From contig NZ_LMPS01000004.1 in NCBI RefSeq assembly GCF_001424405.1, forward strand, positions 182,537 through 246,536: a DNA stretch of 64,000 nt, in the 5' to 3' direction. Position numbers and translations under genes: made by a program. Of this stretch, positions 1-64,000 are shown in pieces. Numbering within the stretch: position 1 is the first letter of the stretch; the number at the start of each line of letters is the position of its first letter. The stretch comes from Dyadobacter sp. Leaf189. GTDB taxonomy: Bacteria; Bacteroidota; Bacteroidia; Cytophagales; Spirosomataceae. The notes under the pieces are model-generated. The model searched no databases. It was given only the letters and a program-made list of their open reading frames with translations, and was not told where the DNA came from.

Positions 1-702
1 CACAGGAGTTCTGCTGATACTTACCTGCTCCTGGCGCAGACGAATGCTTTCCTGAACAGGACGCTCCACGATGCGGCTTCTCAAACGCACACCACCTGTC
101 TCAATTTCGCGCTTTCCAACCTGTAACTGCTCCTCAATCACCGGCAGTGAGGCACTGCGTTCATCAGAAACCAGAGACTCACGTGTTCTGCGGTCATCGT
201 CTGGGGTAATGTCGATGGTGCGGTTGTCGTAAGTGTCAACATCACGATCCGTATAAGTCGTGCCCGGCGTAGCATCATAAGCGGTTGTGGGTATTACGGG
301 ATCCGTGTAAACCTCCGCAGGTACATTTGCTTCGTCCATTGGGATCATCCGGTTCTCTGCGGTCCCATTCACATCTACCGCGCCGTATTGATCTAGTATC
401 GCTGCTGCGGCTTCTGCTTCGGCAGCGTCAAGAGCGTGTACAGTCACGATCGTGCCGCGCCTTCCCGCTTCCGAGTAGCGCCTTGTTTCTTCTTCATCCC
501 CATCAAAAAGGTCTCTGAAAAAATTTCCGACACGGTCCATTACATCATCATTATCATTTACCGTGGACGAACTGCCGTCCGACGTGTATGATGCAGTCTT
601 AATATCAACATCCCCGTCAGCGAACCCGTTTGCCAGCAAATAGTTCTGTGCCTCCTGGGCATCACTTTCGTATTCGAATATTCCAACAACTGTCTTAGCC
701 AT
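1..702 (-). CDS. General stress protein, YflT-like N-terminus plus YsnF/AvaK (DUF2382) domain, partial
   Basis: The gene starts at the ATG on the minus strand at 702 and runs off the window's left edge, so at least 234 codons are visible and the C-terminus is missing. The first ~100 residues (MAKTVVGIFEYESDAQEA...) look like the YflT/general-stress-17M fold. An acidic, Thr/Asp-rich linker follows, and then a DUF2382-type segment with the typical SLPVIEEQLQVGKREIETGG pattern of charged beta repeats. DUF2382 proteins are linked to stress responses but have no known biochemical activity. It is last in a minus-strand run with the DUF2382 gene 41 bp upstream and the YtxH gene before that, so the three probably form one stress operon. 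There is no signal peptide; cytoplasmic location is inferred. Confidence 0.8.
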   Translation of the reverse strand, partial: MAKTVVGIFEYESDAQEAQNYLLANGFADGDVDIKTASYTSDGSSSTVNDNDDVMDRVGNFFRDLFDGDEEETRRYSEAGRRGTIVTVHALDAAEAEAAAAILDQYGAVDVNGTAENRMIPMDEANVPAEVYTDPVIPTTAYDATPGTTYTDRDVDTYDNRTIDITPDDDRRTRESLVSDERSASLPVIEEQLQVGKREIETGGVRLRSRIVERPVQESIRLRQEQVSISRTPV

Positions 703-743
703 GATTTCCTTTAATTAAATAGTTTGTTGATGCGCATGTCCCA

Positions 744-1175
744 TTAACCCCTTTGATCAGGATGGTTTCTCGACACACTGATTTGTTCTTTTCGCAGCGT
801 TTCAGAAAAATGCTGCGGTGTTTGCTGCTGCTGTTTCGTGATATGAACCTCTTCCACCAGCATAAGCCGTTTCTCAACCACGAGCACCTCCTTCATAACG
901 GAGATAATCGTTACATCTCCCTCCTGCCGGATAGCAGGCGGAGCGGTATCAACGTAGCGGTTGATCTCTTTTCTTTCCACCAAAAGCTGCTCGCTTGTGA
1001 TGTGTTCGTCAAACTGTACTTGTTCTTCTACAACTTTCTTGGAAACGGTCACACTCCCGGTTTCCACCAATTCGGTGGTGACTACCAGCTTTTCCTCAAT
1101 TACAGGAATGACCTGTGACTGCTCAGCTGGTAGTCCCTGATGGTTGCCCTGAAAGTTGTGCTCCGGGGCATTCAT
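744..1175 (-). CDS. DUF2382 (YsnF/AvaK) domain protein
   Basis: A 143-residue protein built almost entirely of one DUF2382 unit: the VIPVIEEKLVV motif, alternating charged/hydrophobic strands, then a second strand set (EVLVVEKRLMLVEEVHITK) and an RKEQISVSR end like the repeats of the neighbouring gene. I chose the ATG at 1175. A TTG lies one codon upstream, but the ATG overlaps the upstream gene's stop as TGATG, which suggests translational coupling with the YtxH gene. It has no signal peptide or membrane segment. The role is stress-associated by family and context only. It is shorter than the 1-702 gene because it lacks the YflT-like domain. Confidence 0.8.
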   Translation of the reverse strand: MNAPEHNFQGNHQGLPAEQSQVIPVIEEKLVVTTELVETGSVTVSKKVVEEQVQFDEHITSEQLLVERKEINRYVDTAPPAIRQEGDVTIISVMKEVLVVEKRLMLVEEVHITKQQQQTPQHFSETLRKEQISVSRNHPDQRG

Positions 1176-1537
1176 CAATAGCGATTTTGAAATTTATCGG
1201 CTGTTGTTTTTGCTTCGTCAGCAGCATTGTCGACTGCACCCTTCGCCTTGTCAGCGTAAGTATCAACAGTGCCTCTTGCCTGATCAGCAATTGAATTCAG
1301 CTTTTCCTTAGCCAGTTCAGCTGCGTCAGCCGCTTTTGCCTTGGTTTCTTCCCACTGATTTTTCAGATTGTCTTTTTGCTGATCAGCGAGGTCTTTCAGG
1401 TGCTGACGGGTTTCCACGCCTGATTTCGGCGCATAAAGAATTGCAGCTAATGCACCTACGGTAGCACCAATCAGAAAACCTAATGCAAATCCGCCATTAG
1501 AATCTTCATCGTGTCCAAAATCAAATTTCGAGCTCAT
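1175..1537 (-). CDS. YtxH domain-containing protein
   Basis: A 120-residue protein. An acidic N-terminus is followed by a glycine-rich membrane segment (about residues 16-36, GFALGFLIGATVGALAAILY) and the APKSG motif that ends the YtxH domain. The rest is a long amphipathic Ala/Lys/Asp-rich helix with LEA-like repeats (KAKAADAAELAKEKL), probably a coiled coil. YtxH proteins are small membrane-anchored general-stress proteins of unknown mechanism. It is first in the minus-strand stress cluster, and its stop overlaps the start of the DUF2382 gene. Assignment is confident at the family level only. Confidence 0.85.
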   Translation of the reverse strand: MSSKFDFGHDEDSNGGFALGFLIGATVGALAAILYAPKSGVETRQHLKDLADQQKDNLKNQWEETKAKAADAAELAKEKLNSIADQARGTVDTYADKAKGAVDNAADEAKTTADKFQNRY

Positions 1538-1724
1538 CTTGTATGGTAGTTAGTTGAGCCTCCACAATAACTAAAAATGTGCCAGTACGTGATAAGACTG
1601 TTTACGGCATAAATTGCCTGAAATTCCCCTCAAAAGGTGAATCCTAAACCCCGGTAGCAATGGGAATATGGAATGGTATCAATTTTAGGTGCCGCACCAG
1701 CAGCAAAGCTTACACTCGCTGATG

Positions 1725-4700
1725 CTAGAACCAAAAGCCGAGCTGAACGGAAATCCTGGGCTTTTCCTCGTTTTTTTCTTTGGGTATAAATGCGCCGGCC
1801 GCGATCGTGATCAGATCCACAGGCGCCAGCCAGATGCCCCCGCCATAGTCGAAATGCCAGTTGGAAGAAGGATCGTCTTCCAGCCACACACGACCGTGAT
1901 CAAAGCTGCCGAATATACCATAGGTAAGTGGCAATGCAGGATTGGCGCTATTCCCCAGTCTGACGCGCAGGTCGGTTGCGTGCCAGAAGCTGCTTGTGCC
2001 GTAAAACCGCTCCGTGCGGTAGCCGCGCAGCCCCTGCCTGCCGCCTATGACGGGCATTTGGAAAAATTCATAACCGTCTCCAAAGTTCAGGCCTGTTCCT
2101 GCCTGAGTGGCCAGGATGATATTTTCCCTGGCGTCCAGCGGGGTGTAGTATGACAAATGCGCGCGCAACGCAGCAAAGTTATAGCCTGTATTCAGGTTAC
2201 TCGTCCAGTTGAATGCCGCATTGAACCTGATCCCGCGATGGGGCGTGGAAATCTGGTCTACCCCATTGAAGTCAACCAGCAACTTGGCTCCTGAATAATA
2301 TTTCGTTTTAAAAATGTCTGTATCCAGTCCATTTTCCGGCGAAGTGATAAAGCGGCCCGCCGTTGCCTGAATGTCGTTGAACTCCGCATAAGGTCCCAGC
2401 GCAATAAAGCCGCTTGTTCCGGCGAAACGCTTTTTAATAGCTGGAAAAACGTACAATGCACTTTGACGAACACGGTAAAAACTGGGATCATCCACCGGCC
2501 GCACGGATTCATTACCTATACCCGCGTAGTTGAACGCGTACGTCGGGCCGCGATAATGCGTATCCAGGTAGAAATCGAACTTCTTAAATGCATTGATAAA
2601 ATCACCTGTATAATTGACGCGAAAGGCAAGTGTATGAAAAGCAAAGCTGGCGCCGAATGTCTGAATGGAAGCGTAAGGTTCTTTTTTAAAACCATATTTG
2701 GTCAGACTCACATTGGCACCCAAAAAAACACCGTCGTCAGGGTTATAGCCTGCTATGGGAATGGGAAGGAGGATATCGTAGTTACTTTCCGCACTTCTGC
2801 GCTCGTAGGTATTGAAGCCGTAATCGTTGGTCCGCTTATCGTTTGTCTCCGGCCCGGGCGAAACTGTATTTTCTTTCAGGTCATCATACACGATCGTTTT
2901 CCTGCTGCCTGAATGTACATTCGAACTGTCCACCACGAGATCTTTGCCGGTACCTCCCACTATGCGGATTTTGATCCCTTTTTTCACATCCCCTTTCACC
3001 AGGAATTCGTCCTCATCTCCATTGCCGTACAGGGTTACCACCTCTGTTTGCCCTGTTTCAAAAACGCGGCGAAAAGTCTCCTTTTTAAGCTGCCCCTTTT
3101 TACTGATCTCCGACACGGTCACCCGGGTATGCGCATCATCCAGCCTTTCCACCGCAAAACGCTCCTTTTCCTCCGATCCGATTACATTCACGGATCTGGC
3201 CAGAAATTCATAATGCGCCCTCGCAATGCGCATCAGGTTATCTCTTCGGGTCGTAATGCTTTTGATGGTCGCCGGCGAAGCGGCTTCCCTGGCTTCCTGC
3301 GGCCACGCCGAAAATGCATTACTGATCACACCGTCCGTCAGGCGTGCCTGTATAAACTCCACCTGCTCCTCCCATTGCTCCCAGCTCAGACCATTCAGAA
3401 AAGTACGGTCCATCATTCTCGCACTCCAGGTAGTCCATTTCATGCTTTTGATCTCTGGTGTAAAACTTTGCAGCTGCCGCAAAAAGGGTAGCGTTTGTCC
3501 TGCCACATTGGTAATAAAACCATCATACAATGAAAAAGCCTGGTCGCGGTCACGGGGAATGGGGCGCAGCAGATTACTCCCGTCCTTTTGTTTGATGGAG
3601 GCCCAAGCCCATTGATCGTCGTGCCGGTCCCAGTCGCCGATCAAGAAATCAAAAAGCCGGGTACGCAGCATCCAGGGCTCATCGATCCTGCTTTTGTTAT
3701 TTTCCAAAATGCTCTCAACCACATCGGGGGTACTGATGATCTTATCGGCATTCCCGAAATAGGCAGCGTCTTTCCACTTTTTGCCGTCGGGCCGCTCCTC
3801 AAACAAATTCATGGTGCCGCCAAAAACGGGATTATAGCTGGCAAGCGCGGGCTGGGCAGGTACATACACCAGCTTCGGGTTGGTGTGATACACCTGAATA
3901 GCCTCCGCCATTGACGGCATTGCCAGCGGTGCAAATGGATTGGTGGACAGGAAATTATCTTCTACCACGTATTTGGCAGCCGTCATTTTGTTGAATGGAG
4001 CCGGCAAAAACCGCGTTACATCTTTCGTCAGTCCGCGCAGTACGTATTCTTTTCCGTCCTTGGCGCGCAGCCGGAGCGAGTTGGTCTGGTTGCCGCCACC
4101 CTGTTTTACCGGCGTCAGTCCTCCCAAAGTCTGGTCAAGATCCATGACCGGAAATGTGTATTTGCGTGTGTAAAGGTCCCTGTTGTGCGTACCGAATAAG
4201 GCTTTGTGAAATTTACCCACTGGCTTCACTACCGTTTTGCTCACAAATTGCAAGCTGGAATCCGCCTGCTGCGCATATTCTGCAAAATGCGTTGCGGGAT
4301 CGATTGCCGCCACTTTAAGCGCGTCTTTGACTTTCTTCTGAAATATTACTTTTGCATCTTTCCCGTCTTTACTGACCTCCCAATACCGGACCCAGGTCTC
4401 TCCGCCTTCATAAAAACTGAGCGTACTGAAACCGACAGACGTGGAAGCAAACTGCGAACCTTTGCCCATTCCGACGGGGCTGTTTTTTGAGCCGCTGCCG
4501 CTTACAATCATTTTCTGGTCGTCGTTCTCTATATATTGCAACGTATGTTCGTGCCCACTGGCAATGATGAAGTTCCCATTCTTTTTAGCCCCCGCCAGAA
4601 TGGCCGTTCTCAGATCTTTATAATGCTGATTGGCCACATCCTGCCTGGAACCGATGGTACCCCGGAAAATAGCCGCCAGACTACCGATCACCGGAAGCGG

Positions 4701-5513
4701 GATGTACAATTTTGGATTGATATCAGTGAGCGGAAATAAATGCTGCCTGAAAGTATACTTGCCACCGTGCGGACCGTAGGTATAAGGCGGGTGATGCATG
4801 GCGATCACCACGTTCTTGTTTCTGTACTTACGGACTACGTTCTCAAACACAAACCTGAAATGTTCGCGGTTCTTGATTTCGCAGCCGTCATTGATCCTGG
4901 GATCTTTATCCCAGTCGGCCAGCCACCACTGCGAATCCACCACAATGATCACTACATTGTCGTTAAGCTCCACCACTTCCGGGCCGGAGCACGCGTCGAG
5001 CGGGAGAAAATAGTTTTCATAGTCCTCCTTATCCGTTTTCCCGCGGCGCGAATTGAGATATTCCTGCACATATTTCTGCTGGCGCTTTACCCCCTTGATC
5101 CCCCAACCACGCCAGTCGTGGTTACCGGGCAGAAAAATGGGATATCCTTTGAACCCGTCAAGTGTTTCCAGCTGGGAGTCGATCCGGTACTCGGCCACTT
5201 TTCGTTTGGCCGAATCCTCTGCGGGCGGCATACCGTATTCGTAAATATTGTCCCCCATAAACAATGCGGAACTTTCTTTCGGCTCAGTGGCCAGCTTTGC
5301 TTTGAGGTATTCCAAAACTGGTGCCGGATGCTCGGGGGAGTCATTTCCTGCGTCCCCGATCAGGTACATCGTGTGTTTGAGCTTCAACGAAGGATCGGGT
5401 GCATTTGACTGCCAGTCCTGTGCCTCCCGGGAGTAGCGGGTGCGGTAGCCTGCGCAGGATGCAAGTATGGATGAAATGATTAAGAGAAAACCAAATCGTA
5501 ATAGTCGGGGCAT
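1725..5513 (-). CDS. Outer-membrane lipoprotein: metallophosphoesterase, kinase-like region, BamA/TamA-type barrel
   Basis: A 1262-residue protein. I took the ATG at 5513, because the frame extends upstream only to a TTG and this ATG gives a clean lipoprotein signal (LASC, Cys20). Residues ~48-330 carry all the calcineurin-like phosphoesterase motifs: GDAGN (53-57), GDN (87-89), GNHDW (130-134), HHP (240-242), GHEH (320-323). Residues ~440-690 are unassigned by standard reading but contain GDWDRHDDQW (626-635) and IPRDRDQAF (652-660). This spacing resembles the catalytic and metal-binding loops of CotH/Fam20-type atypical kinases. Residues ~850-870 have a GGTGKD turn. From ~906 to the terminal Phe runs a beta-barrel with the GLRGYR motif (1161-1166) typical of BamA/TamA/Omp85 proteins. 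The first and last domains are confident; the kinase-like call is inference. The gene stands alone, 50 bp after an HxlR gene on the same strand. Confidence 0.85.
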   Translation of the reverse strand: MPRLLRFGFLLIISSILASCAGYRTRYSREAQDWQSNAPDPSLKLKHTMYLIGDAGNDSPEHPAPVLEYLKAKLATEPKESSALFMGDNIYEYGMPPAEDSAKRKVAEYRIDSQLETLDGFKGYPIFLPGNHDWRGWGIKGVKRQQKYVQEYLNSRRGKTDKEDYENYFLPLDACSGPEVVELNDNVVIIVVDSQWWLADWDKDPRINDGCEIKNREHFRFVFENVVRKYRNKNVVIAMHHPPYTYGPHGGKYTFRQHLFPLTDINPKLYIPLPVIGSLAAIFRGTIGSRQDVANQHYKDLRTAILAGAKKNGNFIIASGHEHTLQYIENDDQKMIVSGSGSKNSPVGMGKGSQFASTSVGFSTLSFYEGGETWVRYWEVSKDGKDAKVIFQKKVKDALKVAAIDPATHFAEYAQQADSSLQFVSKTVVKPVGKFHKALFGTHNRDLYTRKYTFPVMDLDQTLGGLTPVKQGGGNQTNSLRLRAKDGKEYVLRGLTKDVTRFLPAPFNKMTAAKYVVEDNFLSTNPFAPLAMPSMAEAIQVYHTNPKLVYVPAQPALASYNPVFGGTMNLFEERPDGKKWKDAAYFGNADKIISTPDVVESILENNKSRIDEPWMLRTRLFDFLIGDWDRHDDQWAWASIKQKDGSNLLRPIPRDRDQAFSLYDGFITNVAGQTLPFLRQLQSFTPEIKSMKWTTWSARMMDRTFLNGLSWEQWEEQVEFIQARLTDGVISNAFSAWPQEAREAASPATIKSITTRRDNLMRIARAHYEFLARSVNVIGSEEKERFAVERLDDAHTRVTVSEISKKGQLKKETFRRVFETGQTEVVTLYGNGDEDEFLVKGDVKKGIKIRIVGGTGKDLVVDSSNVHSGSRKTIVYDDLKENTVSPGPETNDKRTNDYGFNTYERRSAESNYDILLPIPIAGYNPDDGVFLGANVSLTKYGFKKEPYASIQTFGASFAFHTLAFRVNYTGDFINAFKKFDFYLDTHYRGPTYAFNYAGIGNESVRPVDDPSFYRVRQSALYVFPAIKKRFAGTSGFIALGPYAEFNDIQATAGRFITSPENGLDTDIFKTKYYSGAKLLVDFNGVDQISTPHRGIRFNAAFNWTSNLNTGYNFAALRAHLSYYTPLDARENIILATQAGTGLNFGDGYEFFQMPVIGGRQGLRGYRTERFYGTSSFWHATDLRVRLGNSANPALPLTYGIFGSFDHGRVWLEDDPSSNWHFDYGGGIWLAPVDLITIAAGAFIPKEKNEEKPRISVQLGFWF

Positions 5514-5563
5514 AGCGTAATTCTTAAAATAATGAAGCAATTTCTCATTGACCGGCGAATACG

Positions 5564-5902
5564 CTAACTGCCGATTACCTGCTTCCTGTGGGCCAAACCC
5601 CAGAAATGCAGTTCGTCGAGCACTTTTTCAAGCGATAACCCGTGCGGGGTTATGGTATATTCGACAGTAGGCGGGAATGTGTCATAAACATCCCGTTTGA
5701 TAAGCTGGTTTGCTTCCAGGCTCTTTAATTCTTTTGACAATGTCTTATCAGTGATCCCGTTAACTGCCCTGGCAATTTCCTTGAACCGCTTCGGCCGCTC
5801 GGACAGTGTAAACAGGATCAACAATTTCCACCGGCCGTTCAGAGCTTCGAGCGCATCACTGATCGTGAGCATTGTTTTGGGGCAACCACCTTTTGCTAAC
5901 AT
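5564..5902 (-). CDS. HxlR-family winged-helix transcriptional regulator
   Basis: A 112-residue protein starting at the ATG at 5902 (MLAKGGCPKTML). The frame is open for another 150 bases upstream, but that would overlap the divergent DoxX gene and family members are ~110 residues. It has the HxlR hallmarks: an early Cys (GGCP), ALNGRWKLLILFTL, RPKRFKEIARAVNGITDKTLSKEL as the recognition region (shown here only by its ends in the sequence), and the wing ending PPTVEYTITPHG. HxlR proteins such as YodB use the N-terminal Cys to sense electrophiles or oxidants. It is divergent from the DoxX gene at 6015, with a palindromic intergenic region (5920-5976) that probably controls both genes. Confidence 0.9.
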   Translation of the reverse strand: MLAKGGCPKTMLTISDALEALNGRWKLLILFTLSERPKRFKEIARAVNGITDKTLSKELKSLEANQLIKRDVYDTFPPTVEYTITPHGLSLEKVLDELHFWGLAHRKQVIGS

Positions 5903-5919
5903 CTGTTTTCTTGTTTGCG

Positions 5920-5976
5920 TTACTATCCTTTCGGATAGCGCTATCCAAACAGGAAGCGCTATCGAAGCGATAGTAA
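5920..5976. promoter_or_regulatory. Palindromic operator candidate between hxlR-like and doxX-like genes
   Basis: The outer arms TTACTATC (5920-5927) and GATAGTAA (5969-5976) are exact inverted repeats. Inside lie the perfect 14-bp palindrome GGATAGCGCTATCC (5933-5946) and CTATCG-AAG-CGATAG (5959-5973). The CTATC/GATAG half-site therefore occurs five times in alternating orientation. ACTAT...ATAGT symmetry resembles the YodB-type HxlR operator as I recall it. It sits 17 bp upstream of the regulator's ATG and 38 bp upstream of the DoxX ATG, which suits autoregulation plus control of DoxX. Confidence 0.6.
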
Positions 5977-6014
5977 AGGTACCTAGTTTTGCCTTCAATC
6001 TAAACAACTCAGAA

Positions 6015-6398
6015 ATGACTGGCAAACAACCTGTTTCAAAAACAAGGAACACATTATTATGGACTGCGCAGGTACTGCTGGCGGCTACGCTCGTTTGGGC
6101 TTCTTTTATGAAACTTTTTAAGCCTGCCGACGAATTGGCGCAAATGTGGCCCTGGGCCGCAGATCATCCCGGATTGGTAAAGTTCACAGGAATAGTAGAC
6201 CTGCTCGCGGCGGCGGGGTTAATCCTTCCGATGCTCCTGGGCATCAGGCCGCAACTCACACGATATGCCGCCTTCGGGGTTGTTGCATTGATGGCAGCTG
6301 CGGTTGCTTTTCACCTTCTCAGGTCAGAGGGTTCCAGTATCGCATTTAACCTTGTCTTCGCGCTGATCGCCGGGTTTATTGCCCGGGGAAGAAGGTGA
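6015..6398 (+). CDS. DoxX-family membrane protein
   Basis: A 127-residue membrane protein starting at the ATG at 6015, since longer upstream extensions would run across the HxlR gene. Four hydrophobic segments are visible: LLWTAQVLLAATLVWASFM, the LVKFTGIVDLLAAAGLILP region, the YAAFGVVALMAAAVAFHLL region and a C-terminal FNLVFALIAGFIA. The FMKLFKP and FTGIVDLLAAAGLILP signatures fit DoxX/DoxX-like proteins. Their role is not settled; links to redox and sulfur stress have been reported for some members. Divergence from an HxlR regulator, typically a redox or electrophile sensor, supports a stress-induced function here. Confidence 0.8.
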   Translation: MTGKQPVSKTRNTLLWTAQVLLAATLVWASFMKLFKPADELAQMWPWAADHPGLVKFTGIVDLLAAAGLILPMLLGIRPQLTRYAAFGVVALMAAAVAFHLLRSEGSSIAFNLVFALIAGFIARGRR

Positions 6399-6428
6399 TC
6401 TTGGCCGGAATATTCAGGAGCTGCGTGA

Positions 6429-7130
6429 CTAAAAACTCGTCGTGATCATCAGCTGGATCACGTTCGTTGCGACATCCCCATCCTGCTCCCGCTGATACCA
6501 ATACATATAGCCCAGCTCCGTGTCGATCTTCTCGCTCCATCGGTAACCGACCGAGCCTAAAACTCTGTTTTGATCGAAAAATGAATTGTTCACGTGACTT
6601 TTATGGGAAACGTTCACGAAAAGTTCATCCTGAAAATTGAGGTATAACCCTCTTTTAAAATCGTCCTGAGCGAAAATGGGGATCTGAAAAGCGGTAAATG
6701 CCCGCGCACGTTGCGAAAACAGTACCTGCTCTGACTTTACAAACCGCTGCTCAAATCGCCCGCGCACCGTCCATTCGGTTAGCCCGAGTTTGGTAGACAG
6801 CTGATACTGCTGGTAAATGCGGTGTTCCGGCTGGAATTGAACTTCGTTATTTTCGCGTTCCCAATCATTTTTTGACGCATAACCCAATGCAAACGCGTTT
6901 TGATCATTTACACGATAGCCCGCCGCCGCCCGTAAAAGCAGCGTATTTACTAACCTGAACTGATCTCCCGTGCGGACCTGCGCATCAAAAAGAAGGTCCC
7001 ACTTCTTACCCAGCTGCTGCGTGTGTGAAAGAAAGGTCCAGCCGCTGTTCGCATTTTGTGCCAAAACATGGAAGTGTGTACATATCAGCACGAATGCAGT
7101 AATAAAAATCCTGAATGGAGTAACCATCAT
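6429..7130 (-). CDS. DUF2490 outer-membrane beta-barrel protein
   Basis: A 233-residue protein with a signal peptide (cleavage after HVLAQ, about residue 25), followed by alternating amphipathic strands and a C-terminal Phe (QLMITTSF), as expected of an outer-membrane barrel. The strand pattern (GYRVNDQNAFALGYA, RFEQRFV, GYRWSEKIDTELGYMYWYQ) is typical of DUF2490. The function is unknown across the family. Two consecutive ATGs exist (7130 and 7127). The 45-bp gap from selD on the same strand allows co-transcription, but nothing links it functionally to selenium. Confidence 0.8.
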   Translation of the reverse strand: MMVTPFRIFITAFVLICTHFHVLAQNANSGWTFLSHTQQLGKKWDLLFDAQVRTGDQFRLVNTLLLRAAAGYRVNDQNAFALGYASKNDWERENNEVQFQPEHRIYQQYQLSTKLGLTEWTVRGRFEQRFVKSEQVLFSQRARAFTAFQIPIFAQDDFKRGLYLNFQDELFVNVSHKSHVNNSFFDQNRVLGSVGYRWSEKIDTELGYMYWYQREQDGDVATNVIQLMITTSF

Positions 7131-7175
7131 TTCTGTCGGTTTTAGATTGGTTATCCTTCATCAACCAAGAGGTAT

Positions 7176-8216
7176 TTACTTTACCTGAATAAGCGGCCCG
7201 TCATTCTGGCTGGTCAGCGTGCCAAAGCAGGTGAGGTCGTAGCCCATCGTGCGGAGTTCTGTTTCAAAATGCTCAGCTTGCTGCCCTTCTACTGCGATCA
7301 GCAAGCCGCCGCTCGTTTGAGGATCAGCCAGAATGTAGCGTTGCTTTTCGGTGAGCTCGCCTATTTTGTGACCATAACTATTCCAGTTACGCTGCGTTCC
7401 GCCGGGAAAGCAGTTTTGTTCCAGATAATAGGGAAGCGAGCCAATCACCGGCACTTTGTCAAACTCGATCTCGGCAGTCAATCCGCTTCCTTCGCACATT
7501 TCCGAAAGGTGGCCCAGCAGGCCAAATCCGGTCACGTCGGTGAGTGCTTTAACAGCCGGCATTTTACCCAGTGCCTCTCCCAGGTTATTCAGCTTCGTCA
7601 TACTTTCCAGCGCAATGGCCGCGTCTGCGTCCCGCAAAATGCCGCGTTTTTGCGCTGTTGACAGGATACCCACGCCCAGTGGCTTCGTCAGATACAATCT
7701 GCAACTTTCCGTAGCTGTTGAATTCTGTTTCAGGTGTTCAATCTGCACCATCCCGTTCACAGCCAGGCCGAAGACAGGTTCAGGGCAGTCGATACTATGT
7801 CCGCCCGCGAGCGTGATTCCGGCTTTCGCACACACAGCTCTTGCACCTTCCAGCACGCGCTGTGCTACTTCGGCAGGAAGCTTGTCCACCGGCCAGCCCA
7901 GTATCGCGATCGCCAGCACAGGTTTCCCGCCCATTGCATACACGTCACTGATCGCATTGGTGGAAGCAATGCGCCCGAATTCAAATGCATCGTCCACAAT
8001 GGGCATGAAAAAGTCGGTCGTCGAGATCAGCGCGGTACCGTTTCCCAGGTCGAGCACTGCTGCATCGTCCCTTTTGTCATTACCTACCAGCAGGCGCGGG
8101 TCAATAGCTGCGGGCACGGAACTATGTAAAATCGTATCCAGAACGGCAGGGCTGATTTTGCATCCGCAGCCCGCGCCGTGCGAGTACTGGGTTAACTTAA
8201 TGTCATTGATGTTCAT
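7176..8216 (-). CDS. selD: Selenide, water dikinase (selenophosphate synthetase)
   Basis: A 346-residue protein, the usual SelD length. It makes selenophosphate from selenide and ATP, the selenium donor for selenouridine or selenocysteine synthesis. The N-terminus carries HGAGCGCK with Cys17 and Lys20, matching the catalytic Cys/Lys pair of E. coli SelD, so this is a Cys form rather than a Sec form. The ATP-binding elements DDAAVLDLG, TTDFF and LAGGHSIDCPEPVFGL follow, and TDVTGFGLLGH and DPQTSGGLLI mark the C-terminal half. The start ATG overlaps the mnmH stop by four bases (ATGA), a translationally coupled operon. With mnmH next door the product is most likely spent on tRNA 2-selenouridine. 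Confidence 0.95.
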   Translation of the reverse strand: MNINDIKLTQYSHGAGCGCKISPAVLDTILHSSVPAAIDPRLLVGNDKRDDAAVLDLGNGTALISTTDFFMPIVDDAFEFGRIASTNAISDVYAMGGKPVLAIAILGWPVDKLPAEVAQRVLEGARAVCAKAGITLAGGHSIDCPEPVFGLAVNGMVQIEHLKQNSTATESCRLYLTKPLGVGILSTAQKRGILRDADAAIALESMTKLNNLGEALGKMPAVKALTDVTGFGLLGHLSEMCEGSGLTAEIEFDKVPVIGSLPYYLEQNCFPGGTQRNWNSYGHKIGELTEKQRYILADPQTSGGLLIAVEGQQAEHFETELRTMGYDLTCFGTLTSQNDGPLIQVK

Positions 8217-9268
8217 AAAACCGATGATTGTACGCGATGCGTTTTGATTGTTTTGGCAAAATCTAAAATCTGTCTCACCTGCTCTTCCAGGGAATCTCCT
8301 GCCAATGCAAGCGTGTGAATGCGGCCCGGATCAGACCTGGCCAGTGCTTTCAGGTAAGCCTTATCATAATATACCAGCACAATCCTGATAAAATCGTCCA
8401 TCTTGTCCTGCTGTATTGCTTCAATAGCCTGGGTGGTCTGCAATGGTCCCAGCCGCTTGTGGATACGCTGTGTACAGGCGATCAGAAAATCCTTGTCAAG
8501 CGCGCCATACTCCCCTACCAGCCCCGCTACCCGAATGTTTATATCCACCTCCACATTCAATAAAGGCGCCTGGATCATGGAAGCCCACAATGCACGCGGG
8601 ATAGTTACCTTTCCGATATTCAGATTTTCATCTTCAAGCCACACGCGCCGGTTCCCGTCAATATCTTTCATCACCCAGGCCAGGTTGTTTTCAAACTGCT
8701 CCTGTGTGGGCTGTATCATTTTGTTCATCGTCCCATAAGCTGAACCCTGGTGCCGCGCCAGCTCTTCGAGATCGATCACCTGCTCTCCCATCTCGCGCAG
8801 CCAGCCCAACTGTCTCGTTTTTCCCGAGCCGGTCATACCTCCCAGTACCAGCAGCTCGTACTCGCGGGCAAATTGCTGATTAGCCCATTGCCGGTAACTT
8901 TTATAGCCGCCCCGGATCAGGAAAACTTCGAACCCGTACAAATCCAGTGCCCACGCCATGGCGCCGCTCCGCATTCCGCCGCGCCAGCAATGCAGTGCAA
9001 TCCGCTTGTCGGGTGCCAGTTCAAGTGCCTGCCTGATGAAGCCCGACCATTTATTACCGGTCAGATCAAAGCCCAGCAAAATAGCGGCTTCCCGGCTGAC
9101 CTGCTTGTAGGTAGTCCCCACCAGCACCCGCTCCTGATTGCTGAACAAGGGCAGGTTAACGGCGCCCGGAATATGGGCGTGTTCAAATTCAGCGGGTGTG
9201 CGCACGTCAGCCAGCACAATGCCGGCTTGCATGGAGAGATATTCCTGAATGGAGATATTGTTGATCAT
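8213..9268 (-). CDS. mnmH: tRNA 2-selenouridine synthase
   Basis: A 351-residue protein that replaces sulfur by selenium (via a geranylated intermediate) in the wobble 2-thiouridine of some tRNAs. Residues ~1-125 form a rhodanese domain with the active-site loop HCWRGGMRSG (Cys94, equivalent to Cys97 in E. coli). The Walker A motif GGMTGSGKT (143-151) begins the P-loop domain, followed by DLEELARHQGSAYG, WLEDEN and the family's IPRALW segment. All key residues are present. It leads the mnmH-selD operon. No selA, selB or selenoprotein gene is seen in the window. Confidence 0.95.
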   Translation of the reverse strand: MINNISIQEYLSMQAGIVLADVRTPAEFEHAHIPGAVNLPLFSNQERVLVGTTYKQVSREAAILLGFDLTGNKWSGFIRQALELAPDKRIALHCWRGGMRSGAMAWALDLYGFEVFLIRGGYKSYRQWANQQFAREYELLVLGGMTGSGKTRQLGWLREMGEQVIDLEELARHQGSAYGTMNKMIQPTQEQFENNLAWVMKDIDGNRRVWLEDENLNIGKVTIPRALWASMIQAPLLNVEVDINIRVAGLVGEYGALDKDFLIACTQRIHKRLGPLQTTQAIEAIQQDKMDDFIRIVLVYYDKAYLKALARSDPGRIHTLALAGDSLEEQVRQILDFAKTIKTHRVQSSVL

Positions 9269-9397
9269 AATAAATGCAGGGGCTTTGACAAATTAACACT
9301 ATTTCTGATTGAGAATTATCATGCGCCAGACCCAACCTCGGCTCGAATACTCGAGTATAATACAGTAGAAGTATTCAGATATCATCCCTGCCTGTCA

Positions 9398-10576
9398 ATG
9401 ATCAACGTCCGGAAAGAAATCAGGATCCGCTTAGTGCTCCTCTGTCTCGTTATGTCCGTTTGCATTCCCCTTTTCTGCTATTTCAAATACCAGCTCGACT
9501 ACGACCGCTTTCATACGAAATCTCACCGCATTTATAAGTTAATGACGGATTGGAGCACGCCCGGCGAGCAGACAACCAGCAGTATTTCTTCTTTTAATGC
9601 CGCTACCAGGATAGGTTCAGGTTTGAACCTCATTGAAAAATCAGCCAGGATCATACACAGCAGCTTCCAGCTAAAAAGCAGCCATTCACATTCCATAACT
9701 GTTGATGGCGTTTTTGCGGATGCTTCGGTATTTGAAATCTTTGATTTCCCTATGGTAAGTGGCAATGCGCAGACTGCTTTGCAGCACCCTTTCACTGCTG
9801 TACTGACCGGCCAAACGGCAACAGCGCTATTCGGGGAGCAGGATCCGGTTGGTAAGATGTTTTATTCAGGAGATTTAAACCAACCTGTGACTGTAACGGG
9901 ACTTGTGAAAGAGCTCCCGGGAAATTCCCAGATCCAGGCAGGCCTGTTTGTTTCAATGCCCACGCTTGTGCAGCTGCATGATCAGAAGATAAGCGGAAAA
10001 ATGGAAGAAATTGGTGTTGTTACTTACCTGTTGTTCAAGAAAAATACAAGCAGGCAAACTGCAAGTGAAACAGTAAGCAAACTGTTTTCAGGTCAAGGAG
10101 CCTTTAAAAATTTGCTGACTAACAAAGCAATTCGCATTGAACCGCTCAGAAATGGTTTTTTCAATCCTTTGCTCGGCCGTTTCCAGGTTTTCGCATTGTG
10201 TGCCGCTGTGGTCATCATGCTACTCGTGCTTTTGGAATCGTTGAATAGCCTTGTTAAAATGGTATTGTTACAGATCAGTCTGGGTGACGATTATCAAACC
10301 ATCACAAACAAGGAACGAAACAGCAAGCTGATCCGGCGCGTTTTTGTGCTGGTACTGGCTTCCGGCGCAATCGCAAGTGTGGTTTCGGCGATCCTGGTAG
10401 CTGCTGCGGCTCTCTTTTTAGAAATCCCATTCACCCAGCATATACCTGCATTTACCGCTATCGCAACAGGCACAGTGATCCTGTCCGTTGTGAGCAGTGT
10501 ACTTATCGGTTACTGGATCGTTTTGCGTGTACCGTCAGAACCGATGCGCACCTACTTGATCCATAAAAAATCCTGA
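9398..10576 (+). CDS. Half-size MacB/FtsX-like permease
   Basis: A 392-residue protein starting at the ATG at 9398; the frame stays open far upstream, but that stretch is antisense to mnmH. The N-terminal membrane segment (~9-27) leads into YDRFHTKSHRIYKLMTD, the pattern typical of Bacteroidota MacB-like permeases, and then a periplasmic core (VFEIFDFPMVSGNAQTAL; FGEQDPVGKMF). Three more hydrophobic segments (~270-295, ~312-335, ~348-370) form one FtsX-like unit. Relatives are usually ~790 residues with two such modules, so this is the N-terminal half only and its cytoplasmic coupling region is diverged. No ATPase gene is adjacent. It could be a degenerate paralogue or a functional half-transporter. 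Confidence 0.7.
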   Translation: MINVRKEIRIRLVLLCLVMSVCIPLFCYFKYQLDYDRFHTKSHRIYKLMTDWSTPGEQTTSSISSFNAATRIGSGLNLIEKSARIIHSSFQLKSSHSHSITVDGVFADASVFEIFDFPMVSGNAQTALQHPFTAVLTGQTATALFGEQDPVGKMFYSGDLNQPVTVTGLVKELPGNSQIQAGLFVSMPTLVQLHDQKISGKMEEIGVVTYLLFKKNTSRQTASETVSKLFSGQGAFKNLLTNKAIRIEPLRNGFFNPLLGRFQVFALCAAVVIMLLVLLESLNSLVKMVLLQISLGDDYQTITNKERNSKLIRRVFVLVLASGAIASVVSAILVAAAALFLEIPFTQHIPAFTAIATGTVILSVVSSVLIGYWIVLRVPSEPMRTYLIHKKS

Positions 10577-10591
10577 ATGAAGATACCGCGA

Positions 10592-11458
10592 TCAGCCCAG
10601 CGGAAGTGCTTTCCAGCGGTCGTGCGACCATAGCCAGTGCGCGGGGGCTTTGGAGATGTTGGTTTCCAGTTTGTTATAATAAGCATCCGTGATCGTCATC
10701 GGCGACACCTCAGATGGTTTTTCCGAAATCAGGTGAAAGGTATAATCGTAATGAAAACGGGATCTTTTGGTGCATTCCAGATACACAACCGCCGAATCCG
10801 AAGCAATTGCCAGCTTTTCCGCACCGATCTGTACCCGCGTTTTCTGACCTAAAAAATCGACGAAATACTTGGCGTCCATGGCCGGTCTCTGGTCTGCGAT
10901 CACAACCACCAGCGAAGGGTTTTCACGCTGCTTCAAGGTAGATAATGCGCCCCGGTAAAAATTTTTCTTCGGAATCAAACGCACGCCCAGCGAAGACCGC
11001 ATTTTCAGGATCCAGTTATTGATACGCGGATTGGAAATGGGCGTATAGGCAGTATACACCTCAAAATCCACCACTTTGGGCAGATTAATCAGGTACTCCC
11101 AGTTACCATAATGCGAAGCCAGCAGCACCACGTGCTTTTTGTTGCGGTAAAATTCTTCCAGCAGCTCCGGGTTGGTATAATTAGCCAGCTTTTTGCGGCT
11201 TCCCGGACTTACGATATAATATAAAAACGGCTCGATCACCAGGTCGCCCAGGTGTTTGTAGTATTTGGAAATGATCGTTCTGATCCTTTGTTCGCCTTCA
11301 CGCCCGAAAGAAGTTGAAAGATTTTTCTTGATAACCTTGTAGCGGTACTTCATCAAATGGTAGGTCACCAGATAGATCAGGGATGACAATGCTGATGCGG
11401 CAATGAACAGGAATTTATTGATGCCGGTGAAGGCAGAAGTTTGTGAGTTATTTTTCAT
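10592..11458 (-). CDS. LpxL/HtrB-like lysophospholipid acyltransferase
   Basis: A 288-residue protein of the late lipid A acyltransferase superfamily, which transfers a second acyl chain onto lipid A precursors or related lipids at the inner membrane. It has one N-terminal membrane segment (~13-34) and the catalytic HX4E motif in LLASHYGNWEYL (His116, Glu121). The later blocks SNPRINNWILKMRSSLG, a Lys-rich IPKKNF and a VVIADQRP segment are also typical. The length fits the family. It is monocistronic and convergent with the permease gene (15 bp apart). The exact acyl acceptor cannot be read from sequence; in Bacteroidota some homologues make ornithine or other amino lipids. Confidence 0.85.
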   Translation of the reverse strand: MKNNSQTSAFTGINKFLFIAASALSSLIYLVTYHLMKYRYKVIKKNLSTSFGREGEQRIRTIISKYYKHLGDLVIEPFLYYIVSPGSRKKLANYTNPELLEEFYRNKKHVVLLASHYGNWEYLINLPKVVDFEVYTAYTPISNPRINNWILKMRSSLGVRLIPKKNFYRGALSTLKQRENPSLVVVIADQRPAMDAKYFVDFLGQKTRVQIGAEKLAIASDSAVVYLECTKRSRFHYDYTFHLISEKPSEVSPMTITDAYYNKLETNISKAPAHWLWSHDRWKALPLG

Positions 11459-11954
11459 AGCTGGTCAATTAATAACTGCCGTCCAATGCAATGGGTTCAA
11501 ACCGCCCGGTATTCATCCCCTGGATCCATGTTAAAACGGAAAATCCCAGCTTACATTGAAAACGCCTGCAAAGTTACCCGAATAATAGCTTCCCCCGCGA
11601 CCACATTGTACGAAAGGCAAACAGATCAGCATCCTGAAACAATAAATCACCCGTGTTTTCGGCTGTTTCTCACAGACTTTGACAGGTTATCGCAAAAGGC
11701 AAGTTGTTATTAAAATTTAAATAAATAATAGTAAAGTACCATTACCATACGCTTTCGGTTGTAACCCCGATTAAATTATCAAATTGTTAAATACCTCCTC
11801 TTCGAAAGTACATCTTATCGGAATTATTCAATTTTACACCGTCAAACCCTGCGGTTGTTTCACACTATGCCAAAAGCATTGAACGAACTCCACTCCTCGA
11901 ACTGCAAGCTAATATTCAACTCACCAACTCATTTATTAATCAAAATCTACCCTT
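11459..11954. other. Long intergenic region between acyltransferase and susC 1
   Basis: About 500 bp with no convincing gene. It must hold divergent promoters for the acyltransferase (minus) and the SusC gene (plus). On the minus strand TAACTTTG (11576-11569) fits the Bacteroidota -7 consensus TAnnTTTG, but I see no matching -33 element. The part nearest susC (11700-11860) is AT-rich. I see no repeat or clear hairpin. Confidence 0.4.
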
Positions 11955-14900
11955 ATGCATTGCTGCAAGAACAGGCTGTTCCTCTCGGGGAGCACCGTAC
12001 AAAACTCGCTCGCTCGCTTTGCGTTGATCGCTCTGGTTAGCGGAACAAGCTGGGCAAAAACACCCGCAAAGGCAGAATTACTTCTTCCGCCCCCCTATCC
12101 ACGCACGACCGCGCCCTCCATTGTGGCCGATCACCAGGTGACCGGCAAGGTAACCGACGGACCAACGCCCCAGGGCCTCCCCGGGGTAAACGTAGTTGTG
12201 AAGGGAACCCAGGTAGGGACTGTGACCGACGCCGATGGAAATTTCAGCATCAGCGTTCCGGAAGGCGGCACCACCTTGGTATTTTCCTATGTGGGATACC
12301 TTGCCCAGGAAATTGAGATTGGTACCAGAAGCGCCATTGATGTGCAGATGAAAGCCGACGCCAAATCTTTGAACGAAGTGGTTGTAGTCGGATATGGTAC
12401 TCAGAAGAAGGTAAACCTGACCGGCGCCGTAGACCAGGTTGGCCAGGAAGTATTGCGCAACCGCCCGATCACGAATGTGGCCCAGGGACTTGTTGGAGCG
12501 GTTCCGAACCTGAACCTCCGCATGCTCGACGGTAAGCCAACCCAGTCGCCTGCATTCAATGTCCGCGGTACCACGTCCATCGGCCAGCGCGGGAATGCGC
12601 TTGTGCTTATCGACGGTGTGGAAGCGGACCCACGCTTTCTGAACCCCAACGATATCGAAAGCATTTCGGTACTGAAAGACGCAGCTTCGGCTTCGATTTA
12701 CGGGGCGCGTGCTGCATTCGGTGTGGTACTGATCACGACCAAGTCGGCCGCGGAAGGTAAGACGACGGTTTCGTACTCAGCCAATTATTCCGTTAAATCC
12801 CCCACCGAGGTGCCCGACAACATTGTGGAGTCGTACCCGTGGGCGCAAGGTTTCAGCGACGCATGGTCGCGCTGGAACGACAATGGAAATACTCCGACCG
12901 CGATCAACAAAACGATCAGCTTTTCACCGGCCTATCTCGCAGAGATCAAAAGAAGATGGGAAGATCCTTCTTTGCCGCGCTTCGAAGTGGACCCCAATAC
13001 AGGCGAGTACCAGTATTTTTACAGCACCGACTGGTACCGGGAACTCTACAAGGAACGTTTCAGCGCGCACGACCACAACTTGTCCATTTCGGGCGGTAAC
13101 GATAAAGCTACTTTCCTGCTGAGCGGGCGCTACAATGGGCAAGGCGGCTTGTTTCGGTACAATACGGATACTTACAATATGTACAACCTCCGTGCGAAAG
13201 GCAGCATTCAGGTAACACCCTGGCTGCGGATCGACAACAATACCGAGTACTCGACCATGAAGTACCACCAGCCGATCAACGTCGGTGAGGGGAGCGGGAT
13301 TTACCGTAACATCGCCGATGAAGGCCACCCGCTGGCACCGATGCTCAATCCGGACGGAACGCTTTCTTTCTCTGCTGCCTATACTGTAGGAGATTACTAT
13401 ATCGGGAAAAATGGCATTGACAATACACAGCGGTTCCTCAAAAACAAGGTTGCTGCCAAAGCCCAGTTTTTTGACAAAACACTTTCCGTTCGTGCTGACC
13501 TTACTTTCCAGAGTACCGACATTGGCAGTCAGCAAAACCGTGTACAGGTTCCTTACAGCCGTGCAAAAGGCATTATCGGCTACACAGGGACAAATACCAA
13601 TGATATCGAGGAAAGAAAGCGGACTACCAACTACCTCGCAACCAACTTTTACGCTGATTATGTGAAGTCTTTTAATAATGCACATAACTTCACATTGCTG
13701 GCCGGTTTCAACTATGAGCAATCCAATTACAGCAATTTGACGGCACGCCGGAACGGGCTTGTGTATGCAGATGCAGACGATATCAACCTGGCACTGGGAC
13801 AAAGCATTGTAACTGCGGGTGGTTTGCAAAAATGGGCGATCGCAGGTGGATTTTTCAGGCTGAACTACAACTTCCGCGAGCGTTACCTCCTGGAAGTGAA
13901 TGGCCGCTATGATGGTTCTTCAAAATTCCCGACCAGTCAGCAATGGGCATTTTTCCCGTCGGTATCAGCCGGCTGGCGTATTTCGGAAGAGCCTTTCTGG
14001 AATGTAAACCCGAATGTATTTTCCAATTTGAAACTGCGCGCTTCCTACGGTTCACTGGGTAATGGTAATGTAGATCCTTATTCTTTCAACGAGAAATTCT
14101 CCATTTCGCAGTCGGGCCGGGTAATCAATGGCATTCGTCCGCAGAGTACCCGCCAGCCGGGTGTTGTTCCCGACGGACTTACCTGGGAAACTTCCACTAC
14201 CGGCAACGTAGGTCTTGAATTCTTCACACTCAGGAACAAGCTTTCATTTACCGGGGATATGTACCAGCGCCGCACTTCGGATATGTTTACAGTAGGTCCA
14301 ACTGTGCCTAATGTATTTGGTATCGAGGTTCCGAAAGGCAACTATGCAGACCTGAAAACAACAGGATGGGAGCTGACAGTAGACTGGGCAGATCAGTTCA
14401 ACCTGGGTTCAAAGCCATTTAAATACAACCTGAAATTTATGCTGGCGGATTCCTGGGCGATCATCACCAAATACAACAACCCGGACAAGAACCTGACGAA
14501 CGTCAATAATCCGAACGAAAGCCAGAGAGAATTTTACGAAGGCCAGCGCATTGGCGAGATCTGGGGTTACCAGGTCGAAGGATTGTTCAGGTCGGAAGCC
14601 GAGATCCAGGAATCACCTTCCCAGGCCAATATCCCAAATACAAACACGCGGAAAAACTATCCCGGCGATATTAAATTCAAGAACCTCGACGGCGACAATG
14701 TGATCTATCACGGACTGAACAGGGTCGGCAATTCTGGCGACAAGCGGATCATCGGGAACTCCGAGCCGCGCCGCACTTTCGGTATCAACCTGTCGGGCGA
14801 CTGGAATGGCATCTTCCTGAGCGGGCTTTTCCAGGGCGTGATGAAACAGGACTGGTACCCGTCGGCAGAGGCGCGTTTCTGGGGACAGTATAACAGACCG

Positions 14901-15311
14901 TACAATGCATATCCCCGCTGGCACGAAGACAATATGTTCCGTCCCGAGCTGGGCAACTTCGATGCATACCTGCCCCGGCTGGTCGGCTACACAGCCCAGG
15001 GTACCGGCCGCGCATTGCAGGTACCTAATGACCGCTTCCTGCAGAATGCAGGGTATATCAGGCTGAGAAACCTGCAGGTAGGCTACAACATTCCGCAGCG
15101 TTTTGTGGATAAAATCCATGCGCGCGATCTCAGGGTGTACCTGTCTGCGGAGAATCTCTGGACCTGGTCTCCGATGTACAAATGGACACGCGATACGGAT
15201 GTTACGAACATTTACGGGTCCGATCCTGACCTCAGCGGCGGTACTTCGGGTGACGGATACAACTACCCGATGCTCAAAGCAATATCAGTAGGTCTGACAC
15301 TTAACTTTTAA
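11955..15311 (+). CDS. SusC/RagA-family TonB-linked outer-membrane receptor (pair 1)
   Basis: A 1118-residue outer-membrane transporter. After the signal segment (SLARFALIALVSGTSWA) comes a carboxypeptidase-D-like regulatory domain (VTGKVTDG...GLPGVNVVVKGT, ~70-150) with no STN domain. The SusC signature VVVVGYGTQKK, the plug (NPNDIESISVLKDAASASIYGARAA) and a long TonB-dependent barrel ending in LTLNF follow. It imports ligand captured by the SusD partner 6 bp downstream. No degradative enzyme, HTCS or FecR adjoins this pair, so the substrate cannot be guessed. The start at 11955 is the first ATG giving a plausible export signal. Confidence 0.92.
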   Translation: MHCCKNRLFLSGSTVQNSLARFALIALVSGTSWAKTPAKAELLLPPPYPRTTAPSIVADHQVTGKVTDGPTPQGLPGVNVVVKGTQVGTVTDADGNFSISVPEGGTTLVFSYVGYLAQEIEIGTRSAIDVQMKADAKSLNEVVVVGYGTQKKVNLTGAVDQVGQEVLRNRPITNVAQGLVGAVPNLNLRMLDGKPTQSPAFNVRGTTSIGQRGNALVLIDGVEADPRFLNPNDIESISVLKDAASASIYGARAAFGVVLITTKSAAEGKTTVSYSANYSVKSPTEVPDNIVESYPWAQGFSDAWSRWNDNGNTPTAINKTISFSPAYLAEIKRRWEDPSLPRFEVDPNTGEYQYFYSTDWYRELYKERFSAHDHNLSISGGNDKATFLLSGRYNGQGGLFRYNTDTYNMYNLRAKGSIQVTPWLRIDNNTEYSTMKYHQPINVGEGSGIYRNIADEGHPLAPMLNPDGTLSFSAAYTVGDYYIGKNGIDNTQRFLKNKVAAKAQFFDKTLSVRADLTFQSTDIGSQQNRVQVPYSRAKGIIGYTGTNTNDIEERKRTTNYLATNFYADYVKSFNNAHNFTLLAGFNYEQSNYSNLTARRNGLVYADADDINLALGQSIVTAGGLQKWAIAGGFFRLNYNFRERYLLEVNGRYDGSSKFPTSQQWAFFPSVSAGWRISEEPFWNVNPNVFSNLKLRASYGSLGNGNVDPYSFNEKFSISQSGRVINGIRPQSTRQPGVVPDGLTWETSTTGNVGLEFFTLRNKLSFTGDMYQRRTSDMFTVGPTVPNVFGIEVPKGNYADLKTTGWELTVDWADQFNLGSKPFKYNLKFMLADSWAIITKYNNPDKNLTNVNNPNESQREFYEGQRIGEIWGYQVEGLFRSEAEIQESPSQANIPNTNTRKNYPGDIKFKNLDGDNVIYHGLNRVGNSGDKRIIGNSEPRRTFGINLSGDWNGIFLSGLFQGVMKQDWYPSAEARFWGQYNRPYNAYPRWHEDNMFRPELGNFDAYLPRLVGYTAQGTGRALQVPNDRFLQNAGYIRLRNLQVGYNIPQRFVDKIHARDLRVYLSAENLWTWSPMYKWTRDTDVTNIYGSDPDLSGGTSGDGYNYPMLKAISVGLTLNF

Positions 15312-15317
15312 TCAGTT

Positions 15318-17102
15318 ATGAAAAAATTCAAATACATAAGCAGCACACTGGCCCTCTCACTTCTGCTGGTAACCAGCTCGTGCGACCTGAATGAAGTCCC
15401 TGTGGACACTGCGACCAACGAAGCCGTTTTTGGCTCCGAAAGTGGTCTGGAATTGTATAGCAACTCTTTTTATGACCTGTTGCCAAATACCGACGTGGGT
15501 GTTTTTCAGGACGATGATGTTTCTGATATCGTGGCAAGAAACGGGGTAGACGATTACCTGGCTGTGGGCGCATTGAGCCCGATCACCAGCTCAGGCTGGG
15601 CACTGGATAACTGGCGGCCGCTCCGTAATATCAACTATTTCATTGCCAATACGGAGAAAAGCACGGTAGGCACCAAGAACCATTACCTGGGTCTTGCCCG
15701 CTTTTTCAGAGCTTACTTTTATTTTGATAAAGTAAAGCGCTTCGGCAATGTGCCCTGGATCGAAACACCGATCGAAGTGACTGATATGGAAAAGCTGAAT
15801 GCGCCGCGTGACGATCGTTTCGAAGTAATGGACAAGGTTTTGGCTGATCTTAATTTTGCCATTGAAAACATTACATTAACCTCCGATCCATCTGTTACCC
15901 GCATTACCAAAAACGTGGCACGTGCTTACAAAACGCGGATCTGCTTGTACGAAGCGTCTTTCCGCAAGTATCACACCAGCTACAACAAGCAGGCGACTGC
16001 CAAAACCTGGTACGAGGAAGTGATCAAAGAAGCGAATGCGATCACCGGCTTCTCACTGCACCAGGGCGCGTCTCTTGACAGAGCTTACCGCGAAATGTTC
16101 ATCGCCCGCACGCCATATACCGACGAAACCATTCTTTCCGTCGCATTAAGCGCAAGCTTGCAGATTTACAGCTCGGCCAACCGGCGCTTTATCAGTCCTA
16201 CTTACGGCAACCGCCCCAGTTTGACCCGCCGGTTTGTCAATACTTACCTCAACCTGGATGGTACACCGTTTACGGGCAAGGCGGGATACAAGACCACGCC
16301 TTTTGTGGAGGAGGTCAAAAGCCGTGACCTGCGTTTGAAACAGACGATCCGCGTGGGTGATTATACCCGGACGGAGAATGGCGTACCCGTGATTGCGCCG
16401 CCTAACTTTTCGCAAACGGTGACGGGCTACCAACCTATCAAATGGTCTTTTGATGAGCGTTTTCCTTACGATGACGAGAGCCGCAATGACAATGCGCACA
16501 TTATTATGCGCTGGGGTGAAGTGCTGCTGAACAAAGCCGAGGCACTGGCAGAACTTGATTTGATGACAGCAACTGAATGGACCAATACCATTGGCGCACT
16601 CCGGAAAAGGGCTGGTATTACAGGCGCTACATTGACCACGGTACCGACCGTCGCAGATCCGTACATGATAGAGTTTTTCAATGGTAAGTTTACTGATCCT
16701 GTGCTGCTGGAAGTACTGCGCGAGCGGGGTACGGAAATGGTGTTCGAAGGACTTCGCCGCGACGATCTGATCCGGTGGAGGCTGGGTGACCTGTTCCAGA
16801 AAGCGGCGATGAATGGAATTTACGTAAGCAAGCTCGGTGAACACGACCTGAATGGTGACGGAAAAAATGACGTGCATTTTTACCAGGGTACCAAGCCAAC
16901 TTCCACAACGCCGGGGATTGCATTTGTTGATGTCAGTCCGTCGACAGCAGCGGGAAGACTGCAGCTTTCCGGCGGCACTTCCGGTGAGGTGATCTGGAAC
17001 CCTGGTCCGCGCGAATGGGCAGACAAGAAGTACCTCTACCCCATTCCCGAAGCAGACCGCGTCAGAAACCCGCAACTGGGCCAAAATCCGGGCTGGCAAT
17101 AA
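15318..17102 (+). CDS. SusD/RagB-family nutrient-binding lipoprotein (pair 1)
   Basis: A 594-residue surface lipoprotein: signal peptide with lipobox LLVTSSC (Cys ~22), then the SusD N-terminal TPR-like region (NYFIANTEKS, GLARFFRAYFYFDKVKRFGNVPW) and the C-terminal RagB/SusD block (VLRERGTEMVFEGLRRDDLIRW). It ends with YLYPIPEADRVRNPQLGQNPGW, the family's classic terminal motif. It forms the lid of the SusC transporter and binds the glycan or other nutrient. It lies 6 bp after susC, so they are surely co-transcribed, and the transcript ends at the hairpin at 17146-17181. Confidence 0.93.
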   Translation: MKKFKYISSTLALSLLLVTSSCDLNEVPVDTATNEAVFGSESGLELYSNSFYDLLPNTDVGVFQDDDVSDIVARNGVDDYLAVGALSPITSSGWALDNWRPLRNINYFIANTEKSTVGTKNHYLGLARFFRAYFYFDKVKRFGNVPWIETPIEVTDMEKLNAPRDDRFEVMDKVLADLNFAIENITLTSDPSVTRITKNVARAYKTRICLYEASFRKYHTSYNKQATAKTWYEEVIKEANAITGFSLHQGASLDRAYREMFIARTPYTDETILSVALSASLQIYSSANRRFISPTYGNRPSLTRRFVNTYLNLDGTPFTGKAGYKTTPFVEEVKSRDLRLKQTIRVGDYTRTENGVPVIAPPNFSQTVTGYQPIKWSFDERFPYDDESRNDNAHIIMRWGEVLLNKAEALAELDLMTATEWTNTIGALRKRAGITGATLTTVPTVADPYMIEFFNGKFTDPVLLEVLRERGTEMVFEGLRRDDLIRWRLGDLFQKAAMNGIYVSKLGEHDLNGDGKNDVHFYQGTKPTSTTPGIAFVDVSPSTAAGRLQLSGGTSGEVIWNPGPREWADKKYLYPIPEADRVRNPQLGQNPGWQ

Positions 17103-17145
17103 CAGCTCGCCCGAGACCGGGCCGCGTGAATATTTTTGAACAAAC

Positions 17146-17181
17146 AAAAGCGGGACTGCACGAATGTGCGGTCCCGCTTTT
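17146..17181. terminator. Bidirectional intrinsic terminator
   Basis: AAAAGCGGGACTGCAC (17146-17161) pairs with GTGCGGTCCCGCTTTT (17166-17181) around a GAAT loop. The 16-bp stem has a single T-G wobble. The A-rich left flank and T-rich right flank let it stop transcription from both the SusD gene and the convergent hipT-like gene, whose stop is at 17188. Confidence 0.9.
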
Positions 17182-17187
17182 GTTTCC

Positions 17188-18168
17188 CTATCTTCTGCTC
17201 AGACGTAAAAGCCTGTCGAGAACAATTTTTGAATAGTTGCTTTTGCTCTCCTCCGACAGCCGCGAATTTTCAATACGCTTCATAGTCTGGTTTTGAAGGT
17301 TGATAAAGATATCGAGAATGCCGGTTGCCCTTTTCTCGGCTATTCCTAGGCGCTTTGCAAAGCCGATAAAATCCTGCCGGCCGTAATATCCATTTGCCGC
17401 GTAAAAATCCGTATCCAGACATCCTTCACAAAGCTCTAAGGCAATATCGGTTTCATAAGGTGTGTGCAGCTTGGTACTCATCAGATCATAGGCGGGTGTA
17501 AGTCTGTACTCGCCTGATTCATGTTGTATCAGTGAAAAGTTTTTGAGATGCGCGTCTCCATTCCCGACTATATAATTGAATACGACCAGCCTGAAAAGTG
17601 CTTCAAGCGCGGGTGGCGCGGCGGCAACGTGTTTTCGGATCAATATCCCGATCTCCTCGTAGGTAGCATCGTACTTGTAATTTTGTCCGTTGGACGCGGT
17701 AGTCCTGTTCAAAAGCTGGGCAAAATCCTCCTGCTGGTATTTCTTTCCGTCAGTTTTCAAATCAAACCTCCTGGTTATGTAGGCAGGCTGTCCGTCATCG
17801 AAGAAGATGAGCGCATTTGCGGCGGTACGGATCTTGAATACCTGCTCAGCGATCTGCATGGTAAGATGCTCGTTTTCAGGTGCATCTTCAATTGCAAGCA
17901 GCTGAGTGGAAGGCGGCACCGGTTTTACAATGTATTCGCCTTGATTTTCGGTCAGTATCAATGCTTTCTCCTCGCGGCGCAGGGAATATTTGAGTTGTAC
18001 ACCCGAAATGGAGAGTCTCGATGTGTGTTTCAGATAGTCCGGGAGATTTTCAGATTTCGGCGCCGCATACGAAAGGCGCGCGGCGATTTTGATCCCGTCG
18101 AAAAGCCTTTTACTGCATTTGGGACAAAAATCATGTTTCGATTCCCGATAGCACGCTGCACACTGCAT
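17188..18168 (-). CDS. HipT-like Ser/Thr kinase toxin with N-terminal zinc ribbon
   Basis: A 326-residue protein equivalent to the kinase core of HipA without its N-terminal subdomain, which is encoded separately just upstream. A four-cysteine ribbon begins it (Cys3, Cys6, Cys15, Cys18). The loop LSISGVQLKYSL holds Ser53-Ile-Ser55, matching the SIS autophosphorylation motif described for HipT. Lys82 (YIVKP), the catalytic GNGDAHLKN (202-210, Asp205) and the metal-binding YDLMST (Asp228) are intact, so it should be active. HipA kinases phosphorylate aminoacyl-tRNA synthetases (GltX for HipA, TrpS for E. coli HipT); which one here is unknown. It is third in the B-S-T operon, starting one base after hipS ends. 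Confidence 0.88.
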   Translation of the reverse strand: MQCAACYRESKHDFCPKCSKRLFDGIKIAARLSYAAPKSENLPDYLKHTSRLSISGVQLKYSLRREEKALILTENQGEYIVKPVPPSTQLLAIEDAPENEHLTMQIAEQVFKIRTAANALIFFDDGQPAYITRRFDLKTDGKKYQQEDFAQLLNRTTASNGQNYKYDATYEEIGILIRKHVAAAPPALEALFRLVVFNYIVGNGDAHLKNFSLIQHESGEYRLTPAYDLMSTKLHTPYETDIALELCEGCLDTDFYAANGYYGRQDFIGFAKRLGIAEKRATGILDIFINLQNQTMKRIENSRLSEESKSNYSKIVLDRLLRLSRR

Positions 18169-18169
18169 A

Positions 18170-18490
18170 TTATTCAGGTTTAACGGTTATAGCGCCGATC
18201 GTATCATCACCGGCTGTTAAAAGCAATCTTTTAAAATGGTCATTTTCATCAATCCGCAGCGCACGGCATTGAATATCCTTGTTGACGCCTTCGGATAAGA
18301 GGCCAAAAAAGAAGGCGAACAACTCTGCAGATTGGTGGACCCGCACGCTTTTAGGCAAAGTCAGACTGATTGCAGGCTTCCCCGGATCAGAATGGTAACC
18401 CGCCTCATACTCGAATGTATACAGGCCACTTTGGTCCTTTTCCAGAAACCCGGCCAAAATGCCATTGTTATAAACGAGCCCCCTCATCAT
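18170..18490 (-). CDS. HipS-like protein (HipA N-terminal subdomain)
   Basis: A 106-residue protein that matches only the N-terminal part of HipA: a small beta domain (RGLVYNNGILAGFLEKD, YTFEYEAGYH), then ISLTLPKS and a helical LFAFFFGLLSEGVNKD segment, ending in DTIGAITVKP. In E. coli HipBST the equivalent HipS protein is the antitoxin that blocks HipT. It overlaps the upstream HipB-like gene by 23 bp and abuts hipT. Two adjacent ATGs (18490, 18487) are possible starts. Confidence 0.85.
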   Translation of the reverse strand: MMRGLVYNNGILAGFLEKDQSGLYTFEYEAGYHSDPGKPAISLTLPKSVRVHQSAELFAFFFGLLSEGVNKDIQCRALRIDENDHFKRLLLTAGDDTIGAITVKPE

Positions 18491-18695
18491 CTGTTGATCT
18501 GATTGCTATATGAAGAGTCATTCCTAACACGTCAAGCAGCTTTTCCAACGACGCCAGTGACGGATTCCCTTTACCCCGCTCGATTGTATACAGTGTCTTG
18601 GCAGTCAGATTCGCCATTTCGGCGGCGTCTTCCTGCTTCAAACCTAAGTCCTGCCTTCGTGCAGCAATAGATCTTCCTAATTCAACCCTGTTCAT
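18468..18695 (-). CDS. HipB-like XRE-family DNA-binding protein
   Basis: A 75-residue helix-turn-helix protein. The XRE domain covers residues ~5-62 (LGRSIAARRQDLGLKQEDAA, recognition helix NLTAKTLYTIERGKGNPSLA). It resembles HipB and is first in the operon, so it probably binds its own promoter (see 18700-18779) and may boost HipS inhibition of the kinase, as reported for HipBST. It has no C-terminal extension beyond a short acidic tail. Confidence 0.88.
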   Translation of the reverse strand: MNRVELGRSIAARRQDLGLKQEDAAEMANLTAKTLYTIERGKGNPSLASLEKLLDVLGMTLHIAIRSTDDEGARL

Positions 18696-18699
18696 CGGT

Positions 18700-18779
18700 A
18701 ATATGTTACGTATTTTACAATATTAATGAATTATCAAGTCATTTCAGAGCAAAATCAGTATCAAAATTCCGATTTTGCT
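18700..18779 (-). promoter_or_regulatory. Operator/promoter candidate of the hipBST-like operon
   Basis: An exact 9-bp inverted repeat AGCAAAATC (18748-18756) / GATTTTGCT (18771-18779) with a 14-bp spacer lies 53-84 bp upstream of the hipB start. Nearer the start, the minus strand reads GTAAAATAC directly followed by GTAACATAT, a near-direct repeat. Either could be a HipB site. I cannot place -33/-7 boxes with certainty. Confidence 0.45.
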
Positions 18780-19079
18780 TAATTGAGGTTAGTAATTGAC
18801 TTTTTTATACAAAAAAAATAGCAATCGGAATTATAGTACCGAATTAACGTCAATGTTTTTACAACAAAACTGTCCAGTGAAGTTCTATCTGGCAGAAATC
18901 CGGTAAAAACAACTTCCCTTTCGATCTTTTTAACAAGTGCCGGGCGTATGTTACCATCATCAACAACGTTCACATGACACCTTTCACCCGCGCGCTTTAC
19001 CGCAGCCAGCTCTCCGCAGGTCACCTCACACCTGCCCATTTCTGAAATTCGCTTCGTGCTTCGGCCGGATTGTTATTCG
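18780..19079. other. Intergenic region upstream of ECF sigma gene
   Basis: About 300 bp without a recognisable gene. An 86-codon minus-strand frame exists (18779-19039), but it has no recognisable domain, atypical composition and no neighbour relation. The part near 18780-18860 is A/T-rich and could hold promoter elements for the sigma gene. I see no clear repeat. Confidence 0.4.
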
Positions 19080-19640
19080 ATGAAAAAACACGATGTGAGT
19101 TTTTCCGAAACGGAATTGGTGGCGCTTCTTAAAGCTGGTAACAACCCCGCATTCAAGTTGCTGCACGACCGCTATGCGCCTGCATTAACGGAAATCGTAT
19201 ACAAGATCATCAGAGACGAGCACCAGGTTGATGATGTTGTGCAGGATACACTGTTGAAAATCTGGATACACATTGGAAGCTACCAGAAAGAAAAGGGAAC
19301 GCTTTTCACCTGGATGCTCAATATTGCCCGCAACACGGCCATTGACAGGCTGCGTACTAATCTGAAATTCAAAAATCATGTGGGATGGGAAACGGTTGGA
19401 GAGGCAGATATTATCTCGCTGATCATTTCTAATCCGCGCCTGAGCGCTACTGAGCTGAATGCGTATGTGGAGCGGCTTTCGGATAAGCAAAGGCAGGTGA
19501 TCGATCTGATCTATTTCCAGGATTACACCCACGAGCATGCCGCTGCTCAGCTGGGAATTGCATTGGGTACCGTCAAGTCGAGGGTTAGAAGTGCATTGAT
19601 AGAGATCAGGGAAATGCTCTCGGAAACGCCCGATCACTAG
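19080..19640 (+). CDS. ECF RNA polymerase sigma factor, no adjacent anti-sigma gene
   Basis: A 186-residue sigma-70 family protein starting at the ATG at 19080 (MKKHDVSFSETEL). Region 2 contains YKIIRDEHQVDDVVQDTLLK with the TFTWMLNIARNTAIDRLR segment after it. Region 4 has LSDKQRQVIDLIYFQDYTHE and the helix-turn-helix LGIALGTVKSRVRSAL. Close relatives in Cytophagales are commonly followed by an anti-sigma (RskA-type) gene, but the next gene is a convergent esterase. How it is controlled is therefore not visible here. Confidence 0.9.
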   Translation: MKKHDVSFSETELVALLKAGNNPAFKLLHDRYAPALTEIVYKIIRDEHQVDDVVQDTLLKIWIHIGSYQKEKGTLFTWMLNIARNTAIDRLRTNLKFKNHVGWETVGEADIISLIISNPRLSATELNAYVERLSDKQRQVIDLIYFQDYTHEHAAAQLGIALGTVKSRVRSALIEIREMLSETPDH

Positions 19641-19667
19641 TCCCGCAAGATCAGAATGCGGATCAGA

Positions 19668-20420
19668 TTACAGGTACAGCTTCACCATCTGCCGCCAATA
19701 CCTGGGCCGGTGCGCCTCCTCTTCCCAGATAATCAGCTGGTGCGGTACTCCGATTGCATTCAGCGAAGCGCTCAGCTGTTCGTTATTTGGCAAAAAAGCA
19801 TCTTCCCTCCCGATCACGAGCGTCAGATCCAACTTTCTGAGCTGTTTTAAAAGTTTCGGGTCGCGGATGCCGGGTACAAAGTGGTTGGGCATGTTGAAAT
19901 AAATGTTCTCGTCAACATATCCGTCGAACAGATCTGCGAAGAATTCCAGCGGTTTGGTCAGGTCGTATCGCCCACTCATTCCCACGATTTTGGTGAAAAT
20001 TTCGGGGTGCCTCAATCCGATATTAACCGCGTGGTAAGCGCCAAGGCTGCACCCTGCGACTGCCAGCTCCTTACTCCGGTTTCTTTGCCTGACAAAAGGG
20101 ATTACCTCGGTGAGTATGTAACGCTCGTATTGCAAATGGCGCAGGATCCGGTCGGCAGGTCGCTTTTTGGAGTAAAAGCTTTCCCGGTCAATACTGTCGA
20201 CGCAATAAACCTGGATTTGACGGGAGTGAATGCGCTCGCTCATGGCGTCGATGATCTTCCAGTCTTCAAGGTCGTAGAAATGCGCTGATCTGGTGGGAAA
20301 GAAAATAACGGGTGTCCCACCTGACCCAAAAACAAGCATTTCCATGTCCCTGCCCAACACGGTGCTGAACCATTTATGGTACTGTCTTTCAATTACCGGG
20401 CGAGATGGCGAGCTGATCAT
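19668..20420 (-). CDS. Alpha/beta-hydrolase, esterase-D-like
   Basis: A 250-residue cytoplasmic hydrolase without a signal peptide. The nucleophile elbow is GCSLGA (Ser125). The acid is likely Asp in VIGREDAFL, and the base His in EEEAHRPRYW near the C-terminus, so a complete triad is present. The fold matches the putative-esterase/esterase-D group acting on short acyl esters; the real substrate is unknown. It starts one base after the SGNH hydrolase stop, so the two hydrolases form an operon, divergent from the HTCS gene at 21253. Confidence 0.82.
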   Translation of the reverse strand: MISSPSRPVIERQYHKWFSTVLGRDMEMLVFGSGGTPVIFFPTRSAHFYDLEDWKIIDAMSERIHSRQIQVYCVDSIDRESFYSKKRPADRILRHLQYERYILTEVIPFVRQRNRSKELAVAGCSLGAYHAVNIGLRHPEIFTKIVGMSGRYDLTKPLEFFADLFDGYVDENIYFNMPNHFVPGIRDPKLLKQLRKLDLTLVIGREDAFLPNNEQLSASLNAIGVPHQLIIWEEEAHRPRYWRQMVKLYL

Positions 20421-20421
20421 A

Positions 20422-21024
20422 TTACGGGTGGTCTGTCAACCTTAAAGCTTCACGAATTTCCTTTTCCCAAACAGCATATCCAGCAGGGCTCAAATGCAGC
20501 CCGTCGGCTTCAAACAATGATTTAACCGGTCGCCCGTCCGCGCCCAGCATAGCAGGAAAAATGTCAACAAAATGTTGAAGCTGGTCTTTTTCAGTTTCCT
20601 GACGAATTAGCTGATTGGTTGTTTTGATCTCTGCCAGCAGCTCCCAACGCTGGATACTGGGCTTAATGCTGATATAATAACAGGGGATTGCGCCAAAGCG
20701 GGTGCGGATCTGGGCGAGCAGTTCCCTGTAAAAAATGCATACCTCCATAGGGTTGCGTCCGTCGCCGAGATCATTGTCACCGGCATAAATCAGCATCGTT
20801 TTAGGCTGATCGAGCTGGGCCATGATCCTGTCGAAAAACCAGCTGCAAGCCGCCAGTGTGGAGCCGCCGAAACCGAGGTTAACGGGATTTAGATCCTCAA
20901 AATCAGTATACAACGTTTCCCATAAGGTAAAGCTGGAACTGCCGTAGAATATCGTCTCCGGCGTGAATGCCAGCTTCTCTGCTTCTTTTTCGACTCTTAA
21001 AACTTCCTCTTCATACCAATTCAT
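20422..21024 (-). CDS. SGNH/GDSL-family hydrolase
   Basis: A 200-residue protein from the ATG at 21024 (MNWYEEEV); an upstream TTG/other start would add a Cys-rich, unlikely tail. The four SGNH blocks are visible: IFYGSSSF (nucleophile Ser in a GSS form rather than GDS), GFGGST, AGDNDLG and DGLHLSPAGY. The family deacylates esters, often of acetylated sugars or lipids. No signal peptide is seen, so it should act in the cytoplasm together with the esterase encoded immediately downstream. Confidence 0.85.
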   Translation of the reverse strand: MNWYEEEVLRVEKEAEKLAFTPETIFYGSSSFTLWETLYTDFEDLNPVNLGFGGSTLAACSWFFDRIMAQLDQPKTMLIYAGDNDLGDGRNPMEVCIFYRELLAQIRTRFGAIPCYYISIKPSIQRWELLAEIKTTNQLIRQETEKDQLQHFVDIFPAMLGADGRPVKSLFEADGLHLSPAGYAVWEKEIREALRLTDHP

Positions 21025-21252
21025 ACGCGATTCCAAATTGGGCCATTGCCCGGATAAACAGCAGGCGCATTGCCGCCTGAACTGCATGAAAGATAGCTAA
21101 CCAATGTTGTCTGCACGTTAAGGCAAATTTTTGATTGTGTTATCTACATAAAATGCGTTCCCGAAGCCCGGTTCCCGCAGGCGTCACATCCACACACATC
21201 AAAGTTGTGAGATATGTATTATATTGGTTACTAAACTCAATGACACTGCCGG

Positions 21253-24200
21253 ATGCGGGGAAAAATCCTCTTCTTTTTCTTATTTCTTCTTACCCTGACC
21301 TATGAAGCTTCCGCGCAGTCTACCCCCTACCGGTTTATGAAGCTCGATGCGGCCAGCGGGCTTTCAAACAATCAGGTTACCTGCTTTCTGAAAGACAGCC
21401 GGGGCTACATGTGGTTTGGGACCATCTCGGGCCTCAACCGGTACGACGGCAGGAATGTGCGTGTTTTCAAAAACGATATCCGCGATTCCAGTTCCATTCA
21501 GAATAACCACATTATCAAGCTTTTTGAAGACCCGCAAGGCAGGGTTTGGGTTACTACCATTGAAGGGATCAGCATTTTCGACCCGGAAAAAGAATCTTTT
21601 ATCCGGAATACAATGCAGTATGTGCGCCGCTTCGGACTTGCTGATGCGGCGGTTTCTGACATTGTGAAAGACTTGCGCGGACAATTCTGGTTTGTCCATG
21701 ATTCTTCGGGGATTTACCTGTACCGCCAGGGACAAGCTACCCGGCATTTGCATTACCGGCACGCCGACAACCGGATTGCGGCGATCAGCAGGGACGGGAA
21801 GGGTAAATTATGGGTACTGCACCGGAACGGGATACTGGATCAAATTGACGGACAAAGCCACCGGCTCCTTTACCGGAATGCATTGCTCCGGGAGCGGAAT
21901 GCAGGCCAGCAGCTGCCTTACAGCATTACTATCGACAAAGACGGCGATCTTTGGATTTACGTGCTCCGGGCCAATAGCGGCGTCCATTATTTCAATGCGA
22001 AAACAAAAGCGTTTACCCACATTGATAAAAACACACCCGGCCCAAAGCTAAACTCCAATATCATTCAGGGGATTGTAGAGGGAAATAACGGGCTGATCTG
22101 GATAGGTACCGATCACGGCGGGATCAATATTCTTGACAAACAAAAATGGCAGATCAGTTACCTGGTGCATGATATTGATAACAAGAAAAGCCTGAGCCAG
22201 AACACAATCAATAGCCTCTACAAAGACGACAGCGGCATTATCTGGACGGGAACTTATAAGGATGGGATCAATTATTACCATGAAAATATCTTCCGGTTCC
22301 CCATTTACGAGCAAAACCGCTCCAAGTCGGCGAGTTTACCTTTCAACGATCTCAACCGATTTGCAGAAGATGAGAAAGGAAATCTGTGGCTGGCGGCTAA
22401 CGGAGGCGGGCTGATATACTTTGACAGACAGAACAATACATTCAAAACGTACCTGCACAAAGCCGGCGATCCCGGTTCCATTGGCAGCAATGTGATCGTA
22501 AGCCTTTTGATCGACAGTCAGAAAAAGCTTTGGATTGGCACTTACTATGGCGGGCTCAGCTGCTTCGACGGGAAAACATTCAGAACATTCCGCCACAACC
22601 CGGCTGACAAAAACAGCATTGCAGACGATAGTATCTGGGAGATTTTCGAGGATTCGAAAGGACAGCTCTGGATAGGTACATTGAACGGCGGCCTCGACCG
22701 GCTCGACAAGTCTACGGGGATATTCACCCACTTCGCCAGCGGCGCGCCCAATTCCATTCACGCAAGCTATGTAAGCGAGATCCGGGAAGATAAGGCTCGC
22801 AAAATATGGATCGGGACCTCCTACGGGCTTGAAAGATACGATTATGCCACCAATCGATTTGAACACTTCCTGAGCAATGCCGAAAGCGACAGCGCATTGA
22901 GCAACAACCTGGTGCACACGATTTTCGAAGACAAAAGAGGCTTACTATGGATTGGTACGCACGAGGGATTGAATTTATATGACCCAAAACACAACAGCTT
23001 TCGCACACTCAGAAAAGAAGACGGGCTGCCTGACAATACCATTTTGTCTATAACCGAGGACCAGCAGGGTAATCTCTGGCTTGGCACGACTAACGGGCTC
23101 AGTAAAATGCAGGTATCTGCCACGACAGGGCAATGGAAATTCAGCTTTATCAATTACGATGAATCCGACGGGTTGCAGGGGAAAGAATTTACGGAGAATG
23201 CTGCATTGACCACCCGCTCGGGGCAGGTGCTTTTCGGCGGCTCAAAGGGGTTTAACCTTTTTGATCCTGAGCAAATAAAGACCGGCAGCAGAACACCTCA
23301 GGTAGTCCTGTCCGATCTGTATCTGTTTAACAAAAAAGTGGGTATCGGTAAGGAAACAGACGGATCGGTGATCCTGGAAAAAGCGCTGAGCCGCAGTCAG
23401 CAGATCACATTCAGGCACGACCAGAATGTGATTTCCATTGAATTTTCGGCGCTGGACTTTTTTCATCCCGAAAAAAACAGGTACCGATATCAGCTGGAAG
23501 GTTTTGATAAGGACTGGATTACGCCGCTTGATAAATCCGGCAGGGCAACTTACACCAACCTGGACCCGGGCACCTACGTTTTCAAAGTAACTGCCTCCAA
23601 CAATGACGGTATCTGGGCAGAGCGCGGTGCCGAGCTGAAAATCATCATTCTGCCGCCCTGGTGGCAGACCTGGACGGCGGTAGTGTGTTACATCATTCTG
23701 CTCGGGCTGATTTTGTATTTGTCAAGAAGAGAGATCCTGCGGCGGGAACGGATCCGGTTTGAGCATCAGCAGGAAAGGAAAGAGGCGCAACGAATGCACG
23801 AGCTGGATCAGATGAAGATCAACTTTTTCACCAATGTAAGCCACGAGTTCCGCACGCCGCTCACACTTATCCTGTCCCCGATCGAAAATATGGTGAGGGA
23901 AACGGACGAGCCACGCAGGCAAGGGCAGCTTAACCTGATTTACCGCAATGCAAAAAGGCTTCTGAACCTGGTTAACCAGCTGCTCGACCTGGGTAAGCTT
24001 GAATTTCAGGAATTGCGCTTTCATCCGCGGGAAGGTGATATTCTCCGGTTTATCCGGGAGGCTACCTTCTCGTTTTCGGATCTGTCGGAGAAAAAACATG
24101 TGAAGCTCAGCTTCGAGTCGCAGGTTAAAGAGCTTGTGACGCTTTTTGATGAGGATAAGCTCGAAAAGATCCTGTTTAACCTGCTTTCCAATGCATTCAA

Positions 24201-25368
24201 GTTTACACCCGAGAACGGAACCGTGAAGGTAACTACCAATATCATCCGTAATCCCGACCAGCTCAGGTTTTTGGAAATCAATGTAATGGATACGGGGATC
24301 GGCATTCCGGCGGAAAAACAGGAGAAGATCTTCGACCGTTTTTTCCAGAATGAGCTGCCTGCCAGCATGGTCAACCAGGGAAGCGGCATCGGACTTTCCA
24401 TTACCCGGGAGTTTGTCAGGATACACGGAGGTACCATCACCGTTTCCAGCGTGCCAGACCAGGGAAGCTGCTTTACCGTCACACTTCCCGCGCCCGATCC
24501 CGGTGAAGTTAAGCCCGATCAGAAAACGGGCCTGAGCCCGGCAGCTGCGCCCCTCATCGCTGAACAACCGGCAGACTTACCTCCTGCACGCGCCAAGATC
24601 CTGCTCGTGGAAGACCACGCGGATTTCCGGCATTACCTAAAAGAAAACCTCTCCGAAAACTACCAGATCCTTGAAGCGGCAGACGGAAAGGCGGGACTGA
24701 AAAATGCATTGGGCGAGCTGCCCGACCTGATCGTAAGTGACGTAATGATGCCCGAAATGAACGGGATCGAGCTTTGCCGCAGGCTGAAAGAGAATGCCGC
24801 TACTTCGCACATTCCGGTGCTGTTGCTGACCGCACGCAACTCGGAGGAACAAAAACTGGAAGGTTACCAGACAGGCGCGCAGGATTACATTGAAAAACCC
24901 TTCAATTTTGAAATACTACAATCGAAGATCAAAAGTCTGCTCAACCAGCAAAATGCAGCCCGTAAGGCTTACCGCCAGCAGGTGACCATCAAAGGAAAGG
25001 ATGTGGCGATCAGCTCACTGGACGAGAAGCTGATTCAGAAAGCCATTGAGGTAGTTGAGAAGAATATGGCTAACCCGGATTTTTCAGTGGAGGCATTCAG
25101 CAAGGAGTTGGGCATGAGCCGCATTCATTTATACAGAAAACTTAATACCCTGACTGGCCAGTCGCCCGTCGATTTTATCCGCACGATCCGCCTCGACCGC
25201 TCGCGCCAGCTTCTTGAACAAAGCCAGCTTACTGTTTCCGAAATCGCTTACCAGGTCGGGTTTAATAATCCGAAATATTTTGCCAAACATTTCCGCGAGA
25301 AGTTCAACGAGCTGCCTTCTGCTTACGCCGGTCGTAAAAAGAGCAGTGCTGCGCCGCCTGCGCTCTGA
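21253..25368 (+). CDS. Hybrid two-component system regulator (HTCS)
   Basis: A 1371-residue one-protein sensor-regulator in the inner membrane. Signal peptide (cleavage after ASAQ, ~22), then Reg_prop beta-propeller repeats to ~690 (recurring GLIWIGT, GNLWLGT, GQLWIGT blades), a Y_Y_Y domain (~715-790) and one membrane segment (~800-820). The histidine kinase follows (phospho-acceptor His864 in NVSHEFRTPL; NLLSNAFKF, DTGIGIP, GSGIGLSI). A receiver domain (phospho-acceptor Asp1163 in IVSDVMMPEMNG) and a C-terminal AraC-type helix-turn-helix (ELGMSRIHLYRKLNTLTGQ; ...YQVGFNNPKYF) complete it. Periplasmic ligand binding should activate the SusC/SusD/sulfotransferase genes directly downstream. All signalling residues are intact. 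Confidence 0.95.
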   Translation: MRGKILFFFLFLLTLTYEASAQSTPYRFMKLDAASGLSNNQVTCFLKDSRGYMWFGTISGLNRYDGRNVRVFKNDIRDSSSIQNNHIIKLFEDPQGRVWVTTIEGISIFDPEKESFIRNTMQYVRRFGLADAAVSDIVKDLRGQFWFVHDSSGIYLYRQGQATRHLHYRHADNRIAAISRDGKGKLWVLHRNGILDQIDGQSHRLLYRNALLRERNAGQQLPYSITIDKDGDLWIYVLRANSGVHYFNAKTKAFTHIDKNTPGPKLNSNIIQGIVEGNNGLIWIGTDHGGINILDKQKWQISYLVHDIDNKKSLSQNTINSLYKDDSGIIWTGTYKDGINYYHENIFRFPIYEQNRSKSASLPFNDLNRFAEDEKGNLWLAANGGGLIYFDRQNNTFKTYLHKAGDPGSIGSNVIVSLLIDSQKKLWIGTYYGGLSCFDGKTFRTFRHNPADKNSIADDSIWEIFEDSKGQLWIGTLNGGLDRLDKSTGIFTHFASGAPNSIHASYVSEIREDKARKIWIGTSYGLERYDYATNRFEHFLSNAESDSALSNNLVHTIFEDKRGLLWIGTHEGLNLYDPKHNSFRTLRKEDGLPDNTILSITEDQQGNLWLGTTNGLSKMQVSATTGQWKFSFINYDESDGLQGKEFTENAALTTRSGQVLFGGSKGFNLFDPEQIKTGSRTPQVVLSDLYLFNKKVGIGKETDGSVILEKALSRSQQITFRHDQNVISIEFSALDFFHPEKNRYRYQLEGFDKDWITPLDKSGRATYTNLDPGTYVFKVTASNNDGIWAERGAELKIIILPPWWQTWTAVVCYIILLGLILYLSRREILRRERIRFEHQQERKEAQRMHELDQMKINFFTNVSHEFRTPLTLILSPIENMVRETDEPRRQGQLNLIYRNAKRLLNLVNQLLDLGKLEFQELRFHPREGDILRFIREATFSFSDLSEKKHVKLSFESQVKELVTLFDEDKLEKILFNLLSNAFKFTPENGTVKVTTNIIRNPDQLRFLEINVMDTGIGIPAEKQEKIFDRFFQNELPASMVNQGSGIGLSITREFVRIHGGTITVSSVPDQGSCFTVTLPAPDPGEVKPDQKTGLSPAAAPLIAEQPADLPPARAKILLVEDHADFRHYLKENLSENYQILEAADGKAGLKNALGELPDLIVSDVMMPEMNGIELCRRLKENAATSHIPVLLLTARNSEEQKLEGYQTGAQDYIEKPFNFEILQSKIKSLLNQQNAARKAYRQQVTIKGKDVAISSLDEKLIQKAIEVVEKNMANPDFSVEAFSKELGMSRIHLYRKLNTLTGQSPVDFIRTIRLDRSRQLLEQSQLTVSEIAYQVGFNNPKYFAKHFREKFNELPSAYAGRKKSSAAPPAL

Positions 25369-25374
25369 CGATGA

Positions 25375-25458
25375 ATGTTACATACCGCAGGTAACGCCTG
25401 ATAATGCAATATGTAACATTTGGATACCTGATCTGCATGCATTATGTAACTAGTTTTG
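25375..25458 (+). promoter_or_regulatory. Triple TATGTAAC boxes and -7 element upstream of susC 2
   Basis: ATGCAATATGTAAC (25404-25417) and ATGCATTATGTAAC (25437-25450) are direct repeats (13 of 14 identical) exactly 33 bp apart, about three helical turns. An inverted copy, ATGTTACATA, lies at 25375-25384. TAGTTTTG (25451-25458) directly after the last box fits the Bacteroidota -7 consensus TAnnTTTG, with no good -33 box. This is the architecture of an activated promoter; the AraC domain of the HTCS just upstream is the natural candidate binder. Confidence 0.6.
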
Positions 25459-25556
25459 CATTTAGGCGCAACAAAACAATGTATTGCATTGTTGGACAGC
25501 AACAAACTACTCTTTCTAAATTCTGTACCCTTGCAAAATTATCTACTAACAACTCT

Positions 25557-28500
25557 ATGAAAAGAATTTCTCCTCTCATTCTTTTTCTGCTTCTCGCCTT
25601 CCAGGTTCGCGCACAGAACGTGACCGTGAAAGGTTTTATCAAAGATGCAGAAACCAACGAGCCGCTTCCGGGCGTTTCCGTGCTCGTAAAAGGCACCAAC
25701 CAGGGCACTGCCTCGGGATCCAATGGTAACTACTCCATTGATGTACCGGGCGGCGGCGTGCTTACTTTTTCGTTTATCGGATATGCCCCGAAAGATGTTA
25801 CTGTGGGTACGCAGACTACCATTGATGTTTCTTTGAATGCAGACACGCAGGTGCTTTCCGAGGTAACTGTAACGGCACTCGGGATCAAACGCGAGAAGCG
25901 TGCACTGGGCTACGCCGTGTCTGATGTAGGCGCGGAGAATATTGCCAACAATGGTGAAACCAATGCCATTGCGTCCATTGCCGGAAAGGTAGCGGGCGTC
26001 AATATTTCCTCTACCACGGCTGGTCCTACGGGTTCAAGCCGTGTGGTGATCCGGGGGATCCGGGAATTGCAGGGCAGCAACCAGCCTTTGTATGTGATTG
26101 ACGGGGTGCCGGCGGTGAATGGTAACATCGGAAGCGCAAGTCAATGGGGCGGGTTCGACCTTGGCGACGGTCTTTCCGACATTAACCCCAACGATATCGA
26201 GTCCATTTCGGTACTGAAAGGATCGGCAGCGGCGGCATTGTACGGAAGCCGGGCATTGAACGGGGTGATTTTGATCACTACCAAAAGCGGCAAGGCAAAC
26301 AAGGGAGTTGGTGTGGAGCTGAACAGCTCATTTACACTGGATGAAATTTCCACCCGCATGGACGAGCGCCAGAAAACCTATGGACAGGGAAATGACGGCG
26401 TTTTCCCGACTGACCCTTTGCAGGCAAGAAATATCACCAGCAACTGGGGACCCAAGTTTACCGATTTTGAAACCATTACCCAGGCAGACGGCACGGTGCG
26501 CCCCTACCGGTACATGGACGATAATATCCAGGATTTTTTCAGAATGGGCAGAACGGCGATGAACACGATCGCAGTGTCGGGCGGCAAAGATGATAACACG
26601 GTCAGAATGTCGTATTCCAATATCACCAACACGGATATTGTACCAAAAAGCGGTTATGACAAAAACATTTTCGCGATCCGCGCTACATCGAAGGTTACCA
26701 ACAAGCTTTCGGTAGATGCCAAGATCAATTACATGACGGAGAAAGTGAAAAACCGGCCTGCGTTGACTGACGAGGTAAATAACATCGGGAATGGTTTGCT
26801 AGGCCTTGCTGCCAACTTTGACCAGGCATGGTTACAGGATTATACCAACCCGGACGGGACTTATAAAAACTACACGGGTAATATTTACCGCTCGAATCCA
26901 TACTGGACGCTCAACAAAACCTTCAACAGAAGTACCAAGGAAAGAGCGGGCGGTTACCTGAACATGAATTATACATTCAATAGCATGTTCAGCCTCAACT
27001 TGCAGGCAGGTACCGACTTTTTTACATTCAACCACGAGAATTTTTACGATAAATACACCCCGGCTTACGACGGAGGCGCATTAAACCAGCTTTCGATGAA
27101 TACGAACGAAACCAATTTTCAGGGTTTGTTCAATTTCAACAAAGACCTGGGGAAAGATTTCAAGATTTCGGCCATGGTGGGCGCTAACCTGATGAAGTAC
27201 CGCAGCAAGGGAAATAACATCAGCGCGACGCAGATCATCCAGCCAGGAACGGCCAATCTGGTCAACTTTACAGAGAAGCTGATCCAGCCTTTTGACAACC
27301 GCAAGGAGATCCAATCGGTTTTTGCCAGCGCGCAGCTGAGCTTCCGCGAGTTCCTGTTTTTGAACATGCAGGGCAGAAACGACTGGGCTTCCACCCTTCC
27401 TCCTCAGAACAATTCCTTCTTTTACCCTTCCGTCGATGCGAGCTTTGTGGTAACGGACGCATTCAAGATCGAATCGCCGGTGCTTTCTTTTGCCAAGATC
27501 AGGGCTTCATTGGGACAGGTTGGTAGTGATTTTGATCCGTACAAAACCACTTTCGCATACAGTCTGACAGGCCGCTCGATACGTGGGTTACCTATGGGAG
27601 AAATCCTGGGCGGCTCTATTCCGAATGCGAATCTTAAACCGCAGATCAAGACTTCTTTCGAGCTGGGAACTGATATCCGTCTGTTCCACGACCGCATCGG
27701 GCTGGACTTTACCTACTATGATGAAGTAACAAACGACGTTTTGCTTGATATTACGGTTCCTGAGACAACGGGCTTCAATACAGCTTCACTGAATGCCGCC
27801 AAGCTGAGAAACCGCGGTGTGGAGATCCTTCTTAATACGACGCCTGTGAAGCTGGATAATGGTTTTCAATGGGATTTGTCATTGAATTTTGCAAAAAATG
27901 TCAACGAAGTAGTCGAGCTGAGCGACCTGCTTGAAACCTTCACGGTGGCGGAAGCACGCTGGGCCGGCGCGACGATCATCGCTGAAAAAGGCAAGCCTTT
28001 CGGAACGATCATGGGAAATGGATTTTTGCGCGACGATAATGGAAACCGTGTGTATAACAGCAGCAACGGAGAGCCGCTCCCGACAGCAAGACCAATCGCA
28101 TTAGGCAACACGCTTCCCGACTGGACAGGCGGGGTGATTACGTCTGTCGGTTACAAAGGATTGCAACTGAAAGCGGCGTTTGACGTGCGCGTAGGCGGCG
28201 ATTTATTCTCAATGACCAACATGACTATGCACATGAACGGTTCACACGCCAATACGGAAGAAGGCCGCGAAGGCTGGAATGCATACCAGCGCGAGCGCCA
28301 GCTGGCACAAGCCGCTGCACAGGCGGCAGGCCAGGAAGCTAACCTGGATGATCCTGCAAGTCCGTACTATGTCGACCGTGCCAACAGAGGCTTTGTCGGC
28401 GTGGGTGTGAACCAGGAAGGAGCGCCGAACACGATCCCGATCAGTCCTGCGGCTTACTGGCAGAGCATTGGGAACAACATCCCTGAGCCGTTTATTTACG

Positions 28501-28745
28501 ATGCGAGCTACATCAAGCTGCGCGACCTGGGACTTAACTATACCTTTTCAAGCTCGTTGCTGAAAAAGACGCCTTTCAAAACCATTACACTCGGTGTGAT
28601 CGGACGTAACCTGTGGATTATCAGCAAGAACACGCCCAACATTGACCCGGAGTCGAACTACAATAACGGCAATGGACAAGGCTTTGAATACGGCTCTCTG
28701 CCTGGCCGCAGAAGATACGGTTTCAATCTGGTAGTGAAATTTTAA
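25557..28745 (+). CDS. SusC/RagA-family TonB-linked receptor (pair 2)
   Basis: A 1062-residue outer-membrane transporter. I used the ATG at 25557, which gives a textbook signal peptide (ILFLLLAFQVRAQ) and leaves ~100 bp of leader after the candidate promoter. Domains: carboxypeptidase-D-like domain (~22-110), plug (NPNDIESISVLKGSAAAALYGSRA, ~190-250) and TonB-dependent barrel ending NLVVKF. No STN domain, consistent with control by the HTCS rather than FecR. SusD follows 14 bp downstream. Confidence 0.93.
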   Translation: MKRISPLILFLLLAFQVRAQNVTVKGFIKDAETNEPLPGVSVLVKGTNQGTASGSNGNYSIDVPGGGVLTFSFIGYAPKDVTVGTQTTIDVSLNADTQVLSEVTVTALGIKREKRALGYAVSDVGAENIANNGETNAIASIAGKVAGVNISSTTAGPTGSSRVVIRGIRELQGSNQPLYVIDGVPAVNGNIGSASQWGGFDLGDGLSDINPNDIESISVLKGSAAAALYGSRALNGVILITTKSGKANKGVGVELNSSFTLDEISTRMDERQKTYGQGNDGVFPTDPLQARNITSNWGPKFTDFETITQADGTVRPYRYMDDNIQDFFRMGRTAMNTIAVSGGKDDNTVRMSYSNITNTDIVPKSGYDKNIFAIRATSKVTNKLSVDAKINYMTEKVKNRPALTDEVNNIGNGLLGLAANFDQAWLQDYTNPDGTYKNYTGNIYRSNPYWTLNKTFNRSTKERAGGYLNMNYTFNSMFSLNLQAGTDFFTFNHENFYDKYTPAYDGGALNQLSMNTNETNFQGLFNFNKDLGKDFKISAMVGANLMKYRSKGNNISATQIIQPGTANLVNFTEKLIQPFDNRKEIQSVFASAQLSFREFLFLNMQGRNDWASTLPPQNNSFFYPSVDASFVVTDAFKIESPVLSFAKIRASLGQVGSDFDPYKTTFAYSLTGRSIRGLPMGEILGGSIPNANLKPQIKTSFELGTDIRLFHDRIGLDFTYYDEVTNDVLLDITVPETTGFNTASLNAAKLRNRGVEILLNTTPVKLDNGFQWDLSLNFAKNVNEVVELSDLLETFTVAEARWAGATIIAEKGKPFGTIMGNGFLRDDNGNRVYNSSNGEPLPTARPIALGNTLPDWTGGVITSVGYKGLQLKAAFDVRVGGDLFSMTNMTMHMNGSHANTEEGREGWNAYQRERQLAQAAAQAAGQEANLDDPASPYYVDRANRGFVGVGVNQEGAPNTIPISPAAYWQSIGNNIPEPFIYDASYIKLRDLGLNYTFSSSLLKKTPFKTITLGVIGRNLWIISKNTPNIDPESNYNNGNGQGFEYGSLPGRRRYGFNLVVKF

Positions 28746-28759
28746 ACAAGACATTGAAC

Positions 28760-30361
28760 ATGAAAAAGATCATATATTCACTGGCGGCGCTTGCGATGCT
28801 CATGCAGGGCTGTACCGAGCATTTTGAAGAATTAAACAAGAACCCTGCGGGCTTTTCCACGATCTCTCCGGGCGTGCAGCTTACCAAGGTACAGGCTGAC
28901 CTGTCGGGCCAGCGCGAAGATGTGTGGCGCTATGACCTGGCGATCAGCTCGCCGCTGGTGCAGCACCTGGCAGGCTCCTGGTGGACGCAGCACGGGGGCC
29001 AGTACCGCATTCTGGATAAAGGTCAGTGGTACACGCTCTGGGAAACCACCTATCCCCGTGACCTGAAAAACATCCAGGACCTGATCAACCGGACTACAAA
29101 CGATCCTGCACAGGTGAATATCAATTCGGCAGCGCGGATTTTGCGGGTGTACATCTTTTCAAGGCTTACCGACCTTTACGGGGATATCCCCTACTCGGAG
29201 GCGATCAAAGGGTACACAGACAAGATCTTTTTACCTAAATACGATACGCAGGAAGAAATCTACAACAGCTTTTTCAGTGAACTCGATGCGGCTGTCAAAG
29301 CAATGGATGCGACCAAAGGCACAGTGCAGGGCGACGCATTTTATGATGGAAATGTGGATAAATGGATGAAGTTCGGCAACTCGCTGCGGCTGCGGCTTGG
29401 ATTCCGGCTCACCAAAGTGAAGCCCGACCTTGCCAAACAGCAGGTGGAAGCGGCCATTGCAGGCGGTGTGATGACTGACAACAGCTATACCTGCATGATG
29501 CGCCACGAATCCATTAACTATACTTTCGGTGAAAACCGCGGTAATGGCCGCTCACAGGTATTCCAGGCAGATGTTTCCTCTTCGGGTTTCAGGCTGGCGA
29601 ATACTTTGGTAGACCACCTGAAAGCGACCAAAGATCCCCGTTTGTTCATTTACGGAGGCACTTACCTGCCTGTTAACGGCAGCGAAGCGATCGACAACAA
29701 CAACAATCTGGATATTACCCCCTATCTGCAGGAAGGCTTGACTTACGGAGGTATGTCGTGGAATGTGTGGATGCCGGATCAAACGATCAAGCTTGCTTCC
29801 GGGCAGAGCGTGGTGGTTCCAACAGCTTACCGCAGAATGCAGCCCAGCAAATACGTAGCCGCATTCAATGCACCGTTTTTTCACCTGACTTATGCGGAGG
29901 TGGAGCTGCTGCTTGCCGAAGCTGCCTCACGCGGCTGGGGCGGACAAACCAATCCGCAGGACCATTTCATGAAGGGCATTCAGGCGGGCTGCGAAATGAT
30001 GAGCAGCTACCCCGGCGCGCCAGCAATTGCGCAATCGGCTATTGATGCATTGAAAGCTAATTACGCTGTTTTCCCAACTACGCTGGACGGCCGGATGAAG
30101 GTGATCCACGAGCAAATGTGGGTGAACTTCTTCCTGAATGGAAGCGAGGCTTACTCCAATTTCCGGAGAACCGGTTACCCCAAATTAGTGCCTTTTACTT
30201 CGGTGGACTGGTACACCAGCGGCACCAATGGCGTGATACCGCGTCGTTTCTTCTATCCTGAATCAGAGGCTGTACAAAACCCGACGAATTATACCGAGGC
30301 AATCGGCAGGATCGGCGGCGCTGACGACTGGCTGAAAAGAGTTTGGTGGGACAAAGAATAA
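28760..30361 (+). CDS. SusD/RagB-like lipoprotein (pair 2, SusD-like_2 type)
   Basis: A 533-residue surface lipoprotein starting at the ATG at 28760 (a TTG lies two codons upstream). The lipobox is LMQGC (Cys ~18), followed by FEELNKNP, a frequent mark of the SusD-like_2 branch. Other marks: ISSPLVQHLAGSWW, ARILRVYIFSRLTDLYGDIPYSEA and LTYAEVELLLAEAASRGW. It should bind ligand at the mouth of the SusC partner. It lies between susC and the sulfotransferase-like gene, only 3 bp from the latter. Confidence 0.92.
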   Translation: MKKIIYSLAALAMLMQGCTEHFEELNKNPAGFSTISPGVQLTKVQADLSGQREDVWRYDLAISSPLVQHLAGSWWTQHGGQYRILDKGQWYTLWETTYPRDLKNIQDLINRTTNDPAQVNINSAARILRVYIFSRLTDLYGDIPYSEAIKGYTDKIFLPKYDTQEEIYNSFFSELDAAVKAMDATKGTVQGDAFYDGNVDKWMKFGNSLRLRLGFRLTKVKPDLAKQQVEAAIAGGVMTDNSYTCMMRHESINYTFGENRGNGRSQVFQADVSSSGFRLANTLVDHLKATKDPRLFIYGGTYLPVNGSEAIDNNNNLDITPYLQEGLTYGGMSWNVWMPDQTIKLASGQSVVVPTAYRRMQPSKYVAAFNAPFFHLTYAEVELLLAEAASRGWGGQTNPQDHFMKGIQAGCEMMSSYPGAPAIAQSAIDALKANYAVFPTTLDGRMKVIHEQMWVNFFLNGSEAYSNFRRTGYPKLVPFTSVDWYTSGTNGVIPRRFFYPESEAVQNPTNYTEAIGRIGGADDWLKRVWWDKE

Positions 30362-30364
30362 GCG

Positions 30365-31714
30365 ATGTTTAGAAAAATCAATCTATACTTATTTGTCGCT
30401 CTTGCAGGAATCGGTTTTTCCTGCGAGAGCGACAATGCCGTTGTGGCGCCGCAGGTTCAATCCGCTACGGTTTTAAACAGCGGTGTAGCTGCATTGACGG
30501 CCAGGATCAAGTTTACCTTGTCCAAAGAATCGGAAGCCAATGTGAAGTACTGGCCTGCTGCGGGGAGCGAGAGCAATGCAGTTTCGTCGCCCGTTTCTTC
30601 ATCAAAAAAGAGCCACTCGATTGCGCTTTTTGAGCTCAAAGAAAATATGGCCTACAACTACCGCATTATCTCAAAAGCGGAAGACGGAGCGGAGCAGACG
30701 GGCGATGTAAAAAGCTTTACCACAGCCGAAATGCCCGCCTGGCTGAAAGCGTATTATGATGAAAGCAAAAACAGTATCCGGGAAAATTTGCCGGGATACT
30801 ACTTTCTGGTACCTTCTACCAAGCCCAATGGGCTGGTCATTCTTGACAAAAATGGTAAAATCGCCTGGTACTGGTCTCCTCCTGCCAAATACGTGATCAA
30901 AACGGCGCGCTTTACGCCCAAGCATTCGCTATTGATTCTTTTGGATGAAAATGCGAACCCGATGGCAGACGGTAACATTATCCTTGAAACTTCACTCGCC
31001 GGCGATACGCTGTCTTATTTCAAAATGGGTGAAAAAGGGTTTGACAAATCGATTCACCATGATTTTCAAATGGATAGCAAAGGAAATGTTGTGGCGATCA
31101 CCAACGAGTTCAAAGACAATCTTCCCGGTGACGGTATCCTGGTGCTCGATAGCCAGGGTAATAAGATATGGTCCTGGTCGACCTTTAACGAGTTGACGCA
31201 CATTGATCCTACAAACTATGCGCAGCCCTGGGGAAATTCGCTGGTGATCGATAAGGACAACAACTACATCATTTCCCTGCGCGCACTCTCGCAGGTCTGG
31301 AAGATCAATGCAGTTTCGGGAAAAGTAATGTGGAAGTTGGGTAAAAACGGGACTGTCAAAATGCCGGCAGGCTCTGATTTCCTCTTTCAGCATTTTGCAC
31401 ACCGAAATGCAAACGACGAGATCATGCTTTTTGACAATGGATCTGCTGCCAGGCCAATCTCCCGCGTGCTTTCATTTACACTGAATGAAACGACAATGGA
31501 AGCAACAAGCAAGATTCACGCGACTTTCTCACCCGATCTTTATTCTGCCATTATGGGAAGCACCATGATGCTGCCGGATGGAAATATTCTATCCGCCAGC
31601 GCAACCAACGGAAAGCTGATCAAAACAGACCAGACCGGGCAAGTAATCTGGACTTTAAGTACTTCAAGTCCTATTTACCGGGCCGAGTATATTGTCAATC
31701 CGTTTCAGCTGTAA
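30365..31714 (+). CDS. Arylsulfate sulfotransferase (AssT)-like lipoprotein
   Basis: A 449-residue exported lipoprotein (lipobox GIGFSC, Cys ~20). An N-terminal Ig/fibronectin-like domain (~30-125) precedes a beta-propeller with the arylsulfotransferase pattern: GLVILDKNGKIAWYW, SIHHDFQMDSKGNVVAI, the HIDPTNYAQPWGNSLVID region, SQVWKINAVSGKVMWKLG and LFQHFAHRN..IMLFDNG. Family enzymes move sulfate between phenolic esters and phenols through a sulfo-histidine; the conserved His in the IHHDF or QHFAHR loop is the candidate. It sits 3 bp after susD in an HTCS-run operon that has no sulfatase or glycoside hydrolase. Sulfated aryl compounds or sulfated glycans are possible substrates, by inference. 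Confidence 0.82.
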   Translation: MFRKINLYLFVALAGIGFSCESDNAVVAPQVQSATVLNSGVAALTARIKFTLSKESEANVKYWPAAGSESNAVSSPVSSSKKSHSIALFELKENMAYNYRIISKAEDGAEQTGDVKSFTTAEMPAWLKAYYDESKNSIRENLPGYYFLVPSTKPNGLVILDKNGKIAWYWSPPAKYVIKTARFTPKHSLLILLDENANPMADGNIILETSLAGDTLSYFKMGEKGFDKSIHHDFQMDSKGNVVAITNEFKDNLPGDGILVLDSQGNKIWSWSTFNELTHIDPTNYAQPWGNSLVIDKDNNYIISLRALSQVWKINAVSGKVMWKLGKNGTVKMPAGSDFLFQHFAHRNANDEIMLFDNGSAARPISRVLSFTLNETTMEATSKIHATFSPDLYSAIMGSTMMLPDGNILSASATNGKLIKTDQTGQVIWTLSTSSPIYRAEYIVNPFQL

Positions 31715-31765
31715 AAGCGTTGGGTGTGTTCAGGCGGAACAGTAAGTATTGTATAAGCTGGTTTG

Positions 31766-32281
31766 TTAAATAGTTCTTTCCTGCTCAACCAACTTCCTGA
31801 TTGTCGCCATCGGGAGAAACATCCGCCCGCTGCCAGGCAGGTCTATAAACTCGTGTCTGGCGTAGAATTTTCTTGCGTCGCTATCCAGCGGATCAACGAT
31901 TACTGCTAGTGACGCAATTACTTCAGCGTTGATCAGGCCTTTCTTTAATGCTGCATAAAGCAACGCAGATCCAAGTTTTTGTCCCTTCACGGTTTTGTCG
32001 AGAGCCAGCCTGCCAAGCAATGTTGCCGGGAAATCCGCATATCCCCTGGGTAGTTTTACAAGCATTGTCTCAGGCATATCTTCGCGCGAAACTGATGCGG
32101 CCGAAAGAGTAAAATACCCCTTGACTACACCTTCGCTATCCTCCAACACATAACAGATCGATAGTGAACGTTTTACGTCCTGCTTTGCCTGTTTTTTAAT
32201 GTAATCGTCTAAAGACTCCCTGTCACAACAGAAGTTTTCTTTTTTATGGGTACTATTTAGAATACTGATGCTAAATCCCAT
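31766..32281 (-). CDS. GNAT acetyltransferase toxin, TacT-like
   Basis: A 171-residue GNAT protein with the layout of tRNA-acetylating toxins (TacT/AtaT/ItaT): CDRESLDDYIKKQAKQD near the N-terminus, LGRLALDKTVKGQKLGSALL as the acetyl-CoA loop, and VDPLDSDARKFYARHEF with the conserved tyrosine before the C-terminal strand. Such toxins acetylate the amino group of aminoacyl-tRNAs and halt translation. Its start overlaps the DUF1778 antitoxin gene by 11 bp, the standard antitoxin-first arrangement. Confidence 0.9.
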   Translation of the reverse strand: MGFSISILNSTHKKENFCCDRESLDDYIKKQAKQDVKRSLSICYVLEDSEGVVKGYFTLSAASVSREDMPETMLVKLPRGYADFPATLLGRLALDKTVKGQKLGSALLYAALKKGLINAEVIASLAVIVDPLDSDARKFYARHEFIDLPGSGRMFLPMATIRKLVEQERTI

Positions 32282-32555
32282 CTATTTCATGGTTTAAGGC
32301 CGCTGATTGCGCTTTCTTAAGACCTTCCCCCGGAGCTGGCGGATTCAGAATGGCATCTACAAAAATCTTCTTGTCTTCGATCGTCTTTAACACCTTCTCA
32401 TTATCCATGATAATTTTACCCGCCTCTGTATTGACGCAATAAATAATAAACTCTGACAGGCTCTTAAACCCGCGGAGCGCCGAAGCATACTTGATCAGCT
32501 CCTTTTGTTCTCTGCTGATCCGTACATCTATGCGGTCATTTACTAATGTTGCCAT
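32271..32555 (-). CDS. DUF1778 antitoxin, TacA-like
   Basis: A 94-residue protein from the ATG at 32555 (MATLVNDRIDVRIS); further ATGs at 32594 and 32597 would add an unlikely tail. The N-terminal ribbon-helix-helix (RIDVRISREQKELIKYASAL, FKSLSEFIIYC) should bind the operon's operator. The C-terminal part (VLKTIEDKKIFVDAILNPPA) resembles the toxin-wrapping tail of TacA antitoxins. It pairs with the GNAT toxin that overlaps its 3' end. The inverted repeat at 32615-32637 is the likely operator. Confidence 0.9.
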   Translation of the reverse strand: MATLVNDRIDVRISREQKELIKYASALRGFKSLSEFIIYCVNTEAGKIIMDNEKVLKTIEDKKIFVDAILNPPAPGEGLKKAQSAALNHEIDGI

Positions 32556-32614
32556 TGCTATTCTGTTATATATATTAGCTTTCAGGTAAGGCATCATCCA
32601 TCACCTGCAAGCTA

Positions 32615-32637
32615 ATGTACGTAAATCTGGCGTACAT
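32615..32637 (-). promoter_or_regulatory. Operator candidate of the TacA/TacT-like operon
   Basis: ATGTACG (32615-32621) and CGTACAT (32631-32637) form an exact 7-bp inverted repeat with a 9-bp spacer, 60-82 bp upstream of the antitoxin start. The TATATATTA stretch between it and the gene may be the promoter core. Ribbon-helix-helix antitoxins typically bind such sites. Confidence 0.5.
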
Positions 32638-32852
32638 ATCAAATGCACTTTGTGGAAGATCCCGGTAGGTCCACCTTAAATCTTCACACTCTTTCCTGTC
32701 GTAACCTACGCCAAGCAATTTTCATTTGTTTTCAGCGGTGTGTAAGCGCATTAAAAAGGGCGGTGGTGAGCTTTTAATATGATCAATTTCACAGGAATAT
32801 TGTGATTTACAGGTTATTTATCATTATTTTGGATAATAAACCGAAACTCCTG

Positions 32853-33461
32853 ATGAAAATAGCATTGCCCCGTTCCGAAGCGCCCGACGATCAAGCGTTG
32901 TGGCAGCGGTTTGTTGCGGGTGATGTAACTGCATTTGATCAGTTGATGTCCTCTCACTTCCGGGCGCTTTTTCATTATGGCAGTAAGTTTTCAAGAGACA
33001 AGGAGTTTGTCAAAGACTGCATTCAGGACCTTTTTCTGGCACTTTGGGAAAAACGGCAGAACCTGAGCACCGATATCGCCGTCAAACCTTATATGATGGC
33101 CTCGCTACGCAGACTGATGCACCGCAACATTACCGGCAAATCGCGGCTTTCAGACGAACCTTTTGATAACCAGGAAGGTACCTTCGAAATCGAGTTTTCT
33201 GTGGAGCAGGAGTACATTGATAACGAATCGACCCTGGTACTGACACATAAACTTAAAAAGCTGGTAGACGAACTTCCGCGCCGCCAGAAAGAGGTGATTT
33301 ACCTGAAATTCTTCCAGGAGTTGGAGCGCCACCAAATCTCCGAGATCATGGAAGTATCCCCGCAAACAGTCTCTAACCTGCTCCAGATAGCGATCAAGCA
33401 GCTTCAAAATCACTGGAAAGCCGAATTTATCGTATTTGCGCTCATCCATTTGTTTGTGTAA
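32853..33461 (+). CDS. ECF RNA polymerase sigma factor (FecI-like)
   Basis: A 202-residue sigma factor from the ATG at 32853 (MKIALPRSEAPDDQALW). Region 2 (FDQLMSSHFRALFHYGSKFS, FVKDCIQDLFLALWEKR) and region 4 (LPRRQKEVIYLKFFQELERH, MEVSPQTVSNLLQIAIKQL) are complete. It belongs to the Bacteroidota group whose partner is FecR, encoded next. It should be released when the STN-bearing SusC receptor senses its ligand and then transcribe the downstream susC-susD-oxidoreductase genes. Confidence 0.92.
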   Translation: MKIALPRSEAPDDQALWQRFVAGDVTAFDQLMSSHFRALFHYGSKFSRDKEFVKDCIQDLFLALWEKRQNLSTDIAVKPYMMASLRRLMHRNITGKSRLSDEPFDNQEGTFEIEFSVEQEYIDNESTLVLTHKLKKLVDELPRRQKEVIYLKFFQELERHQISEIMEVSPQTVSNLLQIAIKQLQNHWKAEFIVFALIHLFV

Positions 33462-33579
33462 AAACCTGCTTTATTCTGTCACGAAAACTGGTTTTTATCT
33501 TTTATCCAGAAATAATTTAAAAAATTATTGGTATCCCGTACCTGTTTTTGTCTATCGTATCATAGACGCAAATTCTTGT

Positions 33580-34710
33580 ATGGACCAATACCTAAATTTT
33601 GAAGCTGAGGACTTTGTCTGGGATCCGTTTTTCAGACAGTGGGTACTCGCTCCTACGCGCGAAAGTGACGCTGCGTGGACGCAATGGCTCGCAGAAAACC
33701 CGCAGATAATGCCTGTTACCCGGCAGGCGCGTCAGGTGGTATTGGCCCTGCGCACAAACGAACCAGAGCTATCTGCCTCCGAGATCGACAGTATCGTTAA
33801 AAATACAGTGGCAAGAATACAGCAGACTGGCCAGGAACCCGGCACGCGCACATTGCCGCGGCGCCCGTTTTACAAGGCAGTCTGGTTCCGGTTTGCAGCA
33901 TCGGTTGCATTGCTGATCGTTGCAGGTTGGTGGCTGACGCATTCAAACCTCAATGAGCAACTGCCGGCAATTGGTACACTTAGTACCGGCCGGGCGCAGG
34001 AGCAGTCAGAGCCGCAACAAATTAAAAAGACAAATGCAACAGCCCACCCGATGGTAGTAAAGCTTTCGGATGGCAGCCAGATCACGCTTTCTCCCAGCAG
34101 CAGCATTACTTACCCCGTCCGGTTTACCGACTCGAAGCGCGAAGTTGTGCTGAATGGATACGCCTTCTTTGAAATTTCCAAAGACCCTGACCGACCGTTT
34201 TTTGTGTATGCCAATGAGCTGATCACCAAGGTATTGGGTACCAGTTTTACGATCAATGCATTTGAATCGTCGCACCAGGTCACCGTCGAGGTAAAGACAG
34301 GCCGCGTTTCGGTGTTCACCAAAGCCGGAGCGGGCTTGCAGGCAAAGGCTGGCAAGCGGGAGCAGGAAGGCGTGGTACTTTCGCCCAATCAGAAAATCAT
34401 ATTCGAACGTGATGATGTGAGAATGGTCAAAACGCTGGTGGAAAAGCCCGAAATCATCGTCTCCAAATCGCAGGTACCCCACTTCGAGTTTGAAGATACG
34501 CCCGCCAGCCAGGCAATCGCGTCGATTGGAAAGGCATATGGCATCGATATCATTTTCGACGAAGAGCTGCTGAACGGTTGTCCGGTTACCGCCATGTTGG
34601 ATAATCAGACCCTGCACGAGAAGCTTTCGATCATTTGTAAAGCCATTGAGGCCAATTACGAGATCATCGACGGGCAGATCGTCATTCACAGCAGGGGCTG
34701 CCGGAATTAA
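33580..34710 (+). CDS. FecR-family anti-sigma regulator
   Basis: A 376-residue inner-membrane protein from the ATG at 33580 (MDQYLNFEAEDFVWD). The cytoplasmic N-terminus is followed by one membrane segment (~99-117, FAASVALLIVAGWWLT). The FecR domain follows (TNATAHPMVVKLSDGSQITL, LNGYAFFEISKDPDRPFFVY, TKVLGTSFTINAF), then a DUF4974-like C-terminal domain (FEDTPASQAIASIGKAYGIDI) that contacts the receptor's STN domain. It relays the signal to the ECF sigma encoded 118 bp upstream. Confidence 0.93.
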   Translation: MDQYLNFEAEDFVWDPFFRQWVLAPTRESDAAWTQWLAENPQIMPVTRQARQVVLALRTNEPELSASEIDSIVKNTVARIQQTGQEPGTRTLPRRPFYKAVWFRFAASVALLIVAGWWLTHSNLNEQLPAIGTLSTGRAQEQSEPQQIKKTNATAHPMVVKLSDGSQITLSPSSSITYPVRFTDSKREVVLNGYAFFEISKDPDRPFFVYANELITKVLGTSFTINAFESSHQVTVEVKTGRVSVFTKAGAGLQAKAGKREQEGVVLSPNQKIIFERDDVRMVKTLVEKPEIIVSKSQVPHFEFEDTPASQAIASIGKAYGIDIIFDEELLNGCPVTAMLDNQTLHEKLSIICKAIEANYEIIDGQIVIHSRGCRN

Positions 34711-34789
34711 TGCAAGTACCTGGTCTTAATTGTAAACCCTTAACCCGCATTACTCAAAAAAACAGAAATCACTGACTAACAAGTAAAAA

Positions 34790-34819
34790 GAGCCGGCAAT
34801 GTTCCCGCATTACCGACTC
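34790..34819. other. Imperfect hairpin in the fecR-susC gap
   Basis: GAGCCGGCAATG (34790-34801) faces CATTACCGACTC (34808-34819) with a 6-base loop and two C/A mismatches. No T-tract follows on the plus strand, whereas AAAAA precedes it. It may weaken or process the message between fecR and susC, or be chance. Confidence 0.3.
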
Positions 34820-34916
34820 CTGATTATTGTCCCCACATGATTGGCGTCATTTACCTCCATTTCGGAGGCGGGGGCTGTTTTGCCAACTTTTCAATCTTAA
34901 CAAAACAATCAAATCT

Positions 34917-37900
34917 ATGAAAAAACCTTTAAAGTGCCGTCAGGTATTAAAGTGGACGATGCGAATAACAGCTACCCAACTCCTGTTTGCCCTCTTGTTG
35001 ATAGGAACCAGTTATGCGCGTGAGGGCCGTGCACAAACGCTGCTCAGTCAGAAAATATCCATTGTCGCCAATGGAAGTGAAGTCAGGAAAGTCCTCGCCC
35101 AGCTCGAAAAACAGATCGACGTCCGGTTTGTATTCAGCTCCAAGCTGATCAACTCAACCAGAAAAGTAACTGTTTCGGCCCACGACAAACCTTTGTATGA
35201 AGTGCTGGATCAGGTACTTACGCCGCTGGGACTGCAATACGAAATTTCAGGAAAGATCATCATTTTGAAACGACAGGGAAGCTTGCCGGATGTAAAGGCA
35301 AGCGAGGGCGCTGTAAAACCTGCTAAAAACATTTCCGGGAAAGTCCTGGATGAAAAAGGCACAGGGTTACCTGGTGTGAGCGTGGTTTTGAAAGGCACGC
35401 AAACCGGTACCACCACCGATGCAGAAGGGCAGTTTCAGGTAGATGTACCTGACGCTACTGCCAATGCAGTGCTGATTTTCAGCTTTGTAGGTTACCAGTC
35501 GCAGGAAATTGTGATCGGCAGCCAGTCGGCACTGATCGTAAATATGGTCCTGGAAGACAAGTCTTTGCAGGAGATTGTAGTAATCGGTTACGGCCAGGTC
35601 AAAAAGAGCGACCTGACCGGCTCGGTAGCTTCCATTAAATCAACCGAACTGAATGCATATCCGGCCACAAACCTGGTGCAGTCGCTCGCCGGCCGCGCGG
35701 CTGGCGTGTACGTGTCGCAGAACACAGGTGCTCCGGGCAGTCCGATCAGTGTGCGCGTGAGAGGTACCAACTCCATTCAGGGCAGCAATGAGCCGCTTTA
35801 TGTGGTGGATGGTTTTCCGTATTCAGGTAACCCGACGCTCCTCAACAATGCCGATATAGAATCCATTGAAGTCCTGAAAGATGCTTCTGCAACAGCTATT
35901 TACGGTTCACGCGGGGCAAATGGCGTGGTACTGATCTCTACCAAACGCGGTAAAGCAGGTCGCATCAATGTAGACTATGAAGGTTATTACGGCGTTCAGA
36001 CGATCCGCAAGAAGCTCGACCTGATGAATGCGACCGAGTACGCCAATTTCTATAACGAGCAGGCTGCTAACGACGGCGTTGCGCCGCATTTTACCCAGGA
36101 CCAGATCAACAGCTTCGGCGAAGGTACCGACTGGCAGGACATTGTTTTCCGCAAAGCACCTGTTCAGAACCACGCAGTGACTGTGAGCGGGGGTACCGAG
36201 AAAACGCGCTTTTCAGTCGCATTGAGTAATTTCAATCAGGACGGGATTGTTAAGGGCAGTGACTACGTGCGTAATGCATTGCGGGTTAATCTGAGTTCGG
36301 ATCTGAGCAAGAAGTTCAAGTTTGATATCAGCTCCATTCTCAGCCGCATTGACTCCGACCGCAAGAATTCGGAACGTGGCAACCGGGGAGGTACATTGAT
36401 GTCGGCAATGCTGTCGGGATATCCAACAATCGCACCTATTCTGCCGGATGGAAGCTATTCAAGACTTGCGGAATCTTACGCCTGGGGATCCAATGTGATC
36501 ACCAACCCGCTGAACTATCTGAACTACTTTTCGGACAAGATCCGCTCTAATAAAGTGCTCACCAATGCAGCAGTGACTTTTGAGCCGGTAAAAGGTTTGA
36601 CTTTCAAAACACTGGCCGGGATTGAGAACACCGATGACAAAACCGATACCTACACTACCACCCGTTTTGTCAACTCAAAAGGCTCGGCGCGCATCGAAAC
36701 TGCGCAGATTACCAGCTTTCTGAGCGAAAACACGGTCAACTACATCAAGGATTTCGGTAAACATAATATATCGGCGGTCGCGGGCTTTACGTACCAGGAT
36801 TACACCGCTACTGCTTTCAGAGCGGCGGGAAGCGGCTTTATCAGTGATAACCAGGAAACCTACGACATAGGTGCTGCTGCTACGCAGGAGGTACCATTCT
36901 CTTCTTACCAGAAATGGGCACTACTCTCCTATCTGGCGCGGGTGAATTATACATTCAACAGCAAGATCCTGGCTACTGTCAGCTTCCGTGCCGATGGATC
37001 GTCGCGGTACAGCGAGGGCGAGAAATGGGGTTCATTCCCTTCTGCGGCACTGGCGTGGCGTGTTTCTGAGGAAAACTTTATCAAGAGCGTTCCTTTTATT
37101 TCTGACCTGAAAATCCGCGCGGGTTACGGCGAAACGGGCAACACGTCCATTAACCCGTATTTTACCCTGAACCAGCTTATTTCCAATCAGGTTGTTTTCG
37201 GCGACGCGCTAAACATTTACTACGCACCCGGAACACGACTGGCTGCACCTTTGAAATGGGAAACTACCGCGCAGGCTGATATCGGAATAGACCTGGGCAT
37301 TCTGAACAACCGGTTTACATTGACAGCCGATTACTACATCAAAAATACCCGCGACCTGCTGAACAACGTGGCACTTCCTTCGTCGCTCGGCTATACTTAC
37401 ACGATCCAGAACATCGGGAAGATCCAGAACAAAGGATTGGAACTCGGCGTGAATGCAGCCGTACTGGAAGGCGCATTTAAATGGAATATTTCAACCAATC
37501 TTTCTATCAATAAAAACAAGGTCATGAAGCTGTACGGCGGCAATGATATCCTTGGACAAACGATTGGTGCAGCTGTGAACGATAATGTCAACATTCTGCG
37601 TGAAGGATTTCCACTGGGCTCTTTTTACGGGTATGTGGAGAAAGGGTATGATGACAAAGGTTTTATCGCCTATGAAGATTTTAACAACAACGGCGCGAGG
37701 GACGCGGGTGATAAAAAGATCATCGGTAACCCCAATCCGAAGTTTACCTACGGCTTCAATTCGTCGATGTCCTACAAAAACTTTGACCTGAACATTTTCA
37801 TTCAGGGATCTCAGGGCAATGACATTTTCAACCTCAGCGCGCAGGGACAAGGTTACGATTACGGACAGGCTCTGAATATGCCGCGTGAGGTATACCTGGA

Positions 37901-38237
37901 TCACTGGACACCCACCAACACCGACGCGAAGTATCCGATCATCAGGACTTCTTCCCAGGCACAGATGTCGGACAGGTTTGTGGAAGACGGTTCTTACCTG
38001 CGTTTCAAAAACATTCAGCTGAGCTACAATCTGCCGGTATCAAAACTGGAATTGAAGTGGCTCCGCAATGCGCAGATCTATGTAAGCGGCCAGAACCTGA
38101 TCACTTTCACGAAATACTCGTGGTATGATCCCGAAGTAAACTCCTACGGAGGCGGCAACTCGTTTGTACAGGGGATCGACCACTATGTGTATCCTGCGGC
38201 AAAAACGACCACAGTAGGTTTGAGAGTTGGGTTTTGA
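34917..38237 (+). CDS. SusC/RagA-family receptor with STN signalling domain (pair 3)
   Basis: A 1106-residue receptor from the ATG at 34917 (MKKPLKCRQVL...). After the signal segment (LLFALLLIGTSYA) comes an STN domain (~45-115: KISIVANGSEVRKVLAQLEK ... GLQYEISGKIIILKR). Then the carboxypeptidase-D-like domain (ISGKVLDEKGTGLPGVSVVL), the SusC signature IVVIGYGQVKKSDLTG, the plug and the barrel ending TTTVGLRVGF. The STN domain, absent from the other two SusC proteins here, reports ligand occupancy to FecR. SusD follows 27 bp downstream. Confidence 0.95.
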   Translation: MKKPLKCRQVLKWTMRITATQLLFALLLIGTSYAREGRAQTLLSQKISIVANGSEVRKVLAQLEKQIDVRFVFSSKLINSTRKVTVSAHDKPLYEVLDQVLTPLGLQYEISGKIIILKRQGSLPDVKASEGAVKPAKNISGKVLDEKGTGLPGVSVVLKGTQTGTTTDAEGQFQVDVPDATANAVLIFSFVGYQSQEIVIGSQSALIVNMVLEDKSLQEIVVIGYGQVKKSDLTGSVASIKSTELNAYPATNLVQSLAGRAAGVYVSQNTGAPGSPISVRVRGTNSIQGSNEPLYVVDGFPYSGNPTLLNNADIESIEVLKDASATAIYGSRGANGVVLISTKRGKAGRINVDYEGYYGVQTIRKKLDLMNATEYANFYNEQAANDGVAPHFTQDQINSFGEGTDWQDIVFRKAPVQNHAVTVSGGTEKTRFSVALSNFNQDGIVKGSDYVRNALRVNLSSDLSKKFKFDISSILSRIDSDRKNSERGNRGGTLMSAMLSGYPTIAPILPDGSYSRLAESYAWGSNVITNPLNYLNYFSDKIRSNKVLTNAAVTFEPVKGLTFKTLAGIENTDDKTDTYTTTRFVNSKGSARIETAQITSFLSENTVNYIKDFGKHNISAVAGFTYQDYTATAFRAAGSGFISDNQETYDIGAAATQEVPFSSYQKWALLSYLARVNYTFNSKILATVSFRADGSSRYSEGEKWGSFPSAALAWRVSEENFIKSVPFISDLKIRAGYGETGNTSINPYFTLNQLISNQVVFGDALNIYYAPGTRLAAPLKWETTAQADIGIDLGILNNRFTLTADYYIKNTRDLLNNVALPSSLGYTYTIQNIGKIQNKGLELGVNAAVLEGAFKWNISTNLSINKNKVMKLYGGNDILGQTIGAAVNDNVNILREGFPLGSFYGYVEKGYDDKGFIAYEDFNNNGARDAGDKKIIGNPNPKFTYGFNSSMSYKNFDLNIFIQGSQGNDIFNLSAQGQGYDYGQALNMPREVYLDHWTPTNTDAKYPIIRTSSQAQMSDRFVEDGSYLRFKNIQLSYNLPVSKLELKWLRNAQIYVSGQNLITFTKYSWYDPEVNSYGGGNSFVQGIDHYVYPAAKTTTVGLRVGF

Positions 38238-38264
38238 TTTTTAACAAAGCATAAACATTTTACA

Positions 38265-39704
38265 ATGAACAAGATATTCACCTGCTTGTTTTCAGCCCTG
38301 GTTTTCATGTCCTGCTCGGACCTTCTGGAAGAAAAACCAAAATCACTGGCTTCTGAAAACTTCTATAATACTGCCTCGGAAGCCAAAGCGGCAGTTAATG
38401 CCATTTACGGTCCGATGCGCTCCGATAACGGACTTTCCATCAACTATCCTGCACAGCTGGAAGGATTGGCCGATTACGGAAATTCGCGCGGTACACAAAC
38501 TGCCGTGAGTCTTTACCAGGGACTTGATAATACCAACATCAACCGCGTAGCTGTGATCTGGGACAACTTTTACCAGTCTATCCGCAATGCGAACCTGGTG
38601 ATCAGCAATGTTCCGAAAGGTACCAGTACGAGCCCGGAAGAAAAGGCGATGTTTGTTGCCGAGGCGAAGTACCTGCGTTCGCTGATCTATTTTGCAATGG
38701 TAAGGAACTGGGGCGGCGTGCCGCTGCGTACGGAAGAAAATATGACGGTAGCCGACATTCCCCGTGCGAGCGTAGAGGATGTGTACAAACTGATCCTTGC
38801 CGATGCGCTGGAAGCCGAAGCAGGGTTACCTGATGTGCCGGCTGAAATCGGCAGACCAACCAAATGGGCAGCAAAAACGCTTTTGTCAGAGATATACCTG
38901 TATCAGGAAAACTGGGCAGGCGCTCAGACCAAGTCGAAGGAAGTTGTAGAGAGTAACAAATACTCGCTTGTGGAAGTGGTTACTTCTGAGGATTTCCAGA
39001 AAATATATGGCCCTGAGGTTGTCAATACCACCGAGGAAATCTTCTATTTCAAATACTCCCGTCAGCAGGGTTTTGGCCTGGTCAGCTACGCCCACCGCAA
39101 GACTGACAAGTTTAACTACTACGGTCCTGGCGGGGTGTACGCACAGTATACCGACTCGGTTTCGAACCCGGTGATCAAGAACTGGGACGCCAAAGATCTC
39201 CGCAAAGCGCACATTCTGTACAATGTAGATATCGGGCTCGGGCCTAATTCCTGCCTATTCCGCAAATACCGTGACCCGGCTGCAACCGCAGGAGCAGGCA
39301 ACGATTATCCCTGGTACCGCTATGCTGATCTGCTTCTTTTTCATGCCGAGGCTGATGCCCGCGCAAATGGAAAACCAACAGCTGAGGGTTTGGAAAGTCT
39401 GAACAAAGTGCACCGCCGGGCTTACGGATTTAATTCCAAAGCACCTTCGGCAGTGGATTTCAAGTTGAGTGATTTTTCAGGACTTACTGCTTTTATAGAT
39501 AAAGTAGTGCAGGAAAGAGGCTACGAAACCATGTATGAAGGTAAAAGATGGAATGACCTTAAAAGATTGGGTATCGCCAAGCAGCGGATTCTGGAAACAA
39601 AGAAAATCGTAGTAGCAGACAAGCACATGCTCTGGCCGATCCCAAACTCCGAGCTTCTTTACAACAAGGCGATCAAGCCTACCGATCAAAACCCGGGATA
39701 TTGA
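38265..39704 (+). CDS. SusD/RagB-family lipoprotein (pair 3)
   Basis: A 479-residue surface lipoprotein, lipobox VFMSC (Cys ~17). SusD marks: ASENFYNTASEAKAAVNAIY, AEAKYLRSLIYFAMVRNWGG, YRYADLLLFHAEADAR, VVQERGYETMYEGKRWNDLK, and the closing MLWPIPNSELLYNKAIKPTDQNPGY block. It is at the short end for the family. It captures ligand for the adjacent STN-type SusC. Confidence 0.94.
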   Translation: MNKIFTCLFSALVFMSCSDLLEEKPKSLASENFYNTASEAKAAVNAIYGPMRSDNGLSINYPAQLEGLADYGNSRGTQTAVSLYQGLDNTNINRVAVIWDNFYQSIRNANLVISNVPKGTSTSPEEKAMFVAEAKYLRSLIYFAMVRNWGGVPLRTEENMTVADIPRASVEDVYKLILADALEAEAGLPDVPAEIGRPTKWAAKTLLSEIYLYQENWAGAQTKSKEVVESNKYSLVEVVTSEDFQKIYGPEVVNTTEEIFYFKYSRQQGFGLVSYAHRKTDKFNYYGPGGVYAQYTDSVSNPVIKNWDAKDLRKAHILYNVDIGLGPNSCLFRKYRDPAATAGAGNDYPWYRYADLLLFHAEADARANGKPTAEGLESLNKVHRRAYGFNSKAPSAVDFKLSDFSGLTAFIDKVVQERGYETMYEGKRWNDLKRLGIAKQRILETKKIVVADKHMLWPIPNSELLYNKAIKPTDQNPGY

Positions 39705-39737
39705 AAACTGACAACTACTCACTAAATCAAGCATGAA

Positions 39738-41750
39738 ATGAGGATAAAACTGGTAGCCTTTACGATCCTGACTGCCTTTGTTGCGTCCGGGTACCGCTCC
39801 TCGCCGCGACAGGCGGCCCGGAAAGTGGATATCTGCATTTACGGCGGCACGGCAGCAGGTGTAATTGCGGCTTATACAGCCAAGAAAATGGGAAAAACAG
39901 TCGCGCTTATCGAACCTACCTCGCATTTGGGCGGTATGACCTCGGGCGGTTTGGGGCAAACTGATATTGGCAATAAATATGCAATCTCAGGCCTTTCACT
40001 GGACTTTTACCGCAGACTTGGGAAGCATTACGGTAAGTTTGAACAATGGATCTTTGAGCCGCACGTAGCCAAGAAATACCTGCAACAATATCTGGACGAA
40101 GCCGGCATTAAGGTGACTTACCAGCACAGGATTGTTTCGGCAGCCAGGAAGGGTACGGCGATCAGTTCCATTGTTTTTGAAAACAGCGCAAAACCCGATC
40201 CCGCGACCAATACCACGATCGAAGCGGCTATGTTCATCGACTGTTCTTACGAGGGCGATCTGATGGCGCGTGCTGGCGTTTCCTATGCAGTAGGCAGGGA
40301 AGCGAATTCCGAATATGGTGAGACGATCAATGGGGTGCAGCTGATGACAGGCCACCAGTTCCCCGACGGAATTGATCCCTACAAAATCCTGGGCAAACCT
40401 GAAAGCGGACTGCTGTGGGGCATTTCAGACGAAAAGTTGCTGCCTGACGGAACCGGTGACAAGAAGGTACAGGCATACAATTACCGCATTTGCCTCACTT
40501 CCGATCCTGCTAACCAGCTGCCGATCACGAGACCAGCCGGGTACGATTCTACGCGCTACGAACTGCTGGTAAGGCTGATGAACAAGCAGCCGCAGCGGAA
40601 AACGCTCAATGATTATTTCATCTGGAGCAAAATGCCGAACAACAAAACGGACATTAACAACCGCAACGGCTTTTCTACGGATATGATCGGAACAAACTAC
40701 GCGTATCCCGATGCGGACTACAAAAAGCGTGGGGAGATCATCGGAGAGCACGAGGTGTATACCAAAGGTCTGTTGTATTTCGTGGGTCACGACCCGAGGG
40801 TACCTCAGGAACTCAGAAGCGAAATGCTGAAATGGGGTTATCCCAAAGATGAATACACCGACACCGGCAACTGGTCGCCGCAGCTTTATGTACGTGAAGC
40901 GCGGAGAATGGTGGGCAACTACGTGATGACACAAGCCAATTGTGAAGGAAAAAAGGTAGTAACTGACGGTGTAGGAATGGCCGCTTATACGATGGATTCG
41001 CACAATATTCAGCGCATTGTGGTGAATGGGATGGTTAAAAACGAAGGTAATGTGGAAGTAGGCGGCTTTGGCCCCTACCCTGTTTCCTACCAGGCGATTG
41101 TTCCGAAACCTGCCGAATGCACCAACCTGCTTGTGCCAGTTTGCCTGTCTGCCACGCACATTGCCTACGGCTCAATCCGGATGGAGCCGGTATTCATGGT
41201 GCTCGCCCAGTCAGCAGCGGCGGCGGCTGTAATGGCGATTGATGGCAAGCTGCCCGTGCAGAAAGTGGATGTTGCAAAACTGCAAAAGCAGCTGGCTGCG
41301 AATCCGCTGGTAACGGGTAAAATCCAGCACGTGGTTGTTGACAATGAAGATAAGCAGCATGTTAAAGTAGAAGGAAAATGGAATACCGGCAACAAAGGCG
41401 GCTACGGACCTTCGTTTTTTGCTTCTGACACAACTACAAAAAGCACGCAGACTGTCCGGTTTACGCCGGAAATAGCCAAAGCCGGCAAATACGCAGCTTA
41501 CATTTATTTACCCAAGCTGCCAGGATTGTCTTCCATTATCCCGCTCACAGTTTCCGATGGTAAAAACCAGAAGAATGTTTCGATTAAAACTGCTGACGTG
41601 CAGGTAGTAGGTCAAACTTCGGGTGAATGGGTGTTTTTAGGGGATTTCGATATTGCTGCGGGTTCCAATGCTTTTGTAGAAATGTCCAATAAAGGAGCCG
41701 ACGGGCTTGTGCTCGCAGATGCGGTGCTGATGGTACCCGCAGTTAAATAA
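39738..41750 (+). CDS. FAD-dependent oxidoreductase with C-terminal golvesin/Xly-like domain
   Basis: A 670-residue exported protein. A hydrophobic N-terminus (~1-20) precedes the FAD dinucleotide-binding loop ICIYGGTAAGVIAAYTA (~33-49) and HLGGMTSGGLGQTD, the signature of the FAD_oxidored family. ECTNLLVPVCLSATHIAYGSIRMEP marks the C-terminal part of the oxidase. Residues ~545-670 form a separate beta domain with GEWVFLGDFDIAAGSNAFVE and GADGLVLADAVLMVP, like the golvesin/xanthan-lyase CBD-like domain, probably a surface- or polymer-binding module. The neighbouring gene is a paralogue lacking this domain. It is co-transcribed with SusC/SusD pair 3, suggesting oxidation of the imported or surface-held substrate; the reaction is unknown. 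Confidence 0.85.
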   Translation: MRIKLVAFTILTAFVASGYRSSPRQAARKVDICIYGGTAAGVIAAYTAKKMGKTVALIEPTSHLGGMTSGGLGQTDIGNKYAISGLSLDFYRRLGKHYGKFEQWIFEPHVAKKYLQQYLDEAGIKVTYQHRIVSAARKGTAISSIVFENSAKPDPATNTTIEAAMFIDCSYEGDLMARAGVSYAVGREANSEYGETINGVQLMTGHQFPDGIDPYKILGKPESGLLWGISDEKLLPDGTGDKKVQAYNYRICLTSDPANQLPITRPAGYDSTRYELLVRLMNKQPQRKTLNDYFIWSKMPNNKTDINNRNGFSTDMIGTNYAYPDADYKKRGEIIGEHEVYTKGLLYFVGHDPRVPQELRSEMLKWGYPKDEYTDTGNWSPQLYVREARRMVGNYVMTQANCEGKKVVTDGVGMAAYTMDSHNIQRIVVNGMVKNEGNVEVGGFGPYPVSYQAIVPKPAECTNLLVPVCLSATHIAYGSIRMEPVFMVLAQSAAAAAVMAIDGKLPVQKVDVAKLQKQLAANPLVTGKIQHVVVDNEDKQHVKVEGKWNTGNKGGYGPSFFASDTTTKSTQTVRFTPEIAKAGKYAAYIYLPKLPGLSSIIPLTVSDGKNQKNVSIKTADVQVVGQTSGEWVFLGDFDIAAGSNAFVEMSNKGADGLVLADAVLMVPAVK

Positions 41751-41770
41751 TTTACCTAACCTTTTTAATA

Positions 41771-43435
41771 ATGAAAAAATTAGTCGCATTTGTATTTGCA
41801 GCCCTATTTCCCGCTTTGTTGTATGCGGATATCCAAAAAAATGATTTCGAAGCCGATGTAATTGTTTACGGAGGTACTTCGGGCGCAGTGACGGCAGCGG
41901 TACAGGTTGTTAAGCAAGGTAAATCGGTGATCATGGTATCACCTGACACACACCTCGGCGGACTTTCGTCGGGCGGACTGGGCTTTACTGATACGGGTAA
42001 CAAATCGGTGATCGGCGGGCTCGCGCGGGAGTTTTACCACCGCGTGTACCTGCATTACGACAAACCCGCAGCCTGGCAGTGGCAAAAGAAAGAAGAATAT
42101 GGCAACAAAGGCCAGGGTACGCCCGCCATGGACGGTGCCGACCGCACGATGTGGATATTCGAACCCAAAGTAGCCGAGCGCGTTTTTGAGGATTTTGTCA
42201 AAGAAAATAACCTGAAAGTGTACCGCAATGAGTGGCTAGACCGCGAAAAAGGGGTGAAAATGGAAGGCGGCAGGATTGTATCTTTCAAGACACTGAGCGG
42301 CAAAACCTTCAAAGGGAAAATGTTCATTGACGCCACCTATGAAGGAGATTTAATGGCCTCAGCCGGTGTGAAATACCACGTGGGACGTGAAGCCAACAGT
42401 GTTTACAATGAAGAATGGAACGGGATTCAGGCGGGCGTTTTCCAGCACGGGCATTATTTCAAAAAGAATGTGAGTCCGTACAAGATCGAGGGTGATCCGA
42501 AGAGCGGGCTGCTTCCCTATGTATCTGCCGAGCCTATCGGGAAAAATGGCGATGGCGACAACAAGATCCAGGCTTACTGCTTCCGTATGTGCCTTTCGGC
42601 TAATCCTGACAACCGTATTCCGTTTGCCAAACCGGAAGGTTACGATCCTGCAAAATACGAGCTGCTGGCAAGAGTTTACAAAGCAGGCTGGTCAGAAACT
42701 TTTGATAAGTACGATCCAATTCCCAATAAAAAGACGGACACCAACAACCACGGTCCATTCAGCACGGATTTCATTGGTCAGAACTACGATTATCCTGATG
42801 CGACTTACGAGCGCAGAAAACAGATCATCAAGGAACACGAGCTGTACCAGAAAGGCTTGATGTATTATCTGACAAATGACAAGAATGTTCCCGACAGCGT
42901 GCGTGCGGAAATGGCAAAATGGGGCCTTCCAAAAGATGAATTCAAAGATAATGGCGGCTGGCCGCATCAGATCTACGTCCGCGAGGCACGTCGCATGATC
43001 GGCCAGGAAGTAATGACCGAAAATGAGACTTTGGGCAAAAAGGCAGTCAACCAATCTGTGGGAATGGGATCTTATTCACTGGACGCGCACAATGCACAGC
43101 GTTATGTGAAAGAGGACGGCTTTGTTCAAAATGAAGGTGATATCGGCGTACATCCCAAGGTACCTTACGCTATTTCCTACGGATCGCTGGTACCTAAAAA
43201 GGCTGAATGCGAGAACCTGCTGGTACCCGTTTGCCTGTCCAGCACGCACATTGCATTCGGGTCAATCCGGATGGAGCCGGTATTTATGATACTTGGCCAG
43301 AGCGCTGCCTCGGCTGCGGTACTGGCTATTGATAAGAAAGTGGCCGTGCAGGATGTAGATTATGCGCAGCTTCGTGCACAACTATTGAAAGACAAGCAGA
43401 GGCTCGAATATGTGGCGCCGCAAGCAGGCAAATAA
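41771..43435 (+). CDS. FAD-dependent oxidoreductase, paralogue of the preceding gene
   Basis: A 554-residue protein with a clear signal peptide (LVAFVFAALFPALLYA). The FAD loop VIVYGGTSGAVTAAVQVV and HLGGLSSGGLGFTDTG match the upstream protein, as do GDLMASAGVKYHVGREANS, the NNHGPFSTDFIGQNYDYPDA block and LLVPVCLSSTHIAFGSIRMEP. It lacks the golvesin-like tail and has an insertion (KKEEYGNKGQGTPAMDGADR) near residue 110. Only 20 bp separate the two genes. A tandem duplication followed by divergence is the simplest reading. The transcript ends at the terminator at 43441-43473. Confidence 0.88.
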   Translation: MKKLVAFVFAALFPALLYADIQKNDFEADVIVYGGTSGAVTAAVQVVKQGKSVIMVSPDTHLGGLSSGGLGFTDTGNKSVIGGLAREFYHRVYLHYDKPAAWQWQKKEEYGNKGQGTPAMDGADRTMWIFEPKVAERVFEDFVKENNLKVYRNEWLDREKGVKMEGGRIVSFKTLSGKTFKGKMFIDATYEGDLMASAGVKYHVGREANSVYNEEWNGIQAGVFQHGHYFKKNVSPYKIEGDPKSGLLPYVSAEPIGKNGDGDNKIQAYCFRMCLSANPDNRIPFAKPEGYDPAKYELLARVYKAGWSETFDKYDPIPNKKTDTNNHGPFSTDFIGQNYDYPDATYERRKQIIKEHELYQKGLMYYLTNDKNVPDSVRAEMAKWGLPKDEFKDNGGWPHQIYVREARRMIGQEVMTENETLGKKAVNQSVGMGSYSLDAHNAQRYVKEDGFVQNEGDIGVHPKVPYAISYGSLVPKKAECENLLVPVCLSSTHIAFGSIRMEPVFMILGQSAASAAVLAIDKKVAVQDVDYAQLRAQLLKDKQRLEYVAPQAGK

Positions 43436-43440
43436 ATGCA

Positions 43441-43473
43441 AAATGCCTTCTCTTAACGGGAAGGCATTTTTTT
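43441..43473 (+). terminator. Intrinsic terminator of the susCD-oxidoreductase operon
   Basis: AAATGCCTTC (43441-43450) pairs perfectly with GAAGGCATTT (43460-43469) over a 9-base loop, followed by a seven-T run (43467-43473). It ends the plus-strand unit; the convergent small gene at 43483 begins its 3' end just beyond. Confidence 0.92.
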
Positions 43474-43482
43474 GATAGCTGC

Positions 43483-43734
43483 TTATTTTTTATGCATTAA
43501 TTCGGCCAGTTCGTCAATCAGTTCGTCGGTTTGGTCGAGGTATTGTTCTTCATTCAGTAGCCCCTGCTGGTACGAATGCAGGACCATATCCAGGTCTGCC
43601 TTGATCTTCCCGCGCCGCTTTCTTGGGGTTCGGGGGGCCGGGGGGTACCGTTCGTCAATCCAGTTAAGTATCTGGCTGACGATAAAGCAGATTGTCCCGG
43701 CGACGATAAATAGTATAAGTTCAAGAAGTATCAC
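43483..43734 (-). CDS. Small single-pass membrane protein, unknown
   Basis: An 83-residue protein that begins at a GTG (43734); no ATG precedes the membrane segment. Residues ~2-24 are a hydrophobic helix (ELILFIVAGTICFIVSQIL). A proline/arginine stretch (RYPPAPRTPRKRRGK) follows, then an acidic amphipathic helix (GLLNEEQYLDQTDELIDELA) that recalls short SHOCT-like tails. Positive charges after the helix suggest N-out, C-in topology. No function can be assigned. Confidence 0.5.
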   Translation of the reverse strand: MILLELILFIVAGTICFIVSQILNWIDERYPPAPRTPRKRRGKIKADLDMVLHSYQQGLLNEEQYLDQTDELIDELAELMHKK

Positions 43735-43891
43735 TGCGCTACCCGGGTTAGAGATTAGCTGAATGGCAAGTGGATTATAAACTTAGAAAAAACGAGCGAA
43801 GGATACAATTACTTCAAAGTCAGTTTTAAGGGTAATCGGCATTGTGAGCCGAACGAACAGGCAGGTGTACCGGATTGAAAGCTAACTACAT

Positions 43892-43923
43892 AAAAAAACG
43901 GACAGGCTGGTTAGCCTGTCCGT
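43892..43923 (-). terminator. Intrinsic terminator of the PorT-like gene
   Basis: ACGGACAGGCT (43898-43908) and AGCCTGTCCGT (43913-43923) form a perfect 11-bp stem with a 4-base loop. On the minus strand it is followed by seven T (43898-43892). It lies 22 bp past the stop of the 43946-44521 gene. Confidence 0.92.
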
Positions 43924-43945
43924 TCTCTTTGAGGATCCAATTTGA

Positions 43946-44521
43946 TTACTTAACCAACGGGATCGCCCAGAATAAACTGGCCTGGATCACGCTGTTTTTG
44001 AAATCAGGATTGATGTTCTGACCAGTAAAATCTCCCACTTTGGAAAGACCTGCTACATAGCGAACGCCAACTCCAAGTCCGATCGGCGATTGGTATCCAA
44101 TACCACCTGCTGCTGCCAGATCCAGATTTTTAGCAAAGTTGTTGATCGTTTGATCAGGAATATCGGATGAAGTCCTAAAACCAGCCTGCGGTCCGAATTC
44201 TACGTAGAAGCCGCCATTTGTTTTGAACTTGAACATCACCGGAACGGTAACGTAGCTGATTTTGAAATCAGACTTATTTCCATTTCTGTCAACTTTCGCA
44301 CCTTGTGTAGAAAACAAAACTTCTGGTTGCAGAGAGAATACCTTTCCAAATCCATAATTGATAATACCGCCGAGATGGTAACCTACCAAAGCGTCAGACT
44401 GAATGTCACCGCCGGTATAGTTGCTGATGTTTAACCCTGCTTTTGGGCCGATGCTGAATGATTGTGCGAATGCTGATTGTACGGACAGGAACAGTACCGC
44501 AGCAAATAATAATTTTTTCAT
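43946..44521 (-). CDS. PorT-like outer-membrane beta-barrel protein
   Basis: A 191-residue protein: signal peptide (LLFAAVLFLSVQSAFAQ), then FSIGPKAGLNISNYTG, the common opening of PorT-family (beta-barrel, OMP_b-brl_2) proteins. Regular amphipathic strands follow (SLQPEVLFSTQGAKV, YVTVPVMFKFKT, YVEFGPQAGF, GVGVRYVAGLSKVG). Length fits an eight-stranded barrel. No ligand or role is known. It is monocistronic with its own terminator and a possible structured leader (44548-44586). Confidence 0.85.
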   Translation of the reverse strand: MKKLLFAAVLFLSVQSAFAQSFSIGPKAGLNISNYTGGDIQSDALVGYHLGGIINYGFGKVFSLQPEVLFSTQGAKVDRNGNKSDFKISYVTVPVMFKFKTNGGFYVEFGPQAGFRTSSDIPDQTINNFAKNLDLAAAGGIGYQSPIGLGVGVRYVAGLSKVGDFTGQNINPDFKNSVIQASLFWAIPLVK

Positions 44522-44941
44522 AATAGTAAAGTGATTAAAAATGATTTCGGTTGTACCCGGAAATCGTACTGCCGGGAACGCAACCGACCCAGTTAATTAA
44601 CCTGGATAACGGTTACATTTCAAATCCCGTGCCAACCGGAATCCTCCGTTTCCTATACTTTCGTTCGCCTGTGAGCAAAGAAGCTTTATAGTAGATACGG
44701 TTATACGAATTTTGCATACGATCCTTTTGCCGCCCGGACTGAATTCAAAATATTCACGCGTTCCCTACTGGACGTTCCTTGTTCATAAACGAACGATTTC
44801 AGACAATCAGAACCGAATAACCTACTTTTTTTCAGCGGAATAACATTTGGCCGGATATTTTAGTAAAATCAGCAACAATGTAAACAACAGGTCTTTTTTC
44901 TGCGGAAAACATACCCCGGTTTTACTTATCATCTGTTAGCC
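44522..44941. other. Divergent intergenic region with a nested hairpin
   Basis: 420 bp without a gene, between the PorT-like gene (minus) and the permease (plus). At 44548-44586 CGGTTG/CAACCG outer arms enclose CCCGG/CCGGG inner arms, so the minus-strand leader could fold about 27 bases before the ATG. I see no convincing -33/-7 pair for either gene. Confidence 0.4.
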
Positions 44942-47295
44942 ATGATCAAAAACTATTTCAAGATTGCTGTAAGAAACCTGCTGCGTAACAAGGGATTCTC
45001 TGCTATCAACATCCTGGGCCTTGTTGTGGGAATGGCCAGCGCCATTCTTATCCTTCTGTGGATCTACAATGAAGTAAGCTATGATCGGTTTCACCGCAAT
45101 GCGCCGTATCTCTATACGGCGTGGAACCGGGGAACGTTCGACGGTAAATTACAGTGCTGGGATGGTACGCCCAAGATCCTGGGCACCACGCTCAAAGAAG
45201 AATTTCCTGAAATTGCCGCGATGTCACGCAACCATTCGCGCTGGTACGTAACGAAAGCAGGCGAAAAGAAGATATCGAGCGAAGCAATGGTTACGGACGC
45301 TGCTTTTCTGACCATGTTCGACTTCCCGCTTTTACAAGGCGACGTACGAACAGCGCTCAGCAATGCAGGCTCGATCGTAATAACCCAGAGGATGGCTGTT
45401 AAAATGTTCGGTACCGAGGATGCATTGAACAAGGTCATTACGATAGATAAGGATAATTTCACGGTGACGGGCATTATGAAAGACCTGCCCACCAATACCG
45501 CTTTCACTTTTGAATTTCTGCCCCCTGGGATTACCTGAAAAAGACAGGCGAGTACGACGAACACTGGGGCAATAATTCGGTGAAGACTTATTTACAGCTC
45601 AAACCCCATACAGATCCTGCATTGCTGGATCAAAAGATCAGGGATGTTACAATCAGGCATTCTGCGCGCACCGAGGAGAATGAAATTTTTCTTCATCCGA
45701 TCCATAAATGGCATTTATACTCCAATTTTGAAAATGGTAAAATAGCGGGTGGACGCATTGTTATTGTGCGCCTTTTCAGCATTATAGCTGGCTTTATATT
45801 GCTTATCGCCTGCATCAATTTCATGAACCTCAGCACGGCCCGAAGTGAAAAACGCGCCAAGGAAGTAGGTATCAGGAAAGCGGCTGGCGCCAATAAATCC
45901 TGGCTGGTCGGCCAGTTTATCGGAGAATCGATATTGATCTCCTTCATCGCCGGGTTACTCGCATTTGTAGCTGTTGTGCTTACGCTGCCTGCATTCGGCA
46001 CATTGATTGGTAAAAATCTGCAACTCCCATACACGAGCGCTGCTTTCTGGCTGGCGCTGCTCTCCTTCGTGCTGCTTACCGGCCTTATTGCCGGCAGTTA
46101 TCCTGCATTCTTCCTATCTTCTTTTAAACCGATCGAGATATTGAAAGGCACTTTCAAGAGAACCAATGCAACGGTCAATCCGCGGAAAGTTTTGGTTGTC
46201 ATTCAATTCAGCTTTGCAATTGTACTTATTATTTCTACGCTGGTGGTTGTAAGACAAATCCGCCACGCGCAAAACCGGAATGCGGGTTACGACCGCGGAC
46301 AAATTATATTTCACTGGATAACGGGTGATCTTGAAAAGAACTATGACCAGATCAAACGCGAACTGGTAAGTAGCGGCGTGGCTGCTTCGATGACCAAAAC
46401 AGCTTCTCCGCTCAGTTACATTAACAGTGATACCTGGGGAATTGAATGGAAAGGTAAAAATCCCGCTGATAAAATTGACTTCGACCGGTTTAGCGAGGAT
46501 GAAGATCTGGTGAAAACGGCGGGATTGCAGCTCATTGCAGGCCGCGATATGGACCTCACCAAATTCCCGTCAGATTCTTCGGCTATGCTGCTGAACGAAT
46601 CTGCCGTCAAGGTAATGCGCCTGGAAGATCCCATCGGGCAGATTGTAAAAGACGGCGAGCTGGCGTACCACGTGGTGGGTGTTGTAAAGGATTTTCTAAT
46701 TGGTTCTCCTTACGAACATCTCAGGCCAATGGTAATCGAAGGCGCACAAAGCAGTTTCAATGTGATAAACATCAAGCTCAGCAATAGTGCCGAAACTGCG
46801 GAACATGTAAAGGCCATTGAAGCCGTTTTCCGCCGCTACAACCCAGACTATCCGTTTGAATACCACTTTGTCGACGAAGATTACGCATTGAAATATGAGG
46901 ATACCCGCCGCATTGCGACACTGACGGGGTTGTTTGCAGGCCTGACAATTTTCATATCCTGCCTGGGACTTTTCGGCCTTGCCACTTACATGGCTGAGAA
47001 CAGGGTGAAAGAGATAGGTGTACGAAAGGTACTTGGCGCGTCGGTGATGAGCATTACTGCATTGCTTTCCCGGGAATTCATGCTGCTGGTGCTGATCTCG
47101 ATCGTAATTGCGATCCCGGTAGCCTGGTATGCGATGCAGCTGTGGTTAAGTGACTTCTCCTACCATACCAACATGCCCTGGTGGATATTTGCAGGCGCCG
47201 GTTTATTGGCCATTGCGGTTTCGCTGGTCACGGTGAGTTACCAGGCCGTTAAAGCAGCCTTGCTGAATCCTGTAAAAAGCTTGCGCAGCGAGTGA
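44942..47295 (+). pseudogene. MacB/FtsX-family permease interrupted by a -1 frameshift
   Basis: Two frames together make one ~786-residue permease of the usual length. 44942-45538 gives the N-terminal membrane helix (FSAINILGLVVGMASAILIL), YDRFHRN and the periplasmic core up to FTFEFLP, then a TGA. The adjacent frame from about 45520 continues PWDYLKKTGEYDEHWGNNS and has all remaining parts: FtsX unit 1 (~45770-46130), a second periplasmic domain and FtsX unit 2 (IGVRKVLGASVMSITALLSR). The break is at CCCCC (45521-45525); one extra C would restore the frame. It may be a sequencing error, a real inactivating mutation or, less likely, recoding. An internal start at 45580 would yield only the C-terminal part. 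Such permeases move lipids, peptides or antimicrobials with a separate ATPase, none of which is adjacent. Confidence 0.8.
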
Positions 47296-47296
47296 T

Positions 47297-47488
47297 TTAC
47301 CAGAGCTTTTCTTCTTTCATGAAGCCGGTGGCAGTCAAAATCTGCATGAGGATGCTTGTTACCAGCATAGCTCTTACCACAATAAACATGGCGCGATAGT
47401 CAGCCTGCGGTTCAAGAACGATCACTAAATAGTAGAGGAGAATATTGGACATTGCCAATACGAGGAAAGTAAAAATCTTGCTAATCAT
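47297..47488 (-). CDS. Small two-helix membrane protein, unknown
   Basis: A 63-residue protein from the ATG at 47488; a longer version would need a TTG at 47539. Two hydrophobic segments (IFTFLVLAMSNILLYYLVIV, and FIVVRAMLVTSILMQILTA) are joined by a short polar loop. Its stop lies one base from the convergent permease stop. No homology recognised. Confidence 0.5.
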   Translation of the reverse strand: MISKIFTFLVLAMSNILLYYLVIVLEPQADYRAMFIVVRAMLVTSILMQILTATGFMKEEKLW

Positions 47489-47554
47489 GTCTTCCGGGTT
47501 TCTACTACGAAGATAATAAAGGAAGGAGGAGCTGTGCAAATGAAAGGGGCTTGT

Positions 47555-48334
47555 CTAAATGCAATATTTGTTAAACCAGCCAGCGGTATTCGACAGATCC
47601 GTTTCATCCCAAACCTTCTCATCACCTACCTTCCGAAAGTGGCCGACGAGCCGAAATGGTGCATTGTCTATTGAGTTATCAAAGAAAAATGCCTGATAAG
47701 CGATATCGTTCGCTTGTCGCACGAACCCTAATGATCGGTAATACCGGCTTTCAATGCGATCCGCAGGCACACTATGTCCTTTCTTCTTAACCCGGAGTGC
47801 AACACGGTATTTGTTTATTTCGGCATCTTCCGTAGACACAAAGTATAAATAAACTTTGTAGCCCATCTCGGATGCGCGCCTCATGATATCCAAATTAGAT
47901 TCGTGTGAGAAAACGGTTTCGAATGAAAAACGTCTTTTTGCAGCCAGAAGCTTTTCCCGCAAAAAACGGACAATAATTTGTGCAAGCCTCTCGCAATTAG
48001 GTAGACGTTTGATTATAATCCTTAGCCCGCTAAGTTCAAACGAGTGGCTAAGCTCCTGAATGTTGAAGTTGGGATTCAGAAGTCCTGATTCACAGGCAAA
48101 GTCCAGGATTTCTTCCTTTGTACTCTCCACTTCATAAGAAGAAAAGGTAAATGTGCCTTTTCTGATTGCGACGGCAATATCATCTGCATTGACGTAGATA
48201 CCCAAATAAAGTGGCTTTCCGTTAACTACTGTCTCACCAATTGACTTTATGACGGTGCTTTTTCCTGACCCATTTGGGCCAGCGAAAATACGGAGACGAA
48301 GTTCTTGATGTGATAGTGTGTTGTTGTCTTTCAA
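47555..48334 (-). CDS. Zeta-toxin-like P-loop kinase
   Basis: A 259-residue protein with Walker A GPNGSGKST (19-27), a following NADDIA loop (Asp52/Asp53 candidates for the base), and FSFETVFSHESNLDIMRRA with YKVYLYFVSTEDAEINKYRV and the Arg-rich ESRYYRSL segment, as in zeta/PezT-like kinases. Zeta toxins phosphorylate UDP-N-acetylglucosamine or related sugars and block wall synthesis; here the substrate is unproven. The only usable start is TTG at 48334: the upstream in-frame codon run ends in the TAG stop of the preceding gene, six bases away. The pair looks like an operon with the small gene upstream. Confidence 0.78.
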   Translation of the reverse strand: MKDNNTLSHQELRLRIFAGPNGSGKSTVIKSIGETVVNGKPLYLGIYVNADDIAVAIRKGTFTFSSYEVESTKEEILDFACESGLLNPNFNIQELSHSFELSGLRIIIKRLPNCERLAQIIVRFLREKLLAAKRRFSFETVFSHESNLDIMRRASEMGYKVYLYFVSTEDAEINKYRVALRVKKKGHSVPADRIESRYYRSLGFVRQANDIAYQAFFFDNSIDNAPFRLVGHFRKVGDEKVWDETDLSNTAGWFNKYCI

Positions 48335-48340
48335 TTTTGG

Positions 48341-48556
48341 CTAACCTTTCAACTCCTTGATTTTCTCAACAGATCCGTCCGCAAAGCGTTTCACGACCCA
48401 CCCGTCTGTCACGGTTACTACATAGCCCATGATCTGCATTGCTTCCTTGGCAGCAGCCCTCCCCGCGCTTTGTGCACGACTGATCAGCAAGCGCTTAGTT
48501 AGGTATGGATTACTTCTTGAAGCTCGTCCTGATGCACTTTTTTCTTTCGCTTTCAT
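48341..48556 (-). CDS. Small protein upstream of zeta-like kinase, putative antitoxin
   Basis: A 71-residue basic protein. The N-terminal ~20 residues are Ser/Lys/Arg-rich; then LISRAQSAGRAAAKEAMQIM forms a helix and GYVVTVTDGWVVKRFADGSV a beta hairpin. The DGWVV...DGS motif is one I associate with small genes next to zeta-like kinases in Bacteroidota, from memory. It does not resemble the classic epsilon antitoxin. Six bases separate it from the kinase start, which supports coupled translation. Antitoxin function is inferred from position. Confidence 0.65.
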   Translation of the reverse strand: MKAKEKSASGRASRSNPYLTKRLLISRAQSAGRAAAKEAMQIMGYVVTVTDGWVVKRFADGSVEKIKELKG

Positions 48557-48692
48557 ATATCGAAGCTACTAAATTTATCGCACACCAACAGCTACATTGG
48601 ATCAATTGACGAACGCCGAAAAAAAAGTATATCAGGAGTATTTTCACAAAAACAAACAATCTTTATATTTAATTAAATTATATAATAGCCCT

Positions 48693-49517
48693 ATGAAAAA
48701 TCTGATCTTGTTTTTTGTACTGCTGCTTGCAGGGTGCTCTCAGCAGAATGAGAATGCGCAGGACATTGCTTTTCAAGTTGAAATGCCTGCTTCGCCTCCG
48801 AAGGTGCCCAGCGAAAATGGGGTAAAACCTGCGTCTGCAAACGATGCTGCGATCCCACGCAAGCTGATCAGGGAAGGTGAGCTTGCATTTGAAACCACCA
48901 ATCCGGAAAACACAAGAAAGCAAATTACCACGGCCGCTGCGGCAAATGAGGCTTATATCGCAACCGATCAGCAGACCAAATCTTACGACAGGATCAATTA
49001 TGTGATGCTGGTGCGGATACCCGCTGCCCGGTTTGACAGCTTCATAAATGCCGCCACAAAAGGAATCAGCCATTTTGACAAGAAAGAAATCAGGGTCAGG
49101 GATGTGACGGCAGAGTACATCGATAGCGAGGCCCGGCTGAAAACGAAGAAGGATATTGAAAACCGTTACAAGCAATTGCTTGCAAAAGCATCTTCCGTAG
49201 CCGACATTCTGGCGATTGAAAAAGAGCTCGGCGCCATCAGGACAGAAATTGAGGCAACCGAAGGACAACTGAAACTCTTGAAAGACCAGGTACAATATGC
49301 GACGCTGCAGATTGAGTTCTACACAGTTAGCGGTGGCTCATCGTCATTCATGCAGGAGCTTGGCATTTCTTTTTCAGAAGGCTGGGATAACCTTCGTGCC
49401 TTCTCTCTGACCATGATCAGCATATGGCCATTTCTGCTGATCGTTCCTTTTCTTTGGTTTATATTCAGTCGCGTCAGAAACAGGAAGGTCAAACAACGTT
49501 CGCCAGAAGAGGTTTAA
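48693..49517 (+). CDS. DUF4349 lipoprotein
   Basis: A 274-residue protein from the ATG at 48693; the open frame upstream begins only with TTG. Lipobox LLLAGC (Cys ~15). The DUF4349 domain includes RKLIREGELAFETTNPENT, YVMLVRIPAARFDSFI and a coiled coil (ARLKTKKDIENRYKQLLAKA, LAIEKELGAIRTEIEATEGQ). A membrane helix lies near the C-terminus (~236-256, MISIWPFLLIVPFLWFIFS) with a basic tail. The family's function is unknown. Monocistronic. Confidence 0.85.
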   Translation: MKNLILFFVLLLAGCSQQNENAQDIAFQVEMPASPPKVPSENGVKPASANDAAIPRKLIREGELAFETTNPENTRKQITTAAAANEAYIATDQQTKSYDRINYVMLVRIPAARFDSFINAATKGISHFDKKEIRVRDVTAEYIDSEARLKTKKDIENRYKQLLAKASSVADILAIEKELGAIRTEIEATEGQLKLLKDQVQYATLQIEFYTVSGGSSSFMQELGISFSEGWDNLRAFSLTMISIWPFLLIVPFLWFIFSRVRNRKVKQRSPEEV

Positions 49518-49595
49518 AGCACTGAAAACTGTCACATAATCTGCCCCAGATCGCTCTATTGTCAACTTAATCTTGGCTTGATCAACAATTGAGAT

Positions 49596-49619
49596 TATTT
49601 GATAATTTTGTATCAAATA
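49596..49619 (+). promoter_or_regulatory. Promoter with overlapping palindrome for the response regulator gene
   Basis: TAATTTTG (49603-49610) matches the TAnnTTTG -7 box, with TTG at 49578-49580 as a -33 candidate (22-bp spacing). TATTTGATA (49596-49604) and TATCAAATA (49611-49619) form a perfect 9-bp inverted repeat around the -7 box, ending 10 bp before the ATG. A protein bound there would block transcription. Confidence 0.5.
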
Positions 49620-49629
49620 CAAATACGAT

Positions 49630-50034
49630 ATGGAAGAAGGTCAGACAGTCCATCTTGCAGATGATGACGAAGACGATAGAATGCTGATTAAGGATGCACT
49701 GGAAGAGGCGAATGCAAATGTGAAGGTGGTTGAAGCGGAGGACGGAAAGGAGCTGCTGGAAAATGTGAAAGACTCCGATGACCTTTCTAACACCGTGGTG
49801 ATGGTGGATATGAATATGCCAAAAATGAACGGTATTGAAGCCATCAAGGAAATCAGATCAGATTCGGAACTGGCTGCATTGCCGACAGTAATGCTATCTA
49901 CCTCTGACAATCCCGACCTAAAAAAGAAAGCATTAGCAGCTGGTGCAGACGATTTCTTCGTAAAACCGAACAGTTTCCGGGTGTTGCTGGAAATTGTTAA
50001 CAAAATCCTTTTCAAATTTTTGAAGAAAAGTTAG
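49630..50034 (+). CDS. Stand-alone response regulator receiver protein
   Basis: A 134-residue single receiver domain with no output domain. The acidic pocket (DDDEDD at 11-16), phospho-acceptor Asp60 in VDMNMPKMNG, Ser90/Thr91 and Lys112 (FVKPNSF) are intact. The DDDEDD and VKPNSF features are typical of Bacteroidota receivers that partner GAF or PAS histidine kinases; the kinase at 51053-52309 is a possible partner. Confidence 0.92.
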   Translation: MEEGQTVHLADDDEDDRMLIKDALEEANANVKVVEAEDGKELLENVKDSDDLSNTVVMVDMNMPKMNGIEAIKEIRSDSELAALPTVMLSTSDNPDLKKKALAAGADDFFVKPNSFRVLLEIVNKILFKFLKKS

Positions 50035-50124
50035 GCTGCAAATACAGCTGGCGAAACTGGCATTCACGCCAAACACATATATTACACAACCCGACAATCG
50101 TTGTCCCAACCGCCCCCCGCGAAT

Positions 50125-50139
50125 GTCCCTTTTAGGGAC
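50125..50139. other. Short hairpin between response regulator and VOC gene
   Basis: GTCCCTTTTAGGGAC (50125-50139) forms a 6-bp stem with a three-base loop. The downstream sequence is only moderately T-rich (GATTTGGTTT), so terminator function for the response regulator gene is possible but weak. Confidence 0.4.
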
Positions 50140-50216
50140 GATTTGGTTTGAGAAGGCAGCTTAATTTTGGTTTTCCAAAACTTAAACAAAACCTGTCAAC
50201 CAAAAACATTCTCATC

Positions 50217-50642
50217 ATGCCGAAAATAAACACTTACCTCAACTTCGATGGCAATGCAGAAGAGGCTTTTACCTTTTACAAATCTGTATTCGGTGGTGAA
50301 TTCATGGCTGTAAACCGCATGTCGGAAATGCCCGGAACTGAGCAGCTTCCTGAAAATGAGCGGAACCGCGTCATGCATATCTCGCTTCCAATCGGTAAGG
50401 ATGACGTTTTGATGGCATCCGATATCCTGCCTTCCGCAGGCCACACACTCAGCATGGGCAACTATGCTTACATTTCCGTGTTTGCTGATAACCGCGAAGA
50501 GGCCGATCGTCTTTTCAATGGCCTTTCAGTAGGCGGCAAGATTGAAATGCCAATGGAAGATGCTTTCTGGGGTGATTATTTCGGCAGCTTTCAGGACAAA
50601 TACGGGGTGAACTGGATGATCAACTTTCCTAGTCACAGCTGA
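50217..50642 (+). CDS. VOC-family (PhnB/glyoxalase-like) protein
   Basis: A 141-residue protein from the ATG at 50217. It has the PhnB-type VOC pattern: INTYLNFDGNAEEAFTFYKS, FGGEF, LPIGKDDVLMASD, SVFADNREEADRLFNGLS and FWGDYFGSFQDKYGVNWMIN. Known members of this group bind a metal in a paired beta-alpha-beta fold, but their reactions are mostly unknown. Monocistronic, closed by the terminator at 50682-50711. Confidence 0.88.
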   Translation: MPKINTYLNFDGNAEEAFTFYKSVFGGEFMAVNRMSEMPGTEQLPENERNRVMHISLPIGKDDVLMASDILPSAGHTLSMGNYAYISVFADNREEADRLFNGLSVGGKIEMPMEDAFWGDYFGSFQDKYGVNWMINFPSHS

Positions 50643-50681
50643 TCCCAATGCAATGGGCTAACATTCTCTTTTTTACAATAG

Positions 50682-50711
50682 ACCGGGCCGGCTGACTGGC
50701 TCGGTTTTTTT
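50682..50711 (+). terminator. Intrinsic terminator
   Basis: ACCGGGCC (50682-50689) pairs with GGCTCGGT (50698-50705) with one G-T wobble and is followed by seven T (50705-50711). It closes the VOC gene. Confidence 0.88.
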
Positions 50712-50739
50712 GTTTGTAGTTAGAAAAAACATCAACAAA

Positions 50740-50994
50740 ATGGCTACTTCAGACAAAAACCAATCGAGTCAAAAAGAAAATGAAGCAAATGACGCTGCGG
50801 CACTCAAAGGCTCTAATACCGTGAAAGATCCTGATCAATGGACAACCGGCGACGAACCGATGACAGGCGCACAGCAATCTTATCTGAAAACGCTTTCGGA
50901 CGAAGCAGGAGTTGAATTTGACGATAAGCTGACCAAAGCAGAAGCTTCGAAAAAAATCGATGAATTACAGCATCAGACCGGCCGCGGATTATAG
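50740..50994 (+). CDS. DUF3072 protein
   Basis: An 84-residue acidic protein from the ATG at 50740. The N-terminal ~25 residues are low-complexity and polar. The DUF3072 core is DPDQWTTGDEPMTGAQQSYL with KTLSDEAGVEFDDKLTKAEA after it. Function unknown; the core resembles a short SAP-like helix pair. It stands alone between a terminator and the convergent histidine kinase. Confidence 0.85.
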   Translation: MATSDKNQSSQKENEANDAAALKGSNTVKDPDQWTTGDEPMTGAQQSYLKTLSDEAGVEFDDKLTKAEASKKIDELQHQTGRGL

Positions 50995-51052
50995 GCTCGC
51001 ATCAGTTAACATTTCATAGGATTATTTAGTGGGTTTCGCCCTGTGGTAAGTG

Positions 51053-52309
51053 TTAATGACTCGCCGCGGGGCGTCTTTTTAGAGGAAGCGTCACCACAAA
51101 GAGCGTCCCTTTTCCTTCTACTGACTGGGCAGTAATGCGGCCGCCGTGATTGCTCACGATCTTACGGCAGTAGGCAAGAGAATTACCCTCTGTCTGCCCG
51201 CTTTTGTAGCCGGGGAATTTTGAGAAAATATCGAAAATACGTTCCAGGTGCGTTTCTGAGAACCCTGAACCATTGTCCTGAATCTGTAATTCTAACATTT
51301 CTTTCCCTTTTGCCAGCCGGTCTGCCGCGCTGTTTTCCTGCGGGATTTTGGTGGAAATCTCTATCAAATGCGCACCATCTGTTTTAGGAAACTGCATTGA
51401 ATTGGTGATCAGGTTACTAAACAGCTGCGCCATTTGAAAACGGTTTGCAATTACGGTAGGAAGCGCGCTCACCTGCACACTGGCACCCGCTGCTTCAAGC
51501 CTCGGAGATAGCAGCTCTGTTACTTCTGATACCACATCGTTCAGATTCACCGCTTCGAAATTCGTCTCATTGTACAGCTCGGCAAATTCAGAAAGCTCGG
51601 TAACAATGGATGAAAATTGCTGTGCGCAGGTATCGACTTTCTCGGCGTAGATCCGGGCTTTGGACGTATCGTTTTTGTCAGTAGCGTCGATGAGCATTCC
51701 CGTAAACACACGCATTTTGCGCAGCGGCTCCTGCAGATTGTGATTAGAAATGAAATGGAACTGGTGATTGATATTAATAGAATCTGCAAGCTGGTGATTC
51801 AGGTCGCTCACTGCCTGCCTGCTTTTTTCAACAGTTTCTATATTTTGTAAATGGAATGAAATCAGGTCTGTGAACATTTCAAACATCCCTACTGTCTTCA
51901 CGTCGCTGAGTGCGGCCGGTTTGGGATCAATGGCGCAGAGCGTGCCAAAGAACTGTCCGTTTCTCAGGAAAATCGGAACGGAAATGTAGCTTTTGAAACC
52001 GTAAGTTCGGGGAGTGTGATGATTGCAGTAAATACCGTCTTCATCCACATTATCGATAACTACCAGCTCGTGGCGCTGCCTGATTTCGTTACATATTGTC
52101 GTTTCCAGCGGCAACTCTTCGCCCTGCTTCAAGCCGAATTCGATTTCATCCCGAACGCTGCATGCCAGCCACTTTTCATCTGTTACCCTCGCCACTGCCG
52201 CAAATCCCATTCCGGTTGATTTGCAGATCACTTCAAGCATTTTGGGGATTATCGGAATTTGCTCGATCCTTGCCAGGTCGTCAAGGAAACTTTTATCAAG
52301 ACTCTTCAT
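51053..52309 (-). CDS. GAF-domain sensor histidine kinase, ATP lid degenerate
   Basis: A 418-residue soluble kinase from the ATG at 52309 (MKSLDKSFLDD; another ATG at 52321). GAF domain ~15-160 (FAAVARVTDEKWLACSVRDE, the SYISVPIFLRNGQFFGTLCA region). The dimerisation helix has FISNHNLQEPLRKM, with His190 as acceptor. N box NLITNSMQF and G1 box DNGSGF are recognisable, but the G2 position reads GNSLAYCRKIV instead of GxGxGLAICKKIV. Reduced or altered ATP binding is possible. It converges with the DUF3072 gene. Confidence 0.88.
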   Translation of the reverse strand: MKSLDKSFLDDLARIEQIPIIPKMLEVICKSTGMGFAAVARVTDEKWLACSVRDEIEFGLKQGEELPLETTICNEIRQRHELVVIDNVDEDGIYCNHHTPRTYGFKSYISVPIFLRNGQFFGTLCAIDPKPAALSDVKTVGMFEMFTDLISFHLQNIETVEKSRQAVSDLNHQLADSININHQFHFISNHNLQEPLRKMRVFTGMLIDATDKNDTSKARIYAEKVDTCAQQFSSIVTELSEFAELYNETNFEAVNLNDVVSEVTELLSPRLEAAGASVQVSALPTVIANRFQMAQLFSNLITNSMQFPKTDGAHLIEISTKIPQENSAADRLAKGKEMLELQIQDNGSGFSETHLERIFDIFSKFPGYKSGQTEGNSLAYCRKIVSNHGGRITAQSVEGKGTLFVVTLPLKRRPAASH

Positions 52310-52479
52310 TATGAGGTGCATTTCTTCAAATCTACACAAAGTCGATCTGCATCAAAAGCAATTCCGGTTGTTTTTATAATAAAGCGCCGGACGAAGTACC
52401 AGCTACATTCCAGCAACAGATCGCAAGATTTTTCTGGAAATTTATCCATAAATTGACCTTTCTTAATATTCACAATACA

Positions 52480-53436
52480 ATGATCAAATTATCCCGACTT
52501 AACCTGAAAAGGCTTTTCTGCCTTGCATTATCCGCCGCTTCCATTGCCGCTGCGCCGCTGGAAGCAAAACCACTCGCCTCACCTTTGGAAGGCCGCTGGG
52601 ACATTACCGTGGACAGAGACGGCAAGCCTGCCCCGTCCTGGCTTGAAGTACGCCACTCTGGTACCAAAACATTGGTTGGACAGTTTACCAGCTTCTCCGG
52701 CAGCGCCCGCCCCATTGCAGAGGTACAATTTGCTGATGGGAAATTTAAATTCGAGATCCCCCCACAATGGGAGCGCGGTGACAAGAACCTGACCGTCGAA
52801 GGTACTATATCAGGCGAAACACTGAGCGGCTCAATGACCACTCCGGAAGGAAAAACCTACACCTGGAAAGGAGTTCGCGCTCCTGCACTCCGCGGAAAAG
52901 GAACTCCCGCGTGGGGTACCCCTGTGAAGCTCACTGCCGGCAATGAAATCAAAGGCTGGCATGCAGTAGGAGGCGAAAATCAATGGGTCGCCGAAAACGG
53001 TATTTTGCGCAGCCCTAAATCAGGCGCTAACCTGATCACTGACCAGAAATTCGGCGACTTCAAGCTGCACATCGAGTTCCGCATTCCGAAAGGAAGCAAC
53101 AGCGGGATTTACCTGAGAGGCAGATACGAGGTGCAGGTAACCGACAGCAAAGGAATGGAGCCTGCGCTAGATCAAATGGGATCGGTTTACGGATTTATTG
53201 CTCCGAGTGAAATGGTTGCCAAAGACGCTGGTGAGTGGAATTCCTACGATATCACATTGATCGGCAGAATGCTGACGCTCGTGGCAAATGGCAAAACGGT
53301 GATCAGTAACCAGGAAATCCCGGGCATTACCGGCGGAGCGCTGGACAGCAACGAAGGAGAGCCGGGACCACTGTACATTCAGGGCGACCACGGTCCGGTG
53401 GAATACCGTAACATCGTGATTACCCCGGCTAAATAA
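52480..53436 (+). CDS. Exported DUF1080 protein (3-keto-disaccharide hydrolase family)
   Basis: A 318-residue exported protein from the ATG at 52480 (a TTG lies 27 bases upstream). Signal peptide LFCLALSAASIAAAPLEA. An N-terminal beta domain (~35-135; GRWDITVDRDGKPAPSWLEV) is followed by the DUF1080 jelly roll (~150-318): NEIKGWHAVGGENQWVAENG, FGDFKLHIEFRIPKGSNSGI, YEVQVTDS and PLYIQGDHGPVEYRNI. The Pfam family is named 3-keto-disaccharide hydrolase. The substrate of this one is not known; it stands alone. Confidence 0.88.
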   Translation: MIKLSRLNLKRLFCLALSAASIAAAPLEAKPLASPLEGRWDITVDRDGKPAPSWLEVRHSGTKTLVGQFTSFSGSARPIAEVQFADGKFKFEIPPQWERGDKNLTVEGTISGETLSGSMTTPEGKTYTWKGVRAPALRGKGTPAWGTPVKLTAGNEIKGWHAVGGENQWVAENGILRSPKSGANLITDQKFGDFKLHIEFRIPKGSNSGIYLRGRYEVQVTDSKGMEPALDQMGSVYGFIAPSEMVAKDAGEWNSYDITLIGRMLTLVANGKTVISNQEIPGITGGALDSNEGEPGPLYIQGDHGPVEYRNIVITPAK

Positions 53437-53576
53437 TGCTTTTTAGCGTGATTTGAGATTATTATGCCGCAACAGCGGCAGGCAATTCAGGAAGTTGAGC
53501 AGTTGCGGGCGGGTTAACTTGCCCGCGCTGCGCAACATCCGGTTGTTTCTTTAAGAATGAGATCAGGTTGTTGATT

Positions 53577-53978
53577 CTATCTGGATAAAAGCATTCTTTT
53601 TACCTGATCATTCCGCAGGCCCAATCCAACCCACACCAGGATTCCGAATACGAGTGCGAAATACAGCGGCTGTCCCGCACGCACCATAATCGCGATTGCC
53701 CCTCCGAGATAGCCCGTAATCAAAATGGCTCCCAGCACTGCTGTACGCGGGATGATGTACAATATCGTACTCAGCAGCAACACAATTCCAATACTTTGTA
53801 CCTGATCCACGGGCCAGCCCAGCTGCGCGGATCCCTCAATGGAATGCGGCTCTTTGATTACTTTCATGATCGCATCAAAAAGAAGGAATAACACGCACAA
53901 AGTACTGATGATTTTACCTGCCAATACACCTTTCGAAGACCTGGCTTTTACAGGCTCACTGCCAAATGTTGCTTCCAT
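53577..53978 (-). CDS. DoxX-like membrane protein
   Basis: A 133-residue protein with four hydrophobic segments (~22-42, ~63-80, ~83-100, ~105-122). FLLFDAIMKVIKEP, GWPVDQVQSIGIVLLLSTIL and TAVLGAILITGYLGGAI fit DoxX-like family proteins often found under oxidative-stress regulators. It lacks a regulator next to it. The 140 bp after its stop contain two GC-rich short hairpins (53466-53479; around 53502-53535) without T-tracts. Confidence 0.8.
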   Translation of the reverse strand: MEATFGSEPVKARSSKGVLAGKIISTLCVLFLLFDAIMKVIKEPHSIEGSAQLGWPVDQVQSIGIVLLLSTILYIIPRTAVLGAILITGYLGGAIAIMVRAGQPLYFALVFGILVWVGLGLRNDQVKRMLLSR

Positions 53979-54141
53979 GATTTCAGGAGTTTGAGTGTTT
54001 TATTTAAATGCTTTGACAATACAAAACTACTATCCCCGCGTACTCGGAACGCTGTGTGGATACGGCAATAAGAGGGGGTGTTTGCGACATCAAGTAGAAG
54101 ATTGCGTGTATCCCCTTATCTAGGCTGTAAAATCAGTAGGG

Positions 54142-54894
54142 ATGAGACAAATGTTTACCTATTACGCTAAAAATGCCATAATGCTGATCCGTTCACTTTT
54201 AATTATTGTTGCCACTTCCCTGATTTACAGCTGCAGGAGTGCGAAAGACAGTCCGAAGTTCAATTTCGCAGACGGCGTTTATCATACCGAGCTCAAAGGA
54301 AAGAACCGGCAGGTTTACATTGAAAATACCGAAGATTCCATCGTGGTCTATTCCCTGCAGAAAGGCTGGAAAAGAATGGACCTGAAAAGTACCACCATGC
54401 AGAAAAAGTCTTATCCGCAGAAGTCAGACAAGGAAACGCTCGGGGCAAATAAGTACTGGCAGAATGGTTTTGATGTAGATATCCTCACGATTCCGCTCAA
54501 ATTTCGTCCTACTGCTGAATCGTTTCCGAAGCAGTTCAGCAACAATGTAAATGGGGTCGTTTACCTTGGATACCGTTCAGATATTTACCGCCTTTCTTAC
54601 AAAAAGAACCCGATCGGCAGGGTCACGCAGGATGTAAAGCATTACGGAATTTCGGCGGGACTGATTACGGGTCTTGGCGTAACAGCTATGAACCCGTGGG
54701 TTACCAACAATGCGATTAATATTGAGTACGACGGGCTGGTCTGGTCGAAAGGCGTGGCGGTACTGATGGGGTTAAATCAGATTACATTCGGTATCATCGG
54801 CGGACTGGACCACCTTCTCGATAAAAACCGCGACAGCTGGATTTACCATGGAAAACCTTATATAGGGCTGGCTGTGGGCTTAAATCTTAATTAA
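54142..54894 (+). CDS. Lipoprotein, unknown function
   Basis: A 250-residue protein. With the ATG at 54142 or the internal ATG at 54181 (MLIRSLLIIVATSLIYSC) it carries a lipoprotein signal with Cys31 or Cys18; the shorter form gives a more usual signal length. The middle is beta-rich (GVYHTELKGKNRQVYIENTE, DILTIPLKFRP), and the end has Gly-rich hydrophobic strands (YGISAGLITGLGVTAM, ITFGIIGGLDHLLDKN) closing with PYIGLAVGLNLN, like a small outer-membrane barrel. I do not recognise a family. Confidence 0.7.
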   Translation: MRQMFTYYAKNAIMLIRSLLIIVATSLIYSCRSAKDSPKFNFADGVYHTELKGKNRQVYIENTEDSIVVYSLQKGWKRMDLKSTTMQKKSYPQKSDKETLGANKYWQNGFDVDILTIPLKFRPTAESFPKQFSNNVNGVVYLGYRSDIYRLSYKKNPIGRVTQDVKHYGISAGLITGLGVTAMNPWVTNNAINIEYDGLVWSKGVAVLMGLNQITFGIIGGLDHLLDKNRDSWIYHGKPYIGLAVGLNLN

Positions 54895-54915
54895 GCGCCA
54901 CAACCATTTTTGTTA

Positions 54916-56274
54916 TTATACAAAAGCGCTTTCTCCGGTTATCGCCCGACCAACAATCAGCGAATTGATCTCCTTGGTACCTTCGTAAGAGTATATCGCC
55001 TCTGCATCGGCTACAAAACGGGCAATGTCGTATTCCAGCAAGATACCATTTCCTCCGAAGAGCTCGCGTGCGTGATCAACAATGGAGCGCATGCGGAGCG
55101 TGCAAAATACTTTTGCCAGAGACGCGTGCTCGTCGGTAAGTACGCCAGTATCCTGCAATTGAGAGAGCCTGAAAACCATCGTCTGCATAGCGGTAAGATC
55201 TCCCAGCATTGTAACGAGCAGGTCCTGTACCAGCTGGAACCCTGCAATGGGGCGACCGAACTGTTTTCTTTCCATTGTGTATTTTAATGCAAGCTCATAA
55301 GCACCGCGTCCGCAGCCAACCGCCTGCCAGGCCACACCGGCCCGCGTCATCCGCAGTACGTTTGCTGTATCCTTGAAAGAGTTCGCGTTTTGCAGCCTGT
55401 CAGTTTCCGGGACTTTGCAGTCTGTAAGTGTGATCAATGCGTTCTGGACTGTGCGCAAAGCCATTTTGTCCTGCATTTTCTCTGCTTTGAAGCCGGGATT
55501 TTCTTTTTTCACGATAAATCCCTTTACCTGATTATCGTCCAGATCCCTCGCCCAGATGATTGTGATATCAGAGAAGGTGGCGTTACCGATCCATTTCTTC
55601 TGACCATTGATCGTCCATTCATCGCCATTTCTTTTGCAGGTAGTGGTCAATCCGCCAGCCGCACCCGAGCCGACTTCCGGCTCGGTTAACCCGAAAGCGC
55701 CGATAACCTGCATTTTCTGCATGATGGGCAGCCAGTATTGCTTTTGTTCTTCGGAGCCGCAGAGGTAGATAGAACCCATCGCGAGTCCGCTATGCACACC
55801 GAAAAATGTGGAAATGGATGAGTCAATACGCGCCATTTCCATAGCGATAAAGCCTTCCAGCAATGCCGACTTCCCGGCACAACCGTACCCTTTATAGGTC
55901 AAACCGCAGATATCCAGCTTCGCCATTAATGGAATAATGTGCATTGGAAACTGGGCATTGTTCCAATAGTGGTTTGCAATGGGCTTGATCTCTGTTTCCA
56001 TGAACTCACGCACTTTCAGCTGGATCAGCTTTTCTTCGGGTTGCAGCGTATCAGTCAGTTCATAAAAGTCCCCATTTACAACCGGCAGTGCCTTTTTCTT
56101 ACCCGAACCTGCCTGCATGAATTTCAACATTTTCCCCAGATCCTCCTCGCTCATTTTTGAAACAACTCCCATCAGCTGGTTCAAGTCAACTTTCCTGGAA
56201 AGTTTGTTCAATGCGGCAATGTCAATGTTTTTCAACAAGTTCCGGATCTGCGAAAATGATTCAAGCATACTCAT
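54916..56274 (-). CDS. Acyl-CoA dehydrogenase, glutaryl-CoA dehydrogenase-like, with N-terminal extension
   Basis: A 452-residue flavoenzyme from the ATG at 56274 (next ATG 56268; a TTG upstream is unlikely). The first ~70 residues are an unusual helical extension (IRNLLKNIDIAALNKLSRKV, LGKMLKFMQAGSGKKK). The acyl-CoA dehydrogenase fold follows: IGAFGLTEPEVGSGA, WTINGQKKWIGN, TRAGVAWQAVGCGRGAYE, ERKQFGRPIAGFQLVQDLL, and the catalytic Glu in YSYEGTKEINSLIVGRAITG. The last motif matches glutaryl-CoA dehydrogenase. No ETF or beta-oxidation genes are near. Confidence 0.9.
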   Translation of the reverse strand: MSMLESFSQIRNLLKNIDIAALNKLSRKVDLNQLMGVVSKMSEEDLGKMLKFMQAGSGKKKALPVVNGDFYELTDTLQPEEKLIQLKVREFMETEIKPIANHYWNNAQFPMHIIPLMAKLDICGLTYKGYGCAGKSALLEGFIAMEMARIDSSISTFFGVHSGLAMGSIYLCGSEEQKQYWLPIMQKMQVIGAFGLTEPEVGSGAAGGLTTTCKRNGDEWTINGQKKWIGNATFSDITIIWARDLDDNQVKGFIVKKENPGFKAEKMQDKMALRTVQNALITLTDCKVPETDRLQNANSFKDTANVLRMTRAGVAWQAVGCGRGAYELALKYTMERKQFGRPIAGFQLVQDLLVTMLGDLTAMQTMVFRLSQLQDTGVLTDEHASLAKVFCTLRMRSIVDHARELFGGNGILLEYDIARFVADAEAIYSYEGTKEINSLIVGRAITGESAFV

Positions 56275-56417
56275 AAGCTGGATGTGTTGTAAAATGAATA
56301 TTGTAGTACTTTGAATGAAGGTTGTTACGACCAATCTTTTTCATTCCCCTAAATTTCCGCGCCGTCGCGTATAGGCAGGAATGAATTTTGCTAAATACAT
56401 GAAAAAGCAAACAAACT

Positions 56418-56624
56418 ATGAACGCGCAAGAAAAAGAAAACGAAAAGGATATCGAAGGAAGCTCACCATCACGTCCGGGACCAAAAGGCGAAGCGAAGCA
56501 CGAAGATGATAGCGCCAAACCTCAAAAAACGCTGAAAAAAGAGGCGATCAAAGAATCGGAAGAGGAAAATATGACAGGCAAGAAGGGTTATAATGAAACC
56601 CCACCTACTGTTCCCGTCAAATAA
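56418..56624 (+). CDS. Small highly charged disordered protein
   Basis: A 68-residue protein made of Glu, Lys, Asp, Ser and Pro (MNAQEKENEKDIEGSSPSRP; KEAIKESEEENMTGKKGYNE) with no hydrophobic core, so intrinsically disordered. It starts at an ATG 5 bp after an A-rich stretch and its stop abuts the convergent GH9 stop. Such small charged proteins in this group are often stress-related; that is inference. Confidence 0.5.
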   Translation: MNAQEKENEKDIEGSSPSRPGPKGEAKHEDDSAKPQKTLKKEAIKESEEENMTGKKGYNETPPTVPVK

Positions 56625-58391
56625 CTACTTTTCCATTAATGCCTCTATTGCTGCCGACAGATAAACCATTGGCGCATTCCAGTTGATTGCTATTTCATTG
56701 GATGCATAGGAACAATCGTCGTCCGTAAAGGATTCGTCGGCAAACTTACTGGTATAAGTAGTGCATTTATCCTGCTGCCCCGGGTTCGGCCCGCCAGACA
56801 AAAGTCCGGGTACCGGATCGGCGATCCCGTCGGCAATGGACAGGCGATGATGCGGGTGCATTACTTTTTTTGATCCAAAACCTGTCAGAAAACAGTAGGT
56901 AGTGGCATTTCTGCCCAGCAGGTAGTCGAGGTTACCAAGCGCGGCTAGCAGGTACTTCCTGTCTTTCGTGAGCTTGAATGTGTAGAGTAATGCAATTCCC
57001 TGATTAGCCGCTACAGAGCTGCTGCCCCACGAATAATCCTTTGCATTCTTGCCCATTACCGTGTTATAAGGCTGTTTTTCGAGTTCTTTCAAAAGCTCGT
57101 CAGAGAATGCAGTAACACTCTTTTTTACGGGATCCACAACCGCCGCTTCTGTTTTAAGATCCTCGGCCATACGCAACAGCGTATAATATCCCAGCGCTTG
57201 TACCATACTCCATGTAGGTAGCGGCATAGGCGCGCCGAATTTCATGTCCACACCTTTGAGGTAGTCTGCTTTTCCTGTGGTTGCATACATTTCACTGGCC
57301 GCCCAGATCCATTCATCCGCCGCACTTCTGTCTCCGTAGGCACCTGTAACTATATCGGGATCAAACTTTGCATTGATTTCATTTTGATTATAGTAAACAT
57401 CGGGGTTCTTTTTAGCCCATTCCCAGCCTTTCACAGCAGCTACCAGGCAGGAGTCGGAAAGTCCCGGAAGTTTGTTTTCAAAGTTCTTGAAAATACGTCC
57501 GGCCTGCGCCATAACGGCAACAAAGTCAAGGGTAGCAACCGTATTTTTCTGGACTACGTATCTCGGCTTGTCGGCTGCATCGGGCATGATCATTCCGTCA
57601 AAACGCGGATTGGTCAGCTTGTGGTACACTCCCCCATCGGCGGGATCCTGCATAGCCAGCATCCACCTCAGGTTGTATAGCACCTCGTCAAGCAGGTCGG
57701 GTACCGAGTTGTTGCTTTCAGGAATATTGGTGTTGAAATTTTCAAAATAGAGTGGAAAATCTTCGTACAGCGACAGCAAAGTGCCCACTGTAATGCCCGA
57801 ATTGACGATATACTTATTGTAATCACCGGCATCATACCAGCCCCGCGGAGCACTGATCACGAAATTCTCAGGCCTGTCCCCGGATACTGCCGAAGGATGA
57901 ATGAGCACTTTGGTGTCGGGGTGGCCCGCCGGTCTCGCCCATTTACCGGCATATTTTTCGGGTAAATCGACGGACACACGCTGGTAGTAAAAGCCCTTTA
58001 ATGAAGCTTGCGCCACACCTTTATGAACATTCTTCTTAATCTCGAAGGGTGCAGACTTCACTGTTCCCGAAAGTGCGATCACGTACTTTCCGGGCTTGAC
58101 AACACTTGTGAAATCGGCAGGCCGGGTCACTTTCCCAGAATGCTGACTGGTAAGCTGCGGCCCGAGTTTACCTTTAAAAACCACTTTGCCCGAGCTTGCA
58201 TTAAGCACACTGAAGTCGGTATACTTGTCGCCCGAAACGATCGCCAGCTTGGGACCATTCGGATAAAAACCCACCTGATTAAGGCGGATCTCGTCACTTG
58301 TATGCTGGGCGAAAAGAGGTTTTTGAACCTGCACAACATAAAGGATTATTGAAATTGTGCAGATCCTGGACAAGAACGTTTTAAAGATCAT
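56625..58391 (-). CDS. Glycoside hydrolase family 9 (endoglucanase-type)
   Basis: A 588-residue exported protein. A signal peptide (ending LFAQ, ~29) precedes the CelD-type Ig-like N-terminal domain (~33-120; IRLNQVGFYPNGPKLAIVSG). The (alpha/alpha)6 barrel has GWYDAGDYNKY (Asp187/Asp190), HPHHR near 510 and SNEIAINWN with Glu566 as acid. All GH9 catalytic residues are present. GH9 enzymes hydrolyse beta-1,4-glucans or related glycosides with inversion; some act on oligosaccharides. It follows the Dabb gene by 38 bp on the same strand and may share its transcript. Confidence 0.93.
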   Translation of the reverse strand: MIFKTFLSRICTISIILYVVQVQKPLFAQHTSDEIRLNQVGFYPNGPKLAIVSGDKYTDFSVLNASSGKVVFKGKLGPQLTSQHSGKVTRPADFTSVVKPGKYVIALSGTVKSAPFEIKKNVHKGVAQASLKGFYYQRVSVDLPEKYAGKWARPAGHPDTKVLIHPSAVSGDRPENFVISAPRGWYDAGDYNKYIVNSGITVGTLLSLYEDFPLYFENFNTNIPESNNSVPDLLDEVLYNLRWMLAMQDPADGGVYHKLTNPRFDGMIMPDAADKPRYVVQKNTVATLDFVAVMAQAGRIFKNFENKLPGLSDSCLVAAVKGWEWAKKNPDVYYNQNEINAKFDPDIVTGAYGDRSAADEWIWAASEMYATTGKADYLKGVDMKFGAPMPLPTWSMVQALGYYTLLRMAEDLKTEAAVVDPVKKSVTAFSDELLKELEKQPYNTVMGKNAKDYSWGSSSVAANQGIALLYTFKLTKDRKYLLAALGNLDYLLGRNATTYCFLTGFGSKKVMHPHHRLSIADGIADPVPGLLSGGPNPGQQDKCTTYTSKFADESFTDDDCSYASNEIAINWNAPMVYLSAAIEALMEK

Positions 58392-58429
58392 GAAGGTGAA
58401 GTTTTGTAGCTAAAAGGCTCCTTTTGCAG

Positions 58430-58843
58430 TTACCCTACTTTCTTCGGGCCAACTGAATCGTACACAACCACCTTTTCCCATAAATGCGAATACTCTTTGA
58501 TAAAGTCGAGGTGGATCGGGTGGGTTTGGTATATCTCCTCCTCAATGATGTTTTTGAAAAAGCACATCCACGAAAATGTATAATCACGAACGATCACGGA
58601 GCGGCTTGTCTCGGCGGGCTTGCCGATATGCACATATTGGATGGTAGGTACTTTCGCCAGCTTGTGCAGCCCTTCCAGCAGCTTCGCCTCATCCTGGGCA
58701 TTGTTAGGGTCTTTGAGATAAAAGAATACGTGATGAATGAAAAGTTCTCTGGTTCTTTCCGGCTCGGCAGCCAGGGTCGAAACAGATGCCAGCGAAGCCA
58801 GGCCTACATTCTGAATGAATTTGCGTCTTGAATTGTCTTTCAT
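58430..58843 (-). CDS. Dabb-family protein with Tat signal
   Basis: A 137-residue protein with a Tat-like N-terminus (NSRRKFIQNVGLASLASVST). The Dabb (stress-responsive A/B barrel) domain covers ~35-130: LFIHHVFFYLKDP, KLLEGLHKLAKVPTIQYVHI, DYTFSWMCFF and HPIHLDFIKEYSHLWEKVVV. Family members bind small molecules or have no known reaction. It is upstream of and probably co-transcribed with the GH9 gene. Confidence 0.85.
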   Translation of the reverse strand: MKDNSRRKFIQNVGLASLASVSTLAAEPERTRELFIHHVFFYLKDPNNAQDEAKLLEGLHKLAKVPTIQYVHIGKPAETSRSVIVRDYTFSWMCFFKNIIEEEIYQTHPIHLDFIKEYSHLWEKVVVYDSVGPKKVG

Positions 58844-58927
58844 ATACTGGAAGGAAATGCGGTCGGTTACTGCAATAAGCGAGTTTTGGAAGTCAAGAAT
58901 ACGACTTCTTCCGTCCCTATCAAAGTA

Positions 58928-59491
58928 CTAGGACTCTGCCTCCATTTCCTGCGCTAGCCTGACAAGCTCCGTAACTGTCTTCCAGTTCCGGGTAGTTGCC
59001 GTGACTTTCAGCTTGTTTTCAAAAAAGTTATTGGTCAGTTTCGTCCGTCCATACCCCTCAGGACAGAAAACATAGATGGTTTCGCCTACAAGCATAAATT
59101 CATCAGGCAAGAACTTACCAGGGTCAATCTTGGCCAGTTGCCCGGCATCGGGGAGTTGGTACAGGAATGTCGCGTGCAGCTTGGCGACATCCTCATTCCT
59201 TTCATTGATAAACGGGTTACCTTGCAGAACTGCATTCAAAGTTGGCAGACTGACCACAAGTGTTTCTACCTGAAAGTCGAACACACGCTTGATCCCCGCG
59301 CTGATTTCCGCTGCGAGCTCCTGCTCAGAGGTACTTTTACCACTAAAAAGTACGTTCCCACTTTGTATATACGTCTTGACATTCCCCAACCCGAGCTCTG
59401 TGAAAAGCTGCGCCAGAGCGGACATTTTGATCATATTCTTCCCGCTCACGTTAATTCCCCGGAGCATCGCAATGTAGATTTGTGAAGGCAT
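58928..59491 (-). CDS. DUF1697 protein
   Basis: A 187-residue cytoplasmic protein with the DUF1697 opening MPSQIYIAMLRGINVSGKN and the LGLGNVKTYIQSGNVLFSGK segment; the domain covers nearly the whole protein. It is common in soil bacteria and its function is unknown. There are 84 bp to the Dabb gene on the same strand, so separate transcription is possible. Confidence 0.88.
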   Translation of the reverse strand: MPSQIYIAMLRGINVSGKNMIKMSALAQLFTELGLGNVKTYIQSGNVLFSGKSTSEQELAAEISAGIKRVFDFQVETLVVSLPTLNAVLQGNPFINERNEDVAKLHATFLYQLPDAGQLAKIDPGKFLPDEFMLVGETIYVFCPEGYGRTKLTNNFFENKLKVTATTRNWKTVTELVRLAQEMEAES

Positions 59492-59708
59492 TTTAGCTTT
59501 TGCTTTTATCGAACGAGAAAGGAAATTGTTACGTCTGTTTGTTTACCCTGATCAAATATAATTAAACTGCGGCGTAAAAGATAAACGCTTTATAGTTGGT
59601 TTCAGATTCAAATCTACCTTTGCTGAAAAACTGATAAGTACATTCATTTAATTGCCGCACAGGATACCTGGGTAACTTCATGCTAAATCGTGTGTAAGTG
59701 TATTCAAC

Positions 59709-59734
59709 AAAAAAGCCCCGGCATAACCGGAGCT
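59709..59734 (-). terminator. Intrinsic terminator of the DUF1080/Gfo/PmoA operon
   Basis: AGCCCCGG (59714-59721) and CCGGAGCT (59727-59734) form a stem with one C/A mismatch and a CATAA loop. The T-tract on the minus strand is at 59714-59709. It lies 29 bp after the stop of the PmoA-like gene. Confidence 0.85.
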
Positions 59735-59762
59735 CTTGTTAGTTATTTCTGCAAGATAATTG

Positions 59763-60809
59763 CTATTCTGTTTTCGCGTAGGCGGCTGCCAAGTCATTCA
59801 AAGTAGCATCTTTCAAATGCTCGGAAGCAATTACCATACGGTAACGGAATGTAGTAGACTCACCCTTTTTAAGTTTGAAATTCAGCACCTCCTTTCCGTC
59901 GCTCAAAGCCTTCATACCAAGCGGATTTACAGCAAATAAACCGTAGCCACGAGCGTGCCAGTAAGCAGGATAACCCACATTTTTTGGATGATCGATGATT
60001 GCAACGCTGATGTTTTCGTCTTTGATCTTGCCGGTCAGGTTGCACCAGATCGCACGCTTGCCCCACACAGCTTCTCCCTCAATTCCATTGCTGTTGCGGT
60101 AGTTACCGGTAATTCCCTCATTGTTCATAACTGGTACCTTGGTGGCAATGCCGCTTGCATCCGTAAAAATCTCGGGCTTGTTGGAAGGAAGTTCCAGTTC
60201 GCGCGCCACACGGATCGCGTACATTCCGTCCTTGATGTCGGGCATCGCAACTTCATCCAGTACAGCAGTCAATGTAGTACTGCGGTCGATCAAACGGTGG
60301 TCGCCTTTGCCACTGAAAGTGTATTTGGTAACTTCCTTCAAAGTCAGCGTACCATTTTTATCGACCCAGTCGGCGGTAACAGTCAGTTCGCCTTTGTCTT
60401 TGCCGCCTTTTGCCGAAGTAATGCCGGTATGCAGGATCGTACCATAAGCACGTTTTGCGTGGTCTACCGCATTCGAATTGTTCCAGTAATCGTTTCCGTT
60501 CACATCTTCGTAATTCAGCCAGATCCCCACATGGTGCGGGTGATCTACCCGCTCGCCGGCACGCGGATCGAGCGGCCAGCCTCTTGTGATGACCGTACCT
60601 TTGGCAGTGTGAACAGGATAAAGAACCGCCTTTTTCAGGACACTTTCACCCGGATAATAGTAAGAAGTAAAAGGCTTGCCGTCGATTTTCACATCCACTT
60701 TCTTCTCCTGCTCATTCCTGATCAGGTCTACCTTTTGAGCGCTTGCCACGCTGGCAAGTGCAGTAAACGAAAGTGTTGCCAGCATTAAACCCGTTTTTTT
60801 AAATTTCAC
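59763..60809 (-). CDS. DUF6807/PmoA-family exported protein
   Basis: A 348-residue protein. I chose the GTG at 60809 because it gives a tidy signal peptide (KFKKTGLMLATLSFTALASVASAQ in shape, cleavage ~25); a TTG at 60848 or an ATG at 60785 are alternatives. The family signature includes FTSYYYPGESVLKKAVLYPV, RVDHPHHVGIWLNYEDVNG, and AIIDHPKNVGYPAYWHARGY near the C-terminus, with a conserved His cluster (DHPHH, DHP, YWH). Despite the PmoA name the family is unrelated to particulate methane monooxygenase activity as shown by context; it is typical of sugar loci. It is last in the operon with the dehydrogenase 42 bp upstream. Confidence 0.8.
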   Translation of the reverse strand: MKFKKTGLMLATLSFTALASVASAQKVDLIRNEQEKKVDVKIDGKPFTSYYYPGESVLKKAVLYPVHTAKGTVITRGWPLDPRAGERVDHPHHVGIWLNYEDVNGNDYWNNSNAVDHAKRAYGTILHTGITSAKGGKDKGELTVTADWVDKNGTLTLKEVTKYTFSGKGDHRLIDRSTTLTAVLDEVAMPDIKDGMYAIRVARELELPSNKPEIFTDASGIATKVPVMNNEGITGNYRNSNGIEGEAVWGKRAIWCNLTGKIKDENISVAIIDHPKNVGYPAYWHARGYGLFAVNPLGMKALSDGKEVLNFKLKKGESTTFRYRMVIASEHLKDATLNDLAAAYAKTE

Positions 60810-60851
60810 CGTCAATACATTTAAGTTGTTGAAACCAAAACAGACCAATAC

Positions 60852-62192
60852 CTAGCTTAAAACAATCTCCTTTTTCTTGTTATCCCAACTTACACGTTTG
60901 CCTGTGTGCAGCGCCTGTGTCGCCATAATATTGGCAACCGAGTGGTTGAACCCAACCCGCGCCGGTGCATTTGACTCTTTGCGGCTGCGGATACATTCCA
61001 TCCAGTTGCGCATGTGCAGGGAAGTCATCGGATCGGCCCCGGTATTGGCATCTGTCGCGATCTTATCGCCTGTTTTTAAGGACATTTCAGGAAGCAGGTT
61101 GGCTTCTAATCCCATTGACTTCGCATCTTTCGCCTTCAAGCCGCCTTCCGGTGTGATCTTGTTGGTATCCAAGTTGATCATACCACCGTTTGAGTAGTAA
61201 TATTCCTTCACCCCTCCTGCTTCATTGTTGAAACGGGAAGAATAGATCACCTGGAATCCTTTGCTTTTATCGTCAAAAGGTCCGTACTCGAATGCGGCAC
61301 TGAACGTATCTACATTCGTGCGGCCATCTTTCCAGGTATAGATCCCGCCATTTGCCACCACATTCCGCGGCGCATCCAGGCCTGAGAACCAGTGCACAGT
61401 ATCAATCTGGTGCGCCATCCATTGTCCGGGGATACCAGATGAATATGGATAGAAAAGGCGGAATTCAAGATAGTAGCGTGGGTTCCACTCTACTTTTGGA
61501 CGGTTCATCAGGAATCGGGTCCAGTCGGTATCTTCTTTTCTGATCTGGGATACCAGCTCTTTTCTTCTCCACCTGCCCGGCTGGTTTACATTCCAGGTCA
61601 TTTCCACCGTAGTAATGTCACCGAATTTTCCGGATTTGATATATTCATAAGCAGCCCAATAGTTGGGTGCGCTGCGGCGCTGTGAACCTACCTGTACAAT
61701 TTGCTTGGAAGCCTCTACTGCTTTCAATGCCACTTTCGCATCTTCAAGTGTTTCCGCAAAAGGTTTTTCCACATACACATCGCGGCCCGATTTCACTGCT
61801 TCGGCGCAATGCAATGCGTGTTGGAAATCCGCCGTACTGATAATGACAGCATCCACGTCCTTGCGGGCCAGCAGTTCTTCATTATTGCGTGCTTTTACGA
61901 ATTCATTGGACGCATAAGGTTTACCTTTCATGAAAGCTTCGGCCTCGTCGCGGCGGCGGTTCCAAAGATCGGACACACCCATGAACTCGAAATTCAATTC
62001 TTTGGCATGATCAGAAAAGCTGGGTGCCAGTGAGCTGCGAAAACGGTCTGAAAACCCTATGATACCAACACGAACGCGGTCATTCGCGCCAAGGATACGG
62101 CGGTAGCTGGCTGCACTGAAAGCATTCGCACCGACGGCCACACCCGCAGATACCAGTGCTGTATTTTTGAGAAATTCCCTTCTGCTTGTCAT
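60852..62192 (-). CDS. Gfo/Idh/MocA-family oxidoreductase, Tat-exported
   Basis: A 446-residue NAD(P)-dependent sugar dehydrogenase with a Tat signal (SRREFLKNTALVSAGVAVGA). The Rossmann domain begins RVRVGIIGFSDR; DVYVEKPFAETLEDA contains the conserved EKP lysine, and AHQIDTVHWFSG gives the C-terminal catalytic His. The C-terminal substrate domain is complete. Periplasmic Gfo proteins usually carry their NAD tightly bound. It lies between DUF1080 and DUF6807 genes and may oxidise or reduce a sugar at C3; the exact substrate is unknown. Confidence 0.9.
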   Translation of the reverse strand: MTSRREFLKNTALVSAGVAVGANAFSAASYRRILGANDRVRVGIIGFSDRFRSSLAPSFSDHAKELNFEFMGVSDLWNRRRDEAEAFMKGKPYASNEFVKARNNEELLARKDVDAVIISTADFQHALHCAEAVKSGRDVYVEKPFAETLEDAKVALKAVEASKQIVQVGSQRRSAPNYWAAYEYIKSGKFGDITTVEMTWNVNQPGRWRRKELVSQIRKEDTDWTRFLMNRPKVEWNPRYYLEFRLFYPYSSGIPGQWMAHQIDTVHWFSGLDAPRNVVANGGIYTWKDGRTNVDTFSAAFEYGPFDDKSKGFQVIYSSRFNNEAGGVKEYYYSNGGMINLDTNKITPEGGLKAKDAKSMGLEANLLPEMSLKTGDKIATDANTGADPMTSLHMRNWMECIRSRKESNAPARVGFNHSVANIMATQALHTGKRVSWDNKKKEIVLS

Positions 62193-62305
62193 TTTATTAA
62201 AAGGTTAATTTTAATTGTCAGATCCGATTGCGACGGCAATCAGTTGTAAATAGGACTTGTCAGATTATCTACTGTAAATTTGAATCTTTTTTCAGACCGT
62301 CATTT

Positions 62306-63670
62306 TCAAAGCTCACGCACTTTCAAACTGCGGAAAGAAACATTGTCGCCGTGATCCTGCAACAGCAGATTTCCCTGCTGCGACATTCCGAATCCTTCGA
62401 AGTTTTTGAATTTGGAGCTCATCACAAAATCCTTGAACTGCGGCGAGCCACGCACATATTCCACCACTTTGTACCCATTGAGAAAATGCTGCACGGTACC
62501 ATCTTTTTGCACCACAATGCGCCCCTGGTTCCATTCACCAATCTTCTTAACAGCGTTTTTGGGCCTGTCGGCGGGGATCACGTCGTAAAAGGAAGCGATG
62601 GTACGGTTACCGTTTTTACCCAGCTTGGCATCGGGATGTTTTTCATCGTCGAGTACCTGGTATTCGCAGCCAATCCCTGATTTCCCATTGGAGTTAAATT
62701 TCTGGTCTACAAAATACTTCACGCCGCTGTTAGCGCCTTCGGTCAGCTTGAATTCAAATTCAAATTCAAATGCAGGACCGTACAGCTTTTTAGTAACAAT
62801 GTCGTTTCCGGTCTCTGATCCGTCAGATTTCGAGATCGTGATTGTGCCATCATTGTAGCCCCAGCGCTTGGACGGAAAGTCGGTGCCGCCGTAAGAACGC
62901 CATTGATCCGCAGATTTTCCATCGTATAACAGCGACCATCCCTGCGCCTTTTCCGCAGCATCCAGCGCATTCGGGATCAGGTTCACAATGCGGATGTTGG
63001 AAGCGGGACTTGGTTTCAGGTTCGTGGTTTGAATGCGGACATTCTTCCAGCTTACCTGCGTACCTTCCAGATCCTTGCTTCCGATGGAATGCACCTGCAG
63101 ACAGATGAAACCGCTCGGCGTCACATCATCGATCACGTGTGCTACTGCCACACCATTCAGAAAGGTTCTGATGGAATTTCCGATGGCTTCAATGCGGTAT
63201 TTGTTCCATTGCTCTTTCTTGAAGGCCGTTTTTGCATCCGGGTTCAGGTCGAGCGGGTACAGCCAGCCGCGGCGGGCCTCATCATAAATCCCCGCTGAAT
63301 ACGCGCGGTCGCTTGGGTCAATCTCTACCTGATATCCGTGAACGCGCCCATTTTGATAATCCGGCTTTGACAAACTTCTGATCTGGATCCCCGAGTTTAG
63401 CTTGTTATCTACCTTCACATCCACTTCCAGGATAAAGTCGCCGTAATCTTTTTCTGTTGTGAGAAAAGAATTCGGTGTGCCCATTACCGACGTACCCACA
63501 ATGGCGCCGTCTTTTACTTCGTATTTAGCCTGTCCATTCAGTTGCTTCCAGCCGGAAAGGTCTTTTCCATTGAACAGATTCTGCCAGCCGCCCTTTGTTT
63601 TCTGAGAGAATGCGGGCGAGAATGCAGCCAGCGAAAGCAGCCCGATGAAGGCGATTTTGATTTTTTTCAT
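62306..63670 (-). CDS. Exported protein with two DUF1080 (3-keto-disaccharide hydrolase) domains
   Basis: A 454-residue protein from the ATG at 63670 (signal IKIAFIGLLSLAAFSPAFSQ). Domain 1 (~25-215): GGWQNLFNGKDLSGWKQLNG, YGDFILEVDVKVDNKLNSGI. Domain 2 (~230-454): GWSLLYDGKSADQWRSYGG, AFEFEFEFKLTEGANSGVKY, IGCEYQVLDDEKHPDAKLG. Both keep the NSGI/NSGV loop and the Tyr-x-Val binding strand. It probably cleaves 3-keto-glycosides or similar in the periplasm, with the dehydrogenase next door. It is 165 bp downstream of the partial isomerase gene. Confidence 0.88.
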   Translation of the reverse strand: MKKIKIAFIGLLSLAAFSPAFSQKTKGGWQNLFNGKDLSGWKQLNGQAKYEVKDGAIVGTSVMGTPNSFLTTEKDYGDFILEVDVKVDNKLNSGIQIRSLSKPDYQNGRVHGYQVEIDPSDRAYSAGIYDEARRGWLYPLDLNPDAKTAFKKEQWNKYRIEAIGNSIRTFLNGVAVAHVIDDVTPSGFICLQVHSIGSKDLEGTQVSWKNVRIQTTNLKPSPASNIRIVNLIPNALDAAEKAQGWSLLYDGKSADQWRSYGGTDFPSKRWGYNDGTITISKSDGSETGNDIVTKKLYGPAFEFEFEFKLTEGANSGVKYFVDQKFNSNGKSGIGCEYQVLDDEKHPDAKLGKNGNRTIASFYDVIPADRPKNAVKKIGEWNQGRIVVQKDGTVQHFLNGYKVVEYVRGSPQFKDFVMSSKFKNFEGFGMSQQGNLLLQDHGDNVSFRSLKVREL

Positions 63671-63835
63671 CTTAAAAAGGAATTGTTGTATCGGTGGAAA
63701 AACTAACAAATGCGTCTTCCAGACCCGAACATTTAAACGATTTATTTCAATAACTACCCCTACAAAAACGGTTCAGGCTAGCAAATGCAAAAAGAAACCC
63801 GCTGCCGGATTTGCAAGAACATCAATCCTGCTGAC

Positions 63836-64000
63836 TTACAATGGATATTTCAGGCTTTCTGTAATATACTTTTTGTTGATCTCGGCGCAAACCAGCGGCG
63901 ACTTCTCAGGATCAGGTACCCCGTCAAGTTCAACCACGGCCCAACCTTTGAATTTGATTTTTTCGAGGGAAGCAAATACAGCCGGAACGTCTACCCTGCC
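63836..64000 (-). CDS. Sugar phosphate isomerase/epimerase-like protein, C-terminal part
   Basis: The final 54 codons of a gene cut by the right edge of the window; it ends in TAA at 63836-63838. The segment GRVDVPAVFASLEKIKFKGW, AVVELDGVPDPEKSPLVCAE and the ending YITESLKYPL fit the last strand and helix of the xylose-isomerase-like TIM-barrel family (sugar phosphate isomerase/epimerase). It is first visible in the minus-strand sugar operon. Whether it has a signal peptide cannot be seen. Confidence 0.75.
   Translation of the reverse strand, partial: GRVDVPAVFASLEKIKFKGWAVVELDGVPDPEKSPLVCAEINKKYITESLKYPL

Follow-up and report, generated by a model that had tools for sequence, protein, structure and literature searches.

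What does a protein do in which an apparently unassigned domain is held between a phosphoesterase and an outer-membrane barrel? The window, a 64,000-nucleotide stretch of DNA from Dyadobacter sp. Leaf189, contains a gene for such a protein, whose modules run from a lipobox through a calcineurin-like phosphoesterase (MPE), a middle domain that we call KIN and a linker to an Omp85 barrel (Table 1). The first-pass annotation had drawn this open reading frame as a surface protein joining a phosphoesterase, a kinase-like region and a barrel; the gene is real, its 1262 residues counting from an ATG, and motifs together with Pfam and NCBIfam matches bear out the three-module architecture. No Pfam family scores above its cut-off against KIN of the Dyadobacter protein, and Pfam and NCBIfam together assign no family to the middle domain. 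Judging from sequence comparisons, we favor, with a probability of roughly 0.55, the reading that KIN is a divergent kinase-like enzyme working outside the cytoplasm, anchored through Omp85 and tied to envelope phosphate or polyphosphate.

Table 1. Features of the gene and its product, in window positions; fractions give conservation, those out of 65 across KIN domains.
Feature	Residues	Positions	Strand	Basis or remark
Whole gene, 1262 aa		1725-5513	minus	ATG at 5513, stop 1725-1727
Signal peptide with lipobox LASC	1-20	5454-5513	minus	Sequence
Calcineurin-like metallophosphoesterase domain (MPE)	46-400	4314-5378	minus	Pfam PF00149 and conservation
Kinase-like domain (KIN)	about 436-771	3201-4208	minus	C-terminal border from stand-alone KIN ORFs, about 425 aa
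Candidate nucleotide loop, glycine-rich GGGNQTN	472-478	4080-4100	minus	G472-G474 58-59/65, Q476 57/65
Lys497, with Arg493 a candidate ATP-binding basic residue	497	4023-4025	minus	K497 61/65, R493 58/65
Catalytic-loop-like GDWDRHDDQW	626-635	3609-3638	minus	Conservation and profile alignment
Metal-loop-like IPRDRDQAF (DxDxxF)	652-660	3534-3560	minus	Conservation and profile alignment
Linker rich in Gly/Asp, probably beta	772-905	2799-3200	minus	No POTRA match
Omp85-type barrel	906-1262	1728-2798	minus	NCBIfam Omp85_fam; split barrel ORFs match Pfam Omp85
GLRGYR motif	1161-1166	2016-2033	minus	R1163 155/161, G1164 160/161

The PF00149 (Metallophos) match to the Dyadobacter protein (E 3.6e-5) lies above the Pfam cut-off, the calcineurin-like motifs stand where they had been placed (GD 53-54, GDN 87-89, GNHD 130-133, HH 240-241 and GHEH 320-323), and all seven metal ligands (D54, D88, N131, H132, H241, H321 and H323) are present. 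At the other end, the barrel region matches NCBIfam Omp85_fam at E 3.4e-17, with 63 bits against a 200-bit cut-off and thus below it, and includes the GLRGYR motif already noted, which we take to be of the Omp85 loop-6 type. In two genomes the three modules are encoded by adjacent but separate open reading frames, of which the one for the MPE scores above the Pfam Metallophos cut-off and the one for the barrel above that of Pfam Omp85. The linker is missing from the shortest KIN-only relatives.

Of 296 genomes of the phylum, 115 contain KIN, whether fused, joined to a barrel only, or alone, and 14 uncut open reading frames carry it with no barrel in the same frame. Counted by distinct KIN domain, fused proteins total 116, where ‘fused’ means that the MPE is still recognized by phmmer, so that more degenerate MPEs (for example L133) escape the count. 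The loci form a non-random sample: L001-L030 are best matches, L031-L070 and L286-L305 were chosen by hand for diversity of layout, and L071-L150 were gathered by the pattern DWDR[HTS]x[DGE][QN]W, which means that this last set cannot show catalytic-loop conservation and is therefore excluded from the counts of distinct KIN domains out of 40 or 13 that follow. Alignment rows with coverage under 55-60% were dropped and, in one alignment, also those over 85% identity.

Across 65 KIN domains, a count that leaves out three short matches, both Asp loops are nearly invariant, and poor conservation of their aspartates among homologues is not seen. In the catalytic loop, D627 is kept in 63 domains, D629 in 60, R630 in 63, H631 in 56, Q634 in 59 and W635 in 64; in the metal loop, D655 and R656 are each kept in 60 and D657 in 58. 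Both loops thus stand as the first-pass annotation had located them. Its candidate ATP lysine, Lys488, does not: this residue is not conserved across the 65 domains and we reject it, the conserved positions nearby being G487 (56/65), R493 and K497. Outside the pattern-selected set, K497, D629, Q/N634 and D657 are all kept in 40 of 40 fused proteins, in 29 of 40 KIN-barrel proteins and in 11 of 13 KIN-only proteins, so that active-site residues are lost in 13 of the 53 non-fused domains.

The MPE ligands are held somewhat less tightly, all seven being kept in 36 of the same 40 fused proteins. Two of the four without a complete set are also gapped there in the alignment. In these four the K497/D629/Q634/D657 set is intact. 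A fixed opposition of phosphatase and kinase, as had been suggested, is therefore unsupported, because the KIN residues outlast the MPE ligands and many relatives have no MPE.

The same residues bear on whether KIN catalyzes anything. It could instead be a pseudokinase or binding module of kinase-like fold that senses a nucleotide, polyphosphate or a phosphosugar and acts by gating or recruiting, with no phosphotransfer. Gln replaces the usual metal-binding Asn (position 634) in 115 of 116 fused proteins, which counts against an active kinase; Arg493 closes a YxLR stretch; and degenerate members number 11 of 40 among the KIN-barrel and 2 of 13 among the KIN-only proteins, all of which would suit such a module. 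The degenerate members are nevertheless a minority, and the four key residues persist in every fused protein outside the pattern-selected set; we consider this alternative unlikely.

How kinase-like is the fold? In profile comparisons, KIN matched CotH at E 0.02, a score reached by none of 100 column permutations, and HipA at E 0.029, reached by one of 100, whereas none of 21 decoy families came at or below E 0.03; a twenty-second decoy, L303 (E 4.6e-8), was dropped because it contains part of KIN, being a stretch of a KIN match. D629 aligns onto the catalytic Asp of both families, Q634 occupies their metal-binding Asn position, and both KIN Asp loops align with the catalytic and metal loops of CotH. 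In a sequence search of the PDB, CtkA was third of five weak matches (E 0.65; DRHNGNW versus DRHedqW) and the only one to sit on the catalytic loop, although two unrelated chains rank above it. Among 41 members, one matched Fam20C (PF06702) at E 9e-4, the match ending on DWDRH and falling short of the Pfam cut-off (19.4 versus 26.8 bits), and two matched CotH (PF08757) at E 0.018 and 0.1, the best score in the members scanned being 15 bits against a cut-off of 23.8. PF06702 matched none of 118 genomes across the phylum, but control genomes were likewise without a match, so that this count does not establish that Fam20C is missing from the phylum. HipA_C (PF07804) matched neither the Dyadobacter protein nor any of 30 members searched one by one with E-values of up to 1, and was not among the matches listed as the best 25 of 34 families (41 members) or the best 25 of 40 (70 members). 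Unrelated Pfam and NCBIfam families match the same KIN rows at similar or better E-values. BN159_2729, which fell on the catalytic-loop region at E 0.032 and 0.0077, far under its cut-off, was considered and set aside.

These comparisons support the C-lobe loops of KIN as kinase-like, at scores that are all weak. The kinase-like reading of the first-pass annotation finds support, the Asp loops being in register with CotH, HipA, CtkA and Fam20C, but global alignment to kinases recovers no N-lobe, and when the N-lobe was compared by itself, 5 of 60 permutations and 2 of 60 equaled the score. KIN might also be read as an unrelated fold that replaces POTRA in an Omp85 assembly or translocation factor, its DxDRH and DxDxxF motifs being convergent or due to chance. 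The weak profile scores and the unrecovered N-lobe fit this idea, and in PMC4104836 a role in protein assembly is named as the most cautious assumption for Omp85 subfamilies of unknown function. An identical loop register against four kinase groups argues otherwise, as do the 14 uncut open reading frames without a barrel, which indicate that KIN is not tied to Omp85 assembly. On balance we regard an unrelated fold as improbable.

On which side of the membrane would KIN work? The N-terminus of the Dyadobacter protein, MPRLLRFGFLLIISSILASC, is lipobox-like, and the stand-alone KIN proteins whose N-termini were inspected begin with a lipobox, a signal peptide or a hydrophobic anchor. After LASC the acidic export motif is absent, the following residues being AGYRT. 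A lipobox-like pattern was found in 41 of 113 fused proteins, a count from first-start open reading frames and a simple pattern in which misses and false hits are likely, and none of the 41 has at least two acidic residues at +2 to +6. The N-terminus of an Omp85 protein normally lies in the periplasm, and together with the missing acidic motif this leaves the proposed ‘surface’ location unsupported. Very unlikely, in our estimation, is a type Vd-like autotransporter in the style of PlpD, in which the barrel exports MPE and KIN to the surface to scavenge or modify extracellular phosphate compounds: the order of enzyme then barrel recalls patatin-Omp85 fusions, and translocation is one possibility raised for the ‘Metallo’ group in PMC4104836, but the Dyadobacter protein, unlike PlpD, shows no POTRA domain at E-values of up to 10, the stand-alone KIN proteins have export signals of their own, and the acidic motif is absent as described, although that motif says nothing on a barrel-mediated route.

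In 25 of 56 genomes, with nine family codes, KIN has PPK1, the gene for polyphosphate synthesis, no more than 20 kb away, a new observation that rests on the matches listed (56 of the 115 KIN genomes) and is thus neither a complete nor a random sample. The genes that recur beside relatives are those for PPK1, SixA-like and PAP2 phosphatases, an SdiA-regulated lipoprotein, HD-PycTM and cyclases. This company suggests that the protein takes part in the metabolism of, or signaling by, phosphate or polyphosphate in the envelope. In Dyadobacter sp. Leaf189 itself PPK1 is not near the gene, and both PPK1 and PycTM are on other contigs, which counts against our preferred explanation. CotH beside a VTC polyphosphate polymerase was considered as a theme and dropped, VTC and DUF4956 each appearing in 1 of 10 neighbor proteins, too few.

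We propose that the protein is anchored in the outer membrane by its Omp85 barrel and probably faces the periplasm, with KIN, as a putative kinase fold, taking the POTRA position, preceded in many relatives, but not all, by a calcineurin-like phosphoesterase. The KIN active site would be of the CotH/HipA/Fam20C type, formed by GGGxQ, Lys497 or Arg493, Asp629 in DxDRHxxQ, and Asp655/Asp657 of DxDxxF. Such a domain could be expected to be catalytically active and to pass phosphate or nucleotide to an envelope molecule, and an intact phosphoesterase would act on phosphate compounds of the same compartment. ATP is scarce in the periplasm, which weighs against an active kinase. A bolder version, in which a phylum-wide kinase family on Omp85 barrels, often fused to MPE, cycles periplasmic phosphorylation, is coupled to polyphosphate and possibly uses polyphosphate over ATP as donor, seems to us doubtful. 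If KIN is an active kinase, a large outer-membrane phosphorylation system has been overlooked in a common bacterial phylum, in a compartment thought to be without ATP. The POTRA-less Omp85 group would then gain a function, the Omp85 literature would have its ‘metalloprotease’ label corrected, and the question of the donor, ATP or polyphosphate, would become accessible to experiment.

Several known systems share parts of this design. PlpD, which carries a POTRA domain, resembles the Dyadobacter protein in fusing an enzyme to an Omp85 barrel but has a patatin lipase and POTRA, neither of which is seen here. Omp85 proteins are described in PMC11116518 as having at least one POTRA. Fusions of PF00149 to Omp85 are already in print as the ‘Metallo’ subfamily, labeled metalloprotease (Heinz & Lithgow 2014, PMC4104836), and share the layout of PF00149 N-terminal to a POTRA-less barrel; the main text of that paper contains none of the words ‘kinase’, ‘phosphatase’ or ‘phosphoesterase’, and its passages on the group mention no middle domain, no occurrence without MPE or barrel and no neighborhood. 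A Riemerella anatipestifer metallophosphoesterase, entered in a table of PMC10202324 as a type IX secretion effector (Niu et al. 2021), is by its description there also a secreted Bacteroidota metallophosphoesterase with phosphatase activity. Fam20C Golgi kinases share the DRH catalytic motif, with a KIN match below the Pfam cut-off. HipA and CtkA have a catalytic loop, D-x-H-x-x-N/Q, in register with that of KIN, but HipA is a cytoplasmic toxin, whereas KIN has export-type N-termini. The HipA toxin is described as part of toxin-antitoxin modules (PMC12189002). Finally, in CotH a catalytic loop precedes a DxDxxF loop, with order and register as in KIN, which differs in having Gln in place of Asn and in combining an Omp85 anchor with fusion to a phosphoesterase.

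The modules and motifs that the first-pass annotation described in this protein were correctly read: a calcineurin-like phosphoesterase (MPE) that exceeds the Pfam cut-off, a kinase-like middle domain (KIN) carrying two conserved Asp loops, and a barrel with an Omp85_fam match. The barrel region also matches ShlB in the Pfam scan, below the cut-off. Between residues ~430 and 905, no Pfam or NCBIfam family exceeds its cut-off, and the protein is matched at one place only in its own genome. We put the probability that KIN has a kinase-like fold at about 0.75 and lean slightly towards predicting that it is catalytically active.

Features of the gene and of one family match elsewhere in the window (residues are those of the 1262-aa protein)
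Feature	Window position	Residues	Strand	Remark
Whole gene	1725–5513		minus	ORF, 1262 aa
MPE		46–400		calcineurin-like phosphoesterase
Metallophos match (Pfam)		74–258		E 3.6e-5, over cut-off
KIN		~436–771		kinase-like middle domain
BN159_2729 match (NCBIfam)	3561–3716	599–650	minus	covers just the catalytic-loop region; E 0.032 and 0.0077, far below cut-off
Gly/Asp-rich linker		772–905	minus	after the KIN border
Omp85_fam match (NCBIfam)		1086–1230		E 3.4e-17, below family cut-off
HipA_C family match	17311–18015		minus	E 2e-41; G000:C4:199847–200551 in the window's own genome, ~12 kb from the gene

Across 65 KIN domains, both Asp loops are nearly invariant, as are Gly472–474, Gln476, Arg493 and Lys497. 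Lys488, the ATP lysine proposed initially, falls outside the conserved positions. Conservation of K497, D629, Q/N634 and D657 was counted outside the loci retrieved by a pattern on the catalytic-like loop, which are uninformative on its conservation. All four residues are kept in 40 of 40 MPE-KIN-barrel (fused) proteins, 29 of 40 KIN-barrel proteins and 11 of 13 KIN-only proteins, a quarter of the MPE-less proteins (13/53) having lost KIN residues. All seven MPE ligands are kept in 36 of the 40 fused proteins and the other four still keep the KIN residues; thus, the KIN site in fused proteins does not depend on the MPE site. Judged by these residues, the constraint on it is no weaker than that on the phosphoesterase site. 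The KIN-barrel proteins at loci L043, L045, L046, L054–L059, L301 and L302, whose active sites are degenerate, are pseudokinase candidates, and four of them carry Tyr at position 657.

The kinase-like reading itself, although unproven, gains from this conservation and from the register of the C-lobe loops, whereas the N-lobe tests against known kinases, in which the N-lobe was not recovered, lend it no support. In a profile comparison, KIN (153 rows, 331 columns) matched CotH (47 rows) at E 0.02, in an alignment laying VDxxxxLRxRLFDxLIGDWDRHxDQW to PIPRDRDQAF over the CotH catalytic-Asp region and IPWD.D..F loop. It also matched HipA (33 rows) at E 0.029, the catalytic Asp of HipA pairing with D629. 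Column permutations reached these scores in 0 of 100 (CotH) and 1 of 100 (HipA) cases, the reversed profile gave E 0.34 and 0.31, respectively, and none of 21 decoy families reached E 0.03 (best, 0.039), one of the original 22 being left out as it contains part of KIN itself. As a yardstick, CotH matches HipA at E 0.0015 in the same profile set. Independent hints point to the same catalytic loop: CtkA aligned there in a PDB sequence search (E 0.65), as did Fam20C in 1 of 41 members (E 9e-4, the match stopping at DWDRH) and CotH in 2 of 41; all these matches are below curated cut-offs, and unrelated Pfam and NCBIfam families matched the same rows at similar E-values. With a 70-row KIN set, the 25 families listed out of 40 included neither CotH nor Fam20C.

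Some part of the protein is matched in 145 of 296 genomes sampled across the phylum, and KIN in 115 of the 296, representing 63 of 140 genera. In the loci retrieved, 177 distinct KIN domains were counted: 116 in MPE-KIN-barrel proteins (6 cut by the locus end), 46 in KIN-barrel proteins (3 cut at the N-side, where cutting alone may hide an MPE) and 15 alone (1 cut). At two loci of relatives, L031 (2841–6793) and L032 (5051–9094), KIN, MPE and the Omp85 barrel are three adjoining ORFs; Pfam assigns Metallophos to the MPE ORF and Omp85 to the barrel ORF at both, and no Pfam family up to E 0.01 to the KIN ORF of L031. The modules are real and separable. Because stand-alone KIN ORFs (~425 aa) cover only the first 337–341 of 431 model positions, the C-terminal border of KIN falls near residue 771. 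On a tree of 108 KIN domains, built by a quick method with fused rows thinned to 55, eight switches between MPE-bearing and MPE-less proteins are needed with two cut rows set aside, and seven without six long branches, which shows that exchange of modules has happened repeatedly. KIN-only genes also occur side by side, three at L287:2129–7148 and two at L286:3436–6775, and one gene in each locus carries Ser for the catalytic Asp.

Stand-alone KIN proteins whose N-termini were inspected begin with a lipobox (L031, L286, L287), a signal-peptide-like segment (L034) or a hydrophobic anchor (L033, L149, L288–L291), and all nine KIN-barrel N-termini inspected are signal-peptide-like; in these layouts, KIN thus appears to lie outside the cytoplasm. 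Of 113 fused proteins uncut at the N-side, 41 show a lipobox-like pattern, and none of these 41 carries an acidic motif (two or more acidic residues within +2 to +6) of the sort known from surface lipoproteins in Bacteroidota. In place of the surface location first proposed, we infer that MPE and KIN would be periplasmic.

Within three genes on each side of 137 KIN genes (139 loci, related genomes counted apart, families named from one Pfam-scanned example per cluster), recurrent neighbours are HD-PycTM (65), SdiA-regulated lipoproteins (38, with 37 on KIN's strand), histidine kinases (28), PPK1 (21), adenylate/guanylate cyclases (18), DUF6268 (14), PAP2 (12) and SixA-like phosphatases (12). 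In the genome-search subset (57 KIN genes, without the similarity-picked set), the counts are HD-PycTM 17, PPK1 10, SdiA-regulated 9, histidine kinase 9, SixA 6, PAP2 5, cyclase 3 and DUF6268 1. The cluster of HD-PycTM, PPK1, SdiA-regulated lipoprotein, SixA-like, PAP2, DUF6268 and cyclase genes recurs around KIN in many lineages (L031–L150, L286–L305); PycTM is a Pycsar effector by its Pfam name. Of the 56 genomes for which the matches listed include both genes, 25 have PPK1 <20 kb from a KIN match (8 at <6 kb), the chance expectation, a rough figure from genome size, being ~1%. The 25 span nine family codes, with 15 in f23, mostly 12–13 kb away; the KIN match is only partial in one genome (G208) and a stand-alone copy in another (G118). 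The link with PPK1 and PycTM rests on relatives, because the gene lies on a different contig from both in the window's genome. The neighbourhood suggests phosphate/polyphosphate metabolism or stress signalling, and no specific reaction. A link of KIN to polyphosphate is doubtful; this grading is a judgement, as are those of fold and activity.

An Omp85 'Metallo' subfamily with PF00149 has been described and labelled metalloprotease (Heinz & Lithgow 2014; PMC4104836, section 10), whereas Pfam defines PF00149 as the calcineurin-like phosphoesterase family; the words kinase, phosphatase and phosphoesterase are absent from that paper's main text. In mostly open-access literature on Omp85 with metallophosphoesterase, phosphoesterase, kinase or calcineurin-like domains, or on CotH with BamA, KIN was not found treated in PMC12419801 or PMC3482391 (titles and abstract openings) or in the available text of PMC10281475. 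PMC10202324 lists a secreted metallophosphoesterase of Riemerella anatipestifer among type IX secretion effectors. Very divergent kinase-like families exist in bacteria, including a Legionella pan-kinome set confirmed by structure prediction (PMC9758233). CotH retains counterparts of PKA D166, N171 and D184 (PMC12189002), whereas KIN has Gln at the metal-Asn position (634) in 115 of 116 fused proteins. This Gln is a family signature and may reflect altered chemistry.
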